A model generated the notes under the pieces. It was not told the DNA's origin and searched no databases. It worked only from the letters and a program-made list of their open reading frames with translations. A program made the translations under genes and the position numbers. A stretch of DNA of 64,000 nt from positions 248,001 to 312,000 of the forward strand of contig NZ_FWFX01000001.1 in NCBI RefSeq assembly GCF_900172335.1, written 5' to 3'. This DNA is from Roseovarius albus. Lineage in GTDB: Bacteria > Pseudomonadota > Alphaproteobacteria > Rhodobacterales > Rhodobacteraceae. This document shows positions 1 to 64,000 of the stretch, in pieces; position 1 is the first letter of the stretch; each line of letters opens with the position of its first letter.

Positions 1-53
1 TCGCACAATTGCACTGTGTATTTTTCGGCCAAACCAACTTATAGGAGCTAACG

Positions 54-653
54 ATGCTACTTCGTTCAATTGTCGCGGCAACTGCCATTTTTACGAGTTC
101 TGCCGCCATTTCAGAAACTTACGTTCTTGATCCAAGTCACACCGAAGTGGTGTTTAGTTGGAACCATGCGGGCCTGACAACACAGCGCGGCGAGTGGACC
201 AGCGTCGCAGGCGAGATCGATTTTGATCCCGCGGATGTTATGGCCACCTCGGCTCGTGTTGAGATTGACGCCAATAGCCTGCATTCAGGGTTTGAAGCGC
301 TGGATGTTGAACTGAAAGGCGAAGGGTTCTTTGACGTCGAATCAAACCCAACCATCACTTTTACCTCGACCAGCGCAGTGCAAACCGGGGCTCAATCAAT
401 GCGTCTGAGCGGCGATTTGATGGTCAAAGGTCAGACCGTTCCTGCGGTTCTGGAAGTCAACATGACATTTCAGGGGGAGCACCCGCTGGGTGGTTTCTTT
501 GACTACTATCAGGGTGAATGGATTGGTGTTGAAGCGACGAGCTCCTTGCTGCGCAGCGAAGTGGGGGTCGGCCAGTTTGCTCCGCTGACCAGTGATGTTG
601 TTCAGCTGGAAATCTCAGCTGAGATGCGCAAGGGCGGCTGGCCTGAGCAATAA
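54..653 (+). CDS. YceI family periplasmic protein
   Basis: This 199-aa protein starts with a signal peptide of about 20 residues ending near SAAIS. The rest reads as a YceI-type lipocalin-like beta-barrel: YVLDPSHTEVVFSWNHAGLT near the N-terminus, then an FDVESNPTITFTS stretch and the GDLMVKGQTVPAVLEVN stretch typical of the family. Family members bind isoprenoid or other hydrophobic ligands in the periplasm, but the ligand here cannot be read from sequence. An AGGAG ribosome site lies just before the ATG. It is monocistronic and is followed by a terminator hairpin. Confidence 0.9.
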   Translation: MLLRSIVAATAIFTSSAAISETYVLDPSHTEVVFSWNHAGLTTQRGEWTSVAGEIDFDPADVMATSARVEIDANSLHSGFEALDVELKGEGFFDVESNPTITFTSTSAVQTGAQSMRLSGDLMVKGQTVPAVLEVNMTFQGEHPLGGFFDYYQGEWIGVEATSSLLRSEVGVGQFAPLTSDVVQLEISAEMRKGGWPEQ

Positions 654-677
654 TAATATGATCCATTGCGGATTGAA

Positions 678-709
678 GCGCGCTCTGCAAGTAACAGGGC
701 GCGTTTTTT
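678..709 (+). terminator. Rho-independent terminator after the YceI gene
   Basis: A GC-rich inverted repeat (CGCGCTCTG at 679-687 with CAGGGCGCG at 695-703, one G-U pair) is followed directly by a run of six T. It lies between two convergent genes and would end the YceI transcript. Confidence 0.8.
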
Positions 710-710
710 C

Positions 711-2105
711 TTATGAGATGGGATCGATTGGAATTGGCAAGGCGAGACCTTCTTCGATAGCTTGTGCCGCGGTGAAGCAGCGGTCTTCGTCAAAGCGGCG
801 GCCGATGATCTGAACCCCTTGAGGCAGGCCGTTCATTAATGCGGCGGGCAGGGCGACACTGGGCAGACCCAGCAGGTTGCACAGTTCGGTCAGGCGGAAA
901 GAACGGATCAGGCATTGCATGGCGTTTGGGCTGCTGATGTCATAGCCAACCTCAAAGGGTTCCAATGTCGAGACAGGACCGAGGATCAGCGGGTAACGAT
1001 CCATCAATACACTCCACTCGACAGCGATCCGGTGCCGTTCAGCGATGGCATTGCGATAGGTGACCGCATTAGGTTTGCCGTCTCCAAGGGCAGAGAGAAG
1101 CACAGTTTTGGCATCCTGTGAAAAAAGCGCGAGCATGTCGGCCAGCCCTGTGGTTTCGGTCTCGTAGAACTGCTGGATCGTGCGGTCTGCTTCTTCCATC
1201 AAAGGTGCTTCGATGTCTTCGACCATATATCCTGCTTGCGTGAGCAGGTTCGCGGCATCAGTGAGAGCTTTGGCCACCCCTGGGGCAATGCCTTCGCCAG
1301 AGGGATCCCTTACAAGCCCGACGCGATTGGCTCCATTTTGGGGGGCTGGAGGCGTTGAGGCTGGCACCCAGAGTGGATCACTCGGGTCAGATTGGCTGAG
1401 AATTCCGAGAGCTAGGCGCAGGTCGCGCACACTGCGGGCCATGGGGCCATTCACGGCAGCGATTTGATCGTAATATGTTGGAGAGTAGTCATAAATTGTC
1501 GACGTCACCCATGACACGCGCCCTGTGGTGGGGCGCAGGCCCGCGATACCGCAATTGACGGCAGGCTGTCGGGTTGAGCCGCCCATGTCGTTGCCGATAC
1601 CCAAGGGTGACATGCCGGTGGCGATGGCGGCGGCTTCGCCTCCACTGGATCCGCCGGGGGTACGTTTGCCATTCCACGGGTTCAGGGTGGGGCCGTGTAG
1701 ATCATTATCCGTGTGCCAGCGCATCCCGAAATCGGGCATGTTGGTGCGGCCAACGATGATGGCGCCGGCCTGTTTCAGATGGCGGATGATGGGGGCATCT
1801 TTGGTTGGATAAAGGTCCTTGCGGCTGACCAGCCCGTTCGTTGTGGGGGTGCCGAGGACGTCGATGTTTTCTTTCACTGTAATGGGCAGGCCGTGCAGGG
1901 CTGGAAGATCGCGAGCGGTATTGTCTGCCGCTTTAGCTGCATCCAGCGCCTGTTCGGCCAAGGTTAGGGTGATGGCATTGACCTTGCCGTTTACCGCATC
2001 GATGCGATCAAGGTGGGCCTGAACCACCTCTTGCACAGAGATTTCACGGATGCGTAGGGCGGTGGTGAGTTGGGTGGCGCTCCAGCGCCAAAATTCGTGT
2101 GACAT
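711..2105 (-). CDS. Amidase (amidase signature family)
   Basis: This 464-aa protein has the whole amidase-signature core: the catalytic Lys near residue 78 in LPITVKEN, the GGSSGGE loop at 151-157 with the cis-Ser, and the nucleophilic Ser near 177 in GGSTRQPA. These make up the Ser-cisSer-Lys triad that hydrolyses amides. Length is normal for a stand-alone amidase, and the lack of gatB/gatC neighbours argues against a GatA role. The substrate is unknown. It stands alone, convergent with the YceI gene. Confidence 0.88.
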   Translation of the reverse strand: MSHEFWRWSATQLTTALRIREISVQEVVQAHLDRIDAVNGKVNAITLTLAEQALDAAKAADNTARDLPALHGLPITVKENIDVLGTPTTNGLVSRKDLYPTKDAPIIRHLKQAGAIIVGRTNMPDFGMRWHTDNDLHGPTLNPWNGKRTPGGSSGGEAAAIATGMSPLGIGNDMGGSTRQPAVNCGIAGLRPTTGRVSWVTSTIYDYSPTYYDQIAAVNGPMARSVRDLRLALGILSQSDPSDPLWVPASTPPAPQNGANRVGLVRDPSGEGIAPGVAKALTDAANLLTQAGYMVEDIEAPLMEEADRTIQQFYETETTGLADMLALFSQDAKTVLLSALGDGKPNAVTYRNAIAERHRIAVEWSVLMDRYPLILGPVSTLEPFEVGYDISSPNAMQCLIRSFRLTELCNLLGLPSVALPAALMNGLPQGVQIIGRRFDEDRCFTAAQAIEEGLALPIPIDPIS

Positions 2106-2313
2106 TGAGTAATCCGATCACGAAGAAATGGGCAAGTCGCGCGTTCGCTGCGCGGGATGCAGACAGGCGGCTGCTGAAAAAGTGTGGGAAAACATGCATA
2201 AGCAGACGGCTCTTACGGGCCGGTCCAACAACTGATCCAGCAGTTGCCTTATGATCGGTGCATCAACATGGGATCAGCTTAGGCGTAGCAGGGCGCAAAA
2301 GCAATGTTTCGGC

Positions 2314-2568
2314 CTAATATTCCGAAAGCATGTGGCTAACGCTCGCTGTCAGGTCAAGGCGATAAGCCGCGCGCATCTGGGCGATAAAGGCAAGTGAGGC
2401 TGGGCCAAAGGGCTGTTTGCCTTCGAAATTGTGCAAAACGATGCTTTCGATCAGGTCACCCAGACCAATTTCGTGATGCGCTGCAAGGGCCTTGAGTACC
2501 TTTAAGGCCCGCTTTTCGATACGCACAACTGTTTGAACCCGTTCAATTTTTTTGCGTTCTGCGGCCAC
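2314..2568 (-). CDS. Small ribbon-helix-helix-like protein
   Basis: An 84-aa protein starting at GTG with a GAGGG ribosome site. The basic N-terminus, then a beta-strand-like VQTVVRIEKRALKVLKALA and a helix GLGDLIESIVLHNFEG, resemble ribbon-helix-helix DNA-binding proteins. This is inference from pattern. It is divergent from the gene at 2655, with a TACCATGGTA palindrome between them, which would suit a small autorepressor that also controls its neighbour. No toxin-like gene is adjacent, so an antitoxin role is not supported. Confidence 0.6.
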   Translation of the reverse strand: MAAERKKIERVQTVVRIEKRALKVLKALAAHHEIGLGDLIESIVLHNFEGKQPFGPASLAFIAQMRAAYRLDLTASVSHMLSEY

Positions 2569-2599
2569 GGCGTTGCCCTCTCACGATGTCGAGATCTGT

Positions 2600-2609
2600 T
2601 ACCATGGTA
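2600..2609. promoter_or_regulatory. Palindrome between two divergent genes
   Basis: TACCATGGTA is a perfect 10-bp palindrome between the divergent starts at 2568 and 2655, about 30 bp from the RHH-like gene and 45 bp from the other. It is a candidate operator for the RHH-like protein. Confidence 0.35.
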
Positions 2610-2654
2610 CCACTTGTGTGAACCGATATATGAATCCGAAAAAAGGAATGTAAA

Positions 2655-3044
2655 ATGCCTGAGCGATACGAGATGCTGACGAAAGCGTTTGAAAGCCTGT
2701 CGATTGAACCCACAGAATTTGGTCATGTGGATCACGTCGGCGTGGCTTTTCTGTTGCTACGGAAATACGACATTCTGAAAGCGACCTGTGTCTATTGCGA
2801 GACAATCAACACGATTGCGACACGAGTTGGCGCAGCGCGCATATTCAATGTGACCACCACATTGGCGTTTCTAAGCATCATTGCAGAGCGGCTGCAAAGT
2901 GATGACTATGTGGATGCAGAGGCGTTTATCGCGCGCAATCAGGATTTGATTATGCAGAATCCGTTGAAATCGCATTACTCAATGAAGTGGCTGCAAAGCG
3001 GTCAGGCGCGCACAAGATTCCTGTTGCCCGATCTTGCTGCGTAG
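2655..3044 (+). CDS. Conserved hypothetical protein
   Basis: A 129-aa soluble, mostly helical protein with an AAAAGGA ribosome site before the ATG. Key patterns are FGHVDHVGVAFLLLRKY near residue 22, a later TTTLAFLSIIAERL helix and a C-terminal HYSMKWLQSGQARTRFLLPD. I recognise the layout (an early His-x-x-His helix, a T-x-T helix, then YS...L.S..AR..F..PDL) as a recurring uncharacterised family, but I know of no function. It is divergent from the RHH-like gene, which may regulate it. Confidence 0.7.
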   Translation: MPERYEMLTKAFESLSIEPTEFGHVDHVGVAFLLLRKYDILKATCVYCETINTIATRVGAARIFNVTTTLAFLSIIAERLQSDDYVDAEAFIARNQDLIMQNPLKSHYSMKWLQSGQARTRFLLPDLAA

Positions 3045-3059
3045 CAGTTTGCGAAAAGC

Positions 3060-3512
3060 TTAGTTGGCTTTGCGACCTGGAACAAAGGGCAGCGGGGCTA
3101 CAGGCACGCCGTCTTCGATCAGCTTTTTGGCCTCTTCCGGCTTTGCCTCACCGTAAATTGCGCGTTCAGGTGCAATTCCATCGTGCATGTCGCGGGCTTC
3201 GCGGGCGAAGTTCATGCCGACATATTCGGAGTTGTCCTCGACCTGCTTTTTGAGTTTGGCGAGGGCCTGTTCGGCAGCAGACGGTTCTAACATACCAGCA
3301 GGAACCGAGGTTGGTGCGTCTACTGAAGGAACGGCGGATTTGGAGCGGCTTGCCTGCACCCGCGGAGCCATGATGGCCTTTTCCACTTTCCCCGATCCAC
3401 AGACCGCACAGGTGACCATTCCTGCGGCCTTGAGCTTGTCAAAGGCACCGGCAGATTGAAACCAGCTGTCAAAACGGTGGTCCTGATCACATTTGAGCGT
3501 GAACTGAATCAT
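3060..3512 (-). CDS. DUF1178 family protein
   Basis: A 150-aa protein beginning MIQFTLKCDQDHRFDSWF, the hallmark N-terminus of DUF1178. A later TCAVCGSGKVEKAIMAPRV gives a CxxC; with the early Cys this may form a zinc-ribbon-like knuckle. The C-terminus contains the GIAPERAIYGEAKPEEAKKL stretch typical of the family. The reading frame extends 19 codons upstream, but family similarity starts at the Met at 3512. The function is unknown. Confidence 0.85.
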   Translation of the reverse strand: MIQFTLKCDQDHRFDSWFQSAGAFDKLKAAGMVTCAVCGSGKVEKAIMAPRVQASRSKSAVPSVDAPTSVPAGMLEPSAAEQALAKLKKQVEDNSEYVGMNFAREARDMHDGIAPERAIYGEAKPEEAKKLIEDGVPVAPLPFVPGRKAN

Positions 3513-3642
3513 CAAAGGCTCCGGGTTGGTGGGCTGCATGATACTTAAGCTATGCGGGTTTAAGATCAAGTGAAATCATGTCACAGGGCCGCTTGGTGTT
3601 GCAGGCTTGCGCGGGGGCGGGACATGCTGGATACTTCGCGGA

Positions 3643-4401
3643 ATGAGATCGATTTTTTCCCATATTGCAGCAGTTTGCACGCTGTTCTGGCCTACTTGGG
3701 TTGTGGCGCAGCCGGATGTGACGGTGTTCGCAGCGGCCTCTTTGCGCGACGCATTAGAAGAGGCGGTGGCTGGCTATGAGGGACAGGTTGTGGTGTCTTA
3801 TGGCGGATCGGGTCAGATTGCGCGGCAGGTGGCACAGGGGGCCCCGGCGGATTTGATCATTCTCGCCAATGAGGCGTGGGTGGATTGGCTGGAAGAGCGT
3901 GAAGCGCTGGTGGCGCAGAGCCGGAACGACTTGGTGGGCAATCGCTTGGTTCTGGTTGGCCCCAGTGGGAGTGCGCCCCTGTCAGAGCCTACAAAAGAAG
4001 CCTTGTTCGAGCGGCTGGATGGCGGGCGTCTAGCAATTGGGCAGGTTGATGGGGTTCCTGCCGGGATTTATGGCCGCCAATGGTTAGAGGCGGTGGAACT
4101 GTGGTCTGTGTTTACCCCGCATCTGGCGCAGGCTGAAAATGTGCGCGCGGCCCTGTTATGGGTGGCGCGGGAAGAAGCGCCATTGGGCATTGTCTACGCC
4201 AGCGATGCGCAGGCTGAGGCATCAGTTGATGTGCTTTATGACATCCCTTCTAACCTGCATGATGAGATCGTCTATCCGATGGCCATGGTTGCGGGGCGCG
4301 AGAATACGCAGGCTGAGAGATTTGCGCTTTATCTGTACTCGCCCGCTGTGCAGGACATTTTTTTGCAGCAAGGCTTCATGGCCTTGGAGACTGAACAATG
4401 A
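3643..4401 (+). CDS. modA: Molybdate ABC transporter substrate-binding protein
   Basis: The periplasmic molybdate-binding protein of the ModABC importer, 252 aa. A signal peptide (hydrophobic stretch FSHIAAVCTLFWPTWVVA) is followed by VTVFAAASLRDALEEA, the ModA ligand-loop signature, then SYGGSGQIARQVAQGAPADL. A TTG 12 codons upstream is in frame, but the ATG at 3643 places the signal peptide correctly. The stop overlaps the modB start by 4 bp, so translation is probably coupled. Imported molybdate feeds molybdenum-cofactor enzymes. Confidence 0.93.
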   Translation: MRSIFSHIAAVCTLFWPTWVVAQPDVTVFAAASLRDALEEAVAGYEGQVVVSYGGSGQIARQVAQGAPADLIILANEAWVDWLEEREALVAQSRNDLVGNRLVLVGPSGSAPLSEPTKEALFERLDGGRLAIGQVDGVPAGIYGRQWLEAVELWSVFTPHLAQAENVRAALLWVAREEAPLGIVYASDAQAEASVDVLYDIPSNLHDEIVYPMAMVAGRENTQAERFALYLYSPAVQDIFLQQGFMALETEQ

Positions 4402-5087
4402 ACCTGCGCCCCGAAGAATGGGATGCCTTGTTGTTGTCACTCAAGGTTTCGGTCTGGGCTGTGGTGATCAGCCTACCGCTGGCTTTGCTGGTGGCGTGGC
4501 TGCTGGCGCGACGAGAGTTTCCGGGTAAGGCATTGCTGAGCGCGCTGGTGCATTTGCCTTTGGTCTTGCCGCCGGTGGTGACTGGTTATCTGCTGTTGTT
4601 GGCTTTTGGGCGCAACGGGGTGTTTGGCAAAGTGTTGGCCGACTGGGGGATCACGTTGGCGTTTCACTGGACTGGAGCGGCCTTGGCGGCTGCGATCATG
4701 GGGTTTCCCTTGGTGGTGCGTGCCATACGGCTTGCGATCGAGGCCGTGGATCCGAAGTTGGAACAAGCGGCGGAGACCTTGGGGGCAGGGCGTTTGCATG
4801 TCTTTGCTTTGGTGACACTGCCGTTGATACTGCCCGGGATTCTGGCGGGCGTTGTTTTGGGGTTTGCCAAGGCCATGGGGGAATTTGGTGCCACAATTAC
4901 CTTTGTAGCGAATATCCCGGGCCAGACGCAGACCTTGCCCTCGGCGATCTATGCGCTGTTGCAGGTGCCCGGTGGGGAGGCGGCAGCATTGCGGCTGGGG
5001 ATCTTGTCGCTGGTGGTAGCGATTGGCGCTGTGCTGCTGTCTGAATGGCTGGCGCGGCGCGTGGCGGAAAGGATTGGTCGGAAATGA
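4398..5087 (+). CDS. modB: Molybdate ABC transporter permease
   Basis: A 229-aa inner-membrane permease with about five transmembrane helices and the MetI-like coupling motif EQAAETLGAGRLHVFALVTL near residues 118-140, which docks on the ATPase. LPLVLPPVVTGYLLLLAFG and the late MGEFGATITFVANIPG stretch are characteristic of ModB. It overlaps modA and modC by 4 bp each (ATGA), so the three genes form one operon. Confidence 0.93.
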   Translation: MNLRPEEWDALLLSLKVSVWAVVISLPLALLVAWLLARREFPGKALLSALVHLPLVLPPVVTGYLLLLAFGRNGVFGKVLADWGITLAFHWTGAALAAAIMGFPLVVRAIRLAIEAVDPKLEQAAETLGAGRLHVFALVTLPLILPGILAGVVLGFAKAMGEFGATITFVANIPGQTQTLPSAIYALLQVPGGEAAALRLGILSLVVAIGAVLLSEWLARRVAERIGRK

Positions 5088-6172
5088 GCCTGTCTGTTTC
5101 GCTGTCGCATCGATATGGGGATTTTCACCTTGATCTGGCGTTCGAAGCCGGGCCCGGCGTAACCGCGATCTTTGGGCCGTCAGGGGCAGGAAAATCGACG
5201 GTAGCGCAGGCTATTGCCGGACTACTTAAACCAGATATGGGGCGCATTGCCCTGAATGAGCGAGTGTTGGTGGATGAAAGGACCTTTGTCTCCGCATCCA
5301 AACGGCGCGTTGGCTATGTGTTTCAGGACGGACGCCTTTTCCCGCATATGAACGTGGCAAAGAACCTGCGGTTTGGGGCACGGTTTGCGCCAAGCGCGCA
5401 TGACGTTTCTGAGGAAGGCAAGATCATTGAACTGCTAGGGTTGCAGGCGCTGCAGGAGCGGCGACCGCACCAGTTGTCGGGTGGAGAAAAGCAACGGGTA
5501 GCCTTGGCGCGGGCACTGTTGTCGCAGCCTGAATTGTTATTGTTGGATGAGCCATTGTCCGCTTTGGATGAACCGCGCAAAGAGGCAATCCTGCCCTATC
5601 TGGAACGGTTGCGTGATCAGGTTAACGTTCCGATCATCTATATCAGCCATTCCGTGGCTGAAGTGGCAAGATTGGCAGATCAACTGGTCATCCTTAAAGC
5701 GGGGCAAAAGGTTGCTGATGGGGCGGTGGAGATCGTGCTAAGCGACCCGGCGGCGCTTCCATTTGTGGGCGTGCGTCAGGCAGGGTCGGTTCTGCGAGCG
5801 CGGGTCGAGGAACATGGCTGTGATGGGTTGAGCCAACTTTCCGTTTCAGGTGGGGTACTGCATCTGCCTGGCATCTCGGCCCCGGTCGGGGCGCAACTGC
5901 GTGTTCGCATTTTGGCACAGGACGTTTTGATTTCATTGGAAGAGCCGCACGGTCTGTCATCGCGCAATGTAGTGCCGGTGGAAATCAGCGCATTACGGCG
6001 CGGGGATGGCCCGGGCGTGGCGGTGCAAATGATAGCGGGGCAGGATCGGCTGTTAGCGCGGATCACAGCCCGGGCGGCCGAGGAATTGGCGTTGCGACCG
6101 GGTTTGCGCTGTTTTGCGATTCTCAAGGCGACGGCCGTGCCCAGAGCGAGTATTTCACAAGGCGGCCACTGA
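5084..6172 (+). CDS. modC: Molybdate ABC transporter ATPase
   Basis: A 362-aa ATPase: Walker A GPSGAGKST, Q-loop VFQDGRLFPHM, signature LSGGEKQRVALARAL and Walker B LLLLDEPLSALD, followed by a C-terminal TOBE (molybdate-binding) domain from about residue 290. FQDGRLFPHM is typical of ModC. The start at 5084 overlaps the modB stop; an upstream ATG at 5045 lies inside modB and is not needed. No ModE-type regulator is seen nearby. Confidence 0.93.
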   Translation: MSLSVSLSHRYGDFHLDLAFEAGPGVTAIFGPSGAGKSTVAQAIAGLLKPDMGRIALNERVLVDERTFVSASKRRVGYVFQDGRLFPHMNVAKNLRFGARFAPSAHDVSEEGKIIELLGLQALQERRPHQLSGGEKQRVALARALLSQPELLLLDEPLSALDEPRKEAILPYLERLRDQVNVPIIYISHSVAEVARLADQLVILKAGQKVADGAVEIVLSDPAALPFVGVRQAGSVLRARVEEHGCDGLSQLSVSGGVLHLPGISAPVGAQLRVRILAQDVLISLEEPHGLSSRNVVPVEISALRRGDGPGVAVQMIAGQDRLLARITARAAEELALRPGLRCFAILKATAVPRASISQGGH

Positions 6173-6200
6173 AAAATTTCAAAAAAAATTCGAATTTGGC

Positions 6201-6226
6201 TTGACCAAATTTGGTTAAGATCTTAA
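6201..6226. promoter_or_regulatory. Two overlapping palindromes upstream of the hemP operon
   Basis: TTGACCAAATTTGGTTAA (6201-6218) is an inverted repeat with a single imperfect position pair. It runs into TTAAGATCTTAA (6215-6226), a perfect palindrome. Both lie in an AT-rich 215-bp gap between modC and the micro-gene at 6388. A TGAC/GTCA pair follows at 6298-6301 and 6318-6321. The arrangement suggests operators of an iron-responsive regulator, but I cannot match it to a specific consensus. Confidence 0.45.
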
Positions 6227-6387
6227 TGCGATTATGATGAGTAATGATATAACATAACATAAATAAAGTGCTGAATTTATGTTGTAAATTTCCCCATTGA
6301 CAAAACTTAGTAAAATAGTCAGAAAAAGGAGGCCTAGCCAAGACACCAGATAAGCCCGGCGAAATTGAGAACACTTGGAGTGACAGG

Positions 6388-6531
6388 ATGCCTGTTACAG
6401 CGATCAATCGGGCGGCGCTTGCGCCATCACAGGATGCGCGCGCCGAGCTTCTAGCCGCGGCACTGCGGGGGGAACTCCCTGTTGATGCGATGCTTGAAAC
6501 TTCGCTGCGATATCTGGAGGAACTGAAATGA
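6388..6531 (+). CDS. 47-residue protein upstream of hemP
   Basis: A short gene with a GGAG ribosome site 8 bp before the ATG. The product starts MPVTAINRAALAPSQ and ends with helix-prone residues AMLETSLRYLEELK. Its stop overlaps the hemP ATG (ATGA), and hemP in turn overlaps the next gene, so three genes are translationally coupled. No family is recognised. The coupling and codon use support a real small protein, possibly one acting with HemP or setting its translation. Confidence 0.6.
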   Translation: MPVTAINRAALAPSQDARAELLAAALRGELPVDAMLETSLRYLEELK

Positions 6532-6692
6532 TTAGAGCACAAACCAAAGCTGAGCCGGAGCTGACGCCGGAAATCGCCATTCACGACGCACGGGTTTTGA
6601 CCGGCGGTGCAGCGACCACCAACATCGTTCTGGATGGTCAGATTTACACATTGCGGATCACCCGCGCAGGCAAGTTGATTTTGACAAAATGA
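6528..6692 (+). CDS. hemP: Haemin uptake protein HemP
   Basis: A 54-aa protein whose C-terminal half, IVLDGQIYTLRITRAGKLIL followed by TK, is the diagnostic HemP signature. HemP proteins occur next to haemin or iron uptake genes and are reported to promote haemin-uptake gene expression; their mechanism is not settled. Here there is no adjacent TonB receptor. It overlaps both neighbours by 4 bp. The palindromes upstream of the operon fit iron-dependent control (inference). Confidence 0.85.
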   Translation: MIRAQTKAEPELTPEIAIHDARVLTGGAATTNIVLDGQIYTLRITRAGKLILTK

Positions 6693-7162
6693 AACATGAT
6701 CACGGAATGTTTGGCGGCCTGACGGTCTCGTCGGTCGACGTTATGCCCGCGCCAGAAGCGTTTCTGGTTGGCTGTTTGCGCGAGTGGTGTGACAGCCGTT
6801 CGGGGCCAGCAGGTGTGCGAGAACGGCTGGCCGAACGCATGGGGGACACGCAGGGCGCAATTTGCTACTCGGCGATGGAAGATATGTTTTCTGTTCTGTT
6901 TCGTCATAGCCGCCGTCGGCTGGTGCGGCACGACCGGGAATGCAAGTGTGTCGGCGCCGACGAGGCTATTCTAGCGCATTTTGTGAGTACGGCAGCGACG
7001 GGCGCACGTGAGGATGCAATGCTGCTGGCGTCACTGCTGATCGAACCCACGATGATGATGTCGTTAACAGAATCTGCAAGTCAGGTCGGATTGCACTTGC
7101 GTCGCGCAGAGCTCCGCAATATGGGGGGATTCCCAGAGCCCGTTAGCGCAACGAGGCACTGA
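6689..7162 (+). CDS. Hypothetical protein in the hemP operon
   Basis: A 157-aa soluble protein whose ATG overlaps the hemP stop. It has four Cys residues, including a CKC pair in HDRECKCVGADEAILAHFV, and a helical EDAMLLASLLIEP segment near residue 110. No family could be named. Its position between hemP and an outer-membrane protein gene suggests a part in haem or iron handling, but nothing in the sequence shows metal or haem binding beyond the His and Cys residues. Confidence 0.7.
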   Translation: MKHDHGMFGGLTVSSVDVMPAPEAFLVGCLREWCDSRSGPAGVRERLAERMGDTQGAICYSAMEDMFSVLFRHSRRRLVRHDRECKCVGADEAILAHFVSTAATGAREDAMLLASLLIEPTMMMSLTESASQVGLHLRRAELRNMGGFPEPVSATRH

Positions 7163-7290
7163 TTCACTGTGTGAAAACAATGGCATAACCTCTGACTGTT
7201 TCGCGGTCAGGGGCTTGTTCGATCTGACGCTTGCCGCGGGATCTGCGCTGAACATCAAACATAAATGAAGTAAACCTAAACGAGGGAAAA

Positions 7291-8316
7291 ATGACTAAAT
7301 TCTTGCTTATTGCAGGGGGCGCGGCACTGGGCCTGACAGCGACAACTGCGAACGCTTTTGAGACCGGACGCTTGTCGGGATATCTTTCGATTGAGATCGA
7401 AAATGACTGGACCTTTGATTCATCGGATCCAGCTGCAGAAATCAGTGACACCTACACGACGATTGAAAGCGGTTTGTCGTTCGATTTTGGTGCGGGCTTC
7501 GCCCTGAATTCAACTCTGGTTTTCGAGCCAATCCGAGACGCAGAAGATGACCGCTTCTTTGAGGATGAAGGGCTGTACGCAGAAGAATTGTTCTTCTCGA
7601 AGGAACTGGGCACAGCGGAACTGAAACTGGGCAAATTTAACCCTGAGTTTGGATTTGCATGGGATGTGGCCCCAGGTATCTTTGGCGCAGATTTTGCTGA
7701 AGACTACGAAGTTACTGAGCGGATCGGTGGTGCGCTTTCTGTTCCATTCTCAGCCGCCGGTGGCGAGCATTCTTTCTCGGTCGGCGTGTTCAACGCAGAC
7801 CGCTCGATTCTGAGCAACTCACTAGGAGCGCGTCGTGGTCAGACAAGCCTGGGCAGTGGCGGCGTCTCAAACACCAACGGTGCTGAATCTTGGACGGCGA
7901 ACCTCTCGGGCGAATTCTCTAGCACGGTTTACACATTGGGAGTTCAGCACCAAGCGGCGGGTGAAGGCGACACGACTGATCAGGATGGGGCTGTTCTTGG
8001 CGTGATTCAAACCGTCGAAACAGGGTCAACCGCACTGGAACTGCTTGCTGAGGTTGTGTACTTCAATCACTACGATGGTGGTACAGAATCCGCTACATAC
8101 CTGAACCTTGGTGTGTCTGCTCCAGTTGGTCCAGTGACACTAGCGGGCGTTTATGGGCTGCGTGACATTGAAGGCGCATCTGCTGACAATCTGTTTACAG
8201 TTTCGGCCGAGATGGAGCTGTTCGGCGGTATCACCGGAGGGTTGGCCTATCGTTATGGCGACGAAGAAGGTGTCGACAGCCATACTCTCGGCACACTTCT
8301 GGCCTACGAATTCTAA
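7291..8316 (+). CDS. Outer-membrane beta-barrel (porin-like) protein
   Basis: A 341-aa protein with a clear signal peptide (ending TTANA|FE) and alternating amphipathic strands throughout. It ends in LLAYEF, the terminal aromatic expected of an outer-membrane barrel recognised by the Bam machinery. It is acidic and rich in Gly/Asp, as porins of marine alphaproteobacteria often are. It may be cotranscribed with the hemP operon 130 bp upstream, which would make it an iron- or haem-linked pore, but the spacing also allows its own promoter. Substrate unknown. Confidence 0.75.
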   Translation: MTKFLLIAGGAALGLTATTANAFETGRLSGYLSIEIENDWTFDSSDPAAEISDTYTTIESGLSFDFGAGFALNSTLVFEPIRDAEDDRFFEDEGLYAEELFFSKELGTAELKLGKFNPEFGFAWDVAPGIFGADFAEDYEVTERIGGALSVPFSAAGGEHSFSVGVFNADRSILSNSLGARRGQTSLGSGGVSNTNGAESWTANLSGEFSSTVYTLGVQHQAAGEGDTTDQDGAVLGVIQTVETGSTALELLAEVVYFNHYDGGTESATYLNLGVSAPVGPVTLAGVYGLRDIEGASADNLFTVSAEMELFGGITGGLAYRYGDEEGVDSHTLGTLLAYEF

Positions 8317-8340
8317 AGAGCAGTTGATTCGACCGTCGAT

Positions 8341-8366
8341 TCGGTGGTGTGTGTCCCCACCACCGA
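8341..8366. terminator. Hairpin between convergent genes
   Basis: TCGGTGGTG (8341-8349) pairs exactly with CACCACCGA (8358-8366) around an 8-nt loop. There is no T-run, but its place between the porin gene and the convergent kinase gene suggests transcript termination or 3'-end protection. Confidence 0.5.
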
Positions 8367-8389
8367 TGAGCAGCTAGATGAAAATAAAG

Positions 8390-9859
8390 TTAGTCAGTAA
8401 CGGCGATGGGAAGCGATACAGAAAAAATCGCCCCATCGCCGTTTTGCTTTTCTAGAGTGATCTGCCCCTTATGGGCTGCGATGATACGATGACAAAAGGC
8501 CAAGCCCACACCGGTGCCTTTGCCGACATCCTTGGTGGTAAACAGCGGATCAAAAATACGGTGCGCGATGGTTGGATCGACGCCGGGACCATCATCGGAA
8601 ATAAGCATCTTTATCTGTCCGGACGATGGGTCGGCTTCGCAGGTGTAATGGATGCGACTGCCTTGGCGCGCGTCACGCATGGCGTGCAGGGCATTGGTCA
8701 TGAGATTGATCACTACTTGCGTGATCTGAACATCGTCAACCATAATCTCGGGCAGTTGCGCAGGTAATCTACCTAGAATCCGTATGTTGGATTTAGCGGC
8801 TTCAGGCGCGACGACCTCGATGGCAGTGTCAAACAGGTGTTTCACTTCTGTAGATTTCAGATTTAGCTGCTCTTGTCGCGCTAAGGATAGGAAAGACCGC
8901 ACGATGTTGACGCAACGGTGGGCCGCGCGGGCCAGCTTATCAATACGATTCTCATGTGGGGATTGCTCCAGCTCTTCGCGCAGGATCTCGGCGTTACCGA
9001 CGATAATCGACAAAGGGTTGTTCAATTCATGCGCAATGCCGGCCAGCATCTCGCCAAGAGCGGATAGTTTTTCTGACAGAAACAACTGTTCCTGCTGGCG
9101 TTGTAATTCGTCCTGAACGGACAGTTCATGAGTTAGATCTTCGATGCTGGCGACAATTACATCTTCACCACGATAGTCGATTAGGCGTGCGGAAATTTCG
9201 GCAGAAAAGGTTGTTCCGTCCGGGCGCAGGCAGGTGGCGCGCATGTGGTCGGTCTTCTCGTCCGACAGAAGGGCCGTGACAAAATCACCACGCTCTTCGC
9301 GAAAGGCGAAGTAGGTGAAACTGCTTTTGGCGTTGCCGAGCAGTTGTGTTGCAGCGGGCGAGCGATAAAGGATCTGTCCATCGCCAACGCGGGCCATGAT
9401 CAGGCAAGTTGGACAGGCCTCTAGAACATTGCGCAATAGCGCTTCAGCTTCGCGTGCGGCATCGGCTTCTCCGGTGCTGTCGGATCCAGGGGCTTGCACA
9501 AGATAAAATCCACCATCCGAGGCGCTGGCGAGGCGAATTTCATAAAACCGACCTCGTCCAAAGGCTAATGTCACCGGCGCGGGAGCCTGGGGAATGTCGA
9601 GCAGGGCCGTTTCCAGGCTTTCGAGGGTCTGCGCAGCTTGGGCAGGCATGGCATGACGGTGCACGGCTTCGCGCAAGAAGATGTCCCACAGCAGGCCGGG
9701 CTCCAGCAAATCCTTGAGACCGGCGTACATGCCTTTGAAGGCGGGGTTTGCGAACCTGAGCCGTGCATCTGAATCAAACACGGCCAAACCTTCAGCCATG
9801 AACGCCACCGCCTCTTGCAGTGATAATGCGTCTTGGTCGTTTGTTGTGGCCAGCGACAT
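8390..9859 (-). CDS. PAS-domain sensor histidine kinase
   Basis: A 489-aa kinase with no transmembrane segment. It has a PAS-like domain at about residues 15-120, a second PAS at about 140-245, a HisKA dimerisation helix with the phospho-acceptor His277 in GIAHELNNPLS, and an ATPase domain with the N-box VVINLMTNALHAM, G1 DDGPGVD and G2 GKGTGVGLAFCH. There is no receiver domain. It starts 2 bp after the cyclase gene and is the last gene of the globin-cyclase-kinase operon. It is clearly related to the hybrid kinase at 15026 (shared YRSPA, HELNNPLS and CHRI.AAH patterns). The signal is probably cytoplasmic and may come from its two operon partners. Confidence 0.9.
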   Translation of the reverse strand: MSLATTNDQDALSLQEAVAFMAEGLAVFDSDARLRFANPAFKGMYAGLKDLLEPGLLWDIFLREAVHRHAMPAQAAQTLESLETALLDIPQAPAPVTLAFGRGRFYEIRLASASDGGFYLVQAPGSDSTGEADAAREAEALLRNVLEACPTCLIMARVGDGQILYRSPAATQLLGNAKSSFTYFAFREERGDFVTALLSDEKTDHMRATCLRPDGTTFSAEISARLIDYRGEDVIVASIEDLTHELSVQDELQRQQEQLFLSEKLSALGEMLAGIAHELNNPLSIIVGNAEILREELEQSPHENRIDKLARAAHRCVNIVRSFLSLARQEQLNLKSTEVKHLFDTAIEVVAPEAAKSNIRILGRLPAQLPEIMVDDVQITQVVINLMTNALHAMRDARQGSRIHYTCEADPSSGQIKMLISDDGPGVDPTIAHRIFDPLFTTKDVGKGTGVGLAFCHRIIAAHKGQITLEKQNGDGAIFSVSLPIAVTD

Positions 9860-9861
9860 GG

Positions 9862-10905
9862 TCAGGCCGTGCTGTCGTTAAGTTCTTCGATACGCACGCA
9901 CTCGAGAGATGCGCTATAGTCGGCAGAACCTGGTGGAACTGATTCCAGTTCAAACTTGCCATTCAGGGTGCCGGTGAAATCGGACGATGCGCAAATCGAC
10001 ATGGGTTCGGCGGCGGCCCGGAATTGCAAGGCCTCAGTCACAGTCGGACCGAAGACGTCGTAGATATAGTTTTGTGTCCCCACAACCGAACCGATGACGG
10101 AACCAGAAGCGACGCCGATGCGGGCCTGCCATTGGATCGGGTGGGTTTCATTTCGACGTTGCAGATAGCGTAGGAAACGGACGGCTGAATTGACTACGGC
10201 CAAGGCATGATCTTCGTTGGGGTCAGGGACGCCCGCAACAGCAACATAGCTGTCGCCATTGGTCCGGATGCGACGGCAGCCAAATTGTTCGCCGATGCGA
10301 TCCAACGCGCTGTAGATATCGTTGAGTTCGCTGACAATCACACCGGGATCTTGTTGTGAGGATAGATCATCGAAGCCAACGAAATCGAGCGATAGTACAG
10401 AGACGGGATCAAACAGACGTGGGGCGACGACCCCAAAGGTTTTGTACTCGTCATAAACCGCGCGTGGCATCATGTTGAGTAGCAGCTTTTCGACCTGTTC
10501 TTTCTCGCGTTTAATTTCATGAGTGTTACGCTCGACCATCATCGAATAGGAATCAATCATCGACTCCAACTCTTTGATTCTGGTGATGTTTTGGCAGACC
10601 AGAACGGCAATGTTTTGCGCCGTATCCGGCGTGTGGTTGAACTCCAATGCGACGGTCATCGTACGGCGGCGCAGCTTAAACGAAGTCTCGGTCGCGAGCT
10701 TACCACCGTTCGACATCTCAGCTGTGAGTGCATCAATGTCTAGGGCCGGAAATAGATCTCCCAGCTTGGCATTTGCATCATTTTCACCGAACCATTCATT
10801 GAACGTGTCGTTGCGAAAATGCAGTGTCATGTCGTCGAGGTCGATGAGGGCGACGCCGACGCCAATTGCGCGCAGGAGCTGCTCGTTGATGGCTTCAATT
10901 GACAT
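9862..10905 (-). CDS. PAS-coiled coil-class III cyclase homologue, probably degenerate
   Basis: A 347-aa protein with a PAS/HNOBA-like N-terminal domain (about 1-110), a signalling coiled coil (about 110-150, NTHEIKREKEQVEKLLLNMMP) and a class III nucleotide-cyclase domain (about 160-340). Both metal-binding Asp are kept (D174 in LDFVGF, D218 in TNGDSY), as is the purine-contacting Asp (D283 in YDVFG). In the GPTVTEALQF loop, however, the transition-state Asn is Thr290 and the Arg is Gln294, and the Lys before the second Asp is Arg214. The alpha subunit of soluble guanylyl cyclase has similar changes. A homodimer would lack key catalytic residues. The layout resembles soluble guanylyl cyclase without its haem domain, and a globin gene overlaps its start. 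Confidence 0.85.
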   Translation of the reverse strand: MSIEAINEQLLRAIGVGVALIDLDDMTLHFRNDTFNEWFGENDANAKLGDLFPALDIDALTAEMSNGGKLATETSFKLRRRTMTVALEFNHTPDTAQNIAVLVCQNITRIKELESMIDSYSMMVERNTHEIKREKEQVEKLLLNMMPRAVYDEYKTFGVVAPRLFDPVSVLSLDFVGFDDLSSQQDPGVIVSELNDIYSALDRIGEQFGCRRIRTNGDSYVAVAGVPDPNEDHALAVVNSAVRFLRYLQRRNETHPIQWQARIGVASGSVIGSVVGTQNYIYDVFGPTVTEALQFRAAAEPMSICASSDFTGTLNGKFELESVPPGSADYSASLECVRIEELNDSTA

Positions 10906-11266
10906 TTGGTTTCTCGATTAGGATCGCGCGACGGGCTTCGAACGCGCCAACAATGGTCTCAATGTCTTCTGGGGCAACCTCGAAATCCTCCAAAACGCCG
11001 GCGACGATCTCTTTCAGGCGATCAAAATGCAGGTCATGTATGTCCATATGGCGGTGGGCGCGTTCTATGTGGTCATCAGTGAACGAGGCGGGGCCACCCA
11101 TGAGGGACGAGACAAACTTTGTCTGGTGATCCATCAGTCTTGGCATATCGACATCGTCGAAAAAAGGGCCGACATCATCATCATCCAGCAGGCGGTTATA
11201 GAGTTCAAGCACCACCTTGCTGATGGTGGAGAAGCCACCGTATTTATCAAAAAGTGATCTTTCCAT
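10895..11266 (-). CDS. Group I truncated haemoglobin
   Basis: A 123-aa 2-on-2 globin. It has the N-terminal LFDKYGGFSTISKVV stretch, Tyr23 at the B10 ligand position in ELYNRLL, an E-helix MDHQTKFVSSLMGGP with polar residues (His47, Gln48) near E7/E11, and the proximal His71 in IERAHRHMDI. Such globins bind O2 or NO at the haem. Its 3' end overlaps the cyclase gene by 11 bp, so the two are probably co-translated. In this setting it may act as a sensor or ligand-delivery subunit for the PAS proteins rather than in detoxification (inference). Confidence 0.85.
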   Translation of the reverse strand: MERSLFDKYGGFSTISKVVLELYNRLLDDDDVGPFFDDVDMPRLMDHQTKFVSSLMGGPASFTDDHIERAHRHMDIHDLHFDRLKEIVAGVLEDFEVAPEDIETIVGAFEARRAILIEKPNVN

Positions 11267-11360
11267 TTGGCCCCCAAAGCGCGGAATACGCTGAATTTTA
11301 TACTTTTGCTGTGCTAATTCTTGGATTAAGGCAGGAAATTAACCTACGGTCAACATAGCA

Positions 11361-11412
11361 CAAAAGGCGCCCCTTGCCGGGTTGAGTGAAGTTTGTGGTC
11401 CAGCAAGGGGCG
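11361..11412 (-). terminator. Strong Rho-independent terminator after the micro-ORF pair
   Basis: Read on the minus strand, CGCCCCTTGC (11412-11403) pairs perfectly with GCAAGGGGCG (11377-11368); wobble pairs extend the stem to about 13 bp. It is followed by a short TTTT run (11365-11362). It ends the transcript of the two small ORFs about 10 bp after the second stop codon and separates them from the globin gene. Confidence 0.7.
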
Positions 11413-11421
11413 ATTGCTCTC

Positions 11422-11532
11422 CTAGATCATGGCGCAATCGAAACCGATGCGTTTGAAATAGGAGAGCTCCGGCAAGGGGGATTTGCGACGATGCGGGCGA
11501 TTTAACTCTCGGGACGGGACGGCGCGTGACAT
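11422..11532 (-). CDS. Predicted 36-residue basic protein
   Basis: A short ORF starting at ATG with a strong AAAGGA ribosome site about 7 bp upstream. The product begins MSRAVPSRELNRPHRRKSP and ends YFKRIGFDCAMI. It is rich in Arg, Lys and Pro and has one Cys. It begins 16 bp after the stop of the 39-residue ORF and is followed at once by a strong terminator. I recognise no family. The ribosome site, tandem arrangement and terminator are the support; the RNA itself could instead be the functional product. Confidence 0.45.
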   Translation of the reverse strand: MSRAVPSRELNRPHRRKSPLPELSYFKRIGFDCAMI

Positions 11533-11548
11533 GGATTTTTTCCTTTAG

Positions 11549-11668
11549 TTATTGAATCCAGCCATCGCGCTTCGAAGGCGTAATGGTGGGCAGGCCAGTC
11601 ATGCGGGTCATGACGTGGCGGGTAGTTTCACCAAAGCTGTGTTTGGAACGGCTGCTGTTGCGTTTCAT
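11549..11668 (-). CDS. Predicted 39-residue basic protein
   Basis: A short ORF with a GGAAGGA ribosome site 7 bp before the ATG. The product starts MKRNSSRSKHSFGETTRHVM and ends PSKRDGWIQ; it is strongly basic and has no membrane segment. It is the first of two tandem micro-genes between the decarboxylase gene and the globin operon, all on the same strand. A TTGACA-like sequence just upstream of the ribosome site is too close to act as its promoter, so the start of transcription is unclear. No known family matched. Confidence 0.45.
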   Translation of the reverse strand: MKRNSSRSKHSFGETTRHVMTRMTGLPTITPSKRDGWIQ

Positions 11669-11767
11669 GTTCTGGTCCTTCCGGGTGTCAAGTTATCTGT
11701 TCATGAAACTGTTATAGGCACTGCGCGTTTCAGCTTTAGGTCGGGGAATAAGTGTTTTGTTTCAGAT

Positions 11768-11784
11768 GTTTCAGGGAGCGAAAC
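11768..11784. promoter_or_regulatory. GTTTC/GAAAC inverted repeat upstream of the micro-ORFs
   Basis: GTTTC (11768-11772) and GAAAC (11780-11784) form an inverted repeat with a 7-bp spacer, and a further GTTTC lies just upstream. The site is about 100 bp in front of the 39-residue ORF. Similar GTTTC/GAAAC elements sit upstream of cysK-grx and the hybrid kinase. Confidence 0.35.
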
Positions 11785-11864
11785 GTTGTGCCAGACTTTG
11801 TCGGTGAAAGATGAAAACACCGCGATCAAGCGCGTTGATTAGGGTGCTTGCAACGTTTTCGCGT

Positions 11865-13280
11865 TCAGCCGCGGATCTCACGCCACAGGCGTTTCATCTT
11901 TTCCGACAATTCCAATACGTGGTGGGGCTTGGTTTTCAGGCTGAGGATTGACACCCGCAGGACGCAACGCTCTTGCCATTTGGCGATGCGAAAGAAATGG
12001 CTGCCGTCCGCATTGAGGGCCTGTTCCATTCTTTGCGTCATCTGGTCGGCGTCTTCATCGCCGCGCCCAAGATCAAACGACAAGATCAATTGATTGAGCA
12101 CCACATCGTTGTGGATAGTGATACCGGGTTCATCTGCGAGCGATTGCGCCAGAAGCTCTGCGCAGTGGCAATGATTGTCGATAAGATCGCGCACGCCTTG
12201 CTTTCCAAAGGCTCGCAGGGTGGCCCAGGCGGTAAAGCCGCGGGCACGCCGGGAGAGTTCGGGATTGAAATGCGTGGCATTGCGTCCGTCGCCGGGTGGA
12301 TCGGGCAGATAGCTGGCAGTGATATCCATCGCGCGGCGGTGGGCGGCACGGTCTTTGACGATAGCAAAGCCTGCATCAAATGGGATGTGCAACCATTTGT
12401 GCCCGTCGGTAGACCAGCTATCGGCGCGCTCGACACCATCGGCTAAAGCGTGCCTTGTGCTACTGCTGCGGGCCCAGAGGCCAAAGGCCCCGTCGATATG
12501 CAGCCAAGCGTCGTGTTCTTCTGAAAGATCAGCCATCGTGTGGAAATCTTCGAATGCGCCGGTGTTTATATGTCCAGCGGTGCCGACGATAATCTTGGGG
12601 CCTTGCGTCTGGTTCATTTGTTCGGCCAGATCGTCCGTCAGCATGCACCCCTGATCATCAGTTGCAATACGGGCAATGTTGCGGTTGCCAAACCCCAAAT
12701 AACGCAGAGCTGCGAGGTTTGAGGCATGCGTGTCATCTGAAATGAAAATCGTGACATGTGGGGCGGATTGCAGGCCATCTTCAGCAATATCATGACCGGC
12801 GCGGCGCAACACTTCGTCTCGCGCGGCGGCGAGCCCAATAAACCCGGCCATGGTCGCCCCTATGGTCAGGCCAACCGAGGACTGACGCGGCAAATCGAGC
12901 AGGTCGAGCACCCAGTTGCAGGCGGCTTCTTCGGCGGTGGATCCGGCGGGTGAGCATTGATAGATCCCACAGTTCTGCCCCCAGATCGAGGTGAGCCAAT
13001 CCGCGGCTACGCCTGCGGGATGAGAGCTACCCATGACCCAGGCGTAGAACCCTGATTGCGTGTTGCCGACCAGCCCAGGTTCGGCGGCGCGGATCAGGTC
13101 ATCTATGATCTGTTCAGCGGGTTGACCCTGTTCTGGCAACACACCGCCAAAGGACGCGCGAAGCTCTTCCAGCGTAGCGGTGGCATGCAGGTTGGTTTTG
13201 CCAGAACGATAGGTCGCGGCATATGCCGCGACCTTGTCAAATGGGATGTCTGAAATGGGAGAGGGAAGGGAATGTTTCAT
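11865..13280 (-). CDS. PLP-dependent group II decarboxylase
   Basis: A 471-aa fold-type I enzyme of the aromatic/glutamate decarboxylase group. The PLP-binding Lys is in STDGHKWLHIPFD (about residue 295), with LHIDGAFGLW carrying the cofactor-contacting Asp and TIGATMAGFIGLAAARDE forming the cofactor-phosphate region. Decarboxylation of an aromatic amino acid, glutamate, aspartate or a cysteine derivative are all possible. The chosen ATG overlaps the cysK-grx stop (ATGA), so the two are co-translated; an in-frame GTG 5 codons upstream is possible. The pairing with a cysteine-making enzyme raises the idea of a cysteine-derived substrate such as cysteine sulfinate or cysteate, which sequence alone cannot settle. 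Confidence 0.85.
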   Translation of the reverse strand: MKHSLPSPISDIPFDKVAAYAATYRSGKTNLHATATLEELRASFGGVLPEQGQPAEQIIDDLIRAAEPGLVGNTQSGFYAWVMGSSHPAGVAADWLTSIWGQNCGIYQCSPAGSTAEEAACNWVLDLLDLPRQSSVGLTIGATMAGFIGLAAARDEVLRRAGHDIAEDGLQSAPHVTIFISDDTHASNLAALRYLGFGNRNIARIATDDQGCMLTDDLAEQMNQTQGPKIIVGTAGHINTGAFEDFHTMADLSEEHDAWLHIDGAFGLWARSSSTRHALADGVERADSWSTDGHKWLHIPFDAGFAIVKDRAAHRRAMDITASYLPDPPGDGRNATHFNPELSRRARGFTAWATLRAFGKQGVRDLIDNHCHCAELLAQSLADEPGITIHNDVVLNQLILSFDLGRGDEDADQMTQRMEQALNADGSHFFRIAKWQERCVLRVSILSLKTKPHHVLELSEKMKRLWREIRG

Positions 13281-14752
13281 CTTGGGTGGACCCACTTTGG
13301 TAAAAATGAATAGGCATTAACGTTTTCTGACGGCGCAGTGGGCAGCCCAGCCACGACCATGCGAGTTTGCAGGCTACCGTCATTGAAGGCATCAAATGTT
13401 TCGGTGGCCCCGCCGATGTGCTCTCCGCCGACAAAGATCTGTGGAATGGTTGGCGCACCGGTGATCTGACGCAGCGCCGAGCGCATCTCAATGCCAAGAT
13501 TGTCGGGCTGGTAGGCAACGCTGTCAAGGTCGATGCTTTCATACTGGATGCCCGCCGCAGCGAACATCTTGCGCACGGACCAGCAAAATTCGCACCATTC
13601 CAGCGCGAAGACAACAACCGGCTTTTCGGCAATAATCTGGTTGACCCGCTCGATAATTTCGGGCCGCGCTGCTTGTTCTGCACCGGCGGGCGCAGCCGGA
13701 ACAGGGATGTCAAATCGCGTGCCGGGAGTGGATTGCGACAGTGCCATTTCCTCAGCGGTCATTTCGGTGGGGACATCCTCGAACAATGGCGTGGACAGGT
13801 ATCGCTCGCCTGTGTCAGGCAACATGGCGAGAATTTTGGAGCCCTTTGGCGCGGTCTTGGCCACCTCTAGCGCGGCGGCAAAGGTCGCGCCGCCGGTGAT
13901 GCCGCAAAAGATACCTTCTTTGCTGGCCAGTGCTTTGGCCATACTCAGGGCGTCGGACCCGGCAACGGGTTGAACCTTATCAATGAAACCTTGTTCAATT
14001 GACTGATTGGCGAGGTCGGAGATGAAATCAGGCGACCAGCCTTGCATCGGGTGCGGGCGAAATTCAGGATGGCTGTCGGCAGCGCTGCCATCGGGGTTGA
14101 ACGGCTGCACCATACCGCTACCCAGCAATTGGGCATTGTCCGGCTCAGCCGCGATGATGGCGGTGTTGGGGCTGTCACTGCGCAGAACGCGTGCCACGCC
14201 CGTGAGTGTCCCGCCAGTGCCAAAGCCAGTGACCCAGTAGTCCAGACCATTGGGGCCAAAGTCGCGCAGAATTTCTTGCGCAGTGGTGGTGCTATGTATG
14301 TCAGCGTTGGCGGGGTTTTCGAATTGGCGTGACATGAACCAGCCGTGTTCTTGGGCCAATTCGCGTGCCTTGGCGACCATGCCGCTGCCTTTGGCGGCGG
14401 CAGGGGTGAGAACCACCTTGGCCCCCAAAAAGCGCATTAGCTTACGGCGCTCGACACTGAAACTTTCGGCCATGGTGACCACAAGAGGATAGCCCTTTTG
14501 CGCGCAGACCATGGCCAGACCGATGCCGGTGTTGCCGCTGGTGGCCTCGACAATGGTCTGACCGGGTTGCAGGCTGCCGTCACGTTCGGCCGCCTCGATC
14601 ACTCCAAGGGCAAGGCGATCCTTGACCGATCCCATTGGATTGAAGGCCTCGAGCTTGACGAAAATGTCGACGTTGTTCGGGGCGAGGTTGTTGACCTTGA
14701 CGATGGGGGTGTTGCCGATCGTGTCGAGGATCGAGTGTTTTATCTGGGACAT
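13277..14752 (-). CDS. cysK: Cysteine synthase-glutaredoxin fusion protein
   Basis: A 491-aa two-domain protein. Residues 1-320 are O-acetylserine sulfhydrylase: PLP Lys44 in NPMGSVKDR, the phosphate loop TSGNTG at 71-76 and GFGTGGTLTG at 177-186. After a Pro/Ala-rich linker, residues 365-455 form a glutaredoxin with the active site WCEFC (Cys387, Cys390) and the substrate-groove motif GAPTIPQIFVGGEHIGG. Ordinary CysK ends near 310-330 residues, so the C-terminal 160 are extra. It may join sulfide incorporation to glutathione-dependent reduction. It is first in an operon with the decarboxylase and has GTTTC/GAAAC repeats in its promoter region. Confidence 0.9.
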   Translation of the reverse strand: MSQIKHSILDTIGNTPIVKVNNLAPNNVDIFVKLEAFNPMGSVKDRLALGVIEAAERDGSLQPGQTIVEATSGNTGIGLAMVCAQKGYPLVVTMAESFSVERRKLMRFLGAKVVLTPAAAKGSGMVAKARELAQEHGWFMSRQFENPANADIHSTTTAQEILRDFGPNGLDYWVTGFGTGGTLTGVARVLRSDSPNTAIIAAEPDNAQLLGSGMVQPFNPDGSAADSHPEFRPHPMQGWSPDFISDLANQSIEQGFIDKVQPVAGSDALSMAKALASKEGIFCGITGGATFAAALEVAKTAPKGSKILAMLPDTGERYLSTPLFEDVPTEMTAEEMALSQSTPGTRFDIPVPAAPAGAEQAARPEIIERVNQIIAEKPVVVFALEWCEFCWSVRKMFAAAGIQYESIDLDSVAYQPDNLGIEMRSALRQITGAPTIPQIFVGGEHIGGATETFDAFNDGSLQTRMVVAGLPTAPSENVNAYSFLPKWVHPR

Positions 14753-14855
14753 GAGATTTCCGATCTTAATGCAGTTGAACTGGGGCCAGCGAGTGGCGCT
14801 GATCTTGTTGTGCCAGCGCGAAGTTGCAGTCTGTTGTCGAAAAAAGAGGTTTTTT

Positions 14856-14916
14856 GTTTCAGTTGCGAAACACTTTTGTTTCGCTGAAGCGATCAGTTTT
14901 ATTGAATTTATTCAAT
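14856..14916. promoter_or_regulatory. Inverted repeats in the cysK-grx / hybrid kinase intergenic region
   Basis: GTTTC (14856-14860) and GAAAC (14867-14871) form an inverted repeat, with another GTTTC at 14878-14882. Next comes ATTGAA-TTTA-TTCAAT (14901-14916), a perfect 6-bp-arm palindrome. Two more GAAAC copies (14967-14971, 14999-15003) sit just before the hybrid kinase start. These are probable operators for one or both divergent genes. Confidence 0.4.
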
Positions 14917-15025
14917 AAATTGGGGGATCTTCAGCAACAGTTTTCCACGTCGACACTGTTACAATTGAAACAAAACGACGCCATGCTGAAAACGGTTTGA
15001 AACATTCGCGCGATAGGTGTTGAAC

Positions 15026-17257
15026 ATGACGTCGGAACCTCACCACGAACCCTTTATTCGTAACCCAGCTGCTGCTGACCTGGTCTGGGACGCTTTGGAA
15101 GCGCTCTCGGAAGGGATCGCGGTGTATGATGCAGACTATCGGCTGGTGACCTGCAATCAGCGATATGTTGATATGTTTCCTTTGATTGGCGATCTGATTG
15201 ATCGAGGCGCTGCGTGGGAGGACCTGTTGAGGGCAGGAGCCGAACGCGGCCAATACCGCAAAGCCTTGGGGCAGACCGAGGCGTGGATCGAAGGGCGCTT
15301 GCAAAATGGCGTGCCGGTCGGTGAGACACTCGAGATTGAACTGACGAACGGTCGTATCTATCAGGTACAATTCAGTGCCACCAAGAACAACGGTTTTGTG
15401 GTCGCGAATACAGATGTCACTGAACGCCGGAAGGCCGAAGTGGCGATGCGTGAACGTGAAACATTGCTTGCCACAGTGCTTGAAGCAAGCCCTGTGGCTG
15501 TTGTCATGGCGCGGCAAGGCGATGGGAAGATCCGATACCGTTCACCAGAAGCATTTCGTTTGTTTGGTCATACGGAGAGTGCAACGGAACATTATCTGAA
15601 CCAAAAGGATCGGCGGGACTATGTCGCTGCATTGGTAGCAGATGGTCAAGTTGATGATTACCGGGTCGCCTTGAAAGATGCGAGCGGTGCGCCCCGACCA
15701 ACAGCCTCGTGGGGACGGTTGATCGAGTTTGAGGACGACACTTATGTGGTGACCGCAATCATGGATCTTAGCGCCCAGCAGGAACGTGAGGACATGATCC
15801 GGCAGGTGTTGGAGGCTTGTCCCGCCCCCATTCAGATGACGAATGCTCACACGGGTGAAGTATTGTTTAGTAGCCCGGAAACCATTGCCTTGTTTGGACG
15901 GGTGGATAGCGCCAAACGGTTCTATGTTGATCCGAATTCGCGCGAGAACTATCTTAGAAAGCTACGCAAAGAAGGGTTCATTCAAGAGTTCAAGGCGCAG
16001 TATTTCAATGCCAACGGGGAGGCCTTCTGGGGCGCGGTTTCAGCACGCTTAATCGAATACAACGGCCAAGAAGTGATCGTGTCCCACACTCGGGATCTGA
16101 CCGAACAGCTGCGGATTGAGGCCGAGTTGTCGCAGCAACAGGACCAGTTGTATCAGAACGACAAGATGTCGGCGATGGGGGAACTGCTGGCCGGAGTGGC
16201 GCATGAGTTGAACAATCCGCTGTCCGTGGTGGTTGGGCATTCACTGATGCTGCGCGAAGATTGTCCGGACCCCGAGATATTGCGGCAGGTGGAAAAGATC
16301 AGCACCGCTGCCGAGCGTTGCGCGAAAATCGTAAAGACATTTCTGACCATGGCGCGGCAGCAGCCGGTCAAAATGCAGCGCGTGGACATCAATGATATTG
16401 TCCAAACGGCTATGGATGTGGCCAGTTATGGAGAGGCGGGTGAAGGATTGGATATGCAATGCCACCTGACGTCAGCGCTGCCCGAGATCTGTGCCGATCC
16501 GGATCAGATCACGCAGGTGGTGATCAACCTGATCCTGAATGCAGAACAAGCCATTCGCGAGAGTGGCCTTGGTGGGCAGATCACGGTTGCCACCGCGCGC
16601 GCTGAAGATGCTAAAACCATTGAGATACGTGTTGAAGATGACGGGCCTGGTATTGCCAAGGATCTTCGAAGTCGTGTGTTCGAGCCGTTTTTTACTACCA
16701 AGGATGTGGGGCAAGGCACCGGGATCGGGCTGGCCCTGTGTCACCGGATCGTCGCGGCTCACAATGGACAGATTTCGCTGGATGCAAGTCCGGACGGGGG
16801 AACCGTTTTTACGATTTTTCTGCCGGTCAAAGAGGCGCAGAGCAAAGTGGACTCTCCGGACGGGGCTGGCAATGCGGCATCGCACATTCGTGTGTTGATT
16901 GTTGATGACGAGGAAGATGTGGCCGAATTGAATGCGGAAATTCTGACGCGTGCAGGCTATGAGGTAGACGTGTTCAACGAGGCGGGGTTGGCGCTCGAAA
17001 CGTTACGTGAGCACGACTATGGTCTGATCTTAAGCGACCTGAATATGCCCGAGGTAGACGGCCGGATATTTTTTGAGACCATAAAACGCGAATTTCCTGA
17101 TATGGTTAATAAAACTGGATTTGTGACGGGGGATACGATGGGCCGATCATCGCAGACATTTTTAGGCGAAGCGCAGCGGCCCTGCATCGAGAAACCTGTG
17201 TCGCCCAAAGAGCTGCGCGCATTTGTCAGCGAGTTGATTGCAAAGGGATCGAAATGA
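15026..17257 (+). CDS. Triple-PAS hybrid histidine kinase
   Basis: A 743-aa cytoplasmic hybrid kinase. It has PAS-like domains at about 20-135, 140-255 and 255-365, HisKA with phospho-acceptor His393 in GVAHELNNPLS, and an ATPase domain (VVINLILNAEQAI, DDGPGIA, GQGTGIGLALCH). A C-terminal receiver from about 620 has phospho-acceptor Asp671 in LSDLNMP. Domains 2 and 3 and the kinase core resemble the kinase at 8390. The frame opens at a GTG three codons earlier (15017), but AGGTG is better placed for the ATG. It overlaps the downstream regulator by 4 bp, so the two form a phosphorelay pair. Confidence 0.9.
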   Translation: MTSEPHHEPFIRNPAAADLVWDALEALSEGIAVYDADYRLVTCNQRYVDMFPLIGDLIDRGAAWEDLLRAGAERGQYRKALGQTEAWIEGRLQNGVPVGETLEIELTNGRIYQVQFSATKNNGFVVANTDVTERRKAEVAMRERETLLATVLEASPVAVVMARQGDGKIRYRSPEAFRLFGHTESATEHYLNQKDRRDYVAALVADGQVDDYRVALKDASGAPRPTASWGRLIEFEDDTYVVTAIMDLSAQQEREDMIRQVLEACPAPIQMTNAHTGEVLFSSPETIALFGRVDSAKRFYVDPNSRENYLRKLRKEGFIQEFKAQYFNANGEAFWGAVSARLIEYNGQEVIVSHTRDLTEQLRIEAELSQQQDQLYQNDKMSAMGELLAGVAHELNNPLSVVVGHSLMLREDCPDPEILRQVEKISTAAERCAKIVKTFLTMARQQPVKMQRVDINDIVQTAMDVASYGEAGEGLDMQCHLTSALPEICADPDQITQVVINLILNAEQAIRESGLGGQITVATARAEDAKTIEIRVEDDGPGIAKDLRSRVFEPFFTTKDVGQGTGIGLALCHRIVAAHNGQISLDASPDGGTVFTIFLPVKEAQSKVDSPDGAGNAASHIRVLIVDDEEDVAELNAEILTRAGYEVDVFNEAGLALETLREHDYGLILSDLNMPEVDGRIFFETIKREFPDMVNKTGFVTGDTMGRSSQTFLGEAQRPCIEKPVSPKELRAFVSELIAKGSK

Positions 17258-17964
17258 CGAGTACGGCTACACTTTTGGTCTGTGATGATGAGCCTGATGT
17301 ACGCGAGATGTTGCAGGAGTATCTGTCGAAACGTGGCTTCGAGATTGTCGCCGCCGCCAACAGCGACGAATTACGCAGTGCCATAGAGACACATCAGATT
17401 GATCTGATTTTGCTGGATATCAATATGCCGGGCGAGGATGGTCTGACCACCTTGCGAGGGCTGCGCAGTGACAATCAGGTGCCGGTGGTCATGTTGACCG
17501 CAGCCGGTGAGGTGATCGACAAAATCGTCGGACTTGAAATGGGCGCAGACGATTATCTGGCGAAGCCGGTTGATCTGCGCGAGTTGGAGGCACGGATAAA
17601 GGCGGTCTTGCGCCGTCAATCAGAGCCAGCATCAGAGGTCATGATGACGGATGCGCCCGAGCGCGCGCCGTTTGGAACGTTCACACTGGACCTGACGGCG
17701 GCGAAGCTGCGCGATGCCGAGGGGCAGGAGGTGGCGCTGACGGCGATGGAGTTTAACCTGCTGGCCCTTTTCGCCCGCAACAGAGGTCGGGTCTTGAACC
17801 GCGACCAGATTCTAGAGCAGGCGCATGATCGCTCCTGGGATCCATTTGATCGCAGCATCGATATACGCATTTCGAGGCTGCGTCGCAAGATTGAGGCCAA
17901 CCCGCAAAAGCCGCAGATCATCAAGACCGTGCGTGGTATCGGGTATATTTACGATCCAGATTGA
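17254..17964 (+). CDS. OmpR/PhoB-family response regulator
   Basis: A 236-aa two-domain regulator: a receiver (1-120) with acidic pocket DDE at 11-13, phospho-acceptor Asp55 in LLDINMPGEDG and Lys in DYLAKPVDLRELEARI, then a winged-helix DNA-binding domain (about 140-232) ending SIDIRISRLRRKIEANP...GIGYIY. It is translationally coupled to the hybrid kinase, which should be its phosphodonor. The related kinase at 8390 lacks its own regulator, so this protein may also serve it (inference). Confidence 0.92.
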   Translation: MTSTATLLVCDDEPDVREMLQEYLSKRGFEIVAAANSDELRSAIETHQIDLILLDINMPGEDGLTTLRGLRSDNQVPVVMLTAAGEVIDKIVGLEMGADDYLAKPVDLRELEARIKAVLRRQSEPASEVMMTDAPERAPFGTFTLDLTAAKLRDAEGQEVALTAMEFNLLALFARNRGRVLNRDQILEQAHDRSWDPFDRSIDIRISRLRRKIEANPQKPQIIKTVRGIGYIYDPD

Positions 17965-17986
17965 TACGCTCAATGTTCCTGTAAAA

Positions 17987-18010
17987 CACCCCGCCTGAAA
18001 CGGGGTGCTT
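17987..18010. terminator. Bidirectional terminator
   Basis: CACCCCG (17987-17993) and CGGGGTG (18001-18007) form a stem with a 7-nt loop. It is flanked by AAAA on the left and CTTATT on the right, between two convergent genes, and so can end transcripts from both sides. Confidence 0.7.
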
Positions 18011-18026
18011 ATTCGTTGTGATGGCC

Positions 18027-19127
18027 TTAGTATTGTCCCTTGTAACCTTTGGCAGACAGCCCGGGAAAGGCGGCAACAGGTACAAGAACCTGTGCGATGT
18101 CGCTGTGGCTATAGGTTGGGCGGTTGGCCCAAAGTACCTTCAGCTTGCGCGGGATCGGGCGTTTGCTCTGACCAACGTAGATCGCCAGCAAGATCAGCAC
18201 CGCACCGGGTAGCAAGCCCGCACCGGGATGTTCGCCCAACAACGTCATGGCAAAGACGATCCCTGCCAGAGGCGAGAAGGAGGTTGCCAGAGAGATCTCA
18301 CCGGGCTTGGCGTGTTTCAGAGCTAGGTTCCATGAAATCTGACCGATGACGAAGACAACCAAGGCGTAGATCCAGACTTGTTTCAACAACACCGGCGACA
18401 GCAGACCACGAAACTGCTCTGGGCCTTGCAGCGTGCAGACAAGGAGGACATAGAAGCCAAGACCCAGAACTGTACGTACAGTGGCAAAGATGCCCATCGG
18501 TACGGTTTTCAGCACCTTGCGTGCCATCAGAGTGGAGCCCATGAAGGTCAGGGTCGCCGCGAAAGCCGCCAGTTCGCCAGGACCAAGGGTGGTGGTGTCG
18601 CAAAAGCCGATCATGACCGAGGCGCCCAGCAGGGCGATTAACCCGGCGATCATAGCTTTCTTGTCGAAGCGTTCCTTCAGGAATAGGCAGGTGGCCATCA
18701 AAAAGAGCGGTGGCTCAATCCGACCAATCAGCACAATGTTGGTGACGGTGGAATGTTCCAATGCAAAAAAGAACAGACCCGGCGTCAGAGCGGATGAGAC
18801 AAAGGCGGAAATGGTCAGCAGCTGCCAGTCCTTTACCGCGAGTTTGCGCAGGTTTGCACGGGTCAGATCTTTGCGAAACAGAAAGACCATCGGTACCAGA
18901 GAGATCAGCGAGCTGAGCACAAACAGGTTGGCAAAGGTGATGGCGTTGGAGCCATCGGCCAAAGGATGGGCCTGACCAACCGAAACCAGACGGCTGGCAA
19001 TGGAATTGGCTGCCGCGTAGCACATCACCGCAATCCATGCGCAGAGCAATCCAATACGGATTGGCATGGGGCCTAAGATTGTAGGGCTTTCCGGTGCGTT
19101 AAAGCGTGTATTTGATGGGGTGCACAT
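18027..19127 (-). CDS. EamA-type (DMT superfamily) permease
   Basis: A membrane protein of up to 366 aa with about ten transmembrane helices in two five-helix EamA halves; a conserved IEPPLFLMATCLFLKERFD stretch closes the first half and SPLAGIVFAMTLLGE begins the end of the second. Members export amino acids or other small metabolites; the substrate is unknown. A Met at codon 21 (19067) is an alternative start that would put the first helix at the extreme N-terminus. The C-terminal 40 residues are soluble. It is monocistronic. Confidence 0.85.
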   Translation of the reverse strand: MCTPSNTRFNAPESPTILGPMPIRIGLLCAWIAVMCYAAANSIASRLVSVGQAHPLADGSNAITFANLFVLSSLISLVPMVFLFRKDLTRANLRKLAVKDWQLLTISAFVSSALTPGLFFFALEHSTVTNIVLIGRIEPPLFLMATCLFLKERFDKKAMIAGLIALLGASVMIGFCDTTTLGPGELAAFAATLTFMGSTLMARKVLKTVPMGIFATVRTVLGLGFYVLLVCTLQGPEQFRGLLSPVLLKQVWIYALVVFVIGQISWNLALKHAKPGEISLATSFSPLAGIVFAMTLLGEHPGAGLLPGAVLILLAIYVGQSKRPIPRKLKVLWANRPTYSHSDIAQVLVPVAAFPGLSAKGYKGQY

Positions 19128-19237
19128 GGCGGGCCTCGATTTCTTGATGCAAGAAACCTAGGGACGCGGTGTTTCAGCCCGATTGCGTGGTTTGTAATTC
19201 AGGGTATCGTTTGTTTCAGGCCCGTATCATGCGTTGG

Positions 19238-20209
19238 TTATTCCGCGTGATGACAGGCCACTTGTGTCACACTTTGCGGCAACTGACGTAGGGCAGGGCG
19301 TTCTGATCGGCATTGTGCATCCGCCATAGGACAACGCGGCGCAAAGGGGCAACCGGGGGGCGGGTTAACCGGATCAGGCAACTCGCCCGGCGTGCGTGGT
19401 TTGTCAAAAGAACCACCTTCCAGCTTGGGGATCGCCTCTAACAAAAGCCGCGTATAGGGGTGTTTGGGATTGGCAAAGAGGTCCTCTGCTGTCGCCAGTT
19501 CCATCACGCTGCCCAGATACATCACCGCCACACGGGTGCCGAAATGTTCAACGACCGACAGATCGTGGGTGATGAAGAGGTAGGTCAGGCCACGTTCGGC
19601 TTGCAGATCCGTCAGTAGGTTCAGGATCTGCGCCTGAATAGAAACATCGAGTGCGGAAATCGGTTCGTCCGCAACGATAAACGCGGGATTTGTGACCAGA
19701 GCACGGGCAATGGCGATCCGCTGGCGTTGACCACCAGAGAATTCGTGCGGCAAGCGGCGTTGCCAGCTGAGATCGCAGCCGGTTGCGCTGAGAACAGCAT
19801 CGACTTGCGCCTTCACCTCCGCTTCGGATTTTTCCGGCATCAGGTGGCGGATCGGCTCGGCCAGTGTTTCAAAGACATTGCGACGCGGGTTCAGTGAGGC
19901 ATAGGGGTTCTGAAACACCATCTGCATGTCGCGCCGGATGGGTTTACGCGTGGCCTCATCCATCTGGTCGATACGTTGGTCTTGGAAGTAGACCTCTCCT
20001 GATGTCGGAGTTTGAAGGCCGATGATGGCACGGCCAAGCGTGGTCTTGCCACAGCCGGATTCGCCCACCACGCAGAAGCTCTCACCGGGTTGGATCGAGA
20101 CATCAACCGAGTTCAGCGCGTGCAGAACTGGCTTTTCCCGGCTCAGAAAGTGTGTTGGCAGGGGGAAATGGACCTGTAAGCCCTTGGTCTCAACAATCGG
20201 TTTGCTCAT
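19238..20209 (-). CDS. Peptide-type ABC transporter ATPase (DppF/OppF-like)
   Basis: A 323-aa ATPase: Walker A GESGCGKTT, signature FSGGQRQRIAIARAL and Walker B FIVADEPISALD. The C-terminal oligopeptide-ATPase extension has the Cys-rich motif GCPFAPRCPMADAQC, which in this group can hold an Fe-S cluster. Its start overlaps the stop of the other ATPase gene by 4 bp. It is the last gene of a five-gene operon reading binding protein, two permeases, two ATPases. Confidence 0.9.
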   Translation of the reverse strand: MSKPIVETKGLQVHFPLPTHFLSREKPVLHALNSVDVSIQPGESFCVVGESGCGKTTLGRAIIGLQTPTSGEVYFQDQRIDQMDEATRKPIRRDMQMVFQNPYASLNPRRNVFETLAEPIRHLMPEKSEAEVKAQVDAVLSATGCDLSWQRRLPHEFSGGQRQRIAIARALVTNPAFIVADEPISALDVSIQAQILNLLTDLQAERGLTYLFITHDLSVVEHFGTRVAVMYLGSVMELATAEDLFANPKHPYTRLLLEAIPKLEGGSFDKPRTPGELPDPVNPPPGCPFAPRCPMADAQCRSERPALRQLPQSVTQVACHHAE

Positions 20210-21174
20210 GATTGAACCTCCGCCTGTTTCAGCGGCGTGTAGCAGGCGACACCGTTGACCAACTCGGGCGCACCGCCTTTGCAGCGGTCGGTCGCGAATT
20301 CACAACGTGGATGATAAGCACAGCCGGAGGGCAAATTCGTGATGGGGGGCATGGACCCGGGGATTTGATACAGTTTTCTGCCGCGTCCAGCATTTTGCGG
20401 CAGCGCCTTGAGCAATCCGCCGGTGTAGGGATGGGAAGGGCCGTCAATGATTTCACGCGTCTTTCCGGTTTCAACGCATTTACCGGCGTACATGATCATC
20501 AGACGTTCGGTCACCTCGGCGACGACACCCAGATCGTGGGTGATCAGGATCAGCGCGACATCGTTTTCGCGGCAGAGCTTGAGGATCAGGGCCATGATCT
20601 CTGCTTGAATGGTCACGTCGAGCGCGGTGGTCGGCTCATCGGCGATGATCAGTTCTGGGTCCGTCAGCAGAGCGATGGCAATCACCACCCGTTGCCTCAA
20701 TCCGCCGGAGAGTTCGTGAGGGTAGGCATCCATTCGGGTTTCAGCTGAGGGAATGGCGACCATCTTGAGCTTATCGACGCAAAGTTTATGCGCCTCTCGC
20801 TTGGATATCTTGCGGTGCGCCTGCAATGTTTCGATCATTTGCACACCGATCGTCAGAACCGGGTTCAGCGTGACCATCGGATCCTGAAAAATCATCGAAA
20901 TGCGGTTGCCGCGAATGTCGCGGATTTGGCGGTCACTAAGCTCCAACAGGTTGGTGCCTTCAAAACTGATTGATCCTTGCGAGATGCGACCGGGTTCGGC
21001 AATCAGATTGAGGATCGCAAAGGCCAGCATGGATTTGCCAGCGCCGGATTCCCCGACTACTCCGAGGCGCTCGCCCTTTTCCAAGGTCAGATTGACGCCG
21101 CGCAGGGCTTCAATCCAGTCACGTTTGCCGCGAGGGAAGGCGACATGTAGGTCGCGCACTTCAAGCATCGCCAT
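20206..21174 (-). CDS. Peptide-type ABC transporter ATPase (DppD/OppD-like)
   Basis: A 322-aa ATPase with Walker A GESGAGKS, signature LSGGLRQRVVIAIALL, Walker B LIIADEPTTALD and the C-terminal GCAYHPRCEFATDRC oligopeptide-ATPase motif. It pairs with the following ATPase as the heterodimeric motor of the importer. It overlaps the permease stop by one base and the next ATPase start by 4 bp. Confidence 0.9.
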   Translation of the reverse strand: MAMLEVRDLHVAFPRGKRDWIEALRGVNLTLEKGERLGVVGESGAGKSMLAFAILNLIAEPGRISQGSISFEGTNLLELSDRQIRDIRGNRISMIFQDPMVTLNPVLTIGVQMIETLQAHRKISKREAHKLCVDKLKMVAIPSAETRMDAYPHELSGGLRQRVVIAIALLTDPELIIADEPTTALDVTIQAEIMALILKLCRENDVALILITHDLGVVAEVTERLMIMYAGKCVETGKTREIIDGPSHPYTGGLLKALPQNAGRGRKLYQIPGSMPPITNLPSGCAYHPRCEFATDRCKGGAPELVNGVACYTPLKQAEVQS

Positions 21175-22082
21175 CAGTCTTCTCCCCGCCGCAGTTTCGG
21201 ATTGAGCACATCGCGCATCCAGTCACCAAGCAGGTTCAGCGCAAGGATGAGCGCAATCAGAACCATGGCCGGATAGAAGGTGATCCACCAGCTGCCGGAG
21301 AAGATCAGCTCGTAACCCGAGCGGATTAACGAACCAAGTGACGGTTTGTCGACGGGCATGCCAAGGCCGAGGAATGACAGCGCTGCCTCGGTCATAATCG
21401 CCTCGGCCACTTGGATGGTCGAGATCACCAAAACCGGAGTCAGTGTGTTAGGCAAGATGTGTTTCCACATGACCTTGCGAGCCGGCAGGCCGATGACACG
21501 GGCGGCATCGACGTATTCTTTGTTCTTTTCGCCCAGCACAGAGGACCGCACGGTCCGGGCATACTTGGGCCATTCGGCGATGCCGATGATCAAAATTAGC
21601 ATGAAAATGGCATAGTCAGCATAGACATTGGCATCAAAGGTGGCGCTGAAGATGGCCAAAACGATAATGGCAATCATCAGGGTTGAGAGCGACATCTGGA
21701 TATCGGCTAGACGCATCAGGAAGGCGTCGATCCAGCCGCCCTTGTATCCGGCGATCAGGCCAAGGGTGACGCCCAGAATGGCTTGAACGATCACGGCGCC
21801 AATGCCGATGAGCAGCGAGATACCGGTGCCATACATGATGGTGGACAGGATCCCGCGGCCTTGCTCATCAGTGCCTAAAGGGAACCGCGCTTCGCCCTCG
21901 TCATGCCAGCTGGGGGGCAGTTCGCTATCCATGATGTCGATCTGCATCAGGTCATAGGGGTTTTGGGGCGCAATGAAGGGGGCAAGGGCCGCCATGAAAA
22001 CGAGAATCAGAAGGACGATGCCAGAACACAGGGCCACCGGATCCGACAGGAACTTCTTAAAGAGGGAGCGCCATGTAATCAT
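21174..22082 (-). CDS. Peptide-type ABC transporter permease (DppC-like)
   Basis: A 302-aa inner-membrane permease with an N-terminal helix, a periplasmic loop containing FPLGTDEQGRGILSTIMYG (typical of DppC/OppC), about five more helices, and the coupling loop YVDAARVIGLPARKVMWKHI that docks on the ATPases. It overlaps the upstream permease gene by 4 bp. Confidence 0.9.
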   Translation of the reverse strand: MITWRSLFKKFLSDPVALCSGIVLLILVFMAALAPFIAPQNPYDLMQIDIMDSELPPSWHDEGEARFPLGTDEQGRGILSTIMYGTGISLLIGIGAVIVQAILGVTLGLIAGYKGGWIDAFLMRLADIQMSLSTLMIAIIVLAIFSATFDANVYADYAIFMLILIIGIAEWPKYARTVRSSVLGEKNKEYVDAARVIGLPARKVMWKHILPNTLTPVLVISTIQVAEAIMTEAALSFLGLGMPVDKPSLGSLIRSGYELIFSGSWWITFYPAMVLIALILALNLLGDWMRDVLNPKLRRGED

Positions 22083-23065
22083 GATTTTGCCCCCGGAAGT
22101 TTAACCATCGGATTAATAAGCGTGTAGACAAAATCAACGACGGTATTCACCACCACAAAGATCAGCCCGACCATGATAATATAGGCGATGATCAACGGGG
22201 TATCGACGCGATTGATGGCCTCAAGGAACATGAAGCCCATGCCAGGCCACTGAAATACTGTCTCAGTCAGGATGGTGTAGGCAATCAATGTCCCGATCAT
22301 CAGGCCACCGACCGTAACTACCGGCAGGAGCGTGTTGCGGAACGCATGAACATAACGCACGCGTCGGGTGCTCAGGCCCTTGGCGCGGGCAAAACGTACA
22401 TAGTCAGTGCCCATAGTTTCCATCATCTCGGCCCGAATCAGGCGGATGAAGAGGGGAAGCATGATGGAAGACAGCGCAATCGATGGCAGGATTAGATGGG
22501 CAAGGCCATCTATCGTAAGCAATCCGGTGTCCCACCCCCATGGGAGGGTTATTGTGTCGCCCCGGCCCGAAGAGGGGAGCCAACCCAGTTCGACCGCAAA
22601 GATCCATTGTAGGAAGATCGCCGTCAGGAATACAGGGACAGAAATACCGACAATCGATCCGGTCATGATGATCCGCGCGAACCAGCTGGTGCGGTTGATT
22701 GCGCAATAAATGCCTGCAGGGATTGAAACGGCAAGGAAGATAACCGTGGCACCCAAGACCAGTTCAAACGTCGCTGGGAATTTACCCAAAATAACATCGA
22801 GCGCAGGGCGTTTGAAGAAATAGGATGTGCCGAGATCGCCTTGCAGCGCATTCCCCATAAAGCGCGCATACTGAGCGAAAAACGGATCATTCAGCCCGAG
22901 TTCGTCGCGCAGGAGTTGACGTTCTGCCTCGGAAACAGATTGGCCGACCAGTTCGCGTAACGGATCACCAAGATTGCCCTGAATGGAAAAACCAATGAGC
23001 GAGATGACAAACATCACGATCACGGCCTGAATCGCACGGCGGATAAGGAAGGCTAGGATATGCAT
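22079..23065 (-). CDS. Peptide-type ABC transporter permease (DppB-like)
   Basis: A 328-aa permease starting with the DppB-type N-terminus FLIRRAIQAVIVMFVISLIG. It has about six helices and the coupling loop YVRFARAKGLSTRRVRYVHA. It is separated from the binding-protein gene by 54 bp containing a strong hairpin that probably lowers expression of this gene and those downstream relative to the binding protein. Confidence 0.9.
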   Translation of the reverse strand: MHILAFLIRRAIQAVIVMFVISLIGFSIQGNLGDPLRELVGQSVSEAERQLLRDELGLNDPFFAQYARFMGNALQGDLGTSYFFKRPALDVILGKFPATFELVLGATVIFLAVSIPAGIYCAINRTSWFARIIMTGSIVGISVPVFLTAIFLQWIFAVELGWLPSSGRGDTITLPWGWDTGLLTIDGLAHLILPSIALSSIMLPLFIRLIRAEMMETMGTDYVRFARAKGLSTRRVRYVHAFRNTLLPVVTVGGLMIGTLIAYTILTETVFQWPGMGFMFLEAINRVDTPLIIAYIIMVGLIFVVVNTVVDFVYTLINPMVKLPGAKS

Positions 23066-23082
23066 TGGACCTGGCAGTATAG

Positions 23083-23108
23083 AGCGGGCCGCTGAAGTGC
23101 GGCCCGCT
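23083..23108. terminator. Intra-operon hairpin between binding protein and permease genes
   Basis: AGCGGGCCGC (23083-23092) pairs perfectly with GCGGCCCGCT (23099-23108) around a 6-nt loop. There is no T-run on the minus strand. In importer operons such hairpins stabilise the abundant binding-protein message and reduce read-through. Confidence 0.6.
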
Positions 23109-23119
23109 TGTGAAAGTTA

Positions 23120-24655
23120 TTATTCGTTGACGACCAGATCACCCAGATAGGGGAAGTTCATCACGTTCAGGACCGGCTCAATCTCAACATTGCTACCGGC
23201 CGCCCAGGCCAGGTCCTGCCAATGCAGCGGAACGTAAGCCGCTTCATCATACAGGATCTTTTCAACTTCCTGCAGCATCTCAGCACGCTTGGCTTCGTCT
23301 GTTTCAGTCAAAGAGGCCAGCGTCAGCTCGTCCACCTTGGCGTTCGAGTAGTTTCCTGAGTTGTACTGCCCACGACCTGTTTCTTCATCCGGTGTCATGG
23401 TCAGGAACTCGTTGAAGTTGGCGCTGTCCTCGGTGTCCGAGTGCCAGCCGATCATCATGATGTCAGCTGCGCGCTCATCGAATTTGGGCCAGTACTGTGC
23501 CTTGGGCATAGTGGTCAGGTCAATGTTGATGCCAATTTTTGCCAGCATTGCGGCAGAGGCTTCACAGATCTTGAAGTCGTTGACGTAGCGGTTGTTAGGG
23601 CACATCATTGTAGCATTAAACCCATCTGCATAACCCGCTTCAGCCATCAGAGCCTGCGCCTTTTCAAGGTCATAGCGTGGGGCCAGATCGGCGTTGTAAC
23701 CCAGATAGCCTTCAGGTGATTGCTGAGCTGCCGCAGTGCCAAAGCCCTTCATGATCTTTTTGACGATGCCTTCATTGTTGATCGCATAAACGATTGCTTC
23801 GCGAACTTTCGGGTTCGCGAGGGCTTCGTTACGGTTTTGGTTGAGCTGCAGCGTGATGATGCGTGTGCCGCTCATGGTTACCAGTTTGGAGTTTTCATCG
23901 GCGTCGATGCGCTCCAGATCTGTTGGGGGCACAGGTGCGATGAAGTCAACGTCGCCTGACAGGAGGGCGGCGACTCGCGTAGGCGCTTCTTTGATTGGCG
24001 TCAGAATCGCGGTTTGTACGTTGCCGGGGCTGTCAGTATCCCAATAATTCGGGTTGCGTTCAAAGACGACCTTCACACCTTGCTCGCGCTCAGTGATGGT
24101 GAACGGGCCAGTGCCAGAAACATTGCTTGAGGCAAAGCTGTCACCGTGTTTGACGATCTCGTCCTGACCCTCGTAGAATTTTTTGTCCATCGGGAAGACA
24201 TAGGTCGCCGTGTGCAGCACCAGCGGGTTTGGACCGGCGGTTTTAACCTCGACTGTATAGTCATCTACCGCTGTCGCGGTTTCCCAAGCAGCAAAGATTC
24301 CTTTGAAATCAGGCGATTCTTTCATCCGGTCAATGGTATACACCACGTCTTCAGCGGTCATGTCATTGCCGGAATGGAACTTTACCCCTTCGCGGATTTT
24401 GAAGCGAACGGTGGTGTCATCAACGCGTTCCCAGCTTTCGGCCAGACGTGGGTCAAAGCCCAGCTCGCTGTTCCAGCGCACCAGCGGGTCAAAGATCATA
24501 TGGCTCAGCTGCAGCGTGCCACCTGAAAGTTGTTCATGGGGGTCCAGCGATACTGGATCAGCGTCATATGCAAATGTCAGTGTCTGCGCCGGGGCGGTTG
24601 TGGCCAAAGCCAATGCCATAGCGGTCGCAGTCGCAAGAGTACGAATGGTTTTCAT
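23120..24655 (-). CDS. Peptide-type ABC transporter substrate-binding protein
   Basis: A 511-aa periplasmic solute-binding protein of family 5. A signal peptide ends ATTAPAQ. It is followed by LTFAYDADPVSLDPHEQLSG, then SWERVDDTTVRFKIREGVKFHSGNDMTAEDVVYTI, the region that defines this family. Family members carry di- and oligopeptides, nickel, opines or other ligands, so the substrate is open. An upstream in-frame Met at 24724 is rejected because the signal peptide begins at 24655, with GGGAGA as ribosome site. It is the first gene of the operon. Confidence 0.9.
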   Translation of the reverse strand: MKTIRTLATATAMALALATTAPAQTLTFAYDADPVSLDPHEQLSGGTLQLSHMIFDPLVRWNSELGFDPRLAESWERVDDTTVRFKIREGVKFHSGNDMTAEDVVYTIDRMKESPDFKGIFAAWETATAVDDYTVEVKTAGPNPLVLHTATYVFPMDKKFYEGQDEIVKHGDSFASSNVSGTGPFTITEREQGVKVVFERNPNYWDTDSPGNVQTAILTPIKEAPTRVAALLSGDVDFIAPVPPTDLERIDADENSKLVTMSGTRIITLQLNQNRNEALANPKVREAIVYAINNEGIVKKIMKGFGTAAAQQSPEGYLGYNADLAPRYDLEKAQALMAEAGYADGFNATMMCPNNRYVNDFKICEASAAMLAKIGINIDLTTMPKAQYWPKFDERAADIMMIGWHSDTEDSANFNEFLTMTPDEETGRGQYNSGNYSNAKVDELTLASLTETDEAKRAEMLQEVEKILYDEAAYVPLHWQDLAWAAGSNVEIEPVLNVMNFPYLGDLVVNE

Positions 24656-25339
24656 TTTATGGGTCTCCCTGATTAGCGAATTCGTACCCGCAAAACGTGC
24701 GGGATTGTTCGCATATGACTGCAAAGGTGTCGTGATTCTGCTGCCATGTAAAGACTTGGTTCTGGTTGACGCAGGGATAACGGGAAAAAGTTCTGTTTCG
24801 TGTCGGGGGAAATAGTTTGGGAAATTACGTAAAGCCTGTGCAGGACGAACACGGGTTAAGGACGCAGGTCAAACCTTGGGAAAATCCGCGCAAGTTGTCG
24901 GGTGAGCAATGTTGCGAGCACTTTCCTTCACGAGCAATGTATGCGTGCATCGTTAGGGAGAAGCTGGGTAAGAAACGTCCACCCTTGTGCTTGCTCCTGA
25001 CAGTGGAAAAGTGGACAGGGATGGCTCACCCTTGCTTCTTGCGGATCTACCAATTTATGGTCAGCTAGCGCGCCCCCAAACTCTCTAGCAGGATGAAAGC
25101 CCGCCTGGTTTGGATACTAACAGGCAAGCGGTAGGGGATCTTGGAACCTTGAAACAAAATTCTCGTCGATCATCAAAGTGTCAGGCGCTCCAGTCTGAAA
25201 GCGTCGCATTCAAGATGATACTTGGCAAAAAGATGATGGTACGACAAACCAACAATCAAACATTTCCGTGCCGCAATTTGTACAAAATCTAATGTTTCCA
25301 TATGCACAACATTCCTTTTGAGCGGACAGGAGAACTACG
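24656..25339. other. 684-bp intergenic region, no gene recognised
   Basis: This lies between the divergent importer operon and the gene at 25340 and should contain both promoters. Two short plus-strand ORFs of 83 and 60 codons have no clear ribosome site or recognisable similarity and are not called. No convincing hairpin, repeat or RNA element was seen. Toward the right end the base composition becomes AT-richer, as in the next gene. Confidence 0.5.
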
Positions 25340-27535
25340 GTGCGAAATTCTGAACTAGCAGGTGCAGAGCACGTAAATGGTTTAATCCCAGCGTTTTATA
25401 CGGTAACAATTTTTTTAAGCGCTTCTCTGCTCTTTTTTGTACAGCCACTCTTCACTAAAATCGTACTGCCGCAGGTCGGCGGCTCATCTGCGATCTGGAC
25501 TGTAGCAATGCTATTCTTCCAGACGATATTGATCGCGGGTTACCTCTATTCCCATCTCGTCACACGGTATACGGCAGTTAAGACCCAAATTCTGATACAC
25601 ATAAGCATTTGGGCGCTGGCGCTCTTTTTTTTGCCGTTAGCGGTTCCTGCGGGATGGCAATTTGACCCCAATGGTGCCATCGCTTGGCAAGCGTTGTTAC
25701 TATTTGGCGCTGGCGTGGGGCTGCCCTTTTTCGCACTTTCGGCCAATGCTCCACTTATTCAGTCATGGTATAGACGCAGTGGTGGTCCATCGGCATCCGA
25801 TCCGTATTTTCTCTACGGGGCTAGTAACCTAGGTTCCCTGATTGCGCTTCTTGGGTTTCCAATAGTAGCTGAGCCATTGTTTGGCGCAACCGATATCGGA
25901 TGGGGTTGGACAGTGGGGTTTGTCGCCCTAGGTGGCTTCTTGACTCTGAGCGGGTTGATGGCCCGTCGGGATCTTCCAGCAACAAATGTTAATAGCATAT
26001 CATCCTCAAAACCAACTTTTCGAAATCGACTTTACTGGGCGTTTCTGGCCTTTATTCCATCTTCGTTGATGCTGTCAGTCACGTCAAAGTTTAGCCTTGA
26101 TGTTGGCTCTTTGCCACTGATTTGGGTAATCCCATTGGCACTATACTTGCTTAGCTTTGTGCTAACGTTTTCTAATCGGACGTTGTTCAACGGGAAAGCC
26201 TTCAAAATCGTATATGGGTTTGCTTTGTTGGCATTGATGTTACCGTTTACTGGCTTCGTAAATAGCCAATTTAGTTGGACCAGCGGAGTGTTACTATTTT
26301 CCGGCTTTTTTATTGTAGCTGTTTTTGCCCATCGTAAACTTTACGAAGCGCGGCCAAGCGGTGAATTCCTAACTGGTTTCTACCTCACCATGTCAATCGG
26401 AGGAGCATTTGGAGGTCTTTTCAACTCCATCATTGCCCCCCTTGTCTTTAACGGCCTTTACGAGGCTGGTGTAACACTGATCTTAGCTTCGTTGTTGTTG
26501 TTGGATTTCAAAAACCGGGATGAAACGCTTCATCGCAGTATCGTACAGGGCTTACTCATTGGCGCGATCTCAAGCATAATTCTGATGTTGTTCGCTACTA
26601 TTTTTCCCGATCATGCGAATTTGTCATTCTTTCTTGCGCTCCTCGTGTGTGTCGTCGCTTTCAGCCTTCAACGCCAAAATAGTTTCGCCTTTTGCGCCTC
26701 TGCGGGGGTGTTGCTCGCAGTGGGTCTGATGCTGACGCCAAATGACAACCTTTTGCGTGATCGTAGTTTCTTTGGGTTGCATCAAGTTCGCGAAGTTGGT
26801 GAACTGCGGCGTTACAGCAACGGCAATACAATCCACGGAGCACAGCGTATCAGTGATGATACGACTGAACGGCCTGAACCTCTGTATTACTATCATGCCA
26901 ACGGCCCGATGGCACAAATTCTGACATCGGATCGGGGGAAGGCTGCACAATCCGTGGGTGTCATTGGCTTGGGCGTTGGGTCGCTTGCCTGTTACCAACA
27001 ACCAGGGCAAAGCTGGCAATTCTACGAGATCGATCGCATGGTCAACGAAATCGCCCGAATGCCGCACCTCTTTCGCTTTATGACTGCCTGTGCTGGTGAT
27101 GCGCCTACGCATCTGGGTGATGCGCGCATCGTGCTTGCCGGTCAGGAGGGGTTACAATACGATATTCTGATAGTTGACGCCTATAGCTCGGACGCCGTGC
27201 CAATACACCTGACAACGATGGAAGCAGTGCAACTTTACATGGATCGACTGAAATCCGATGGCGTACTTGTTTTCCACATCAGTAACCGGCACTACGACAT
27301 TGACATTCCTCTGGCCCGTAGTGCCGCCGCGTTGGGTCTGGAAGCCCGGATTCAGCGTTATGCTGGGAATGCGGAAATTGACCCAGCTGATTCAAGCTCA
27401 GTCGTCGTCACTTTGAGCCGCACTGCTGAAGCACTTGGTTCGCTAGAGAGCGATTCTCGTTGGGAGCCATTGCCTGGAGATGGCGGTTTAATTTGGACTG
27501 ATGACCACGCGAATGTGTTGTCGATTCTCAGGTAG
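25340..27535 (+). CDS. Fused membrane transporter / spermidine synthase-like protein
   Basis: A 731-aa protein starting at GTG with an AGGAG ribosome site. Residues 15 to about 475 carry a dozen or more hydrophobic helices; the remainder is a Rossmann-like domain with VGVIGLGVGSLACY, FYEIDRMVNEIA and YDILIVDAYSSDAVPIHLTT, matching spermidine synthase/SAM-methyltransferase folds. This is the architecture databases call fused MFS/spermidine synthase; true polyamine synthesis is unproven. Codon use is visibly AT-richer than in its neighbours, pointing to horizontal acquisition. Confidence 0.8.
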   Translation: MRNSELAGAEHVNGLIPAFYTVTIFLSASLLFFVQPLFTKIVLPQVGGSSAIWTVAMLFFQTILIAGYLYSHLVTRYTAVKTQILIHISIWALALFFLPLAVPAGWQFDPNGAIAWQALLLFGAGVGLPFFALSANAPLIQSWYRRSGGPSASDPYFLYGASNLGSLIALLGFPIVAEPLFGATDIGWGWTVGFVALGGFLTLSGLMARRDLPATNVNSISSSKPTFRNRLYWAFLAFIPSSLMLSVTSKFSLDVGSLPLIWVIPLALYLLSFVLTFSNRTLFNGKAFKIVYGFALLALMLPFTGFVNSQFSWTSGVLLFSGFFIVAVFAHRKLYEARPSGEFLTGFYLTMSIGGAFGGLFNSIIAPLVFNGLYEAGVTLILASLLLLDFKNRDETLHRSIVQGLLIGAISSIILMLFATIFPDHANLSFFLALLVCVVAFSLQRQNSFAFCASAGVLLAVGLMLTPNDNLLRDRSFFGLHQVREVGELRRYSNGNTIHGAQRISDDTTERPEPLYYYHANGPMAQILTSDRGKAAQSVGVIGLGVGSLACYQQPGQSWQFYEIDRMVNEIARMPHLFRFMTACAGDAPTHLGDARIVLAGQEGLQYDILIVDAYSSDAVPIHLTTMEAVQLYMDRLKSDGVLVFHISNRHYDIDIPLARSAAALGLEARIQRYAGNAEIDPADSSSVVVTLSRTAEALGSLESDSRWEPLPGDGGLIWTDDHANVLSILR

Positions 27536-27568
27536 GTAGTGATAAGATCAATACGAGTTTGTCTCAAA

Positions 27569-27600
27569 TTGACAGCCTGACATGCATGTCAGGCTGTCAA
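27569..27600. repeat. 32-bp perfect palindrome
   Basis: The half-site TTGACAGCCTGACATG is followed directly by its exact reverse complement, giving a gap-free 32-bp palindrome 34 bp after the fused membrane protein gene. It could fold into a cruciform or a loop-poor hairpin. The lack of a following T-run makes a standard terminator less likely than a protein- or recombinase-binding site. Confidence 0.75.
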
Positions 27601-28007
27601 GAAGTGGTTCGAACAGACGTTGGCTTTGGGGCGGTTCATCTTCAATCTGGCGCGGTTGATCTTGTTTCTCTCCACGTCGAAATGGCTGTAGTTAAAGATA
27701 TGGGTAGAGACGAAATTCTGTAAATTGAAGTGACTTTGAAATTTTTGCATCGTTGAGCCAGTCCTTGTTTCCTTTTTTGCTGGCATCGGTGTCACCTGTG
27801 ATGCCTGTATTTCCTTCGCCAACCTGATCTATCCTTTAGGACCGCTTCGCCCGCATTATTTCTGCAGTGCGATGGTGGTTGGCAACCATCCTTTTGATTG
27901 ATTTATTCTGCACCGCACAAATAGCCTCATGCCTTCCGTATGGTTGACCTGCGGGTGAGAAATCAATACCGGATAAAAATCCTCGGATTATTGGCGGGTT
28001 TGCCTCA
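27601..28007. other. Intergenic stretch, possible decayed gene
   Basis: About 400 bp without a confident gene. A 77-codon minus-strand ORF (27589-27822) has no recognisable family and runs into the palindrome; it may be a remnant of a larger gene. A hairpin GATGGT (27871-27876) / ACCATC (27885-27890) followed by CTTTTG could be a weak rightward terminator. The promoter of the permease gene at 28008 should lie at the right end. Confidence 0.4.
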
Positions 28008-29672
28008 ATGTCGGAACGTCTGCTGTATCGCTTGGCCTGGGTGGCTGTGATCGTCTGTGTGGCGCCGATTTTGGCTGCGGGTTTGGCAGCGCTGGCCGGG
28101 GATCTGGAGACCTGGCGGAATGTGCTGTCGACAGTGTTGCCGCGCTATACCCGCACGACACTGATTTTGGTGGTGATCGTTGGATGCAGCACGGCGGTGA
28201 TTGGCAGTGTGACCGCGTGGTTGGTGACGGTCTATCGTTTTCCCGGGGTGCGACTGCTGGAGATTGCGCTGGCCCTGCCACTGGCTTTTCCGGCCTATGT
28301 GCTGGCCTATGCCTATACCAACATTTTGGATCATCCGGGGATCGTGCAAAGCACCCTGCGGGATTTGATGGGGTGGGGGCCACGGGATTACTGGTTCCCG
28401 GAGATCCGCTCTTTGGGCGGCGCGGCGGCGATGCTGACGATTGTGCTTTATCCCTATGTGTATCTGCTGGCGCGGGCGTCGTTCAAACAGCAGTCCGCCA
28501 ATGCATTTCTGGTGGCGCGCACCCTGGGGCGGTCGCCGATCCGGGCGTTTTACCGCGTGGCCTTGCCAATGGCGCGTCCGGCGATTGTCGGCGGCGCGTT
28601 GCTGGCAGTGATGGAAACCATCGCGGACTTTGGCACGGTTGCGTTTTTCAATGTGCAGACTTTTGCCACCGGTATTTATCAGGCGTGGTTTTCGCTGGGG
28701 GACCGGGCGGCGGCGGCGCAGCTGTCTTTGTGCTTGCTGAGTTTTGCCTTGCTGATTGCCGGGCTGGAGCGGGCCCAACGTGGCAAGGCACGAACGGCAG
28801 GGCGGGGCGCGCGGTTCGAGACGATGGAACAACCAGAGCTTAAAGGACTTGCTGGTTGGGGAGCGACGCTGATCTGTCTGTTGCCCGTGCTTTTGGGCTT
28901 TGTGATTCCGGTGATCATGCTGGGATTGATGGCGCTGGGGTCAGGGCAGAACCTGTTTCAAGCGCGATATGTCAGTTTGATGCAGAACTCGGTTCTGGTG
29001 GCTGGTGTCGCGGCAGTGCTCACCGTGACCGGGGCAGTCCTGATCGGGTTTGCCGCGCGGGTGAAACCCGGACGTAAGACCAAGGCGATGGTGATCGGCG
29101 CGGGGCTTGGCTATGCCGTGCCGGGGGGCGTGATTGCCGTCGGCCTGCTGATGCCGATGGCGGCGCTGGACAATGCCATTGACCATGTGATGGAGACATA
29201 TTTTGGCATCAATACCGGGCTGCTAATCACCGGATCGATCTGGCTGATGGTCGTGGCCTATATGGCGCGGTTCATGGCGGCGGCGTTGAATTCTTATGAC
29301 AGTGGCATGGCAACGGTTCCGCTGCATTATGATGCGATTGGCCGGTCCTTGGGACAGTCTGGGCCGCGGTTGTTGCAGCGGATCCATTTGCCAGTGGTGC
29401 GCAGCAGCGTGCTGACGGCATTCTTGATCGTGTTTGTGGACACGATGAAAGAATTGCCCGCAACATTAATTCTGCATCCGTTCAACTTTCAAACTTTGGC
29501 TGTGCAGGCGCACCGTTTGGCCTCGGACGAGCGACTGACCGAGGCGGCGGTGCCATCGCTAGTGCTGGTAGGATTTGGCCTGATTCCGGTGCTGATTTTG
29601 TGCCGATCCATCGGACGGGAGGGACGCAAAGCTGAGCCCATCCCGAAGGAGCAGGCTGTTCAGGCAGATTAA
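28008..29672 (+). CDS. Iron(III)-type ABC transporter permease (FbpB/SfuB-like)
   Basis: A 554-aa permease with two MetI-type halves and about twelve helices. Each half has a coupling motif: ARTLGRSPIRAFYRVALPMA in the first and GRSLGQSGPRLLQRIHLPVV in the second. DTMKELPATLILHPFNFQTLA is a strong FbpB-type signature. Such permeases import Fe3+ from a periplasmic binding protein. Neither the binding protein nor the ATPase is adjacent, which is unusual. The ribosome site is weak. The 3' end overlaps the convergent dehydrogenase gene by 4 bp. Confidence 0.88.
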   Translation: MSERLLYRLAWVAVIVCVAPILAAGLAALAGDLETWRNVLSTVLPRYTRTTLILVVIVGCSTAVIGSVTAWLVTVYRFPGVRLLEIALALPLAFPAYVLAYAYTNILDHPGIVQSTLRDLMGWGPRDYWFPEIRSLGGAAAMLTIVLYPYVYLLARASFKQQSANAFLVARTLGRSPIRAFYRVALPMARPAIVGGALLAVMETIADFGTVAFFNVQTFATGIYQAWFSLGDRAAAAQLSLCLLSFALLIAGLERAQRGKARTAGRGARFETMEQPELKGLAGWGATLICLLPVLLGFVIPVIMLGLMALGSGQNLFQARYVSLMQNSVLVAGVAAVLTVTGAVLIGFAARVKPGRKTKAMVIGAGLGYAVPGGVIAVGLLMPMAALDNAIDHVMETYFGINTGLLITGSIWLMVVAYMARFMAAALNSYDSGMATVPLHYDAIGRSLGQSGPRLLQRIHLPVVRSSVLTAFLIVFVDTMKELPATLILHPFNFQTLAVQAHRLASDERLTEAAVPSLVLVGFGLIPVLILCRSIGREGRKAEPIPKEQAVQAD

Positions 29673-30547
29673 AGCGCGTCCAGTTTACGCATCCGTTTGA
29701 ACAGACTTGAGGTGTCCCAGCGACCACCGCCCATTTTCTGCACGTCCTTGTAGAACTGATCAACCAATGCCGTGACCGGCAGGGACGCGCCGTTCTGATC
29801 GGCCTCGTCCATGCAAATCCCCAGATCCTTGCGCATCCAGTCGACGGCAAAGCCATAATCGAAATGATCATCCAGCATGGTTTCGTGCCGGTTGTTCATC
29901 TGCCAGCTGCCAGCGGCACCTTGGCTGATCACCTCAACCACGGCGCGGCCATCCAATCCTGCTTTTTCTGCAAAATGCAGGGATTCGCTGAGGCCCTGAA
30001 CCAGACTGGCAATGGCGATTTGATTGCACATTTTGGTCAACTGGCCTGCGCCACTGTCGCCGATGCGGCGACAAATTTTGGAATAAACCTCCATGAAAGG
30101 CTCCACCGCGTCATAAGCGGGTTGATCGCCGCCACACATGATCGACAAAACACCGTTTTCGGCCCCGGCCTGGCCGCCGGAAATAGGTGCGTCTACGAAA
30201 TGGATCCCGGCGGATTGGGCCGCTTGGTAAAGCTCACGTGTGACATTGGCCGAGACGGTGGTGTGGTCGGCAAAGATTGCACCGTTTCTCATACCGGCAA
30301 AGGCCCCGCTATCGCCAAGGCATACCGAGCGCAAATCGTCATCATTGCCCACGCAACACATGACAAAGTCGGCATTAGCAACCGCCTCACGTGGGGTTTT
30401 TGCCGCTTTGCCGTCGTGTTCAGCGACCCAGGCTTCGGCCTTGGCAAAGGTACGATTGTAAACACAGACCTCATGCCCGGCGGCTTGCAGGTGGCCCGCC
30501 ATCGGATACCCCATGACGCCAAGTCCTAAAAATGCCAGTTTTGCCAT
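29669..30547 (-). CDS. NAD(P)-dependent beta-hydroxyacid dehydrogenase
   Basis: A 292-aa enzyme of the 3-hydroxyisobutyrate/tartronate semialdehyde reductase family. It has the Rossmann motif FLGLGVMGYPMAGHL at residues 5-19, substrate-binding DAPISGGQAGAENG at about 115-128, and the catalytic Lys in GQLTKMCNQIAIASLVQGLSE. The start at 30547 has an AGGGA ribosome site and begins the domain properly; a Met six codons upstream is less likely. Substrate could be a short 3-hydroxyacid. It stands alone. Confidence 0.87.
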   Translation of the reverse strand: MAKLAFLGLGVMGYPMAGHLQAAGHEVCVYNRTFAKAEAWVAEHDGKAAKTPREAVANADFVMCCVGNDDDLRSVCLGDSGAFAGMRNGAIFADHTTVSANVTRELYQAAQSAGIHFVDAPISGGQAGAENGVLSIMCGGDQPAYDAVEPFMEVYSKICRRIGDSGAGQLTKMCNQIAIASLVQGLSESLHFAEKAGLDGRAVVEVISQGAAGSWQMNNRHETMLDDHFDYGFAVDWMRKDLGICMDEADQNGASLPVTALVDQFYKDVQKMGGGRWDTSSLFKRMRKLDAL

Positions 30548-30630
30548 TGTCTTTTCCCTTGCCATTGTCTCGGTGCTGATTTCTGACTATCCCCACCGAT
30601 GGATGCAAGTGAAAACGGGATACTCTGGGC

Positions 30631-33099
30631 ATGGCGAGTGTGATCAAATGGTTGGCGCGGTTGATCGGTGGCGTCATCGTGCTTGGATTGATCGGTGTTG
30701 CACTGATTTACTTCCTGCTATCCCGCTCATTACCCGAATACTACAAGGAACTCGCGGTTGACGGACTGCTGGCCCCAGTCGAAATTGTGCGCAACAACGC
30801 CAATATCCCGCATATTTTGGGCGAGAATGACGCGGATAGTTTCTATGGCCTGGGATATGTCCATGCGCAGGACAGGCTATGGCAGATGGTGATCTCGCGC
30901 CGTACGGTGCAGGGACGTTTATCCGAGGTGTTTGGTCGGCGGACCATTGAGGTCGACAAGGCCCTGCGGCGGTTGGATCTTTATGGGGCGGCGCAAAAAT
31001 CGGTGTCGTCGCAGGATATTCCGACACTAGAGGCGTTAGAGGCCTATGCGGACGGGGTGAATGCCCGTCTAGCCGAAATCAACGAAGGGGCCTTAGGGCG
31101 CGGTGCGCCCGAGATGTTCATTTTCAACAATCCGATCTCACCCTGGCAGCCAGCAGACTCGATAGCGATCATCAAATTGATGGGTGTGCAATTGTCGGCA
31201 CATCTGCATAACGAAGTGCTGCGTGCGCGCTTGTCGTTGGCGTTGGATGATCCTGCGCGGTTGAATGACATTCAGCCAGATGACCCGGGGCATGCGATTG
31301 CAGCGTTGCCGCGTTATGCATCGCTGTTTCCATCGCTAAAGGGGAAAAACGTGTTCTCGGTGGCCAAGGCCGAAGATGTCTTTTCACCCTTCAAGACGCC
31401 CGCCTTTGCCGGGGCGTCCAATGCTTGGGCAGCGGCGCCATCACGCTCGGCCTCGGGCGGGACCTTGCTGGCCAATGATCCGCATCTAGGGTTCTCGGCA
31501 CCTGGAGTATGGTATTTGGCACGGGTGCAGCTAGAGAGCGGGGGCGTCATTGGCGGAACCATTCCGGGTGTGCCGGCCATCATGACCGGGCGTAATGATC
31601 GATTGGGTTGGGCGATTACGTCGTCCTATCTGGATGATCAGGACGTTTTTATTGAGAAGCTGAACCCGAATAACCCGTCGCAATACCTGACGCCGGAGGG
31701 ATACAAGCCGTTTGTCACCGAACGCTCGATCATTCGGATAAAGGATGAAAACCCGGTGACACTGACCCGCCGCTGGACAGAGAACGGCCCGGTCCTGCCC
31801 GGCAGCTTCAAGAATCTCGCAGATATTACTCCGGTTGGGCATGTCGCATCGGTCTCTTGGACGATATTGTCGCCCAGCGACACAACGATGAGTGCGGCGA
31901 TTGGATTAATGAAGTCGCACACGGTAGATCAGGCAATTGTTGCAGGGGAGGAATTTGTTGGGCCGTCACAGAACTTGACCGTGGTAGGGCCGTCGCGGAT
32001 CGCAATGAAGGTTATTGGTGCGATGCCAAATCGCAGTCCGGAAAGCGAAAGCAAAGGGCGGATTCCGGGTCGGGGCTGGATTGCTGAAAATCGCTGGAAT
32101 GGCATGATGCCTTATGCAAGCAATCCAGAATTCTTCAATCCTGAGGGCGGGATTATCGGTAATACCAACAACAAAACGACAGACAAACCGTTTCCCGATC
32201 ATGTCAGCTTTATTTGGGGGGATACGCAGCGGGTGCATCGTTGGGAACGGCTGATGCAGGGACGTGAGGTGCATACGCGAGATAGCTTTATCGAGGCCCA
32301 ACTGGATACTGTGAGCTTCACGGCACGGTCTTTGTTACCACTGGTCGGGGCGGATCTGTGGTTCACCGGGGAATCTGCGTCCGAGGGCACGCCAGAGCGC
32401 CGCCGTCAGAAAGCGTTGGAATTACTATCGGCGTGGAACGGTGAAATGAACGAGCATTTGCCAGAGCCATTAATCTACTCGGCATGGCTACGGGCCTTGC
32501 AAGAGCGCCTGATCCGGGATGACCTGGGGCCGTTGGCGAACGAATTTAAACATGTGAAGCCGATCTTTATAGAGCGGGTCTATCGCGACATTGACGGGGC
32601 ATCGATTTGGTGCGACATCAAACAATCTTTGCCAGTGGAAACCTGTTCCGATGTGGCGCGGCTGGCACTGGATGATGCGTTGATCTGGTTATCAGAGCGC
32701 TATGGCACGTCACTGGAGAGCCTGCGTTGGGGCGACGCCCATCAGGCCATCCATGCGCATCAGGCCCTTGGTGAGGTGCCGGTGCTGCGCTATTTTGTGA
32801 ACATCCGGCAAAGCACCTCGGGCGGGGACAATACCCTGATGCGCGGTCGGACATCAGGCACGGGCAAAGACCCGTTCAACAATGTGCATGGGGCCGGATA
32901 CCGGGGGGTATATGACTTCGCTGATCCAGACAGCAGCGTGTTTATTACCGCGACCGGGCAATCAGGGCATTTCCTGAGCCGGTACTACGACGATCTGGCG
33001 CAGTTGTGGCGGCGCGGGGAATATGTGCCGATGTCGTTGGCCCCTGAATTGGCGCGGGCAGCCGCCGTCGGGGTGACGGTGCTGACCCCGAAAGAATGA
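30631..33099 (+). CDS. Penicillin acylase family hydrolase
   Basis: An 822-aa Ntn-hydrolase precursor. An N-terminal membrane/signal segment (LIGGVIVLGLIGVALIYFLL) is followed by the alpha-chain region with GLGYVHAQDRLWQM at about 74-87, then the autoprocessing site GASNAWAAAPSRS with the nucleophile Ser263 as new N-terminus of the beta chain. The oxyanion Asn is expected in NTNNKTTDKPFPDHV. Such enzymes cleave amides including penicillins, acyl-homoserine lactones and cyclic lipopeptides; quorum-signal degradation is a fair possibility but not shown. It is followed by a strong terminator. Confidence 0.9.
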   Translation: MASVIKWLARLIGGVIVLGLIGVALIYFLLSRSLPEYYKELAVDGLLAPVEIVRNNANIPHILGENDADSFYGLGYVHAQDRLWQMVISRRTVQGRLSEVFGRRTIEVDKALRRLDLYGAAQKSVSSQDIPTLEALEAYADGVNARLAEINEGALGRGAPEMFIFNNPISPWQPADSIAIIKLMGVQLSAHLHNEVLRARLSLALDDPARLNDIQPDDPGHAIAALPRYASLFPSLKGKNVFSVAKAEDVFSPFKTPAFAGASNAWAAAPSRSASGGTLLANDPHLGFSAPGVWYLARVQLESGGVIGGTIPGVPAIMTGRNDRLGWAITSSYLDDQDVFIEKLNPNNPSQYLTPEGYKPFVTERSIIRIKDENPVTLTRRWTENGPVLPGSFKNLADITPVGHVASVSWTILSPSDTTMSAAIGLMKSHTVDQAIVAGEEFVGPSQNLTVVGPSRIAMKVIGAMPNRSPESESKGRIPGRGWIAENRWNGMMPYASNPEFFNPEGGIIGNTNNKTTDKPFPDHVSFIWGDTQRVHRWERLMQGREVHTRDSFIEAQLDTVSFTARSLLPLVGADLWFTGESASEGTPERRRQKALELLSAWNGEMNEHLPEPLIYSAWLRALQERLIRDDLGPLANEFKHVKPIFIERVYRDIDGASIWCDIKQSLPVETCSDVARLALDDALIWLSERYGTSLESLRWGDAHQAIHAHQALGEVPVLRYFVNIRQSTSGGDNTLMRGRTSGTGKDPFNNVHGAGYRGVYDFADPDSSVFITATGQSGHFLSRYYDDLAQLWRRGEYVPMSLAPELARAAAVGVTVLTPKE

Positions 33100-33104
33100 G
33101 ATGA

Positions 33105-33128
33105 GGGCACCCAATGGGTGCCCTTTTT
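33105..33128 (+). terminator. Rho-independent terminator after the acylase gene
   Basis: GGGCACCC (33105-33112) and GGGTGCCC (33116-33123) form a perfect 8-bp stem with a 3-nt loop, followed by TTTTT. Confidence 0.9.
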
Positions 33129-33132
33129 GCAT

Positions 33133-33366
33133 TTAACCCCAGCGGAGTATGCCGATGATCGCCGACAGGGCATAGAATGCCTGCAAGGACAAAAAGGCCC
33201 AGCGTTTATCGAGCCAGCCCCAAAGGGCAAAGAGGCCTGCTGAGATGAGCAACAGTGAAAAGCCCAGAAGCTCGTTGCCGGTATTGGAGGCGATCAGCAG
33301 GGCGTAGATGATCGCCAGTGCCGAACCTGAGGTCTCGAATAGGGTGATAAGGTTTGCTTTGGTCAT
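33133..33366 (-). CDS. Small three-helix membrane protein
   Basis: A 77-aa protein with three hydrophobic segments (about residues 14-28, 33-50 and 56-75) and few charges, clearly an integral membrane protein. No family is recognised. Its ATG overlaps the stop of the alpha/beta hydrolase gene by 4 bp, so the two are co-translated and probably controlled together by the divergent LysR regulator. Confidence 0.7.
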   Translation of the reverse strand: MTKANLITLFETSGSALAIIYALLIASNTGNELLGFSLLLISAGLFALWGWLDKRWAFLSLQAFYALSAIIGILRWG

Positions 33367-34229
33367 GCGGCGGTGTCTTTCGCTGTGTGTGAGTGGAGGA
33401 ACTGTTTCAGAATGTCTGCGATCTTTTCGGGTTGGTCTTCGGGGCTGAAGTGGCCGCAGTTATCCAAAATCTCGAGACTGGAACCGAGGATTGCCTTGTG
33501 AAGCTTGTGCGCCCAATCGGGAACCTGCCAGAGGTCATCGGCGCCCCAGATCAGTTTGACTGGGACCTGACCCAATTCATGTAGACGATCCGCGAAGTCC
33601 AACGTGTGTTTTGGGTCGTAGTGGCGTATCTGATGCTGAAACAGGCTGGCTTGTCCGACCGGGCCACTAATGAAACCGAGGTAGACGTCCAGCGCGTCAT
33701 TGGTGAGGCTTTCTTTGTTGTGGGCTGCGGATAGAAGCCAGTCACGGAAGTGGGTGCGGTGCTCTGCGTCCGGTGTGTTAATGAGATGTTCAAGCCCGCT
33801 TTGCATCTGTTTACGTGTGCATTTTGACGGATAACTGTCGTAGCTGACCACATCGATCATCGTCAGGCTGAGCAAGCGGTCAATGGACTGGATGCCAAAG
33901 CGCTGTGCAATACCGCCACCAAAATCGTGGGCGACCAAGTGAAAGGTCTCAAGACCCCAATGCTCTAGCAGCCCTTCAAGAATGGGCACCTGAGCGGTCA
34001 TTGAGGTATCGACATCCGGATCGCTTGGACGTTCGGACAGGCCAAAGCCAAGCAGGTCATACACATGCACCTTGTAGCCGGCTTTGACGAGCGAAGGCAC
34101 GACATTGCGCCAGATGTAAGATGATGAGGGCGTGCCGTGAAGCAGTACCACGGGTGTGCCGGTGCCATAAATGCCATAGGCGATACGGTGGCCGTCGATG
34201 AGTGTGTGTTCTGTTGCGAGTTGAGGCAT
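33363..34229 (-). CDS. Alpha/beta hydrolase (epoxide hydrolase/haloalkane dehalogenase-like)
   Basis: A 288-aa alpha/beta hydrolase. HGTPSSSYIWRNVVPSL provides the oxyanion region. The nucleophile elbow LVAHDFGGG places an Asp, not Ser, as nucleophile, as in epoxide hydrolases and haloalkane dehalogenases. The acid lies in LIWGADDLWQVP and the catalytic His in LDNCGHFSPEDQP. The halide-holding Trp that normally follows the nucleophile is Phe here, which weakens a dehalogenase role. It is transcribed with the small membrane protein, divergent from a LysR gene. Confidence 0.85.
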   Translation of the reverse strand: MPQLATEHTLIDGHRIAYGIYGTGTPVVLLHGTPSSSYIWRNVVPSLVKAGYKVHVYDLLGFGLSERPSDPDVDTSMTAQVPILEGLLEHWGLETFHLVAHDFGGGIAQRFGIQSIDRLLSLTMIDVVSYDSYPSKCTRKQMQSGLEHLINTPDAEHRTHFRDWLLSAAHNKESLTNDALDVYLGFISGPVGQASLFQHQIRHYDPKHTLDFADRLHELGQVPVKLIWGADDLWQVPDWAHKLHKAILGSSLEILDNCGHFSPEDQPEKIADILKQFLHSHTAKDTAA

Positions 34230-34293
34230 TGTGTATCTCCGAAAAAGCTATGCAGATAAAATACCTTGTGTTAGAACGTGAAGCAAATGGGAC

Positions 34294-34322
34294 ATTTTAA
34301 TGATATAATCTAAATTTGTCAT
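34294..34322 (-). promoter_or_regulatory. Predicted sigma-70 promoter of the hydrolase operon
   Basis: On the minus strand, an ATGACA -35 box (34322-34317) and a TAAAAT -10 box (34299-34294) are separated by exactly 17 bp, about 65 bp upstream of the hydrolase start. The AT-rich region between it and the LysR start probably contains the LysR operator. Confidence 0.5.
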
Positions 34323-34347
34323 ATATGGGATCTGAAGGAGATCGAAC

Positions 34348-35223
34348 ATGTCACAGCGTTTGGATATCGATGCTTTACGCACACTTTGTGCGATCGAGGA
34401 TTTTGGCGGCATCACCCGCGCTTCGGAACAATTGGCGTTGTCGCAATCAGCGGTCAGCCACAAGGTGAAACGGCTAGAGCAGGGGATCGAATGCGATTTG
34501 TTGACCCGCCGATCCGGGGCGTCATTGCTGACAGATGATGGTAAGCGCCTGGTAGGCTACGCACGGCGTATTCTGGCCTTGCATGACGAAGCCCTGCTGA
34601 ACATGAGTAAACGCACTTTAGCCGGCAAGATTCGGCTCGGTATGACCGAGGATACCACCAGCAGCGATCTGTCGCGTGTCTTGGGGCGGTTCACTCGGCT
34701 GCATCCGAATGTGCAGGTGAAAACCCATGTGCGTCAAAGCGTTGTTCTGGAAGGGGAAATGGAGCGCGGCGAGATAGATCTGGGAGTGATGCAGGTGTTT
34801 TCCCACCGTAAGCATGCCGCCGACCTGGTCTTGTCCGAGGATGCGCTGGTTTGGGTCAAGGCGGTTGATTTGGAACTGGATTTCGACAAGGCGCTGCCGT
34901 TTCTGGCCTATGATGAGAATTGCTTTTACCGACAATGGGCCGAGCAGGTTGGGAATATGCCGGAAGCGGGGTTGAACACCGTCTTGGAATGCGCCAGCAC
35001 GGCGGGGATCGTTTCTGCCATTCACTCCGGGCTCGGGGTGGCCTTGCTGCCGGGCCGCTACGTGACGCCAGAGATGCAGGTTCTTGATGACACGTTTCCA
35101 GAACCGCCTAACATTTCTTATGTCGTGCGGGTGCCGCAGCGGGTGAAATCGGTGGCAGTCAAAACATTGGCCAATGAAATCCACGCTGAAGGGGCGCAGG
35201 CCCCCGTACTGAGAATAGCATAG
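34348..35223 (+). CDS. LysR-family transcriptional regulator
   Basis: A 291-aa LysR regulator: helix-turn-helix DIDALRTLCAIEDFGGITRA...LALSQSAVSHKVKRLEQ at residues 5-46, then a substrate-binding-like effector domain from about 90. It is divergent from the alpha/beta hydrolase operon with a 118-bp gap, the usual layout for a LysR protein controlling its neighbour. The inducer is unknown. Confidence 0.9.
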   Translation: MSQRLDIDALRTLCAIEDFGGITRASEQLALSQSAVSHKVKRLEQGIECDLLTRRSGASLLTDDGKRLVGYARRILALHDEALLNMSKRTLAGKIRLGMTEDTTSSDLSRVLGRFTRLHPNVQVKTHVRQSVVLEGEMERGEIDLGVMQVFSHRKHAADLVLSEDALVWVKAVDLELDFDKALPFLAYDENCFYRQWAEQVGNMPEAGLNTVLECASTAGIVSAIHSGLGVALLPGRYVTPEMQVLDDTFPEPPNISYVVRVPQRVKSVAVKTLANEIHAEGAQAPVLRIA

Positions 35224-35298
35224 TCAATGGCTAGAGCCTTGTTGCCGTAGCGATCTCCTGCGTATGGTGCGAGTAGGCAGGGATAAGGACTTTGGGCG

Positions 35299-35784
35299 AT
35301 GGCTAAACTTTTGATTGTCTATCATTCCAGAACCGGTGGCAGTCGTCAGATGGCCGAAGCTGCGGCACAGGCTGCGCGAGACGAGGCAGAGGCGGTTTTG
35401 ATCGCAGCGGATCAGGCTGGGCCAGAGGATTTATTGCAGGCAGACGGTTATATATTCTGCGCGCCAGAGAACCTTGCGGCAATTTCGGGTGTGATGAAGG
35501 ATTTCTTTGACCGTTGCTACTATCCCGCATTGGGACAGATCGAAGGACGGCCCTATGCTCAAATGGTTTGCGCCGGATCGGATGGCGAAAATGCGGTGCG
35601 GCAGATTGCGCGCATTGCAACGGGGTGGCGGCTGAAAAAGGCGCAACCTGCGATCATCATATGCACACACGCACAGACGCCTGAACAGATCTTGGCCGAA
35701 AAAGAGATCCCGGATGCAGAGCTTGAACAGTGTCACGACTTGGGGATGGCGATGGCGGCGGGGCTGAGCATGGGGGTTTTTTAG
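35299..35784 (+). CDS. Flavodoxin-like / NADPH-dependent FMN reductase-like protein
   Basis: A 161-aa protein beginning LLIVYHSRTGGSRQMAEAAA, the FMN-phosphate loop of flavodoxin folds, with APENLAAISGVMKDFFDRCY as the second flavin-contacting region. Probably a small flavoprotein oxidoreductase; the partner is unknown. Its 3' end overlaps the convergent Hint-domain gene by 4 bp. Confidence 0.8.
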   Translation: MAKLLIVYHSRTGGSRQMAEAAAQAARDEAEAVLIAADQAGPEDLLQADGYIFCAPENLAAISGVMKDFFDRCYYPALGQIEGRPYAQMVCAGSDGENAVRQIARIATGWRLKKAQPAIIICTHAQTPEQILAEKEIPDAELEQCHDLGMAMAAGLSMGVF

Positions 35785-36938
35785 CCGAGATTGTGTCGCT
35801 CGGCAGGTTGCGGGGTGATCCCGCTTGGTTGGCAAATCAGTGGTTTCTTGTTCTTCAGATGCCGCGCGATCAAAGCGCGCTGCGCCATGTTGCTCGGAAT
35901 GTAGCACGCTGGTTTTGCGGAGTGATCAGGGGTCGCGATTTCCGGGAAGAGTGCAAACAATTCCGCTCGAGTTTCCGGCGAAAGAACCTTAAGTGCCTCG
36001 GGGCCGGTGTACAGGCTTTCGGTTGGGGTGCCTTCAGCAAAGATCACCTCGTGCTGATCAAAAAGGAGATGGATATACTCAATGCCCTCGATTTCAGTAT
36101 CAACAAAAATGCCAGGCAGGGCCGTGAGCTTGATTGCTGGAACGAGGACGTCACACGCGGCGAACATCCTTACGGCAATCGGAGACTGCACTAACATCCG
36201 GTGTTGCGGTGACACAAGCAGATCACGATTTGGCAAACCACAGCCCATGGCACCTGCACAGATTCGAATGGGGCGGAGTTTGGGGTTTCTTTCAAAGTCC
36301 GAGCGCGAGAACCAGCGACGATAAATGTAACGCAGAGGCTGAAAGCATCCCTCGTGCGTGCACATCAGATCACCCAATCGAAGGTGCTCGATCAATTCGG
36401 GACCGTTCCTGGTTTCAACCAAAGTTCCGCGGGTCAAACAAATCGGAGAGATTTCTGACGCATCAACGGCGTTGGGGCCGCCATTGGGCGGGCCCTCGCT
36501 GGCCTCAACGACACGTAGTGGCACACCGACTGGCGGCGGCGTGCCGATAAATGCGAGCGCCTCATTCGTTCCATACGAAGGGCTGGAATTGTTGATGTTA
36601 ACCGCAAGTATTTCGTACTCAATACCGGTGCTTTCGTCCAAAACCGTAAATCTGTATTCGGCTTCGATACGTGTACCGTCGGCATAGGTTGTTCCGTCCA
36701 GAGACTGGGCTCCATCCAAAAGCTGGTTCCCATCGTTGTCAGCGAAGTTTGTATCGGTGGTGCCACCATCGCTGATGAAAAGCTCGGTTACAGTGGTCGA
36801 ATTGATGGTCAGATATTCATCAACAAGGTGGCTGCCGTCGCCTTGTGTCACACCATCTATGGTCACGCCTCCAGTGAGGGATATTTGCTCACTTCCGGGT
36901 TGGCCTTCACCCAAGACATAGATCGAATAATCAGCCAC
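35781..36938 (-). CDS. Hint-domain-containing protein
   Basis: A 385-aa protein. The N-terminal 165 residues are acidic, Gly/Asp/Thr-rich and unrecognised. A Hint (hedgehog/intein-like) domain follows, starting at Cys167 in ICLTRGTLVETRNGPELIEHL with LRLGDLMCTHEG, RPIRICAGAMG and LVSPQHRMLV. Hint domains of this type are common in exported proteins of roseobacters and may self-cleave; a proposed role is in extracellular or surface proteins. The N-terminus shows no classical signal peptide, so export by a type I route is possible (inference). Confidence 0.82.
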   Translation of the reverse strand: MADYSIYVLGEGQPGSEQISLTGGVTIDGVTQGDGSHLVDEYLTINSTTVTELFISDGGTTDTNFADNDGNQLLDGAQSLDGTTYADGTRIEAEYRFTVLDESTGIEYEILAVNINNSSPSYGTNEALAFIGTPPPVGVPLRVVEASEGPPNGGPNAVDASEISPICLTRGTLVETRNGPELIEHLRLGDLMCTHEGCFQPLRYIYRRWFSRSDFERNPKLRPIRICAGAMGCGLPNRDLLVSPQHRMLVQSPIAVRMFAACDVLVPAIKLTALPGIFVDTEIEGIEYIHLLFDQHEVIFAEGTPTESLYTGPEALKVLSPETRAELFALFPEIATPDHSAKPACYIPSNMAQRALIARHLKNKKPLICQPSGITPQPAERHNLG

Positions 36939-37080
36939 TGCTCATACCTGTATTTCGTGCGCTTAGTGCGGCGCTGCAAATATACATTAAATTGGACGCG
37001 CCTATGCCGAAAACGGCATAAAATTGGGCATTGTGACGTGATTGCCTCACTGATCAACTTTGCCAAATCGCGAGATTACA

Positions 37081-37106
37081 CAAAAAGGCCGGGTAGCAAC
37101 CCGGCC
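37081..37106 (-). terminator. Rho-independent terminator of infC
   Basis: GGCCGGGT (37087-37094) and ACCCGGCC (37099-37106) form an 8-bp stem with a 4-nt loop. On the minus strand it is followed by TTTTTG (37086-37081), directly downstream of the infC stop. Confidence 0.88.
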
Positions 37107-37128
37107 TGAAAAGCAATTTAAACAGATC

Positions 37129-37674
37129 TTATTTGGGGGCGGGACCGATGATCATGATCATCTGACGGCCTTCCATTTTCGGCCAGTTTTCAACCTTGCC
37201 GGCATCTTTTGTATCTTCGGCAACCCGGTTCAATAGCTCCCGGCCCAGATCCTGGTGCGCCATTTCACGACCACGGAAACGCAGGGTGATTTTGACTTTG
37301 TCGCCATTGCCCAAGAATTTAAAAACGTTACGCATTTTCACATCATAATCATGGGTGTCAGTGTTGGGGCGGAATTTCACCTCTTTCACTTCGATGATTT
37401 TTTGCTTTTTGCGTGCTTCGGATTCGCGTTTTTGCTGTTCGTATTTGTATTTGCCAAAATCCATGATCTTACAGACCGGTGGAGTGGCATTCGGGGAAAT
37501 CTCAACCAGGTCGAGTCCAGCGGTCTCGGCCATTTCCATGGCACGCTCTGGTGTCACTACGCCAGCGTTTTCACCATCTGCGCCGATCAGACGTATTTCG
37601 GTCGCACGGATGCGGTCATTGATGCGGGGTCCTGTCTCGCGCTGTGGTGGCGCGTTGTGCGGTCTGCGGGCTAT
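37129..37674 (-). CDS. infC: Translation initiation factor IF-3, probable AUA start codon
   Basis: A 181-aa IF-3. The first ATG/GTG in frame (37557) falls inside the conserved N-terminal domain, at [11 protein letters not shown]. Reading upstream in frame gives [20 protein letters not shown] and [12 protein letters not shown], the normal IF-3 N-terminus. No ATG, GTG or TTG lies in that stretch; AAAGGA followed 8 bp later by ATA (37674-37672) marks the likely start. Rare AUU/AUA starts are known in infC and let IF-3 repress its own translation. IF-3 binds the 30S subunit and proofreads initiation. A terminator follows. Confidence 0.88.
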
Positions 37675-37879
37675 AGCTTTGTTCCTTTGGTGGTTGATCT
37701 AAATCTCAAGACCGCAAGGTAACGGCGGTAGGCCGGTGTTTCAAGCGGCAAATCGGCTGACTTGAGCCGATAGGTGTGAATTTCCCCCTTGCCTCTTCTC
37801 ATTGTAGTATGCATCAGATCACAAATAGTTGAATGGTCGGCAATCCTGCTGAGGGCCATGAAATTGAAGGAATATTATC

Positions 37880-38530
37880 ATGAAAAACCTGCTTTGGGTT
37901 CTGATTGCCGGTGCTGTCCTGATTGGCGGCTACATGTTGGTCACTGGGAAATCAGTTGAAGAGATCAGCGACGATGTGACTGACTCTGGCGAATCTGCGA
38001 CTGAGGCCGTAACCGAAGCGGCAGAGGAAGCCGCAACAGCGGTTGAAGAAACTGCGGAAGAAGCCGCGACAGCAGCTGAAGAAGCGGCAACCGCTGCCGA
38101 AGAAGCTGTTGATAGCACAACTGAAGCAGCCAGCGATGCGGCTGAGACTGCAACCGAGGCGGCCAGCGATGCGGCTGATACTGCAACTGAAGCTGCAGAT
38201 GCAGCGGCTGACGCCGCCAGCGATGCAGTCGATACAGCGACAGAAGCGGCCAGCGACGTTGCGGATACCGCGTCCGAAGCTGTGGATGCGGCGAGCGATG
38301 AGGTCAACGACGCGGTAGATAGCGTATCTGGTGAAGCTGCCGATACAGCAGCAGATGCCGCGACAGACGCAGCTTCTGATGCTGCCAGCGATGCCGCAGG
38401 TGAAGCCGCTGACGCTGCCACTGATGCCGCAGGTGAAGCCGCTGACGCTGCCACTGATGCCGCGACAGACGCCGTTGATGATGCGGCTGATTCGGCGACA
38501 GACGCCGCAACGGACCAAATTTCAAACTAA
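37880..38530 (+). CDS. Membrane-anchored Ala/Asp/Glu-rich repeat protein
   Basis: A 216-aa protein with one N-terminal hydrophobic segment (LLWVLIAGAVLIGGYMLVTG) followed by about 180 residues made almost wholly of Ala, Asp, Glu, Thr and Ser in imperfect heptad/11-residue units such as TEAASDAADTA. The tail would be an extended, strongly acidic helix or disordered brush, resembling group-3 LEA or apolipoprotein-like sequences by composition. No function can be assigned; desiccation/osmotic protection or an envelope spacer are speculative. It is monocistronic with a strong terminator. Confidence 0.75.
   Translation: MKNLLWVLIAGAVLIGGYMLVTGKSVEEISDDVTDSGESATEAVTEAAEEAATAVEETAEEAATAAEEAATAAEEAVDSTTEAASDAAETATEAASDAADTATEAADAAADAASDAVDTATEAASDVADTASEAVDAASDEVNDAVDSVSGEAADTAADAATDAASDAASDAAGEAADAATDAAGEAADAATDAATDAVDDAADSATDAATDQISN
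38401..38463. repeat. Exact tandem repeat within the Ala-rich gene
   Basis: A 33-bp unit starting TGAAGCCGCTGACGCTGCCA occupies 38401-38433 and is repeated without change over the first 30 bp at 38434-38463, encoding the 11-residue unit EAADAATDAAG. Perfect identity at silent positions points to recent slippage or duplication. Confidence 0.85.
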
Positions 38531-38549
38531 GAAAACGTTCTGAAAAATA

Positions 38550-38590
38550 AACCGCCGCATGGTTAATCCAATGCGGCGGTTTTCTTTTTT
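38550..38590. terminator. Terminator between the Ala-rich gene and fpr
   Basis: ACCGCCGCAT (38551-38560) pairs perfectly with ATGCGGCGGT (38571-38580) around a 10-nt loop; it is followed by TTTCTTTTTT and preceded by AATAA. It serves the rightward gene and possibly the leftward fpr. Confidence 0.9.
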
Positions 38591-38607
38591 GTCTGCGGTC
38601 GAGGTGT

Positions 38608-39465
38608 TTAGTCGAGGAAGGCTTTTTCAACCACGTAGTGTTTTGGGTTTGAGTTCGCACCTTCTACCAGGCCGTACTCTTCGAACATCTCTTTCAGCTC
38701 GAGATTGAACGCCAGATTGCCGCAGATCATTGCGCGGTCAGTGTCTGGGTTCAGGGGGGCGACTCCCAGATCCGCAAAGGCCTCGCCTGAGCGCATCAGG
38801 TCGGTTATGCGGCCCATCTTTTCGCTCTCTTCGCGGGTCGTGGTTGGGTAGTATTTGATCTTCTTCCAGAAGCCTTCGCCGATCACCTCATTGAGGAGCT
38901 CGTCATCTTTCAGGCTTTCGATCAGCTCACGACCATAGGTCAGTTCACCGGCTTCGCGGCAGGTGTGGGTAATGATCACCTCGTCGTAATCTTCATAGGT
39001 TTGCGGTTCGCGAAGCAGCGACGCAAAGGGCGCAAAGCCGGTGCCAGTAGCAAAGAACCAAAGGCGTTTGCCTGGCAGCAGGGCGTCGTGCACCAGCGTG
39101 CCAACAGGTTTCGGGCGCAGGATGATTTCGTCACCCACCTGGATGTGTTGCAGGCGGCTGGTCAGCGGGCCATCTTGCACCTTGATTGAGTAGAACTCCA
39201 ACTCCTCATCCCATGAGGGTGAGGCGATGGAATAGGCGCGCAGCAGTGGTTTTTCACGACCGGTTTTCTCGTCGGTTTGCATCAGGCCGATCATCACGAA
39301 CTCGCCCGAGCGGAAACGCAGGCTGGCAGGGCGGGTCACACGGAACGAAAACAGGCGATCCGTCCAGTGTTTAACTTCGGTTACTGTTTGCGCATCAGGC
39401 AAAGCTTTGACAGGCTTTGGTGCGGTCTGGGCGTCGGTCACAGCGGTCATCTCATTCATTGGCAA
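38608..39465 (-). CDS. fpr: Ferredoxin-NADP reductase
   Basis: A 285-aa FAD-binding reductase: FAD motif RAYSIASPSWDEELEFYSIKV, diphosphate-binding and NADP-binding ATGTGFAPFASLLREP, and the bacterial-type C-terminal end SNPKHYVVEKAFLD. It moves electrons between NADPH and ferredoxin or flavodoxin. It lies 63 bp after the DUF934 gene and on the same strand as the sulfite-reduction genes, so it may supply reduced ferredoxin to the sulfite reductase. Many such reductases are also redox-stress responsive. Confidence 0.92.
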   Translation of the reverse strand: MPMNEMTAVTDAQTAPKPVKALPDAQTVTEVKHWTDRLFSFRVTRPASLRFRSGEFVMIGLMQTDEKTGREKPLLRAYSIASPSWDEELEFYSIKVQDGPLTSRLQHIQVGDEIILRPKPVGTLVHDALLPGKRLWFFATGTGFAPFASLLREPQTYEDYDEVIITHTCREAGELTYGRELIESLKDDELLNEVIGEGFWKKIKYYPTTTREESEKMGRITDLMRSGEAFADLGVAPLNPDTDRAMICGNLAFNLELKEMFEEYGLVEGANSNPKHYVVEKAFLD

Positions 39466-39528
39466 TACGCCGGTCTTAACTGCCGGCGCCTTTCTTTACG
39501 CTTAGTCTTGGATAAGGAAAAGGGGCGA

Positions 39529-39936
39529 TCAGCCGCGCAGGCGCGACTGATAGTCATGGGCTTGCCAATCAGCACGGTCGAGCCACTGATCTTCGGGCTG
39601 GCGTTCGGCCAGATCATCACTGATCTCGACCTCGTCAAAACCCGCGCGGCGGGCCATGGCGTATTGATCCGCAATCACGTGACCTTTTGCACGTAGGTGA
39701 CCATTGTATCCCAGTAAGCGTAGCTGGCGGGCTATGGTAAAGCCGCGGCCATCGGCAAAGCTGGGGAAATCCACGCGCACCATGCGCAGGCTGCCCAGCC
39801 GGTCCTTGAGGGTTTGCGGGTCTGTGTCCGAAGGCAGGTCGAGCACTTCGGATGTGTCAGTTGCTTCGGCCAGAGGGACAAATTCCTCGTTCCAGCCATC
39901 TGGGGCAAAGCCCGTGTCGGTGATGATCACAGTCAT
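39529..39936 (-). CDS. DUF934 family protein of the sulfite-reduction operon
   Basis: A 135-aa protein with DFPSFADGRGFTIARQLR and FDEVEI, the core DUF934 pattern. DUF934 genes regularly sit between cysH and cysI-type genes and are thought to support sulfite reduction, but the mechanism is not known. The start at 39936 overlaps the cysH stop by 4 bp; a longer frame running upstream inside cysH is not used. Confidence 0.87.
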   Translation of the reverse strand: MTVIITDTGFAPDGWNEEFVPLAEATDTSEVLDLPSDTDPQTLKDRLGSLRMVRVDFPSFADGRGFTIARQLRLLGYNGHLRAKGHVIADQYAMARRAGFDEVEISDDLAERQPEDQWLDRADWQAHDYQSRLRG

Positions 39937-40667
39937 GCGTTTTCTCCTGTTCGCACCATTTTGCCGTCGACAAAGTGGATGCCACATTCAGTTTTATCTT
40001 CGCCGCGCCAACGTCCGGCGCGGGGGTCTTCGCCCTCGGCGACCGGCGTGGTGCAGGGCATGCAGCCGATCGAAGGGTAGCCTTGTGCCACCAATGGATG
40101 GCGGGGCAGGCGGTTTTCTTCCATGTAAGTGCGCACATCTTCGGGTCGCCAGTGCGCCAACGGATTAATTTTCATCCGTCCGGTGTTGTCTTCGACCTCA
40201 AAGAAGTCCAGCTCAGCCCTGGTGCTGCTTTGGTAACGTTTGCGCCCGGTGATCCAGCCGTCAAAGCCCTCAAGGGCCTTTTGCAACGGGATCGTCTTGC
40301 GCAGCGCACAGCAAGCGTTTTTGTCACGCTGGTTCAGCATGAAATCCGGATCCTGCGCGCGGGTATCTTCCTTGCTGGCCCGGATAATATGCAGGTTGCG
40401 TAGGCCAAGACGTTCGCTCAGCTCTTGCTGATAAACCAAGGTTTCCGCAAACAGCAGCTCGGTATCAACAAACAGTACCGGCGTGTCCCGGTTGATGATC
40501 GACACCATGTGAAGCAGCACCACGGATTCGGCTCCAAAGCTGGAGACAAGCGCCATTTTACCGGCGCTTTCATCGGTCAGCGCGCGTGTCAGGACAGTCA
40601 CGGCTGAATTCAGCCGGTACCAGTCGTTTAGCGCGCCAACCTTGGAGGTCAGCTCATTCTGCGGCAT
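39933..40667 (-). CDS. cysH: Adenylyl/phosphoadenylyl-sulfate reductase
   Basis: A 244-aa CysH. It has the PP-loop-like SSFGAESVVLLHM, the CC pair in KNACCALRKTIPL, CMPC in YPSIGCMPCTTPV and the redox-active Cys in KTECGIH. The CC plus CxxC set binds a [4Fe-4S] cluster and marks the enzyme type that accepts adenylyl sulfate. It reduces activated sulfate to sulfite with thioredoxin. The ATG lies 14 bp inside the upstream reductase gene. No cysD/cysN sulfurylase genes occur in the window. Confidence 0.93.
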   Translation of the reverse strand: MPQNELTSKVGALNDWYRLNSAVTVLTRALTDESAGKMALVSSFGAESVVLLHMVSIINRDTPVLFVDTELLFAETLVYQQELSERLGLRNLHIIRASKEDTRAQDPDFMLNQRDKNACCALRKTIPLQKALEGFDGWITGRKRYQSSTRAELDFFEVEDNTGRMKINPLAHWRPEDVRTYMEENRLPRHPLVAQGYPSIGCMPCTTPVAEGEDPRAGRWRGEDKTECGIHFVDGKMVRTGENA

Positions 40668-42321
40668 AGGCGCTGTCCTGCTCGTAAAGCGCGGACTTGA
40701 ACGGGGCCAGGCCAACGCGGCGATAGGTCTGAAGGAAGCTCTCTGCAGGGTTTTCGCGCAGGTCGAGATAGGCGTAGACGATCCGTTCAATCGCGGGAAC
40801 GATTTCATCATAGGCAAAGCCCGGGCCTGTGCGGTCACCGATGGCCGCGTCCTGAGTTGCGTCACCGCCCAGAGTGATCTGGTAATTTTCAACACCTGCA
40901 CGATCAAGACCAAGAATGCCGATGTGACCCACGTGGTGGTGACCACAGGCGTTGATGCAGCCAGAGATCTTGATCTTCATATCGCCGATGTCATGCTCGA
41001 GCTTGAGCTCGTCAAAACGATTGGCGATCTGCTGTGCAACAGGGATCGAACGTGCTGTGGCCAGCGCGCAGTAATCCATGCCGGGGCAGGCGATGATGTC
41101 CGAGATCAGACCGATGTTGGCGGTCGCGAGGCCGGCCTTTTTCAGCTCGGCGTGGATCGCAGGCAGGTCCGACTTGTGAACATGCGGCAGGATCACATTT
41201 TGCTCGTGGCTGATGCGCAGCTCGTCATGGCCGTATTTTTCAGCCAGTCCGGCCATCACGCGCATCTGATCCGCGGTCGCGTCGCCCGGTGTTTGGCCGT
41301 GCGCTTTGATGCTGATTTGGGCAATGGCGTAACCGTCGGCCTTGTGGGGCGCGATGTTGGTATCCACCCAAGAGCGGAAGATCGGGTCAGTCTTGTAGGC
41401 GGTTTCAAACACGGCGGTGTTTTCCTGGCGGAAGGCCGGAGGCGCGAAGGCCGTTTTGATGTCCTGGAACAGTTCCTGATCAATGCCGCCAAAGGTGGGG
41501 CGAATGCGGGCAAAGTTCTCTTCAACACGGGCGCGGATATCGTCGATACCATGCTCATGCACGGTGATTTTGATCCGGGCTTTGTATTTGTTGTCGCGAC
41601 GACCCAACAGGTTCCAGACACTGACGACGGCCTCGAGGTATGGCAACAGGTCCTGCTCGGGGAGGTAGTCACGTAGGACTTTGCCAATCATTGGAGTGCG
41701 CCCAAGGCCGCCGCCGACGATGACGCGATATCCTATCTCGCCATCTTGTTCGACAACTTGCAAACCGATGTCATGCGCCTTGATCACGGCGCGGTCATTT
41801 TCAGACCCTGTGACAGCGATTTTGAATTTCCTCGGCAGGAACTGGAATTCTGGGTGGTCAGTAGACCACTGACGGATGAGTTCAGCCACTGGACGCGGGT
41901 CAGCAACTTCGTCCGCTGCAGCGCCAGCGAAGTGATCTGCGGTTACGTTGCGGATGGTGTTGCCCGAGGTCTGAATGGCGTGCATCTCCACCTCGGCCAG
42001 TGCATCAAGCATATCCGGCAGGTCTGGCAGCTTAGGCCAGTTGTACTGGATGTTCTGACGCGTGGTGAAGTGGCCATAACCCTTGTCCCACTTCTCGGCC
42101 AGCAGCGCCAACTGGTTCATTTGGCGGCTGTTGAGCGTGCCATATGGGATGGCGACGCGCAACATGTAGGCGTGCAGCTGCAGATAAACGCCGTTCATCA
42201 GGCGCAGTGGTTTAAATTCATCTTCGGTCAGGTGGCCCGCAACGCGGCGCTCAACCTGGGCACGGAACTGACGGTTGCGTTCCTGCACGAAGGCGGTGTC
42301 GAATTCGTTATAATTATACAT
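40654..42321 (-). CDS. Nitrite/sulfite reductase (siroheme, Fe-S)
   Basis: A 555-aa protein of the ferredoxin-dependent siroheme reductase family. Two halves carry the NiR/SiR ferredoxin-like and siroheme domains, and the [4Fe-4S]/siroheme ligands are in IACPGMDYCALA and SGCINACGHHHVGHIG. Position between siroheme synthase, cysH and DUF934 identifies sulfite as substrate more convincingly than nitrite. It makes sulfide for cysteine synthesis and depends on siroheme from the cysG product upstream. Confidence 0.9.
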   Translation of the reverse strand: MYNYNEFDTAFVQERNRQFRAQVERRVAGHLTEDEFKPLRLMNGVYLQLHAYMLRVAIPYGTLNSRQMNQLALLAEKWDKGYGHFTTRQNIQYNWPKLPDLPDMLDALAEVEMHAIQTSGNTIRNVTADHFAGAAADEVADPRPVAELIRQWSTDHPEFQFLPRKFKIAVTGSENDRAVIKAHDIGLQVVEQDGEIGYRVIVGGGLGRTPMIGKVLRDYLPEQDLLPYLEAVVSVWNLLGRRDNKYKARIKITVHEHGIDDIRARVEENFARIRPTFGGIDQELFQDIKTAFAPPAFRQENTAVFETAYKTDPIFRSWVDTNIAPHKADGYAIAQISIKAHGQTPGDATADQMRVMAGLAEKYGHDELRISHEQNVILPHVHKSDLPAIHAELKKAGLATANIGLISDIIACPGMDYCALATARSIPVAQQIANRFDELKLEHDIGDMKIKISGCINACGHHHVGHIGILGLDRAGVENYQITLGGDATQDAAIGDRTGPGFAYDEIVPAIERIVYAYLDLRENPAESFLQTYRRVGLAPFKSALYEQDSAYAAE

Positions 42322-42350
42322 CTGCTTGCTCCTTTGCGCGGGTCCGGGGC

Positions 42351-42662
42351 TTAGGCCCGCACGAGACCTTCAGCTTGCTTGCCGTGGTTATAGTTCGAGG
42401 GACCGGTGCGGCGGAAATCCTCGCGAAAGTGGGTGGGCTCCGGGCCGTTTGCGCTGGCCACAGCATCGGCCAGATAAACACCAACAACGACCTCTGTCTG
42501 CGCTTCGGCAAACAGCAATTGTTCCTGCGCGACGGCCTCGTCGGTGAACAGTTCAGCCTCGGCCAAATCGCGTGTCCATGCGCCATTGGCGTCGAGATAA
42601 ACAACATCCCCTTCGATCAGGGCGTTGGCGGTGATGACTTTCGGAGTAAAAGCGCGGGCCAT
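42351..42662 (-). CDS. DUF2849 family protein
   Basis: A 103-aa protein starting RAFTPKVITANALIEGDVVYLD, with HFREDFRRTGPSNYNHGK at the C-terminus; this matches DUF2849, a small family found between cysG and sulfite reductase genes in alphaproteobacteria. It is one base after cysG and 29 bp before the reductase gene. The function is unknown, though cotranscription implies a role in siroheme delivery or sulfite reduction. Confidence 0.85.
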   Translation of the reverse strand: MARAFTPKVITANALIEGDVVYLDANGAWTRDLAEAELFTDEAVAQEQLLFAEAQTEVVVGVYLADAVASANGPEPTHFREDFRRTGPSNYNHGKQAEGLVRA

Positions 42663-42663
42663 A

Positions 42664-44061
42664 TCAGGCGAGCTCCTGTTCTTGTGTATTTGTCAGTGCA
42701 ACCTGCGCCGCACGTGGGGCGAGGCCGTAGAAGGTGAGGGCCGGGCCGGAAATACCGGCGGCGACCAAATCGTTTGGCAGGGTTTCCAAAGTGCTTTCCA
42801 GAACACGCTGGTCGGCGCGGGTGGCGTTTTCAATCACGGTTACGGGCGTGGTCCGGTCTGCGCCGTGCATGATCAGGCGGCCCTGAATAAAGCGGGCGGA
42901 TTTTTTGCCCATGTAGATTGCAGCCACTTCACCGGTGCGAGCCAGCGTTTTCCAGTCGTGATCGGCAAAGCCCTTCATGTCGTGGCCCGTCAGGAAGCGC
43001 ACAGAAGAGTTACGCCCACGCTGGGTGAGGCTTTGGCCGATGGCCGCGACCGAAGCTGACGCGGCAGTGATGCCGGGGACAACATGCCAGCTTAGGTCGG
43101 CGGCCATGACCGCCTCAATCTCTTCGTCCAGACGACCAAAGACCGTTGGGTCACCGCCTTTAAGGCGAACCACCTGGGCGCCGGAAAGCCCATGTTCAAC
43201 GATCAGGGCATTGATGTCGTCTTGCGACATTGATGGGCCGAAACCCTCTTTGCCTGCGTTGATCAGGACGGCTTCGCGGCGGGCGAGTTCCAGAATCTCG
43301 GGTGTGACCAAACGGTCGTGGATGATCACGTCAGCCTCGTCCAGCGCTTTGCGGGCCTTGAGTGTCAGCAGTTCCGGATCACCGGGGCCAGCACCAACAA
43401 AGGCGACGTGACCTTCGCGCTCTGCGGCGGCCTGATATTTGTCCAGTAGGGTGTTGAGGCTGTCTTTGACGGCAACCTCGCCGCCCTGATCCATCGCGCG
43501 GGGGCCTGCGGAATAATAGTAGTCTGCCCAAAAATCACGGCGCTTACGGCCCATGGGCAGCACTTCGACCGCTTTGCGAAAGGCCTTGCCGATGCGGGCA
43601 AGGGTGCCAAGTGACGTCGGTAGACGCTCTTCGAGATCAGCCTTGATGGCGCGAGCCAGAACTGGAGCCGCGCCCTCGGTACCGATCGCCACGGTGACCG
43701 GGTCACGATCAACAATGGCCGGGGTGATGAACTGGCTGTCCTGCAGGTTGTCGACGATGTTGACCAAGGCGCCCTCGGCTTCGGCAATCGCCGATGTGCG
43801 GGCGTCTTCGACATCATCCTCGTCTGCGGCATAGAACAAGGCAGCACCTTGGATATCGCCTGCGATCAATGCACGGCGGTGCAGGACTAGTCGGCCTTCG
43901 TGGGCCCAAGACACGATCACAGAGGCCGGCTCAGGCGAAAACACATGCAGAGAGGCTTCGGTTTTGAGTAGCAGGCGCAGTTTGGCCAAAGCAGCCTCGC
44001 CACCACCTGACAGGACGACCGAGCGTCCTTCGAGGGCGATAAAGATCGGAAAATGCTTCAT
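42664..44061 (-). CDS. cysG: Siroheme synthase
   Basis: A 465-aa trifunctional enzyme. The N-terminal 200 residues are precorrin-2 dehydrogenase/ferrochelatase (FPIFIALEGRSVVLSGGGEAALAKLRLLLK with the NAD-binding Gly motif); from about 215 comes the uroporphyrinogen-III methyltransferase with AFVGAGPGDPELLTLKARKA and VVRLKGGDPTVFGR. It makes siroheme for the reductase encoded downstream. It is first in the cys operon and divergent from an Lrp-family regulator. Confidence 0.94.
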   Translation of the reverse strand: MKHFPIFIALEGRSVVLSGGGEAALAKLRLLLKTEASLHVFSPEPASVIVSWAHEGRLVLHRRALIAGDIQGAALFYAADEDDVEDARTSAIAEAEGALVNIVDNLQDSQFITPAIVDRDPVTVAIGTEGAAPVLARAIKADLEERLPTSLGTLARIGKAFRKAVEVLPMGRKRRDFWADYYYSAGPRAMDQGGEVAVKDSLNTLLDKYQAAAEREGHVAFVGAGPGDPELLTLKARKALDEADVIIHDRLVTPEILELARREAVLINAGKEGFGPSMSQDDINALIVEHGLSGAQVVRLKGGDPTVFGRLDEEIEAVMAADLSWHVVPGITAASASVAAIGQSLTQRGRNSSVRFLTGHDMKGFADHDWKTLARTGEVAAIYMGKKSARFIQGRLIMHGADRTTPVTVIENATRADQRVLESTLETLPNDLVAAGISGPALTFYGLAPRAAQVALTNTQEQELA

Positions 44062-44174
44062 ACCTGCGGTCCCGCATTGCGTTTGCTTCCCTCTCTATAT
44101 AGAAAATATTCCCGGTATTGCGCCATATACTGATGGAAATAAGGAAAATTGTTCCGTATGGTCGGGGATGAATG

Positions 44175-44186
44175 TGGAATATTCCA
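44175..44186. promoter_or_regulatory. Palindromic operator candidate between cysG and lrp
   Basis: TGGAATATTCCA is a perfect 12-bp palindrome 20 bp before the Lrp-family gene. GGAA/TTCC half-sites recur nearby (AAGGAAAATTGTTCC to the left). Multiple spaced half-sites are the usual target of Lrp-type octamers, so this is a likely autoregulatory and cysG-operon control region. Confidence 0.5.
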
Positions 44187-44205
44187 GAATAAAGGAAAAA
44201 GTGGA

Positions 44206-44667
44206 ATGTCTGTTCGTCTGGATGAGTTAGATCGAAAAATCCTTGTGCAATTGCAGCAGGACGGAGGCCGGTCTTTGGACGAAATAGCCAAGGCGGTGGG
44301 TAGTTCCAAGACCCCTGTGTGGAATCGGATTCGCAAAATGCGCGAAGGTGGGGTGATCAAACAACAGACTTATGTTCTGGACGCGGACTCGCTGGGGTTT
44401 GAGGCTTGTTTCTTTGTTTTGATCCGTACATCGGAACATGACGCAGACTGGCAGGCGCGGTTTTTAAAAGCGCTACGGGACAGGCCCGAAGTGCAGGAGG
44501 CGCATCGTTTGGCAGGGGATATCGACTACATCCTCAAGGTCCGGGTGGAAAACGCGCGCGCTTACGATGTGTTCTATCAGGCGCTGATTTCAGAAGTGAA
44601 AGTGCATAACGTGACGGCGCTGTTATCGATGGAAGAGATCAAGTCGACCACAATGCTGCCGCTGTAA
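44206..44667 (+). CDS. Lrp/AsnC-family regulator of the cys operon
   Basis: A 153-aa Lrp-type protein: helix-turn-helix at residues 4-50 (LDELDRKILVQLQQDGGRSL...VWNRIRKM) and a RAM effector-binding domain with HRLAGDIDYILKVRVEN. The ATG at 44206 has an AAAGGA ribosome site; an earlier in-frame ATG is too far upstream. Divergence from cysG and the palindrome between them suggest control of sulfite reduction, perhaps in response to a sulfur amino acid (inference). Confidence 0.88.
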   Translation: MSVRLDELDRKILVQLQQDGGRSLDEIAKAVGSSKTPVWNRIRKMREGGVIKQQTYVLDADSLGFEACFFVLIRTSEHDADWQARFLKALRDRPEVQEAHRLAGDIDYILKVRVENARAYDVFYQALISEVKVHNVTALLSMEEIKSTTMLPL

Positions 44668-44673
44668 GAATGA

Positions 44674-44692
44674 GCGCGGCCTAAGGCCGCGC
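44674..44692. terminator. Hairpin between convergent lrp and tpiA
   Basis: GCGCGGCC (44674-44681) pairs perfectly with GGCCGCGC (44685-44692) around a TAA loop. There is no T-run, but it sits in the convergent gap just after the lrp stop. Confidence 0.55.
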
Positions 44693-44773
44693 GCAGGGTG
44701 TCTCGGCCTCCGCCTTTGGCGTCACCCTCGGAATTGGAGCTTGGCGCGGGCGTGTGGCGCTCCTGAAGGTGTG

Positions 44774-45520
44774 TTAACTATTTTCCAGCGCGGAGATGAT
44801 CGGCGAGAAATCTTCGGCCTTGAGGCTGGCCCCGCCGACCAAGGCACCATCGACATTGGCAACGGTGAAGATTTCAGCGGCGTTGCTGGGTTTGACCGAG
44901 CCGCCGTAGAGCAAGGGAATTGCATCGCCGATGTCTGCCCCAAAACGCTCAATCAACTTTTCGCGGATGAAGTCATGCACTTCGATGATCTGTTCAATGG
45001 TAGGTACCCTGCCGGTGCCAATGGCCCAGATTGGCTCATAGGCGATGACGGTATTGCTGGCTGTTGCAGTGTCCGGGGTGGAGATGGCCAATTGCCCGGC
45101 GATGATATCGAGCGTGTTGGCGGCGTCGCGCTGGGCTTCGGATTCGCCCAGGCAGATGATCGCTGTCAGACCCGCCGCATGAGCAGCGCGTGCTTTAGCC
45201 CGGACCTGCTCACTGGTTTCATCATGATCCTCGCGGCGTTCAGAATGGCCGAGGATCACGGCGGTGGCGCCACTGTCGGAAATCATCTCGGCCGAGATGT
45301 CGCCTGTGTGGGCGCCGGATGTATTGGCATGGCAATCCTGCGCACCGATTGCAATCGAGCCGCTTTGGGCTGCTGCCTGTGTCAGCAGGGTGGACGGGGG
45401 GCAGATCAGGATATCGACAGTGGGGGCGGGGTGTTGCAACGCGAGGTATTCTAGTTCGGCCAAAGCTGCGCTTGTGCCGTTCATCTTCCAATTGCCCGCT
45501 GCCAGTTTGCGCCGCATCAT
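44774..45520 (-). CDS. tpiA: Triosephosphate isomerase
   Basis: A 248-aa TIM barrel. It has AAGNWKMNG (catalytic Lys), ILGHSERRE (electrophilic His), the catalytic Glu in [12 protein letters not shown] with its flexible loop, and [15 protein letters not shown] as the phosphate-binding end. It interconverts dihydroxyacetone phosphate and glyceraldehyde 3-phosphate. Length is standard, and it stands alone here. Confidence 0.95.
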
Positions 45521-45634
45521 TGATCCCCTTTTCCTGATTGCGTTGTTGTTTCTCGAACGCCGACAGCAGTCAAGCGGGTTTGCATGTTGGGAAAAACTAT
45601 TTATGTCGCTTTTGTCGAAGTGAGGAATAATATC

Positions 45635-46549
45635 ATGATCCCCGAAATTGACCTTAAGGCCGCGCTGAGCGGTGATCGCGGTGCACTGGCTCAGATGCGG
45701 GTTGCGGCTGAAGATATAGGTTTTCTAACCGTCAAGAATACAGCTGTTTCTGCCGCAGATGTTGAGATTGCATTGCGGGCTTATGCGACGTTTTTCAAGT
45801 TGCCAGCGAGCGTAAAACAATCAGTCGACATGGCGCAGACAGGGGCGAACCGGGGTTGGGGGGCGTCGCAGGCAGAGCAGGTCGACCCAGAATCCAACCC
45901 TGATTACAAGCAGGTGTTTGATTGTGGGTTCGAATTAGCAAAAGACGATCCCCTGCGTCAGTCTGGATTGGGCGTCTACGCGCCGAACCAATGGCCGCAG
46001 GGAATGTCTGAATTTAAACAAGCCATTACAGGCTATTATGATCAAGCGCTCACGGTCTCAGCGCAGATATTGCAGTTGCTGGCACAGGCAATTGGCGAAG
46101 ATGCGGATTTCTTTACTGACAAGTTTGACAAACCAATGGCTTTGTTGCGCGGGAACTACTATCCGCCGCGTCCAGCTTGGGCTGGGAACAAGGATTTCGG
46201 CATCGCAGAGCATACCGACTATGGTTGTTTGACGCTGCTGGCGACCGACGGGGTGCCAGGGTTGGAGGTGAAACTGCGCGATGGGCGCTGGATTCCGGTG
46301 AACGCCACGCCAGGTACATTCATTGTGAATTTTGGTGAAATGCTACAAATGTGGACTGAGGGGCGCGTGGTGGCAACGTCGCATCGGGTGATCGGCTCTA
46401 AAGAGGAACGTTTGTCTATCCCGATGTTCTATAATCCGAATTACAGCACTAATGTTGCACCAAAAGGATCAGATCAGGTTATTTTGGCAGGGGAGCATTT
46501 GACCCGCCGCTTCGACGAGACTTATGTGCATTTGCAAAGCGGGACTTGA
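45635..46549 (+). CDS. 2-oxoglutarate/Fe(II) oxygenase, isopenicillin N synthase family
   Basis: A 304-aa non-haem iron oxygenase. The facial triad is in [12 protein letters not shown] (His, Asp) and [10 protein letters not shown] (His); the 2-oxoglutarate-binding Arg is in [12 protein letters not shown]. The N-terminal [18 protein letters not shown] is the family's DIOX_N region. An AGGAA ribosome site supports the ATG at 45635 over one 17 codons upstream. Related enzymes oxidise amino-acid-derived or small secondary metabolites; the substrate is unknown. Confidence 0.88.
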
Positions 46550-46560
46550 GGTTTGAGGGC

Positions 46561-46911
46561 TTACATGCCCTCAAATTTGATGGATTCACCGCAGCCGCAG
46601 GCCTCTGAAACGTTGGGATTGTTGAATTTAAAGCCCGCTTCGAGCAGAGATACCTCATAGTCGATCTCAGTGCCGAAAAGAAACATTTGGGCCATCGGGG
46701 CGATCATCACGCGTGCACCGTCTTGTTCGACCACTTCATCGAGTGGGTTCACCTCGGTGACATATTCCATGGTGTATTCCATGCCCGCGCAACCGCCTTT
46801 TTTGACGCCAATGCGCAGCCCCTCATGGCCGTCTTTGGCCATGAGTTTGGCGATTTGTGCGGCGGCCTTTGACGTTATTGTGACGGCCTGTTTTCCCGGA
46901 ATTCCAAACAT
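46561..46911 (-). CDS. Iron-sulfur assembly protein (HesB/IscA/SufA family)
   Basis: A 116-aa A-type carrier. ITSKAAAQIAKLM leads into GVKKGGCAGMEYTMEY, which holds the first Cys, and the C-terminal SEACGCGESI supplies the CxC pair that coordinates the cluster. It delivers Fe-S clusters to apoproteins, several of which (CysH, sulfite reductase) are encoded nearby. It lies 30 bp after the SufT-like gene on the same strand, so the two form an operon. Confidence 0.92.
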   Translation of the reverse strand: MFGIPGKQAVTITSKAAAQIAKLMAKDGHEGLRIGVKKGGCAGMEYTMEYVTEVNPLDEVVEQDGARVMIAPMAQMFLFGTEIDYEVSLLEAGFKFNNPNVSEACGCGESIKFEGM

Positions 46912-46941
46912 GAAGTTTCCCTTTCAGAGGTTTGATATAGC

Positions 46942-47304
46942 TTACATAAAACCAAGTTCAAGACGGGCTTCGTCACTCATCATGTCCATGCCCCAGGGGG
47001 GCTCCCATGTGAGCTCAACATTGACCTGTTTTACACCGGCCATCGGTTCGATCGCTTCGGCAATCCAGCCTGGCATTTCACCAGCAACGGGGCAGCCCGG
47101 CGCAGTCAAGGACATGATTACATTGACTTCGTTTTCGGCATTTATGTCGATTGTGTAGATCAACCCTAAGTCATAGATGTTGACGGGGATTTCAGGGTCA
47201 TAGACCGAACGGCATGCCTCGACCACCTGATCATACAGAGGATGATCAGTGGTGGATGGGGCGATCAATGGGGTGCCTTCAAGCGGCTCGGGGCTCTGGT
47301 CCAT
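46942..47304 (-). CDS. MIP18/DUF59 family Fe-S assembly protein (SufT-like)
   Basis: A 120-aa protein with the DUF59 core: VEACRSVYDPEIPVNIYDLG and MSLTAPGCPVAGEMPG, the latter holding the single conserved Cys, then ELTWEPPWGMDMMSDEARLE. Such proteins help Fe-S cluster maturation. CAGGAA before the ATG at 47304 makes this start better than the one 11 codons upstream. It is the first gene of an operon with the IscA-type gene. Confidence 0.9.
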   Translation of the reverse strand: MDQSPEPLEGTPLIAPSTTDHPLYDQVVEACRSVYDPEIPVNIYDLGLIYTIDINAENEVNVIMSLTAPGCPVAGEMPGWIAEAIEPMAGVKQVNVELTWEPPWGMDMMSDEARLELGFM

Positions 47305-47432
47305 GACGTATTCCTGCGGGTTATCCTGAGTAATCATATAGGGATTAAGAAAAGCCGCGTCCAGAGGGGGGATTTAAGTACAGGTTGTATAAGTTGAACG
47401 CGGGTTTTGTGCAAAAGTCCGAACACCATGCT

Positions 47433-47457
47433 GTAGGGTGGGCAATCCCTGCCCACC
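47433..47457. repeat. REP element, copy 1
   Basis: A GTAGGGTGGGC sequence followed by a short loop and its partner GCCCACC forms a small hairpin, 45 bp before the transposase gene. The same motif recurs at 48030, 48095 (inverted) and 59903 (inverted). Confidence 0.8.
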
Positions 47458-47501
47458 GCCCCGTCAACATAATGTTAACCATAGCGCAGCGATGATGCCG
47501 C

Positions 47502-48026
47502 ATGCCAAATTATCGCCGTCTGCGCCATCAGGGCGCGGCGTATTTTTTCACCGTCACCCTTGCCAACCGAAACGCGACGCTTTTGGTCGATCAGATAGCC
47601 GACCTGCGCACCGCCTATGCCGAGACAATCGCCACAATGCCCGTGACCTGCGACGCAATGGTCGTGTTGCCGGATCACCTGCACGCGGTCTGGACACTAC
47701 CACGAGGAGACAGCGATTTTTCGGAACGCTGGCGTAAGATCAAGTTCCGGTTTTCGCGCCGGGTGGGGCGGCGATTTCCACGCTCAGACAGCAAGCACAA
47801 GAAACGCGAATGCGGGATCTGGCAGCGGCGATTTTGGGAGCACGTCATCCGAGACGAGGAGGATTTCAATCGACATGTTGAATATTGTTGGGGCAACCCG
47901 GTCAAACATGGAATGGTCACACGGGCGGTGGATTGGCCGTATTCATCGATTCACCGAGACATCCGACGTGGTGCGGTTGACCCGGAATGGATGGCGCAGG
48001 ATGACGCGGGCAATTTTGGAGAATGA
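47502..48026 (+). CDS. REP-associated tyrosine transposase (RAYT)
   Basis: A 174-aa Y1-type HUH nuclease. It has the HUH motif LPDHLHAVWTLP (His59, His61), the catalytic Tyr128 in HVEYCWGNPVKHG and the family's RFWEHVIRDEEDFNRH. RAYTs nick single-stranded DNA at REP hairpins and are thought to spread those elements, not themselves. Length is normal and no frame is broken, so the gene looks functional. REP copies flank it in opposite orientations, the usual layout. Confidence 0.93.
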   Translation: MPNYRRLRHQGAAYFFTVTLANRNATLLVDQIADLRTAYAETIATMPVTCDAMVVLPDHLHAVWTLPRGDSDFSERWRKIKFRFSRRVGRRFPRSDSKHKKRECGIWQRRFWEHVIRDEEDFNRHVEYCWGNPVKHGMVTRAVDWPYSSIHRDIRRGAVDPEWMAQDDAGNFGE

Positions 48027-48029
48027 CCC

Positions 48030-48053
48030 GTAGGGTGGTCCGTTTTGCCCACC
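48030..48053. repeat. REP element, copy 2
   Basis: GTAGGGTGG ... TTTGCCCACC, same orientation as copy 1, 3 bp after the transposase stop. The stem has diverged slightly. Confidence 0.75.
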
Positions 48054-48094
48054 ATGTGTTTGGAATCAATGTTTGCCAGTGTGGAGAGGGTGGC

Positions 48095-48119
48095 GGTGGG
48101 CAGACATTGCCCACCCTAC
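48095..48119. repeat. REP element, copy 3 (inverted)
   Basis: GGTGGGC ... GCCCACCCTAC, the reverse-complement orientation of copies 1 and 2. Copies 2 and 3, 41 bp apart and inverted, form a REPIN-like pair. The rest of the 348-bp gap to the next gene (48120-48374) shows nothing else. Confidence 0.78.
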
Positions 48120-48374
48120 GCTTGCTCGGTGTTTGTGTGTTGATGTGGGGCTGAGATGTAACTGTAGATATGCTCATATCTGGTTCCCGTTCCTGTGATC
48201 TATTGGCTGAGCAGCAGCGGTCATAACTAAGCCTCATGACTAGCCTCTCTTGTCCCGCAGAGTTGAGTGTTGTGTTTTGGATACATCCGATTGGTGAGTG
48301 CGTTTCGCAATTCTTTCAACGTTGTTCATTAGCGAAGGAATGCTATTCAGCGACCGATGAATCGGGAGTTTGGT

Positions 48375-48908
48375 ATGAAACATTATGTAGCCATGGCTTT
48401 GAGTTTGGTGTTGCTAAATGCTTGTACGAGTGCGGACCCGGATGTCGCAAAAAAACAGCATTTGCGCGCAAAGGCTGATGCGGTGAATGTGAAATTCTCC
48501 GATCCGGCTTTGATTAAAACAGTGGTCGGTTTTCGCGGGGTAAATTTCACTACAACGCGACCAGATGCCAATGAGACAATCGGTGTCGATAAAGGCGTTG
48601 ATGTTAACTCCTCATGTAAAATCCAAGCATCAGGATATTCAGCCGATTTTACAACTCCGGCAGTCGTTAACATGCCGAGCTTTGGAAAATACACTCAGAA
48701 CGCAAAGCTAAGTTGCACTTACAATGATCGCGAATACAGCAAAACGCTTAAACCCCATAATCCATCCAAGAGTTCAAGAAAGGGGGCTGCAGTAGCGGTT
48801 GGCTTGCTTGTTTGTTCGGCCTGTGGCGGGATTATGCTTGCTGAAGCTGGCGGCACACGTGAAGATGATATCCTCGTTTTTGAGGATGTTGAGCTGGAAG
48901 TCCGTTAA
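48375..48908 (+). CDS. Hypothetical lipoprotein
   Basis: A 177-aa protein with a lipoprotein signal (MKHYVAMALSLVLLNAC, lipobox LNAC with Cys17). The mature part has two Cys in a beta-rich region (SSCKIQASGYSADFTTPA and KLSCTYNDREYSKTL), then a second hydrophobic Gly/Cys-rich stretch VGLLVCSACGGIMLAE near residues 137-152. No family recognised. It is isolated next to the REP region and ends in a terminator. Confidence 0.7.
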   Translation: MKHYVAMALSLVLLNACTSADPDVAKKQHLRAKADAVNVKFSDPALIKTVVGFRGVNFTTTRPDANETIGVDKGVDVNSSCKIQASGYSADFTTPAVVNMPSFGKYTQNAKLSCTYNDREYSKTLKPHNPSKSSRKGAAVAVGLLVCSACGGIMLAEAGGTREDDILVFEDVELEVR

Positions 48909-48940
48909 ACGCTCGTTGCAATAAATGTAGCACAAAGTTG

Positions 48941-48968
48941 AGCCCAGCGGGAATTCTGCCGGGCTTTT
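48941..48968 (+). terminator. Rho-independent terminator of the lipoprotein gene
   Basis: AGCCC (48941-48945) pairs with GGGCT (48961-48965), with four further pairs inside after one mismatch; TTTT follows. Confidence 0.75.
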
Positions 48969-49038
48969 ATGTTGGGAAGATGCAGAGTGAAATTTCTCAG
49001 CCAACAAGACTGATAACAAAACGGATTCGCCTTCTATG

Positions 49039-50226
49039 TTAAAGAGCCATTCCGGCCGCCCAGCCGCTGGACCAGGCCCATTGGAAGTTATAGCCCCCAA
49101 GCCAACCGGTGACGTCGACGGCTTCACCAATCGCATAGAGGCCGGGGAGGTGTTTGGATTCCATGGTTTGAGACGACAGACCGTTGGTGTTGATGCCACC
49201 CAAGGTCACCTCGGCCTTGGCGTAGCCTTCGGACCCGGTTGGGGTGAAGGGCCAGTCTGACAGGCGGGCATGGGCCGCACGAAGTTTTTTGTCGGGGATA
49301 TTGGCCATCTCGCCCGGGAGGGCTAGTTTTTCGGCCAAAGCGGTGGCGAGACGGTCGGGGAAGGCTGTGGCCAGCGCTGTTTTTAGCCCAGAGCGCGGAG
49401 CTGCTTTTTTGGCGTCGATGAGCCAGTCTGCAGAGTGATCGGGCAGGAAGTTGATGCCGATCTGCTCACCCTTGCGCCAGTAGGATGAGATTTGCAGAAT
49501 TGAGGGGCCAGAGAGACCTTTGTGTGTAAAAAGCGTACCCGCGCGAAACTTTGTTTTGCCATGGCGGGCGACGGCGTCAGTGGAGACGCCAGAAAGATTG
49601 CGAAAGAGTAGCTCATCCTCGCCCAATGTAAGAGGGACGAGGGCGGGGCGGGGCTCGACGATCTTGAGCTCGAACTGGCGGGCAAGATGGAAGGCGAAGT
49701 CAGTGGCTCCCATTTTGGGAATTGAGGGTCCGCCCGTGGCGATCACCAAAGCAGGTGCCGTCGCGGTGAGCGTGTCGAGCGTGACAGTGTAGCGGGCATC
49801 CGAATGGCTGACGTCGCGGATCGGTTGGCCGAGCTGTATGGTCACATCACCCTTGGCACATTCATCCAGCAGCAGTTTCACAATCTGCCGGGCAGAGTCG
49901 TCGCAAAATAGTTGGCCGAGTTCCTTTTCATGCCAGGCAATTTTGTGCTTGTTCACCAGATCGATGAAATCCTGCGCGGTATAGCGGCCAAGCGCGGATT
50001 TGCCGAAATGTCGGTTCTGGCTGAGATAGCATTCAGCACGGGCGTCGATATTGGTGAAATTGCAGCGCCCGCCGCCCGAGATCAGGATCTTCTTGCCCGG
50101 TTTGCTGGCATGATCGATGACCAGCACCCGTTTGCCACGCTGGCCTGCGATGGCGGCACACATCAAACCCGCACCTCCGGCCCCGAGGACAATGGCGTCG
50201 TAGGTTTTGAACGATGAATTGCTCAT
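49039..50226 (-). CDS. BaiN/HI0933-like NAD(P)/FAD-dependent flavoprotein
   Basis: A 395-aa flavoprotein. It has the FAD dinucleotide-binding motif AIVLGAGGAGLMCAAIAGQR near the start, GKKILISGGGRCNFTN (a hallmark of the HI0933/BaiN family), and C-terminal GLYAIGEAVDVTGWLGGYNFQWAWSSGWAAG. Enzymes of this group act as oxidoreductases on varied substrates (aminoacetone oxidase and bile-acid reductase have been reported); the role here is unknown. It is monocistronic and followed by the ScfR-type gene. Confidence 0.9.
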   Translation of the reverse strand: MSNSSFKTYDAIVLGAGGAGLMCAAIAGQRGKRVLVIDHASKPGKKILISGGGRCNFTNIDARAECYLSQNRHFGKSALGRYTAQDFIDLVNKHKIAWHEKELGQLFCDDSARQIVKLLLDECAKGDVTIQLGQPIRDVSHSDARYTVTLDTLTATAPALVIATGGPSIPKMGATDFAFHLARQFELKIVEPRPALVPLTLGEDELLFRNLSGVSTDAVARHGKTKFRAGTLFTHKGLSGPSILQISSYWRKGEQIGINFLPDHSADWLIDAKKAAPRSGLKTALATAFPDRLATALAEKLALPGEMANIPDKKLRAAHARLSDWPFTPTGSEGYAKAEVTLGGINTNGLSSQTMESKHLPGLYAIGEAVDVTGWLGGYNFQWAWSSGWAAGMAL

Positions 50227-50281
50227 AGCAGGGCGTTATCCTGTCGCGCCTTGGTGCGCAATAGACTGGAGGCAGAAAGGT

Positions 50282-51676
50282 TTATCCCACCCGATAAGGC
50301 AGAACGCCGCGCTCGTCAGGCACGACCTGTAATCGGCGCTCCAAGGGGGGCACAGAGCGCTGATGGCAATGGGTGCGTTCACATATCCTGCAGGAAATAC
50401 CAATGGGTTCAAAGGCTTGTGCATTATTGAGGTCGAGACCTTCAGCGTAAATCAGGGCATCAGCATGTTTCACTTCGCAGCCTAGAGCGATGGCGAAGCG
50501 GCGCACGGGGGCACCAAATGAGCCTCCGGATTTTGAGACATCACGGGCCAGGCTGATATATCTGACACCATCCGGGGTTTCGGCCAGCTGGCGCAGAAAT
50601 TGCGCGGGCGTTTCAAAGGCGCGGTGCACGTTCCACAGCGGGCAGGCCCCGCCGAACCGGGCGAATTGCAGCCGCGTGGCCGAGTGGCGTTTGGTGATGG
50701 TTCCAGCTTGATCAACGCGGACAAAGAAGAACGGGACACCTTTGGCTCCCGGGCGTTGAAGTGTCGAGAGGCGGTGACAGATTTGTTCGATGGAGGCACC
50801 AAAGAGGTTGGCGAGGACCTCAAGATCATGCCGGTGCTCCTGCGCGGCGCTAAGGAAAGTGCTGTAAGGCATCATCGCCGCCCCGGCGAAATAGTTGGCC
50901 AGACCGATCTTGGCTATGGCGCGGGCGGTGTCGGACTGGAACCGGGCAAAATCGAGTGTCGCCTCGATCAACTGATCCTGTGTTAACAAGGCGACTTGTA
51001 AAAGGAGTTGGAAGTCTCGGGTTTCGGGCTCAGCGCGAGAGGACAGGTATAGTGTTTTAGTCTGTGCATCGTAGCGACGCAGGGGGCCGTCATCCGAGTT
51101 CAAGACGGTGATGCCCATTTTTTCGAGACGATCTTGCGCAATGTCGCGCGGGCGTTTTGTGGCGGATTGCACGAAATGTTCGGCCGCGCGATCAACCGCG
51201 TCGATGTAGTTGTCGCAATAGTGAAAGAAATCGCGGACCTCGTCCCAAGGGCTGGTCTGCGTGCGGGCATCTTCGCGGCCCAATGCCTCGTCAAGCGAGG
51301 CAAGGCGTTCATGGGTCTGGCGGTAGGCGCGGTGCAATTCCAAAAAGGCGCGGGCGAGGGCGGGTGCATTGGAGGCGGTGAGGCGCAGATCTGTCAGGGG
51401 TGGTGGATCATCGGCAAAAACCGGATCCGCGAGTGCCTCGCGCATGTCGCTAATCATGCGTTCTGCATCACCGCTCGATAGCTCGGTAACGTCAAAGCCA
51501 AATTCCTGCGCCAATGCCAGAACCACAGTGGTGCTGATCGGGCGGTTGTTGTTTTCCATCTGGTTGAGATAGGGCAGCGACACACCCAGACGGGCGGCAA
51601 AGTCTTTCTGTGTCAGGCTGAGGCGTTGACGCGTTTCACGCAGTTTCGCACCGGCGTAGAGCTTTTGTGTGGCCAT
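50282..51676 (-). CDS. XRE-family regulator of the ScfR/RamB/PrpR type
   Basis: A 464-aa regulator: XRE helix-turn-helix at residues 10-65 (LRETRQRLSLTQKDFAARLG), a central IrrE-like (ImmA-type) domain at about 165-290 and a C-terminal short-chain-fatty-acyl-CoA-sensing region with Cys-rich ISCRICERTHCHQR. Relatives (RamB, PrpR, ScfR) control acetate/propionate and glyoxylate metabolism by sensing acyl-CoA. Three TTTGC-type sites sit in its own promoter, consistent with autoregulation. No metabolic target gene is adjacent. Confidence 0.88.
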   Translation of the reverse strand: MATQKLYAGAKLRETRQRLSLTQKDFAARLGVSLPYLNQMENNNRPISTTVVLALAQEFGFDVTELSSGDAERMISDMREALADPVFADDPPPLTDLRLTASNAPALARAFLELHRAYRQTHERLASLDEALGREDARTQTSPWDEVRDFFHYCDNYIDAVDRAAEHFVQSATKRPRDIAQDRLEKMGITVLNSDDGPLRRYDAQTKTLYLSSRAEPETRDFQLLLQVALLTQDQLIEATLDFARFQSDTARAIAKIGLANYFAGAAMMPYSTFLSAAQEHRHDLEVLANLFGASIEQICHRLSTLQRPGAKGVPFFFVRVDQAGTITKRHSATRLQFARFGGACPLWNVHRAFETPAQFLRQLAETPDGVRYISLARDVSKSGGSFGAPVRRFAIALGCEVKHADALIYAEGLDLNNAQAFEPIGISCRICERTHCHQRSVPPLERRLQVVPDERGVLPYRVG

Positions 51677-51691
51677 GGCTTTGCCTTGAAG

Positions 51692-51729
51692 TTTGCAAGT
51701 TAGCTTTTGCGGAGATTAGGTTTGCAAAA
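51692..51729. promoter_or_regulatory. TTTGCAA repeats in the ScfR-type promoter
   Basis: TTTGCAAG (51692-51699), TTTGC (51706-51710) and TTTGCAAAA (51721-51729) lie within 38 bp, directly upstream of the ScfR-type start. RamB and PrpR are known to bind TTTGCAAA-like sites, so these are probable autoregulatory operators. Confidence 0.6.
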
Positions 51730-52443
51730 TCAAGGATGCAAGAGGTCGCCGGAGGATTTAATGTTCAGACCAAGGTGTTTTTTTAGCGCACTTTGGCCTT
51801 TGGGCGTCACATGCAGTACACGACGTTCGCGGGCGCGCTCGATCCAACCGTTGGCAAAGGCTAGGTCGGCGATGGTTGCGCCGACAACGCCGGCCACATG
51901 ATGGCGGCGTTCGCTCCAATCCAGACACTGACGGGCAAACAGGCGTTTGCTGTGACGAAGGGTGGGGATGTCTGCACCAAATGATCCCAGCAGCGCCTCG
52001 CCTTGCGGGGTCAGTTCATAGTCGTTGTCCAGCGGGATCAATGCGCCATTGCTCACCAGAGCATCGGCAATGGCCACGCCTAGATGCCCTGCGATGTGAT
52101 CGTAGCACATGCGGGCTTGTTGGATTGGTGTTCGGGGGCGTTTGCCGGGACGGTCGGCCAAATTGACATGGGCGGTTTGAGCCACAAGCTGTTCCAGCGC
52201 ATGAGCGATTTGTGGGCTGGCAAGACGGTAATAGTTGTGACGTCCACTTTTTTCGCGCGTGACAAAGCCACCTTCCAACAGCTGTGCCAGATGTTCGCTG
52301 GCAGTGGAAGCCGACACCCCGGCCACGCCAGCCAGTTCAGTCATGGTCAAGGCACGTCCATCGAACAGTTCTGTCAACATTATTGCGCGGGCCGGGGCGC
52401 TGATCATCGCACCGATGCGCGCCATTGGGGGTTCATCATGCAT
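51730..52443 (-). CDS. ArsR-type winged-helix regulator
   Basis: A 237-aa protein with an N-terminal ArsR-like winged helix (residues 8-85: MISAPARAIMLTELFDGRAL...GVSASTASEHLAQLLEGGFV) and a long C-terminal part without a recognised ligand site. The start at 52443 lies just inside the CTTCGG/CCGAAG inverted repeat; an in-frame start 12 codons upstream would overlap it. Divergence from the DMT permease suggests that it controls that exporter. Confidence 0.82.
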   Translation of the reverse strand: MHDEPPMARIGAMISAPARAIMLTELFDGRALTMTELAGVAGVSASTASEHLAQLLEGGFVTREKSGRHNYYRLASPQIAHALEQLVAQTAHVNLADRPGKRPRTPIQQARMCYDHIAGHLGVAIADALVSNGALIPLDNDYELTPQGEALLGSFGADIPTLRHSKRLFARQCLDWSERRHHVAGVVGATIADLAFANGWIERARERRVLHVTPKGQSALKKHLGLNIKSSGDLLHP

Positions 52444-52444
52444 A

Positions 52445-52462
52445 CTTCGGAAATAACCGAAG
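52445..52462. promoter_or_regulatory. Inverted repeat between ArsR-type regulator and permease
   Basis: CTTCGG (52445-52450) and CCGAAG (52457-52462) with a 6-bp AT-rich spacer form an 18-bp dyad at the regulator's 5' end. This is a probable operator for the ArsR-type protein, controlling itself and the divergent permease. Confidence 0.6.
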
Positions 52463-52520
52463 CATGCCGTCCGCGTCAAGGTGTAGGTCTCGAGGGAGAG
52501 CAGAGAATGAGGATCAGGTG

Positions 52521-53411
52521 ATGAGTGACGCTAACACAAGCCAAAGAGAGGAAACCGGGTATTTTGGACGCAGGCAGAGCCCGCTCTTGGGTATCTTTCT
52601 GGTGATGGCTTCTGCCGTGACCTTCAGCACCGCAGGGCTCTTTACCAAGGGTGTCACTGCCGGTTCGTGGGAAGTGATTTTCTGGCGTGGGGTGTTTGCG
52701 GTGGGATTTACCATCGGCTGGATTTGTTTCCGTCAACGGTTCCGGGATGAGGTAGTGAAGATGGGATGGAGCGGGGTTGCTATAGCCGCCGTGGGCGCGG
52801 TGGGGACGGCGGCGTTCATTGCCTCGTTCAAGCTGACCAGCATTGCGAATGTGTCGCTGATCTATGCGGTGGCGCCATTAATTTCAGCCTTGTTGGCCTG
52901 GGTGTGGATCAAGGAACCTGCGGGGCGGCGGGTGGTTTGGGGCGCGTTTGGGGCATTGGCCGGTGTTGCAATCATCGTGTCAGGATCATTGGGTGGTGTG
53001 AGCCTGAAAGGGGATCTGCTAGCCCTGCTCATGGCCTGCATGATGGCGCTGATGATGGTACTCTACCGGGTGTATCCTGAGACACCAGGCGCGGGGCCGA
53101 TGGCATTGTCTTCGGTTTTATTGCTACCGTTTTGCCTGATGTTTGGGGCGCCGTTTGTTTTACCAATGTCCGAGATTGTGATCTTGGCGGCGTTTGGCCT
53201 GATCTTTGCGATTGCTTCAGTCACATTGGCCGAAGGGGTCCGACGGATTCCAGCGGGGCAGGCGGCGTTGCTGAGCACGTTGGAGGTGCCGCTCGCGCCT
53301 GTGTTAGCTTTTGTGGTTCTGGCCGAAATACCAGCGGTGCAGACCTTGATCGGAGCACCGCTGGTCTTGATTGCCGTTTTGCTGGCGGCATGGCCAGAAC
53401 CGGAGGTTTAG
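52521..53411 (+). CDS. EamA-type (DMT superfamily) permease
   Basis: A 296-aa ten-helix DMT permease, beginning after about 28 polar residues. The EamA repeats end in SLIYAVAPLISALLAWVWIKE and ALLSTLEVPLAPVLAFVVLAE. It probably exports a small metabolite. The ATG at 52521 follows GGATCAGGTG; the longer frame upstream runs into the regulator. It is controlled with the divergent ArsR-type gene and overlaps the convergent gshA by 4 bp. Confidence 0.86.
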   Translation: MSDANTSQREETGYFGRRQSPLLGIFLVMASAVTFSTAGLFTKGVTAGSWEVIFWRGVFAVGFTIGWICFRQRFRDEVVKMGWSGVAIAAVGAVGTAAFIASFKLTSIANVSLIYAVAPLISALLAWVWIKEPAGRRVVWGAFGALAGVAIIVSGSLGGVSLKGDLLALLMACMMALMMVLYRVYPETPGAGPMALSSVLLLPFCLMFGAPFVLPMSEIVILAAFGLIFAIASVTLAEGVRRIPAGQAALLSTLEVPLAPVLAFVVLAEIPAVQTLIGAPLVLIAVLLAAWPEPEV

Positions 53412-54778
53412 TAGCTGTATTCGGCGAAGATCTTGGTGATGTCGTGGTTCCAATCACCATGATAGTGGTCCAGCAACTCATCCGCAGGGACTTTGCCGCT
53501 TTCGATGCTTTCGTGCAAGGCGTTGAGGAAGTGGGTTTCATCTGGCACCAGACCACCGGCACCGGGGCGGGCACGGGCTTTGAGGCCAGCCTCGGAAATA
53601 TTGAGCACTTCGCGGGCTAGATCGTGCATCTTGATGTCACCGACCTGGGCCTGCAAGGCGTTTTCACTGGCGGCGATGCGCAGGTTTTCACGGGTTTCCG
53701 TATCCCAGTCTTTGACCAGATCCCAAGCGGCATCCAATGCGCCTTGGTCATAGGTCAGACCAACCCAGAAGGCAGGCAGAGCGCACAGGCGACGCCACGG
53801 GCCACCGTCGGCACCGCGCATCTCCATGAACTTCTTAATCCGCGCTTCGGGAAAGGCGGTAGTCAGATGGTCGGCCCAATCGGACAGTGTTGGGGTTTCG
53901 CCGGGCAGGGCTGGCAGCTTGCCTTCGAGGAAGTCACGGAAGGACTGGCCAAGGGCGTCGATGTATTTACCATCGCGGTAGACGAAGTACATTGGTACAT
54001 CGAGGGCGTACTGCACCCAAGCCTCGAACCCGAAACCCTCGTCGAAGACAAACGGCACCATGCCGGTGCGTGCATCATCCAGATCACGCCAGACGCGCGA
54101 GCGCCAGGATTTGTGACCGTTGATTTTATTCTCAAGGAACGGCGAGTTGGCAAACAAAGCGGTGGCGACGGGTTGCAGGGCAATTGCCACACGCAGTTTT
54201 TGCACCATGTCAGCCTCGGACCCGAAGTCGAGGTTGACTTGCACCGTACAAGTGCGGCGCATCATGGTGCGGCCCATCGTGCCGACCTTTTGCATGTAGC
54301 TGTCCATCAGCTTGTAACGGCCCTTGGGCATGAGGGGCATTTCCTCGTGCTGCCAGATGGGTGCGGCGCCAAGGCCGATGAAGCCCACACCGATTTCGTC
54401 GGCGATGTCTTTGACCTCGCGCAGGTGAACGTTCACCTCGTCGCAGGTCTCATGAATGGTTTCGAGCGGTGCGCCCGACAGCTCCAACGCTCCGCCGGGC
54501 TCTAAGCTGACGTTTGCGCCGTCTTTTTCCAGACCAATCAGCTTGCCACCTTCGCGGACTTCGGCCCAGTCGTGGCGGTCACGCAGACCTTCGAGAACAG
54601 CAACGATGGACCGCTCGCCCTCAAATGGCAGGGGTTTCAACGTGTCTTTGCAATAGCCGAACTTCTCGTGCTCGGTGCCGATGCGCCAGTCTTCCTTGGG
54701 CTTACAGCCGCTTTCAAGATATTCTGCAAGTTGCTCGTGGCGTTCGATTGGTCCGCCGCCGGACTGGGGAATGGACAT
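53408..54778 (-). CDS. gshA: Glutamate-cysteine ligase (plant/alphaproteobacterial type)
   Basis: A 456-aa enzyme, the usual length for this group. IGTEHEKFGYC carries the glutamate-binding residues, LEPGGALELSGAPLETIHETCDEV is the signature of the plant-type family, and RTCTVQVNLDFGSEADMVQKL and MRGADGGPWRRLCALPAFWVG follow. It makes gamma-glutamylcysteine, the first step of glutathione synthesis. An AGGAGA ribosome site supports the ATG at 54778 rather than one 13 codons upstream. Glutathione is the natural reductant for the cysK-grx fusion. Confidence 0.93.
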   Translation of the reverse strand: MSIPQSGGGPIERHEQLAEYLESGCKPKEDWRIGTEHEKFGYCKDTLKPLPFEGERSIVAVLEGLRDRHDWAEVREGGKLIGLEKDGANVSLEPGGALELSGAPLETIHETCDEVNVHLREVKDIADEIGVGFIGLGAAPIWQHEEMPLMPKGRYKLMDSYMQKVGTMGRTMMRRTCTVQVNLDFGSEADMVQKLRVAIALQPVATALFANSPFLENKINGHKSWRSRVWRDLDDARTGMVPFVFDEGFGFEAWVQYALDVPMYFVYRDGKYIDALGQSFRDFLEGKLPALPGETPTLSDWADHLTTAFPEARIKKFMEMRGADGGPWRRLCALPAFWVGLTYDQGALDAAWDLVKDWDTETRENLRIAASENALQAQVGDIKMHDLAREVLNISEAGLKARARPGAGGLVPDETHFLNALHESIESGKVPADELLDHYHGDWNHDITKIFAEYSY

Positions 54779-54842
54779 GGGCGCATCTCCTGCCTTGTCG
54801 CGTGTGTTTGGCTGCAACCACTGGCTCTAAATCAAGGCAGTG

Positions 54843-55349
54843 TCAATGCAGCCGGTTTGTTGGTTTTTGCCAGATCACGATAGGGTGATCCGGTTTTGCA
54901 TTCAGAGTGGACAGCATTTGTTCGGTCTTGAGGCCGGGCAGGGTGGCGAAGGCATCAAACAGCAGATCCGCGCCTGTGGCGTTAAGCGGGATATGCAATG
55001 CGGGTTGTCCGGGTTGATTGAGTACCCAATGGGCCGGACGACCGGTGGGGTCGAGTTGCAGGCGGGTCATTTCGCGGATGGCAATTGCGCCACCGTCGAG
55101 CGGGCCGAAATAGGTGATCTGACCTTCGACCACCTGGACAACCCCGGGACCGCCTTGGCCTTGACGGAAACGAATGCGCTGAATGCCTGCCGCAAGTCCG
55201 ATGACGCCGGCGATACAGAAGGCAAAGCCCAGCCATTTGACAAAGCCAAAGCTGGACAGCGCCCACCATAGGCCAAGGCTTAGCAGGATGGTTCCCGCCA
55301 GCATTTCACTCCACTGCCACAGGATTTGACGGGCCTCGGGGCGGATCAT
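54843..55349 (-). CDS. Hypothetical two-helix membrane protein
   Basis: A 168-aa protein with two adjacent transmembrane helices (about residues 18-34 and 36-56) and a soluble C-terminal domain VVQVVEGQITYFGPLDGGAI of mainly beta character. No family is named. Its ATG overlaps the rsmE stop by 4 bp and it lies 64 bp before gshA, so rsmE, this gene and gshA may form one operon. Confidence 0.75.
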   Translation of the reverse strand: MIRPEARQILWQWSEMLAGTILLSLGLWWALSSFGFVKWLGFAFCIAGVIGLAAGIQRIRFRQGQGGPGVVQVVEGQITYFGPLDGGAIAIREMTRLQLDPTGRPAHWVLNQPGQPALHIPLNATGADLLFDAFATLPGLKTEQMLSTLNAKPDHPIVIWQKPTNRLH

Positions 55350-56071
55350 GACCAATCTCCAATCGCTTGTTGCCAGACGGTCATGGCGGCGACGGCGGCG
55401 GTGTCGGCGCGCAGGATTCGGGGGCCGAGGCTGACGGCGTGGGCGAAGGGCAGGGCGTGCAAACGGGTGCGCTCAGATTCGGAAAAGCCGCCCTCGGGCC
55501 CGATGAGAATCGCCCATTTGTCGCCTGACGCTTTGCCAAGGGTTTTGGCGGCTCCGGCGAGGGATTCGTCGCAGAACATCAATTGCCGGTCTTCGGGCCA
55601 GTCCGAGAGGAGCTTGTCGAGTTTTGCGAGGGCTGCAACCTCAGGTACGAAGGTTCCGCCGCATTGTTCGGCGGCTTCAACTGCGTGGGCTTGCAGGCGA
55701 TCTTGTCGGATTCGTTCGGAATTAGTGAAATCGGTCTGCACCGGGCAGATCCGCGCCGCGCCCATTTCAGCCGCCTTTTCAACGATGAAGTCGGTTCGGG
55801 CCTTTTTGATCGGGGCAAAGAGCAACCATAGGTCAGGCGGGTTTTGCTGTGGGCGGGTTTGTTCAACAATCTCAAGCACGCCGCCGCGTTTGCTTGCTTG
55901 TGCGATGCTTGCGCGCCATTCACCATTTTGCCCGTCAAACAGCAGTAAATCGTCACCCACTCCCTTGCGCATGACGCCAAAGAGATAATGCGCCTGATCC
56001 TTTGTCACAGGAACAGATTGCCCTTGGGCCAAAGGGTGCTCTACAAACAGTCTGATCTTAGCGGTACTCAT
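55346..56071 (-). CDS. rsmE: 16S rRNA (uracil1498-N3)-methyltransferase
   Basis: A 241-aa SPOUT-class methyltransferase: the N-terminal PUA-like region HYLFGVMRKGVGDDLLLFDG, then the knot with ILIGPEGGFSESERTRL and VSLGPRILRADTAAVAAM, the AdoMet-binding signature of RsmE. It methylates U1498 in the decoding region. It is divergent from ubiA with only 11 bp between the starts, so their promoters must overlap the opposite coding regions. Confidence 0.93.
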   Translation of the reverse strand: MSTAKIRLFVEHPLAQGQSVPVTKDQAHYLFGVMRKGVGDDLLLFDGQNGEWRASIAQASKRGGVLEIVEQTRPQQNPPDLWLLFAPIKKARTDFIVEKAAEMGAARICPVQTDFTNSERIRQDRLQAHAVEAAEQCGGTFVPEVAALAKLDKLLSDWPEDRQLMFCDESLAGAAKTLGKASGDKWAILIGPEGGFSESERTRLHALPFAHAVSLGPRILRADTAAVAAMTVWQQAIGDWS

Positions 56072-56082
56072 GGGGCCAACAT

Positions 56083-57048
56083 ATGACCGGGAATGACCAG
56101 ACGCCAGAGGTGACGGGACAGGTTTCTGACGCTGTCAAAGGCAATTGGGTGGATCGCTATGCCCCGGCGGTGACGCGGCCCTATCTGCGGCTGTCGCGGG
56201 CGGACCGGCCGATTGGCACGTGGCTCTTGGTGTTGCCCTGCTGGTGGGGCCTGTTGCTGGCAATGCTTTATGACGGGCGCGCCGGGTGGCATGACCTGTG
56301 GATCTTTGTTGGTTGTGCGATTGGGTCGTTTGTCATGCGCGGAGCCGGCTGTACGTGGAACGACATCACAGATCGACACATTGATGGCAGCGTCGCGCGG
56401 ACCGCCTCGCGGCCGATTCCTTCGGGGCAGGTGAGCGTTAAGGGCGCGCTGGCATGGCTTGTGGCGCAGGCGCTCTTGGGGCTGATGGTGCTGCTGACCC
56501 TGAACGGTGCGGCGATTGCGCTGGGAATTCTATCTTTATTGCCAGTAGCGGTGTATCCCTTTGCCAAGCGGTTCACATGGTGGCCACAGGCGTTTTTGGG
56601 GATTGCCTTTAATTGGGGCGCATTGCTGGCCTGGACGGCCCATACTGGCGCGCTGCAATGGCCGGCTGTTATCCTGTATCTGTCAGGTGTGGCGTGGACG
56701 CTGTTTTACGACACGATCTATGCGTATCAGGATGCCGAAGATGATGCGCTGATCGGGGTGAAGTCCACCGCTCGTTTGTTTGGCGATGACAGCCCGAAAT
56801 GGCTGATGCGGTTCCTTATTGCAACGGTATCCCTACAGGGGCTGGCGGTGATCATGGCGGTGCCCGCCGGACGACAGATTGCGATGGTTGTGGCGCTGTG
56901 TGGGCCATGGCTGATGGGCTGGCATCTGCATGGGCAGTTGCGGCAGTTCGACATGGAGGACAATAGCAAGCTGGTGACTTTGTTTCGATCCAATCGTGAT
57001 GCTGGTATGATTAGCGTGCTATTTTTTGCCGTAGCGCTGCTGCTGTGA
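56083..57048 (+). CDS. ubiA: 4-hydroxybenzoate polyprenyltransferase
   Basis: A 321-aa integral membrane prenyltransferase with about eight helices. The first Asp-rich motif is NDITDRHIDGSVARTASRPI and the second is YAYQDAEDDALIGVKSTA; together they bind Mg-prenyl diphosphate. It attaches the isoprenoid tail to 4-hydroxybenzoate in ubiquinone synthesis. Divergent from rsmE. Confidence 0.93.
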   Translation: MTGNDQTPEVTGQVSDAVKGNWVDRYAPAVTRPYLRLSRADRPIGTWLLVLPCWWGLLLAMLYDGRAGWHDLWIFVGCAIGSFVMRGAGCTWNDITDRHIDGSVARTASRPIPSGQVSVKGALAWLVAQALLGLMVLLTLNGAAIALGILSLLPVAVYPFAKRFTWWPQAFLGIAFNWGALLAWTAHTGALQWPAVILYLSGVAWTLFYDTIYAYQDAEDDALIGVKSTARLFGDDSPKWLMRFLIATVSLQGLAVIMAVPAGRQIAMVVALCGPWLMGWHLHGQLRQFDMEDNSKLVTLFRSNRDAGMISVLFFAVALLL

Positions 57049-57108
57049 TTGAACTTCGCGGGCGTGGGGCCTAAAGACAAGACAACTAAACAGTGACCGG
57101 TACTTGGC

Positions 57109-59067
57109 ATGCGCCTTTCTTCGACATTTGCGATTGCACTCCTGTTTGCGGGGGCAGCGGGCCTGTGTGTTGTAGGTGCGAATTTTGCGGTGAGCGCGGT
57201 CGAAGACGGCTCGCGCCAGGCGGTGGACAAGGAGCTGACAGCGCAAGATCTGAACTGGACTGAGGTAGATGCCAACGGCTTGCAGATCTTTTTGGCCGGA
57301 ACAGCACCAAGCGAGGCTGCAAGGTTCAATGCCCTGACAGCCGCGGGAGGTGTTGTAGATGCGGCGCGGGTGATTGATCAGATGCTAGTTGCAGATTCGA
57401 TTGTTTCAGCACCGCCACGGTTTTCCATCGAAATATTGCGGCACGATCAAGGGATCTCTCTGATCGGGTTGATCCCGATTGAGACGGATCGCGAGGCGCT
57501 GATTGCAGAGATTGAAGACGCAACGGATGGAGAGCCCATCGCTGATCTGTTGGAAGCTGCAGATTACCCCGTGCCAGCGACATGGGAGGACGCTTTGGAT
57601 TTCGCGGTGCGCTCGCTGGAGGACCTGCCGCGCACCAAGATCTCGGTTGAGGCAGACCACGTATCCGTGACCGCAATGGCCGAAGGGCGGGCTGAAAAGG
57701 CAACGCTCGAATCCGATCTCGCACGCGATGTGCCGCGTGATGTGCGCCTTAAGCTGGATATTTCCGCACCGCGCCCGGTGATCACGCCGTTTACGCTGCG
57801 GTTCGTGATCGAGAATGGCACAGCGCGATTTGACGCCTGTTCCGCCGATAGCGAAAAAGCCCGCAATGCGATCATTAAGGCGGCGGGGCAGGCTGGCGTG
57901 GATGGTAAGATCGACTGCACGATAGGATTGGGCGTGCCGTCACCCAACTGGGCCAAGGCAGCAGAATTGGCGATCGGCGCGGTTGCGGATTTTCAGGGTG
58001 GCAGCGTGACCTTTTCGGATGCGGACGTTTCCCTGATCGCGCACGAAGGAGTGTCGCAAAATCATTTTGATGATGTGGTCGGGCAGTTGGAAACCTCTTT
58101 GCCGGATGTGTTTACCCTGCATGCCACATTGCCGGAGCAGGTTGTTCTGGATGCAGACAACACGCCTGAGTTTGTCGCGACCCTGTCGCCCGAAGGGTTG
58201 GTGCAGATCCGTGGGCAGGTTGGCAGTGAGCGCAGCCGTCAGACGGTGGACAGCCTTGCGAAAGCCCGCTTTGCGTCAGATGTCGTCCGCACACAGGCGC
58301 GTTTGGCCGAGGCTTTGCCGCACAATTGGCCTGTGCGCACGCTGACCGGGATTGAAGCACTGGCCTATCTGTCAAGCGGGGCTGTGACGGTCACGCCCGA
58401 CAGTCTGAGCGTGCAGGGTAAGACCGGACAACCCGACGCCAGTGCGAAGGTTTCAGCCATGTTGGCGGATAAGCTGGGCGAGGGTGCGCAATTTGATATC
58501 AACATCAGCTATATCGAGGCTCTGGATCCGGTGGCCAGCCTGCCGACACCAGACGAATGCGAAGACCGGGTGGGGCAGATGCAACGCGGGCGCAAGATCA
58601 ACTTTGAGCCCGGATCGCCCAATGTCGATGAGCAATCCGGCGATATCTTGGATGACATCGCCGAGATTCTGAAAGAATGCGGCAAAATCAAGCTGGAGAT
58701 CGGCGGCCACACCGACAGTCAGGGCCGCGAGGAAATGAATCAGCAGCTGAGCCAGACACGGGCGCAGGCGATCCTTAACGAGTTACGGGAGCGCCGTGTG
58801 CTGACCTCAAGCTTTACGGCAGTGGGCTATGGTGAAAGCCAGCCGATTGAGGACAACAAGACCGAGGAGGGCCGCGAGGCCAACCGCCGGATTGAGTTCA
58901 AGCTGATCCGCCCAGCGCCGATCGTGGAAGAAGAATCCACGTTGGATGCAATTGCGGAGCCAGTGGACCAGCCTCTTGAGGCGGGAGCTGAGCGCGAGGC
59001 CACGCAAGAGACGCAGGCCGAAGAAGATCAGGCCGAAGAGGGAGAGGCCACAGATGAACAGAACTGA
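57109..59067 (+). CDS. OmpA-family protein with BON-like repeats
   Basis: A 652-aa envelope protein: an N-terminal signal/anchor (TFAIALLFAGAAGLCVVGANF), several repeated BON-like segments across residues 40-450 (for example ISLIGLIPIETDREALIAEI, and VQIRGQVGSERSRQTVDSLA), then a C-terminal OmpA domain (about 480-600) with the peptidoglycan-binding GGHTDSQGREEMNQQLSQTR and EEGREANRRIEF. The last 40 residues are Glu-rich. It probably links the membrane to peptidoglycan. It overlaps the next gene by 14 bp. Confidence 0.88.
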   Translation: MRLSSTFAIALLFAGAAGLCVVGANFAVSAVEDGSRQAVDKELTAQDLNWTEVDANGLQIFLAGTAPSEAARFNALTAAGGVVDAARVIDQMLVADSIVSAPPRFSIEILRHDQGISLIGLIPIETDREALIAEIEDATDGEPIADLLEAADYPVPATWEDALDFAVRSLEDLPRTKISVEADHVSVTAMAEGRAEKATLESDLARDVPRDVRLKLDISAPRPVITPFTLRFVIENGTARFDACSADSEKARNAIIKAAGQAGVDGKIDCTIGLGVPSPNWAKAAELAIGAVADFQGGSVTFSDADVSLIAHEGVSQNHFDDVVGQLETSLPDVFTLHATLPEQVVLDADNTPEFVATLSPEGLVQIRGQVGSERSRQTVDSLAKARFASDVVRTQARLAEALPHNWPVRTLTGIEALAYLSSGAVTVTPDSLSVQGKTGQPDASAKVSAMLADKLGEGAQFDINISYIEALDPVASLPTPDECEDRVGQMQRGRKINFEPGSPNVDEQSGDILDDIAEILKECGKIKLEIGGHTDSQGREEMNQQLSQTRAQAILNELRERRVLTSSFTAVGYGESQPIEDNKTEEGREANRRIEFKLIRPAPIVEEESTLDAIAEPVDQPLEAGAEREATQETQAEEDQAEEGEATDEQN

Positions 59068-59374
59068 ATTTATCATCGTCACCGCCATCATTCTGTTTGT
59101 GGCCTTTTGTCTGGGCTATTTCGCCAATTGGCTGGTGCACCGGTTCATTCGTGTTTCGGGCGCGGATGTGGACGAGGTGGAGCGCATGGCGCAGGAACTG
59201 CACGAAGCCGAGGAAACCCGCGATCAGGCGATTACCTATCTGCAACAGCGCGAGGCCGACCTGACCAACCAACTGTCGCAGACCGAGGCTGAACTGGCTG
59301 CCACCATGGACGGCCTGCGCGACGCCCGCCGTGAGGCGGAAGAACTGCGCAATGCGTTGTCGGGAGCGTCTTGA
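59054..59374 (+). CDS. Single-helix membrane protein with coiled coil
   Basis: A 106-aa protein starting inside the end of the OmpA-family gene. One transmembrane helix (FIIVTAIILFVAFCLGYFAN) is followed by a long cytoplasmic or periplasmic coiled coil (from about residue 40, VDEVERMAQELHEAEETRDQ and onwards). No enzymatic motif. Translational coupling implies that it works with the OmpA-family protein in the envelope. Confidence 0.78.
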   Translation: MNRTEFIIVTAIILFVAFCLGYFANWLVHRFIRVSGADVDEVERMAQELHEAEETRDQAITYLQQREADLTNQLSQTEAELAATMDGLRDARREAEELRNALSGAS

Positions 59375-59530
59375 TGGTGCGGGAGTTACTCATCCTAAAA
59401 GTTGGATCTTAAGAGGCGTAAATGCGAGGTGCAGCCAGGTCTTCACGACGCGTATGTTGATAAATGATAAAAGAGTGTCCTATAGTGTATTTTCAACAAT
59501 AAAAGTATTGATGCTATCAGGATAATTTAC

Positions 59531-59861
59531 ATGAAAAATAATATCTTATTGCCAACAACATGCATTGCATTTGCGGCATCTCATGATGCCTGCTGCGGCT
59601 GAAAGCATGAAAGATTGCACTTACCGCGCAAATATCCATCAAAAGACGGCTGTTATAGAGGTTGCAGGAGGTGAGCCTGTCTCCTATCGCTGGGGTTCAT
59701 ATAATGTCAACGATGTCTACAAAAAAGGTACTACTATTTATATCGACCAAGCCAAGTTAACCGATCTACGTGTTGGGACCACTGAAAATGGCAAACCAGC
59801 GTTTAGTGGGCGCTGGCGCTACAAAGGAAGTGACAAACCGACCACATTCGTTTGTAAGTAG
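59531..59861 (+). pseudogene. Small secreted protein with a frameshift in its signal peptide
   Basis: Translation from the ATG at 59531, with a CAGGAT ribosome site, gives MKNNILLPTTCIAFAAS and stops seven codons later. The next frame continues LMMPAAAESMKDCTYRANIH to a stop at 59861, with an AAA cleavage site exactly where a signal peptide should end. The shift lies at GCATCTCATG (59577-59586), where a two-base loss, for example TCTCTC to TCTC, would break the frame. The mature part (about 85 aa, two Cys) has no known family. The gene is AT-rich, unlike its neighbours. A TTG at 59565 could start a shortened product. Confidence 0.65.
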
Positions 59862-59902
59862 CTATAATGTTTGCAGTTCTGCCCGCCGCAGGTTTGGAAA
59901 AT

Positions 59903-59925
59903 GGTGGGTTGAAAACCCACCCTAC
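59903..59925. repeat. REP element, copy 4 (inverted)
   Basis: GGTGGGTTGAAAACCCACCC followed by TAC, same orientation as copy 3, 12 kb from the transposase gene. Its last bases overlap the stop of the racemase gene, so it forms the racemase 3' end and could act as its terminator. Confidence 0.8.
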
Positions 59926-60602
59926 GAGGTGGCGAAATCTGCAATCGCATGCGTGAGACAGTCGAGGCTGTCGGTATAAGGAGTGCCTTCGGGGATGGCC
60001 TCGGTGAGCAGGGACAACTCGGTACAGGCGATCAGGAGGTGGTCGGCGCCGAGGTCCAGCAGCTCCTGTGCAATCTGTGACAGCGGTGCGATCTGGCTGG
60101 CGGGGGTTTCTCCAGCTTTGATGGCGCGGATGATGGTCAGCAAGGCCTCGTCCTGCGGCAGCCAGACGGGCGTGAGGCCTTGGGCGGCGAAGGGTTTGTC
60201 GAACACGCCAACCATGCGTGTGGCCGGGGAGGCGAGCATGCCGATGTGTTTGGCCCCCGCTTTGGCCAGATGCGCGGCGGTCAGATCCAGCATGTTCAGG
60301 AACGGCACCGTGCTGGCAGCCTCCACCGCGGGGGCGTAGTGGTGCGCGGTGTTGCAGGGCATGGCAAGCGCCTGTGCGCCTGCCTTTTGCAGGTCCTGTG
60401 CCATTTGGGCGAGCGTCGGACCGGGTTCTGCGCCCACGCCTTCGATCAGCGCCTTGATGCGCGAGGGCACCTGCGGGTTTTGATGCACAATCAGGGGGAT
60501 ATGGTCGGCGTCATCCTGTGCGTCGACCATGCCCAGCATTTTCTGCATCAAGAGGATGGTGGCCTCGGGCCCCATCCCGCCAAGGATGCCAACCGGCCTC
60601 AT
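59922..60602 (-). CDS. Aspartate/glutamate-type amino-acid racemase
   Basis: A 226-aa racemase of the Asp/Glu/hydantoin family. [18 protein letters not shown] begins the fold and the two catalytic Cys are in [14 protein letters not shown] and [13 protein letters not shown]-independent racemisation of an acidic or sulfur amino acid is expected. The ATG overlaps the cuyA stop by 4 bp, so it is coupled to the sulfonate/cysteine lyase, and a D-form of cysteate or cysteine is a natural substrate guess (inference). Confidence 0.88.
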
Positions 60603-61603
60603 TCCGGCACGTTGAAGAGGTGGCGATAGCCGGTCAGGCCGATGGCGCCGCCAGTGTGCAGGAAGACGACCTTTTCGCCTTTTTTGAAGTGCCCCTTGCG
60701 AATGAGATCAATCAGGCCAGCGCCGCCCTTGGCGGAGTAGACCGGATCAAGCAGGATCGCCTCGTGTTTGGCGAAGATGTCGATGGCCTCGAGGGTGTCT
60801 TCGGCAGGCATGCCGTAGCCGGGGCCGACGTAATCGGTGTTGGCGACCACGTCCTCGCGCGCGACCACACCGGGGCAGCCCAGTTTTTCAGCGGTTTTGA
60901 CAGCGAGGTTATAAACGTTTTCCTCTTGCTTGGCTTTCGGGGCGCGGACGCCGATGCCGAGCAGGGGAATATTGGCATTCATCGCGCGCAGGCCGACGAT
61001 CAGGCCCGCTTGAGTGCCAGCAGAACCGGTGGCGTGGACGATGTGATCAACATTCAGACCGGTGGTGACGAACTGGTTCAACATCTCAAGCGCGCAGTTG
61101 ACGTAGCCCAACGCGCCTGTGGCGTTGGAGCCGCCGCCGGGGATGGTGTAGACATTGCGGCCCTCAGTGCGGAACTTCTCGGCCACGGCTTCCATCTCGG
61201 CGTTCATGTCGAGATCAGGACCGCGGTGTTCCATGGTGGCACCGTGCAAGTGATCCAGCAGGACGTTACCGTTGTGTTTGTAGTTGTCGTAGTTATAGCC
61301 GGTGCGGTCTTCGAGCAGGATATGGCAATCCATGCCCAGTTTTGCAGCAGCGGCAGCAGTTTGACGCGCGTGGTTGGATTGGGTCGCGCCCTGAGTCATC
61401 ACCATGTCGGCGCCCTGTGCCTGTGCCTCGGCCATCAGGAATTCAAGCTTGCGGGTCTTGTTGCCGCCGGTTGAGAGCCCGGTGCAGTCATCGCGTTTGA
61501 TGTAGATATCCGGGCCGCCCAGTGCTTCGGATAGGCGGGGCATGTGCTCCAGCGGGGTGGGAAGGTGTGCGAGGTGCACGCGGGGGAATTTGGCGAGGTT
61601 CAT
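60599..61603 (-). CDS. cuyA: L-cysteate sulfo-lyase / D-cysteine desulfhydrase family
   Basis: A 334-aa fold-type II PLP enzyme. The Schiff-base Lys49 is in [12 protein letters not shown], followed by [20 protein letters not shown] and the phosphate loop [12 protein letters not shown]. Compared with E. coli Dcy[16 protein letters not shown] and [12 protein letters not shown] follow the CuyA pattern known from roseobacters, which splits L-cysteate to pyruvate, ammonia and sulfite. D-cysteine desulfhydrase activity cannot be ruled out from sequence. It is divergent from a LysR gene and coupled to a racemase. Confidence 0.82.
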
Positions 61604-61677
61604 GAGATGTCTCCGATATGTCTTGAATGGAAATTAAGTGTGAAAAACCGCTAAAACAAATTCGAAATACGTGCTTT

Positions 61678-61698
61678 AAATTGCGTAGTATGCAATTT
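61678..61698. promoter_or_regulatory. LysR-type operator candidate between cuyA and its regulator
   Basis: AAATTGC (61678-61684) and GCAATTT (61692-61698) form a 7-bp-arm dyad with a 7-bp spacer. The shape fits a LysR T-N11-A site. It lies 15 bp before the LysR start and 75 bp before cuyA. Confidence 0.6.
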
Positions 61699-61713
61699 GA
61701 TGGTGTTTGACGC

Positions 61714-62643
61714 ATGAAATTGGAGTGGATTGAGGATATTTTGGCCGTAGCCGAAACCGGATCGTTTCTGGCGGCAGCGGAACGACGGTTTGTGACGGCG
61801 TCGGCCTTTACCCGGCGCATCCGGGCGATGGAAGAATCACTGGGCTGTGCCCTGTTTGATCGCAATCGAAAACCGGTGACCCTACTGCCGCATGTGCAGG
61901 CGATGGAATTTGAATTGCGTGAGGCGGCGCGGCAGTTTCGAGAGTTACGCTCAGCCCTGTCGGACGACGCTGGGTTGCATAGCCGCCGGCTGACTATGGC
62001 TTGCCAGCATGCGCTGACAACGATGGTGGCACCGGGTTTGGCGAGGCAATTGGGGCAGGGGCGTGAGAATGCTTTCAGGATCCGGTCCGGATCGCGGGCT
62101 GATTGCCATCTGATGCTGATGCGGCAGGAGGCGGATTTCGGCCTGATCTATGAGACCACCGAGGATGCGCGGGAGTTCGATCCTGAGCTATTTGAAAAGG
62201 TGTCATTGGGGGAAGAAGCGTTTATTCCTGTGGCCAATCCACATCTCCATACCGTAGCGATCCGAGAGAAGGTTTTGCCGCTGATCACCTATCCGGCGGG
62301 ACTCTATCTGGGGGATGTGCAGCGGCGGCAGATCCTGCCCAATGTCTCACGGGAGTTTGAGACCTATAGCGCAGCGGAAACCGGGCTGACGCCAGCGGTA
62401 TTGCAATTCATAAGGCAAGGGGTGGGCATCGGTTGGTTGCCGCGCTCAGTGGCTTTTGAGGCGATGGCGCGCGCCGAGCTGGAGAGCTTGACAGATATTT
62501 TGCCTTCGACACGGTTAACTGTGCAGGTTGTGCGGGCGCGGTCCAATGATCGCGATGTTGTGCAGCAAGCCTGGGAGAGCTTGCGGCGCGACGCAGGATC
62601 ACTTCGGGTCGAAGGGATCACCGCGCCAGAAGCTTTGCCTTAG
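61714..62643 (+). CDS. LysR-family regulator of the sulfonate locus
   Basis: A 309-aa LysR protein: helix-turn-helix WIEDILAVAETGSFLAAAER...ASAFTRRIRAMEE at residues 4-44 and an effector domain from about 90. It is divergent from cuyA, with a dyad between them, and its stop overlaps the convergent hpsN-like gene by 4 bp. It probably senses a sulfonate or its amino acid (inference). Confidence 0.9.
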   Translation: MKLEWIEDILAVAETGSFLAAAERRFVTASAFTRRIRAMEESLGCALFDRNRKPVTLLPHVQAMEFELREAARQFRELRSALSDDAGLHSRRLTMACQHALTTMVAPGLARQLGQGRENAFRIRSGSRADCHLMLMRQEADFGLIYETTEDAREFDPELFEKVSLGEEAFIPVANPHLHTVAIREKVLPLITYPAGLYLGDVQRRQILPNVSREFETYSAAETGLTPAVLQFIRQGVGIGWLPRSVAFEAMARAELESLTDILPSTRLTVQVVRARSNDRDVVQQAWESLRRDAGSLRVEGITAPEALP

Positions 62644-63941
62644 TTGCTCGCTGTAACCTTCAGGTCTTGCATCGCTTTCTCGTATCGAACGTCCGCCGCA
62701 CGGGCGTGGCCTTCCATCCGTTCCGCCCGGCTGATGCTGGCGGTGACGCGGGCTAGATCGGGCAGGCTGCGCTCGTCAACCTCTTGCCATGTCACGGTTT
62801 TCAGGAACTTGTGCACGGATAGGCCACCGGTGTAACGCGCGGCCCCGGACGTGGGCAGCACGTGGTTGGGGCCGGCGGCCTTATCGCCAAAGGAAACAGT
62901 GGTGTTTTCACCGAGAAACAGCGAGCCATAGGCCTGCAGTCGGTTGCGCCACCAGTCGAGGTCGGCGGCTTGCACGTGCAGGTGCTCAGCAGCCATATCG
63001 TCGGCGTATTGCGCCATTTCCTCTGCGCTGTCGCACAGGACAACCTCGCCCAAGTCGGCCCAGGCCTGTTCGGCAGCGCTGCGGTTTGGCTCTGGCAGGT
63101 CGGCGATCAAGGCGGGGATGCGGGCGATGACCTGATCTGCGAGTGGTTTGTGCGTGGTGGCGAGCCACACCGGAGAGTTGGCGCCGTGTTCAGCCTGACT
63201 GACCAGATCGATTGCGACGACCTCGGGGTCGGCGGTTTCATCCGCCAGAACGAGGCTATCGGTGGGGCCAGCAAACATGTCGATACCGATGGGACCAAAG
63301 AGCTGGCGCTTGGCTTCGGCGACATAAGCGTTACCGGGGCCGACGAGGATATCGGCAGGGGGCGCACCAAAAAGGCCAAGCGTCATGGCGGCGACGCCCT
63401 GAACGCCACCGATGCAGAGGATGCGGGTGGCCCCCGCCAGATGCATGGCGTAGAGCATCTCGTCTGGGATACCTTTGTCACCGTTTGGAGGAGAAACAGC
63501 GGTGATGTCCTTGACACCCGCCTCGCGCGCGGTGGCGATGGACATGAGGGCCGAGGCGATGTGGGTGTAGCGTCCGCCGGGGACATAGCAGCCCGCCGCA
63601 GCTAGGGGGATCTGTTTTTGGCCGGCAATCAAGCCGGGGCGCAGTTCGATCTGCATGTCTTGCGCTGTAGCGCGTTGTGCGGCGGCAAAGCGGGAGATGT
63701 TGTCATGTGCCCAGGCGATGTCATTTTTCATCTCTTGCGGGACACGGGCAACGGCAGCGTCTATCTCTGGCTGAGTGACATTGACCTCTTTGGTCCAACC
63801 ATCCAATTGGCGGGCATATTCTAGAGCCACCTGCGCGCCTCCGGTTTTGAGGCTGGTTAGCATCGCCTGAACCGCATCGGCTATATCGCTCGCGGTATGG
63901 GGCGGTTGTCCCGGCGCGGTTTTCAGATGCGTGATGGGCAT
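62640..63941 (-). CDS. hpsN: Histidinol-dehydrogenase family, probable sulfopropanediol dehydrogenase
   Basis: A 433-aa NAD enzyme of the HisD fold with the zinc/catalytic residues (SQAEHGANSPVWL, AEHLHV, GPNHVLPTSGAARYTGGLSV). Biosynthetic HisD differs in these loops. CYVPGGRYTHIASALMSIAT, IDMFAGPTDSLVLADETADP and the C-terminal MEGHARAADVRYEKA agree with HpsN, which oxidises (R)-2,3-dihydroxypropane-1-sulfonate to sulfolactate. No his gene is adjacent. An AAGGAGGA ribosome site precedes the ATG. Together with cuyA it suggests organosulfonate degradation; the enzymes between sulfolactate and cysteate are absent here. Confidence 0.72.
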   Translation of the reverse strand: MPITHLKTAPGQPPHTASDIADAVQAMLTSLKTGGAQVALEYARQLDGWTKEVNVTQPEIDAAVARVPQEMKNDIAWAHDNISRFAAAQRATAQDMQIELRPGLIAGQKQIPLAAAGCYVPGGRYTHIASALMSIATAREAGVKDITAVSPPNGDKGIPDEMLYAMHLAGATRILCIGGVQGVAAMTLGLFGAPPADILVGPGNAYVAEAKRQLFGPIGIDMFAGPTDSLVLADETADPEVVAIDLVSQAEHGANSPVWLATTHKPLADQVIARIPALIADLPEPNRSAAEQAWADLGEVVLCDSAEEMAQYADDMAAEHLHVQAADLDWWRNRLQAYGSLFLGENTTVSFGDKAAGPNHVLPTSGAARYTGGLSVHKFLKTVTWQEVDERSLPDLARVTASISRAERMEGHARAADVRYEKAMQDLKVTASN

Positions 63942-64000
63942 AATTGGATCCTCCTTAAGGTAGGAAATGCGAGGGAAAGCTCAATCTGGCAAGGACGATC

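Follow-up and report, generated by a model that had tools for sequence, protein, structure and literature searches.

The locus analysed here raises the question of what a truncated globin, a class III cyclase homologue and a histidine kinase do together in one tight operon. The stretch of DNA examined (the window, 64,000 nt) is from Roseovarius albus and comprises positions 248,001-312,000 of the forward strand of contig NZ_FWFX01000001.1 (assembly GCF_900172335.1). The coordinates and order of the three genes reported in the initial annotation were found to be exact on re-checking, as were the 11-bp overlap of the globin and cyclase genes (10895-10905) and the 2-bp gap between the cyclase and kinase genes (9860-9861). 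The genes and the sources of their assignment are as follows.

10895..11266, minus strand: group 1 truncated globin, 123 aa (Pfam, alignments, residue counts, AF2 model)
9862..10905, minus strand: class III cyclase homologue of 347 aa with PAS domain and coiled coil (Pfam, family alignment, AF2, Foldseek, VIA)
8390..9859, minus strand: histidine kinase of 489 aa with two PAS domains and no receiver domain (Pfam, kinase tree, residue counts)

Products of the three genes

The globin was assigned to the group 1 truncated haemoglobins on the basis of its Pfam Bac_globin score (52.2 bits, cut-off 21) and its closest PDB relatives, which belong to that family. The residues typical of the family are present, namely the proximal His (His71) and the pair Tyr23 and Gln48, which together with His47 are at what we take to be helix positions B10, E11, and E10, respectively. 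Tyr23, His47, and Gln48 were found in 78/78 aligned rows with a letter at these positions, and His71 in 79/79. The AF2 model had a pLDDT of 83.5, and the protein is predicted to bind haem and a ligand. Sequence and predicted haem pocket are like those of M. tuberculosis HbN, Tetrahymena trHb, and Synechocystis cyanoglobin, one of whose His residues aligns with His47; unlike these haemoglobins, the window globin shares its operon with a cyclase homologue as its dedicated partner.

The cyclase homology domain was identified with Pfam (Guanylate_cyc, 107.6 bits, cut-off 21.9) and VIA (Z up to 23.5); PAS_8 (20.3) and HNOBA (18.4) were also matched, both under cut-off. In a Foldseek search with the AF2 model, of which the N-terminus and linker were poor, ranks 1-15 were soluble guanylate cyclase chains aligned over 370-400 columns, the full-length matches having an rmsd of 24-37 A and TM-scores near 0.5. 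The proposed resemblance to soluble guanylate cyclase, the animal NO receptor, is thus borne out in fold and in the order PAS, coiled coil, cyclase. In contrast to that receptor, the chain begins at the PAS domain and has no H-NOX domain (no HNOB match in Pfam at E 0.01), the haem protein being a separate truncated globin, and Asp283 is present as in adenylyl cyclases. Both metal Asp of class III cyclases (D174 and D218) are retained along with R214, and the family alignment confirmed that Thr290 and Gln294 stand where a catalytic enzyme has the transition-state Asn and Arg. One subunit type of soluble guanylate cyclase, the alpha subunit, likewise keeps the metal Asp and has lost the Asn/Arg pair. 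A complementary partner, with Asn/Arg and without metal Asp, was sought among the 11 other cyclase domains found in the genome by alignment and inspection by eye, and none fitted (0/11); unlike in soluble guanylate cyclase, the gene next to the cyclase encodes a kinase.

In the operon kinase, HisKA and HATPase_c were identified with Pfam, and PAS_7 (21-118) and PAS_9 (153-243) scored over cut-off. The H-box His, N-box Asn, and G-box Gly are in place in the window protein and in 40/40 aligned operon kinases, as in orthodox histidine kinases.

Conservation of the gene pair and loss of the Asn/Arg pair

The globin gene lies immediately upstream of the cyclase gene in 78/78 related loci, an adjacency that is more than chance, and in all 78 the two are separate genes and not the fusion seen in globin-coupled sensors. 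A class-wide search returned 16 loci, including L113 (identical to L075) and L127 (cyclase broken by stops), and the two genes adjoin in 16/16. A sample of the phylum gave matches in 3/398 genomes, all of them members of the class, and no relative beyond it.

The kinase gene follows directly downstream in 42/105 rows, and the three-gene order extends beyond close relatives. The three genes had been taken as the basic unit, but the wider unit was found to be the globin with an apparently intact cyclase. On the evidence of sequence comparison, the core unit is the globin and cyclase, and the simplest view of the kinase is that it joined the operon later, within a single clade. Asn and Arg occur together at the positions aligned with T290/Q294 in 60 of the 105 rows. 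The pair is missing in 42/42 rows with the operon kinase and kept in 60/63 rows without it, the exceptions being L056, L076, and L154. Among loci added later, L145 and L150 combine an operon kinase with loss of the pair, and eight without the kinase keep the pair (L155 being almost a copy of L118), with L154 as the exception. L120, which has a weak same-strand kinase ORF (E 3e-26) >2 kb downstream, was scored as having no operon kinase, and for L146, L148, L149, and L151-L153 the view extends only ~1.5 kb past the cyclase. The kinase-operon rows form a single clade (SH-aLRT 100) in a tree built with the trait columns excluded; L127 (internal stops in the cyclase) and the duplicates L089-L105, L143, and L144 were omitted from it, L121 is a partial row, and L124 is identical or nearly so to L125. 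As the tree shows a single origin of the kinase-operon state, its match with pair loss is one event and has no statistical weight; an independent-pairs test found two pairs in total.

Thr290/Gln294 was dropped as a conserved signature. Position 290 in the 42 operon-kinase rows is Ile in 13, Thr in 10, Ser in 6, Glu in 6, Ala in 5, Val in 1, and Asn in 1, and R294 is kept in 17/42. The specific substitutions put forward earlier are therefore not maintained, and the feature common to the kinase-bearing clade is instead loss of the Asn/Arg pair. D218 and D283 are present in 42/42 of these rows and D174 in 40/42; its loss in L009 and L145 weakens the idea of ATP binding for the predicted proteins of those two loci. 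With L076 set aside, 82 sites were invariant in the Asn/Arg branch, of which 65 stay at or above 95% in the kinase clade and no more than four have an entropy above 2 bits, including 290 (2.39) and 294 (2.50). Because metal and adenine residues are kept while positions 290 and 294 drift, the cyclase homologue looks like a non-catalytic nucleotide-binding module, much as was first suggested. Cyclase activity has probably been lost from the window protein; this is not certain, since certain cyclase-like proteins in which the Asn is replaced are regarded as possible cyclases in PMC4886424.

The neighbouring circuit, the proposed module, and alternatives

The following features lie upstream of the globin gene.

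11368..11412, minus strand: strong hairpin followed by a T-rich stretch, in the interval between small ORF 2 and the globin gene
11422..11532, minus strand: small ORF 2, 36 aa, conserved C-terminus FDxAMI
11549..11668, minus strand: small ORF 1, 39 aa, conserved C-terminus RDGWI
11758..11773, plus strand: direct repeat TGTTTCA-N2-TGTTTCA resembling an operator, without mismatch, 492 bp ahead of the globin start codon
11865..13295, minus strand: PLP-dependent decarboxylase, a recurrent neighbour
13277..14752, minus strand: cysteine synthase-glutaredoxin fusion, a recurrent neighbour
14957..14972, minus strand: operator-like TGTTTCAATTGTAACA, two mismatches to the strict repeat, in the interval between the cysteine synthase-glutaredoxin and hybrid kinase genes
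15017..17257, plus strand: paralogous hybrid histidine kinase with PAS domains and receiver, 746 aa (Pfam, kinase tree)
17254..17964, plus strand: OmpR-family response regulator, 236 aa, with a 4-bp overlap with the hybrid kinase gene

A second kinase accompanies the receiver-less operon kinase in 7/7 genomes searched, and seven loci carry both in the same DNA stretch (fragments < 180 aa were excluded from the kinase tree). The hybrid kinase and the OmpR-type regulator seem to belong to the circuit. The repeat was found at >=13/14 anywhere in the locus in 67/78 related loci (under 13/14 in 11/78) and in 5/5 other loci with the kinase, as against 1/16 orthologous loci without a neighbouring kinase and regulator. 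In whole genomes, one-mismatch matches were not well above a reversed control and many were palindromic, presumably of the parS type; for this reason exact matches alone were used genome-wide. The two exact matches of the relaxed pattern in the genome are both at the window locus. Direct control of the globin operon by the window repeat is doubtful, since it lies 492 bp from the globin gene, with both small ORFs and the hairpin in between.

The conserved pairing, the residue pattern, the single kinase-operon clade, and the common repeat, all established by comparing sequences, are best explained by a haem-sensor module in which a separate globin, a pseudo-cyclase with ATP, and a kinase make up a signalling chain, a reading to which we assign a probability of about one half. 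Haem protein and signalling protein would be separate chains of one module, the truncated globin being the dedicated partner of a soluble-guanylate-cyclase-like protein without H-NOX. The ancestral cyclase, with its catalytic residues, probably made cAMP under globin control. In the window clade, the cyclase would have lost the two transition-state residues while keeping those for metal and adenine, and a histidine kinase would have joined the operon; the pattern suggests that where this happened, phosphate transfer took the place of cyclic AMP as the output. The ligand or redox state of the globin would alter the PAS/coiled-coil/pseudo-cyclase protein, which, with ATP bound and presumably through physical contact, would set the activity of the operon kinase. 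Phosphate may then pass to the hybrid kinase's receiver, to the OmpR-type regulator, or to both; the regulator, as the putative binder of the TGTTTCA repeats, would control its own locus. Somewhat more tentatively, a globin-controlled adenylyl cyclase may have become an ATP-binding pseudo-cyclase that gives a two-component system its input subunit, through duplication of the neighbouring circuit's kinase into the operon, with intact and converted versions coexisting in alphaproteobacteria.

It is rather unlikely that the direction is the reverse, with the two-component system as sensor and the globin-cyclase(-kinase) operon as one target with a separate local task. Such an arrangement would fit the position of the repeat, which lies close to the paired kinase and regulator genes and also ahead of the globin gene or its operon, and the restriction of the exact matches to the locus. 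However, the globin-cyclase pair is kept in orthologues without a nearby kinase and regulator and so has its own task, and the catalytic loss in the operon-kinase clade would be left unexplained.

It is improbable that the cyclase is active by a non-standard mechanism, the kinase merely sharing the operon and the output still being cAMP, although metal and base residues are retained, R294 persists in some kinase-operon rows, and cyclase-like proteins with Ile for Asn are compared with the atypical Rv1900c with His in PMC4886424. Against this, both residues are gone in the window protein, the free variation at positions 290 and 294 in the kinase clade is not what a new, conserved active site would show, and none of the 11 other cyclase domains found in the genome resembles a complementary partner when inspected by eye. 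There is similarly little likelihood that the globin is an NO- or O2-detoxifying enzyme beside a decaying cyclase remnant, with genes grouped only through one regulator: the Tyr B10/Gln E11 distal pocket, presumably of the type of NO-dioxygenating group 1 globins, the common repeat, and the kinds of neighbouring genes (see below) would agree with it, but a decaying protein would hardly retain 65/82 invariant sites, PAS and coiled coil included, strict adjacency in every related locus with small overlaps or gaps suggests a complex, and a scan for FNR/Nnr-type boxes found none in 11267-11864 and, over the whole window, 36 sites where 27.4 were expected.

The proposed haem-sensor module shares features with two further systems. 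In bacterial H-NOX/histidine kinase operons, a stand-alone haem sensor likewise adjoins a kinase gene; the window has another haem fold and an intervening cyclase homologue. In globin-coupled sensors, such as AfGcHK (PMC8697598), a globin signal reaches a histidine kinase by the logic proposed here; the window globin differs in being unfused and of group 1 truncated type, with a pseudo-cyclase between it and the kinase. No description of such a haem-sensor architecture was found in searches of open-licence papers. If the proposal is true, it shows a route by which an enzyme that makes a second messenger becomes a signalling adaptor, and the stages are still living and can be compared: globin and cyclase only, a divergent kinase-regulator pair with intact cyclase residues, and an operon kinase with lost residues. 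It would also provide a counterpart of the NO receptor in bacteria, split over separate genes that can be dissected one at a time.

The interval upstream of the globin gene

Neighbouring genes code for redox enzymes, for OsmC, and for a globin of a second family. Both small ORFs, located between the repeat and the globin gene, are unannotated and could be placed in no family of Pfam or NCBIfam, the best match being DUF7626 at E 0.043, under cut-off. They were rejected as a widespread family: matches at E 0.01 were obtained in 14 and 3 of 248 family genomes but were strong in their own genome only, and those in other genomes (E 0.0015-0.0094) looked like chance. A scan for sigma-70 sites yielded 2, with 2.7 expected, and no Rfam family was detected in 8000-18000 at gathering cut-offs. 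A terminator scan restricted to loops of 3-8 gave 8 against 4.3 expected, the 11368-11412 hairpin not being among them. The folding energy of 11351-11425 was -28.7 kcal/mol (z -3.14), and the hairpin is a possible terminator or attenuator.

The three-gene operon and its products

Genes of the operon, the hybrid kinase and the regulator
10895-11266, minus strand, globin (123 aa)
9862-10905, minus strand, cyclase homologue (347 aa)
8390-9859, minus strand, operon kinase
15017-17257, plus strand, hybrid kinase with a receiver
17254-17964, plus strand, OmpR-type regulator

The gene positions reported in the initial annotation were confirmed, with an 11-bp overlap between globin and cyclase and a 2-bp gap between cyclase and kinase. 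Its protein assignments were likewise confirmed: the globin belongs to the group 1 truncated haemoglobins (Pfam match; PDB relatives), the cyclase homologue runs from a PAS domain through a coiled coil to a class III cyclase domain, and the third protein is a two-PAS histidine kinase. This operon kinase lacks a receiver (Pfam). The metal residues Asp174 and Asp218 are present in the window cyclase, and Thr290 and Gln294 occupy positions that are Asn and Arg together (the transition-state pair) in 60 of 105 rows. The observation was real and conserved, and the interpretation placed on it, a gas or redox sensor, was right in part. The system would be a variant haem-based sensor whose evolutionary history is unusual; the complete chain proposed, running from globin through cyclase homologue to kinase, is given a probability of about 0.5. 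No description of this make-up was found in the accessible portions of the open-licence literature.

Tyr23, His47, Gln48, and His71 are among the globin positions conserved in the alignment of the loci. Positions were read off by aligning the globin with Tetrahymena trHb, mutants of it, and Synechocystis cyanoglobin, and we take these four to be B10, E10, E11, and the proximal His, respectively; on that reading the globin should have a haem-binding pocket.

The cyclase structure predicted by AlphaFold2 had a mean pLDDT of 75.2, with a poor N-terminus and linker. The top fifteen Foldseek matches were soluble guanylate cyclase (sGC) chains; the alignments covered 370-400 columns, at an rmsd of 24-37 Å and TM-scores close to 0.5. 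VIA-align ranked isolated cyclase domains first (Z up to 23.5) and placed multi-domain sGC chains at Z 19.5-21.1, here too with large rmsd, which we take to reflect differing hinge angles. The protein shares the sGC layout minus the H-NOX domain, and membership of sGC was ruled out because that domain is absent. A signalling helix is common to histidine kinases and guanylyl cyclases, according to PMC1592074.

The globin-cyclase unit and loss of the Asn/Arg pair

A scan of bacterial genomes produced 78 loci encoding a relative of the cyclase, which, judged by record title, come from roseobacters, genera including Nitratireductor, Oricola, and Hoeflea, sphingomonads including Novosphingobium and Qipengyuania, and others. 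The globin gene was directly upstream of the cyclase gene in all 78, at a spacing of -11 to +10 bases with start codons set by alignment. In a class-wide search, 23 of 385 genomes were matched at E 1e-40, 17 of them (including the own genome) across most of the protein, and the globin gene was present at each of the 16 other loci, among which the cyclase of L127 is interrupted by stops and L113 is identical to L075. Matches were obtained in 15 of 198 genomes of the own family (E 1e-80) and in 3 of 398 genomes of a phylum sample (E 1e-60), the latter all inside the class. The distribution is patchy, and the basic unit is globin plus cyclase.

Within the first 79 rows, none of the 40 in which a kinase gene immediately follows the cyclase gene had both Asn and Arg, versus 37 of the 39 others; in the enlarged set of 105 rows, the pair was lost in 42/42 with the operon kinase versus 3/63 without. 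The three rows that lost the pair without an operon kinase were L056, L076, and L154. L056 is a kinase-clade cyclase with no kinase in its flank, and a search of its genome with the hybrid kinase was negative at E 1e-100. The L076 cyclase differs from that of L070 at 16 of 347 positions, 290 and 294 among them (V and M in L076), and its pair loss is recent and separate. L154 is on a long branch, and its globin gene is arranged head to head with genes for a hybrid kinase and a regulator. Loci fetched later followed the same pattern, L145 and L150 having the kinase and a lost pair and eight loci without kinase retaining the pair (L155 is a near-copy of L118), with L154 as the exception.

In a midpoint-rooted cyclase tree, from which the alignment columns surrounding the trait had been removed, the rows with the kinase operon formed a single branch (42 rows plus L056, SH-aLRT 100) amid pair-keeping rows; the more distant rows L117-L126 and L128 retain the pair. 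At minimum, the operon kinase changed state twice and the pair three times. Kinase gain with pair loss is one event, not many, and no statistics were drawn from it; the match takes its weight from the later site-by-site conservation pattern in the kinase clade. There, 65 of the 82 positions that are invariant in the other branch stay at ≥95%, and only sites 176, 290, 294, and 330 of the 82 exceed 2 bits of entropy. D218 and D283 are kept in 42/42 kinase-operon rows, D174 in 40/42, and Lys or Arg at position 214 in 42/42. The transition-state site has thus been released, while the PAS and coiled-coil parts and the residues for metal and adenine are retained. Cyclase-like proteins with Ile replacing the Asn are described in PMC4886424 and compared there with the atypical Rv1900c, and this description is a caution against calling every cyclase-like protein of that kind dead.

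Two paralogous kinases

In the kinase tree, the operon kinase is a paralogue of the hybrid kinase. Operons of type one have a kinase with a receiver, often followed by an OmpR-type regulator, and those of type two, to which the window belongs, have a receiver-less kinase. A near end-to-end match to the window hybrid kinase was found in 7/7 type-two genomes searched (L003, L009, L014, L017-L020); in type-one L010 and L025 the match spans residues 331-741 only, in open frames equal in length to the operon kinase of the genome concerned. At seven loci (window, L004, L006, L008, L011, L013, L023) a second kinase was inside the fetched stretch, which for L004 and L006 ends before the receiver. Given that 40/40 operon kinases retain their H-box His and N-box Asn, and that the type-two genomes searched also have a second kinase, phosphate transfer from the operon kinase to the hybrid-kinase receiver or the regulator is plausible.

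The TGTTTCA repeat and the region upstream of the globin

Features of the upstream region
11758-11773, exact copy of the repeat
14957-14972, copy with two mismatches to the strict repeat
11549-11668, minus strand, unannotated small ORF 1, 39 aa, C-terminus RDGWI
11422-11532, minus strand, unannotated small ORF 2, 36 aa, C-terminus FDxAMI
11368-11412, strong hairpin just after ORF 2 and before the globin, -28.7 kcal/mol, z -3.14

TGTTTCA/TGAAACA is dense 5' of the divergent hybrid kinase, with a mean of 4.1 copies per region versus 0.05 in mononucleotide shuffles (44 regions). In first-arrangement loci, the 9-bp direct repeat TGTTTCA-N2-TGTTTCA lies in the interval that separates the globin operon from the kinase-regulator pair; in many second-arrangement loci it precedes the globin by about 180 bp, and additional copies occur near +4 kb and amid the neighbouring genes upstream. 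By counts that are descriptive only, the loci being related and the motif discovered in part of them, a repeat at ≥13/14 was found anywhere in the fetched locus in 67/78 loci (three Markov simulations: 0, 0, 2; loci below this level: L003, L016-L020, L022, L023, L026, L048, L055), in 5/5 additional kinase-bearing loci (1, 0, 0), and in 1/16 orthologous loci that lack both kinase and regulator (0, 0, 0). The relaxed pattern TGTTTCANNTGTWWCA had two exact matches in the own genome, both at the window locus, and six in six other genomes, distributed over four of them and all in or beside the locus by coordinates. Two hits at ≤2 mismatches in 64 kb are within chance taken alone (6/100 shuffles); the case for the repeat rests on the relatives. 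The encoded regulator is the obvious candidate for its binder. At one mismatch, the repeat pattern also picked up palindromes TGTTTCACGTGAAACA at C28:129298 and C28:131188 of the own genome, which are of the parS type.

Both small ORFs sit between repeat and globin, each start codon is preceded by purine-rich sequence, and neither product matched a known family. The ORF 1 C-terminus recurs in L005, L006, L011, L017, L019 (KDGWI there), and L020, and that of ORF 2 in L004, L005, L006, L008, and L011. The hairpin is a possible terminator or attenuator; the best 60-base fold between ORF 2 and globin in five relatives was -19.6 to -28.2 kcal/mol, at varying positions and without a shuffle control. 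Because ORFs and hairpin separate the repeat from the globin, the window repeat may control mainly the small ORFs, with the globin expressed by read-through or from its own promoter, and they argue against a straightforward interpretation of the repeat in the window.

Recurrent neighbours in part of the loci were a cysteine synthase-glutaredoxin, a PLP decarboxylase, two FAD enzymes, OsmC, an alpha/beta hydrolase, a methyltransferase, and a second globin type, which hint at a setting of redox or sulphur stress. A globin of another Pfam family (PF00042; L024 copy tested) is downstream of the regulator in L024, L025, L061, L077, and others, with a repeat copy nearby. In the window, the cysteine synthase-glutaredoxin fusion adjoins the PLP decarboxylase (11865-14752), a combination that could yield a taurine-type product. 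Three adjoining genes at 3607-6172 resemble a molybdate-type ABC transporter when their translations are inspected by eye.
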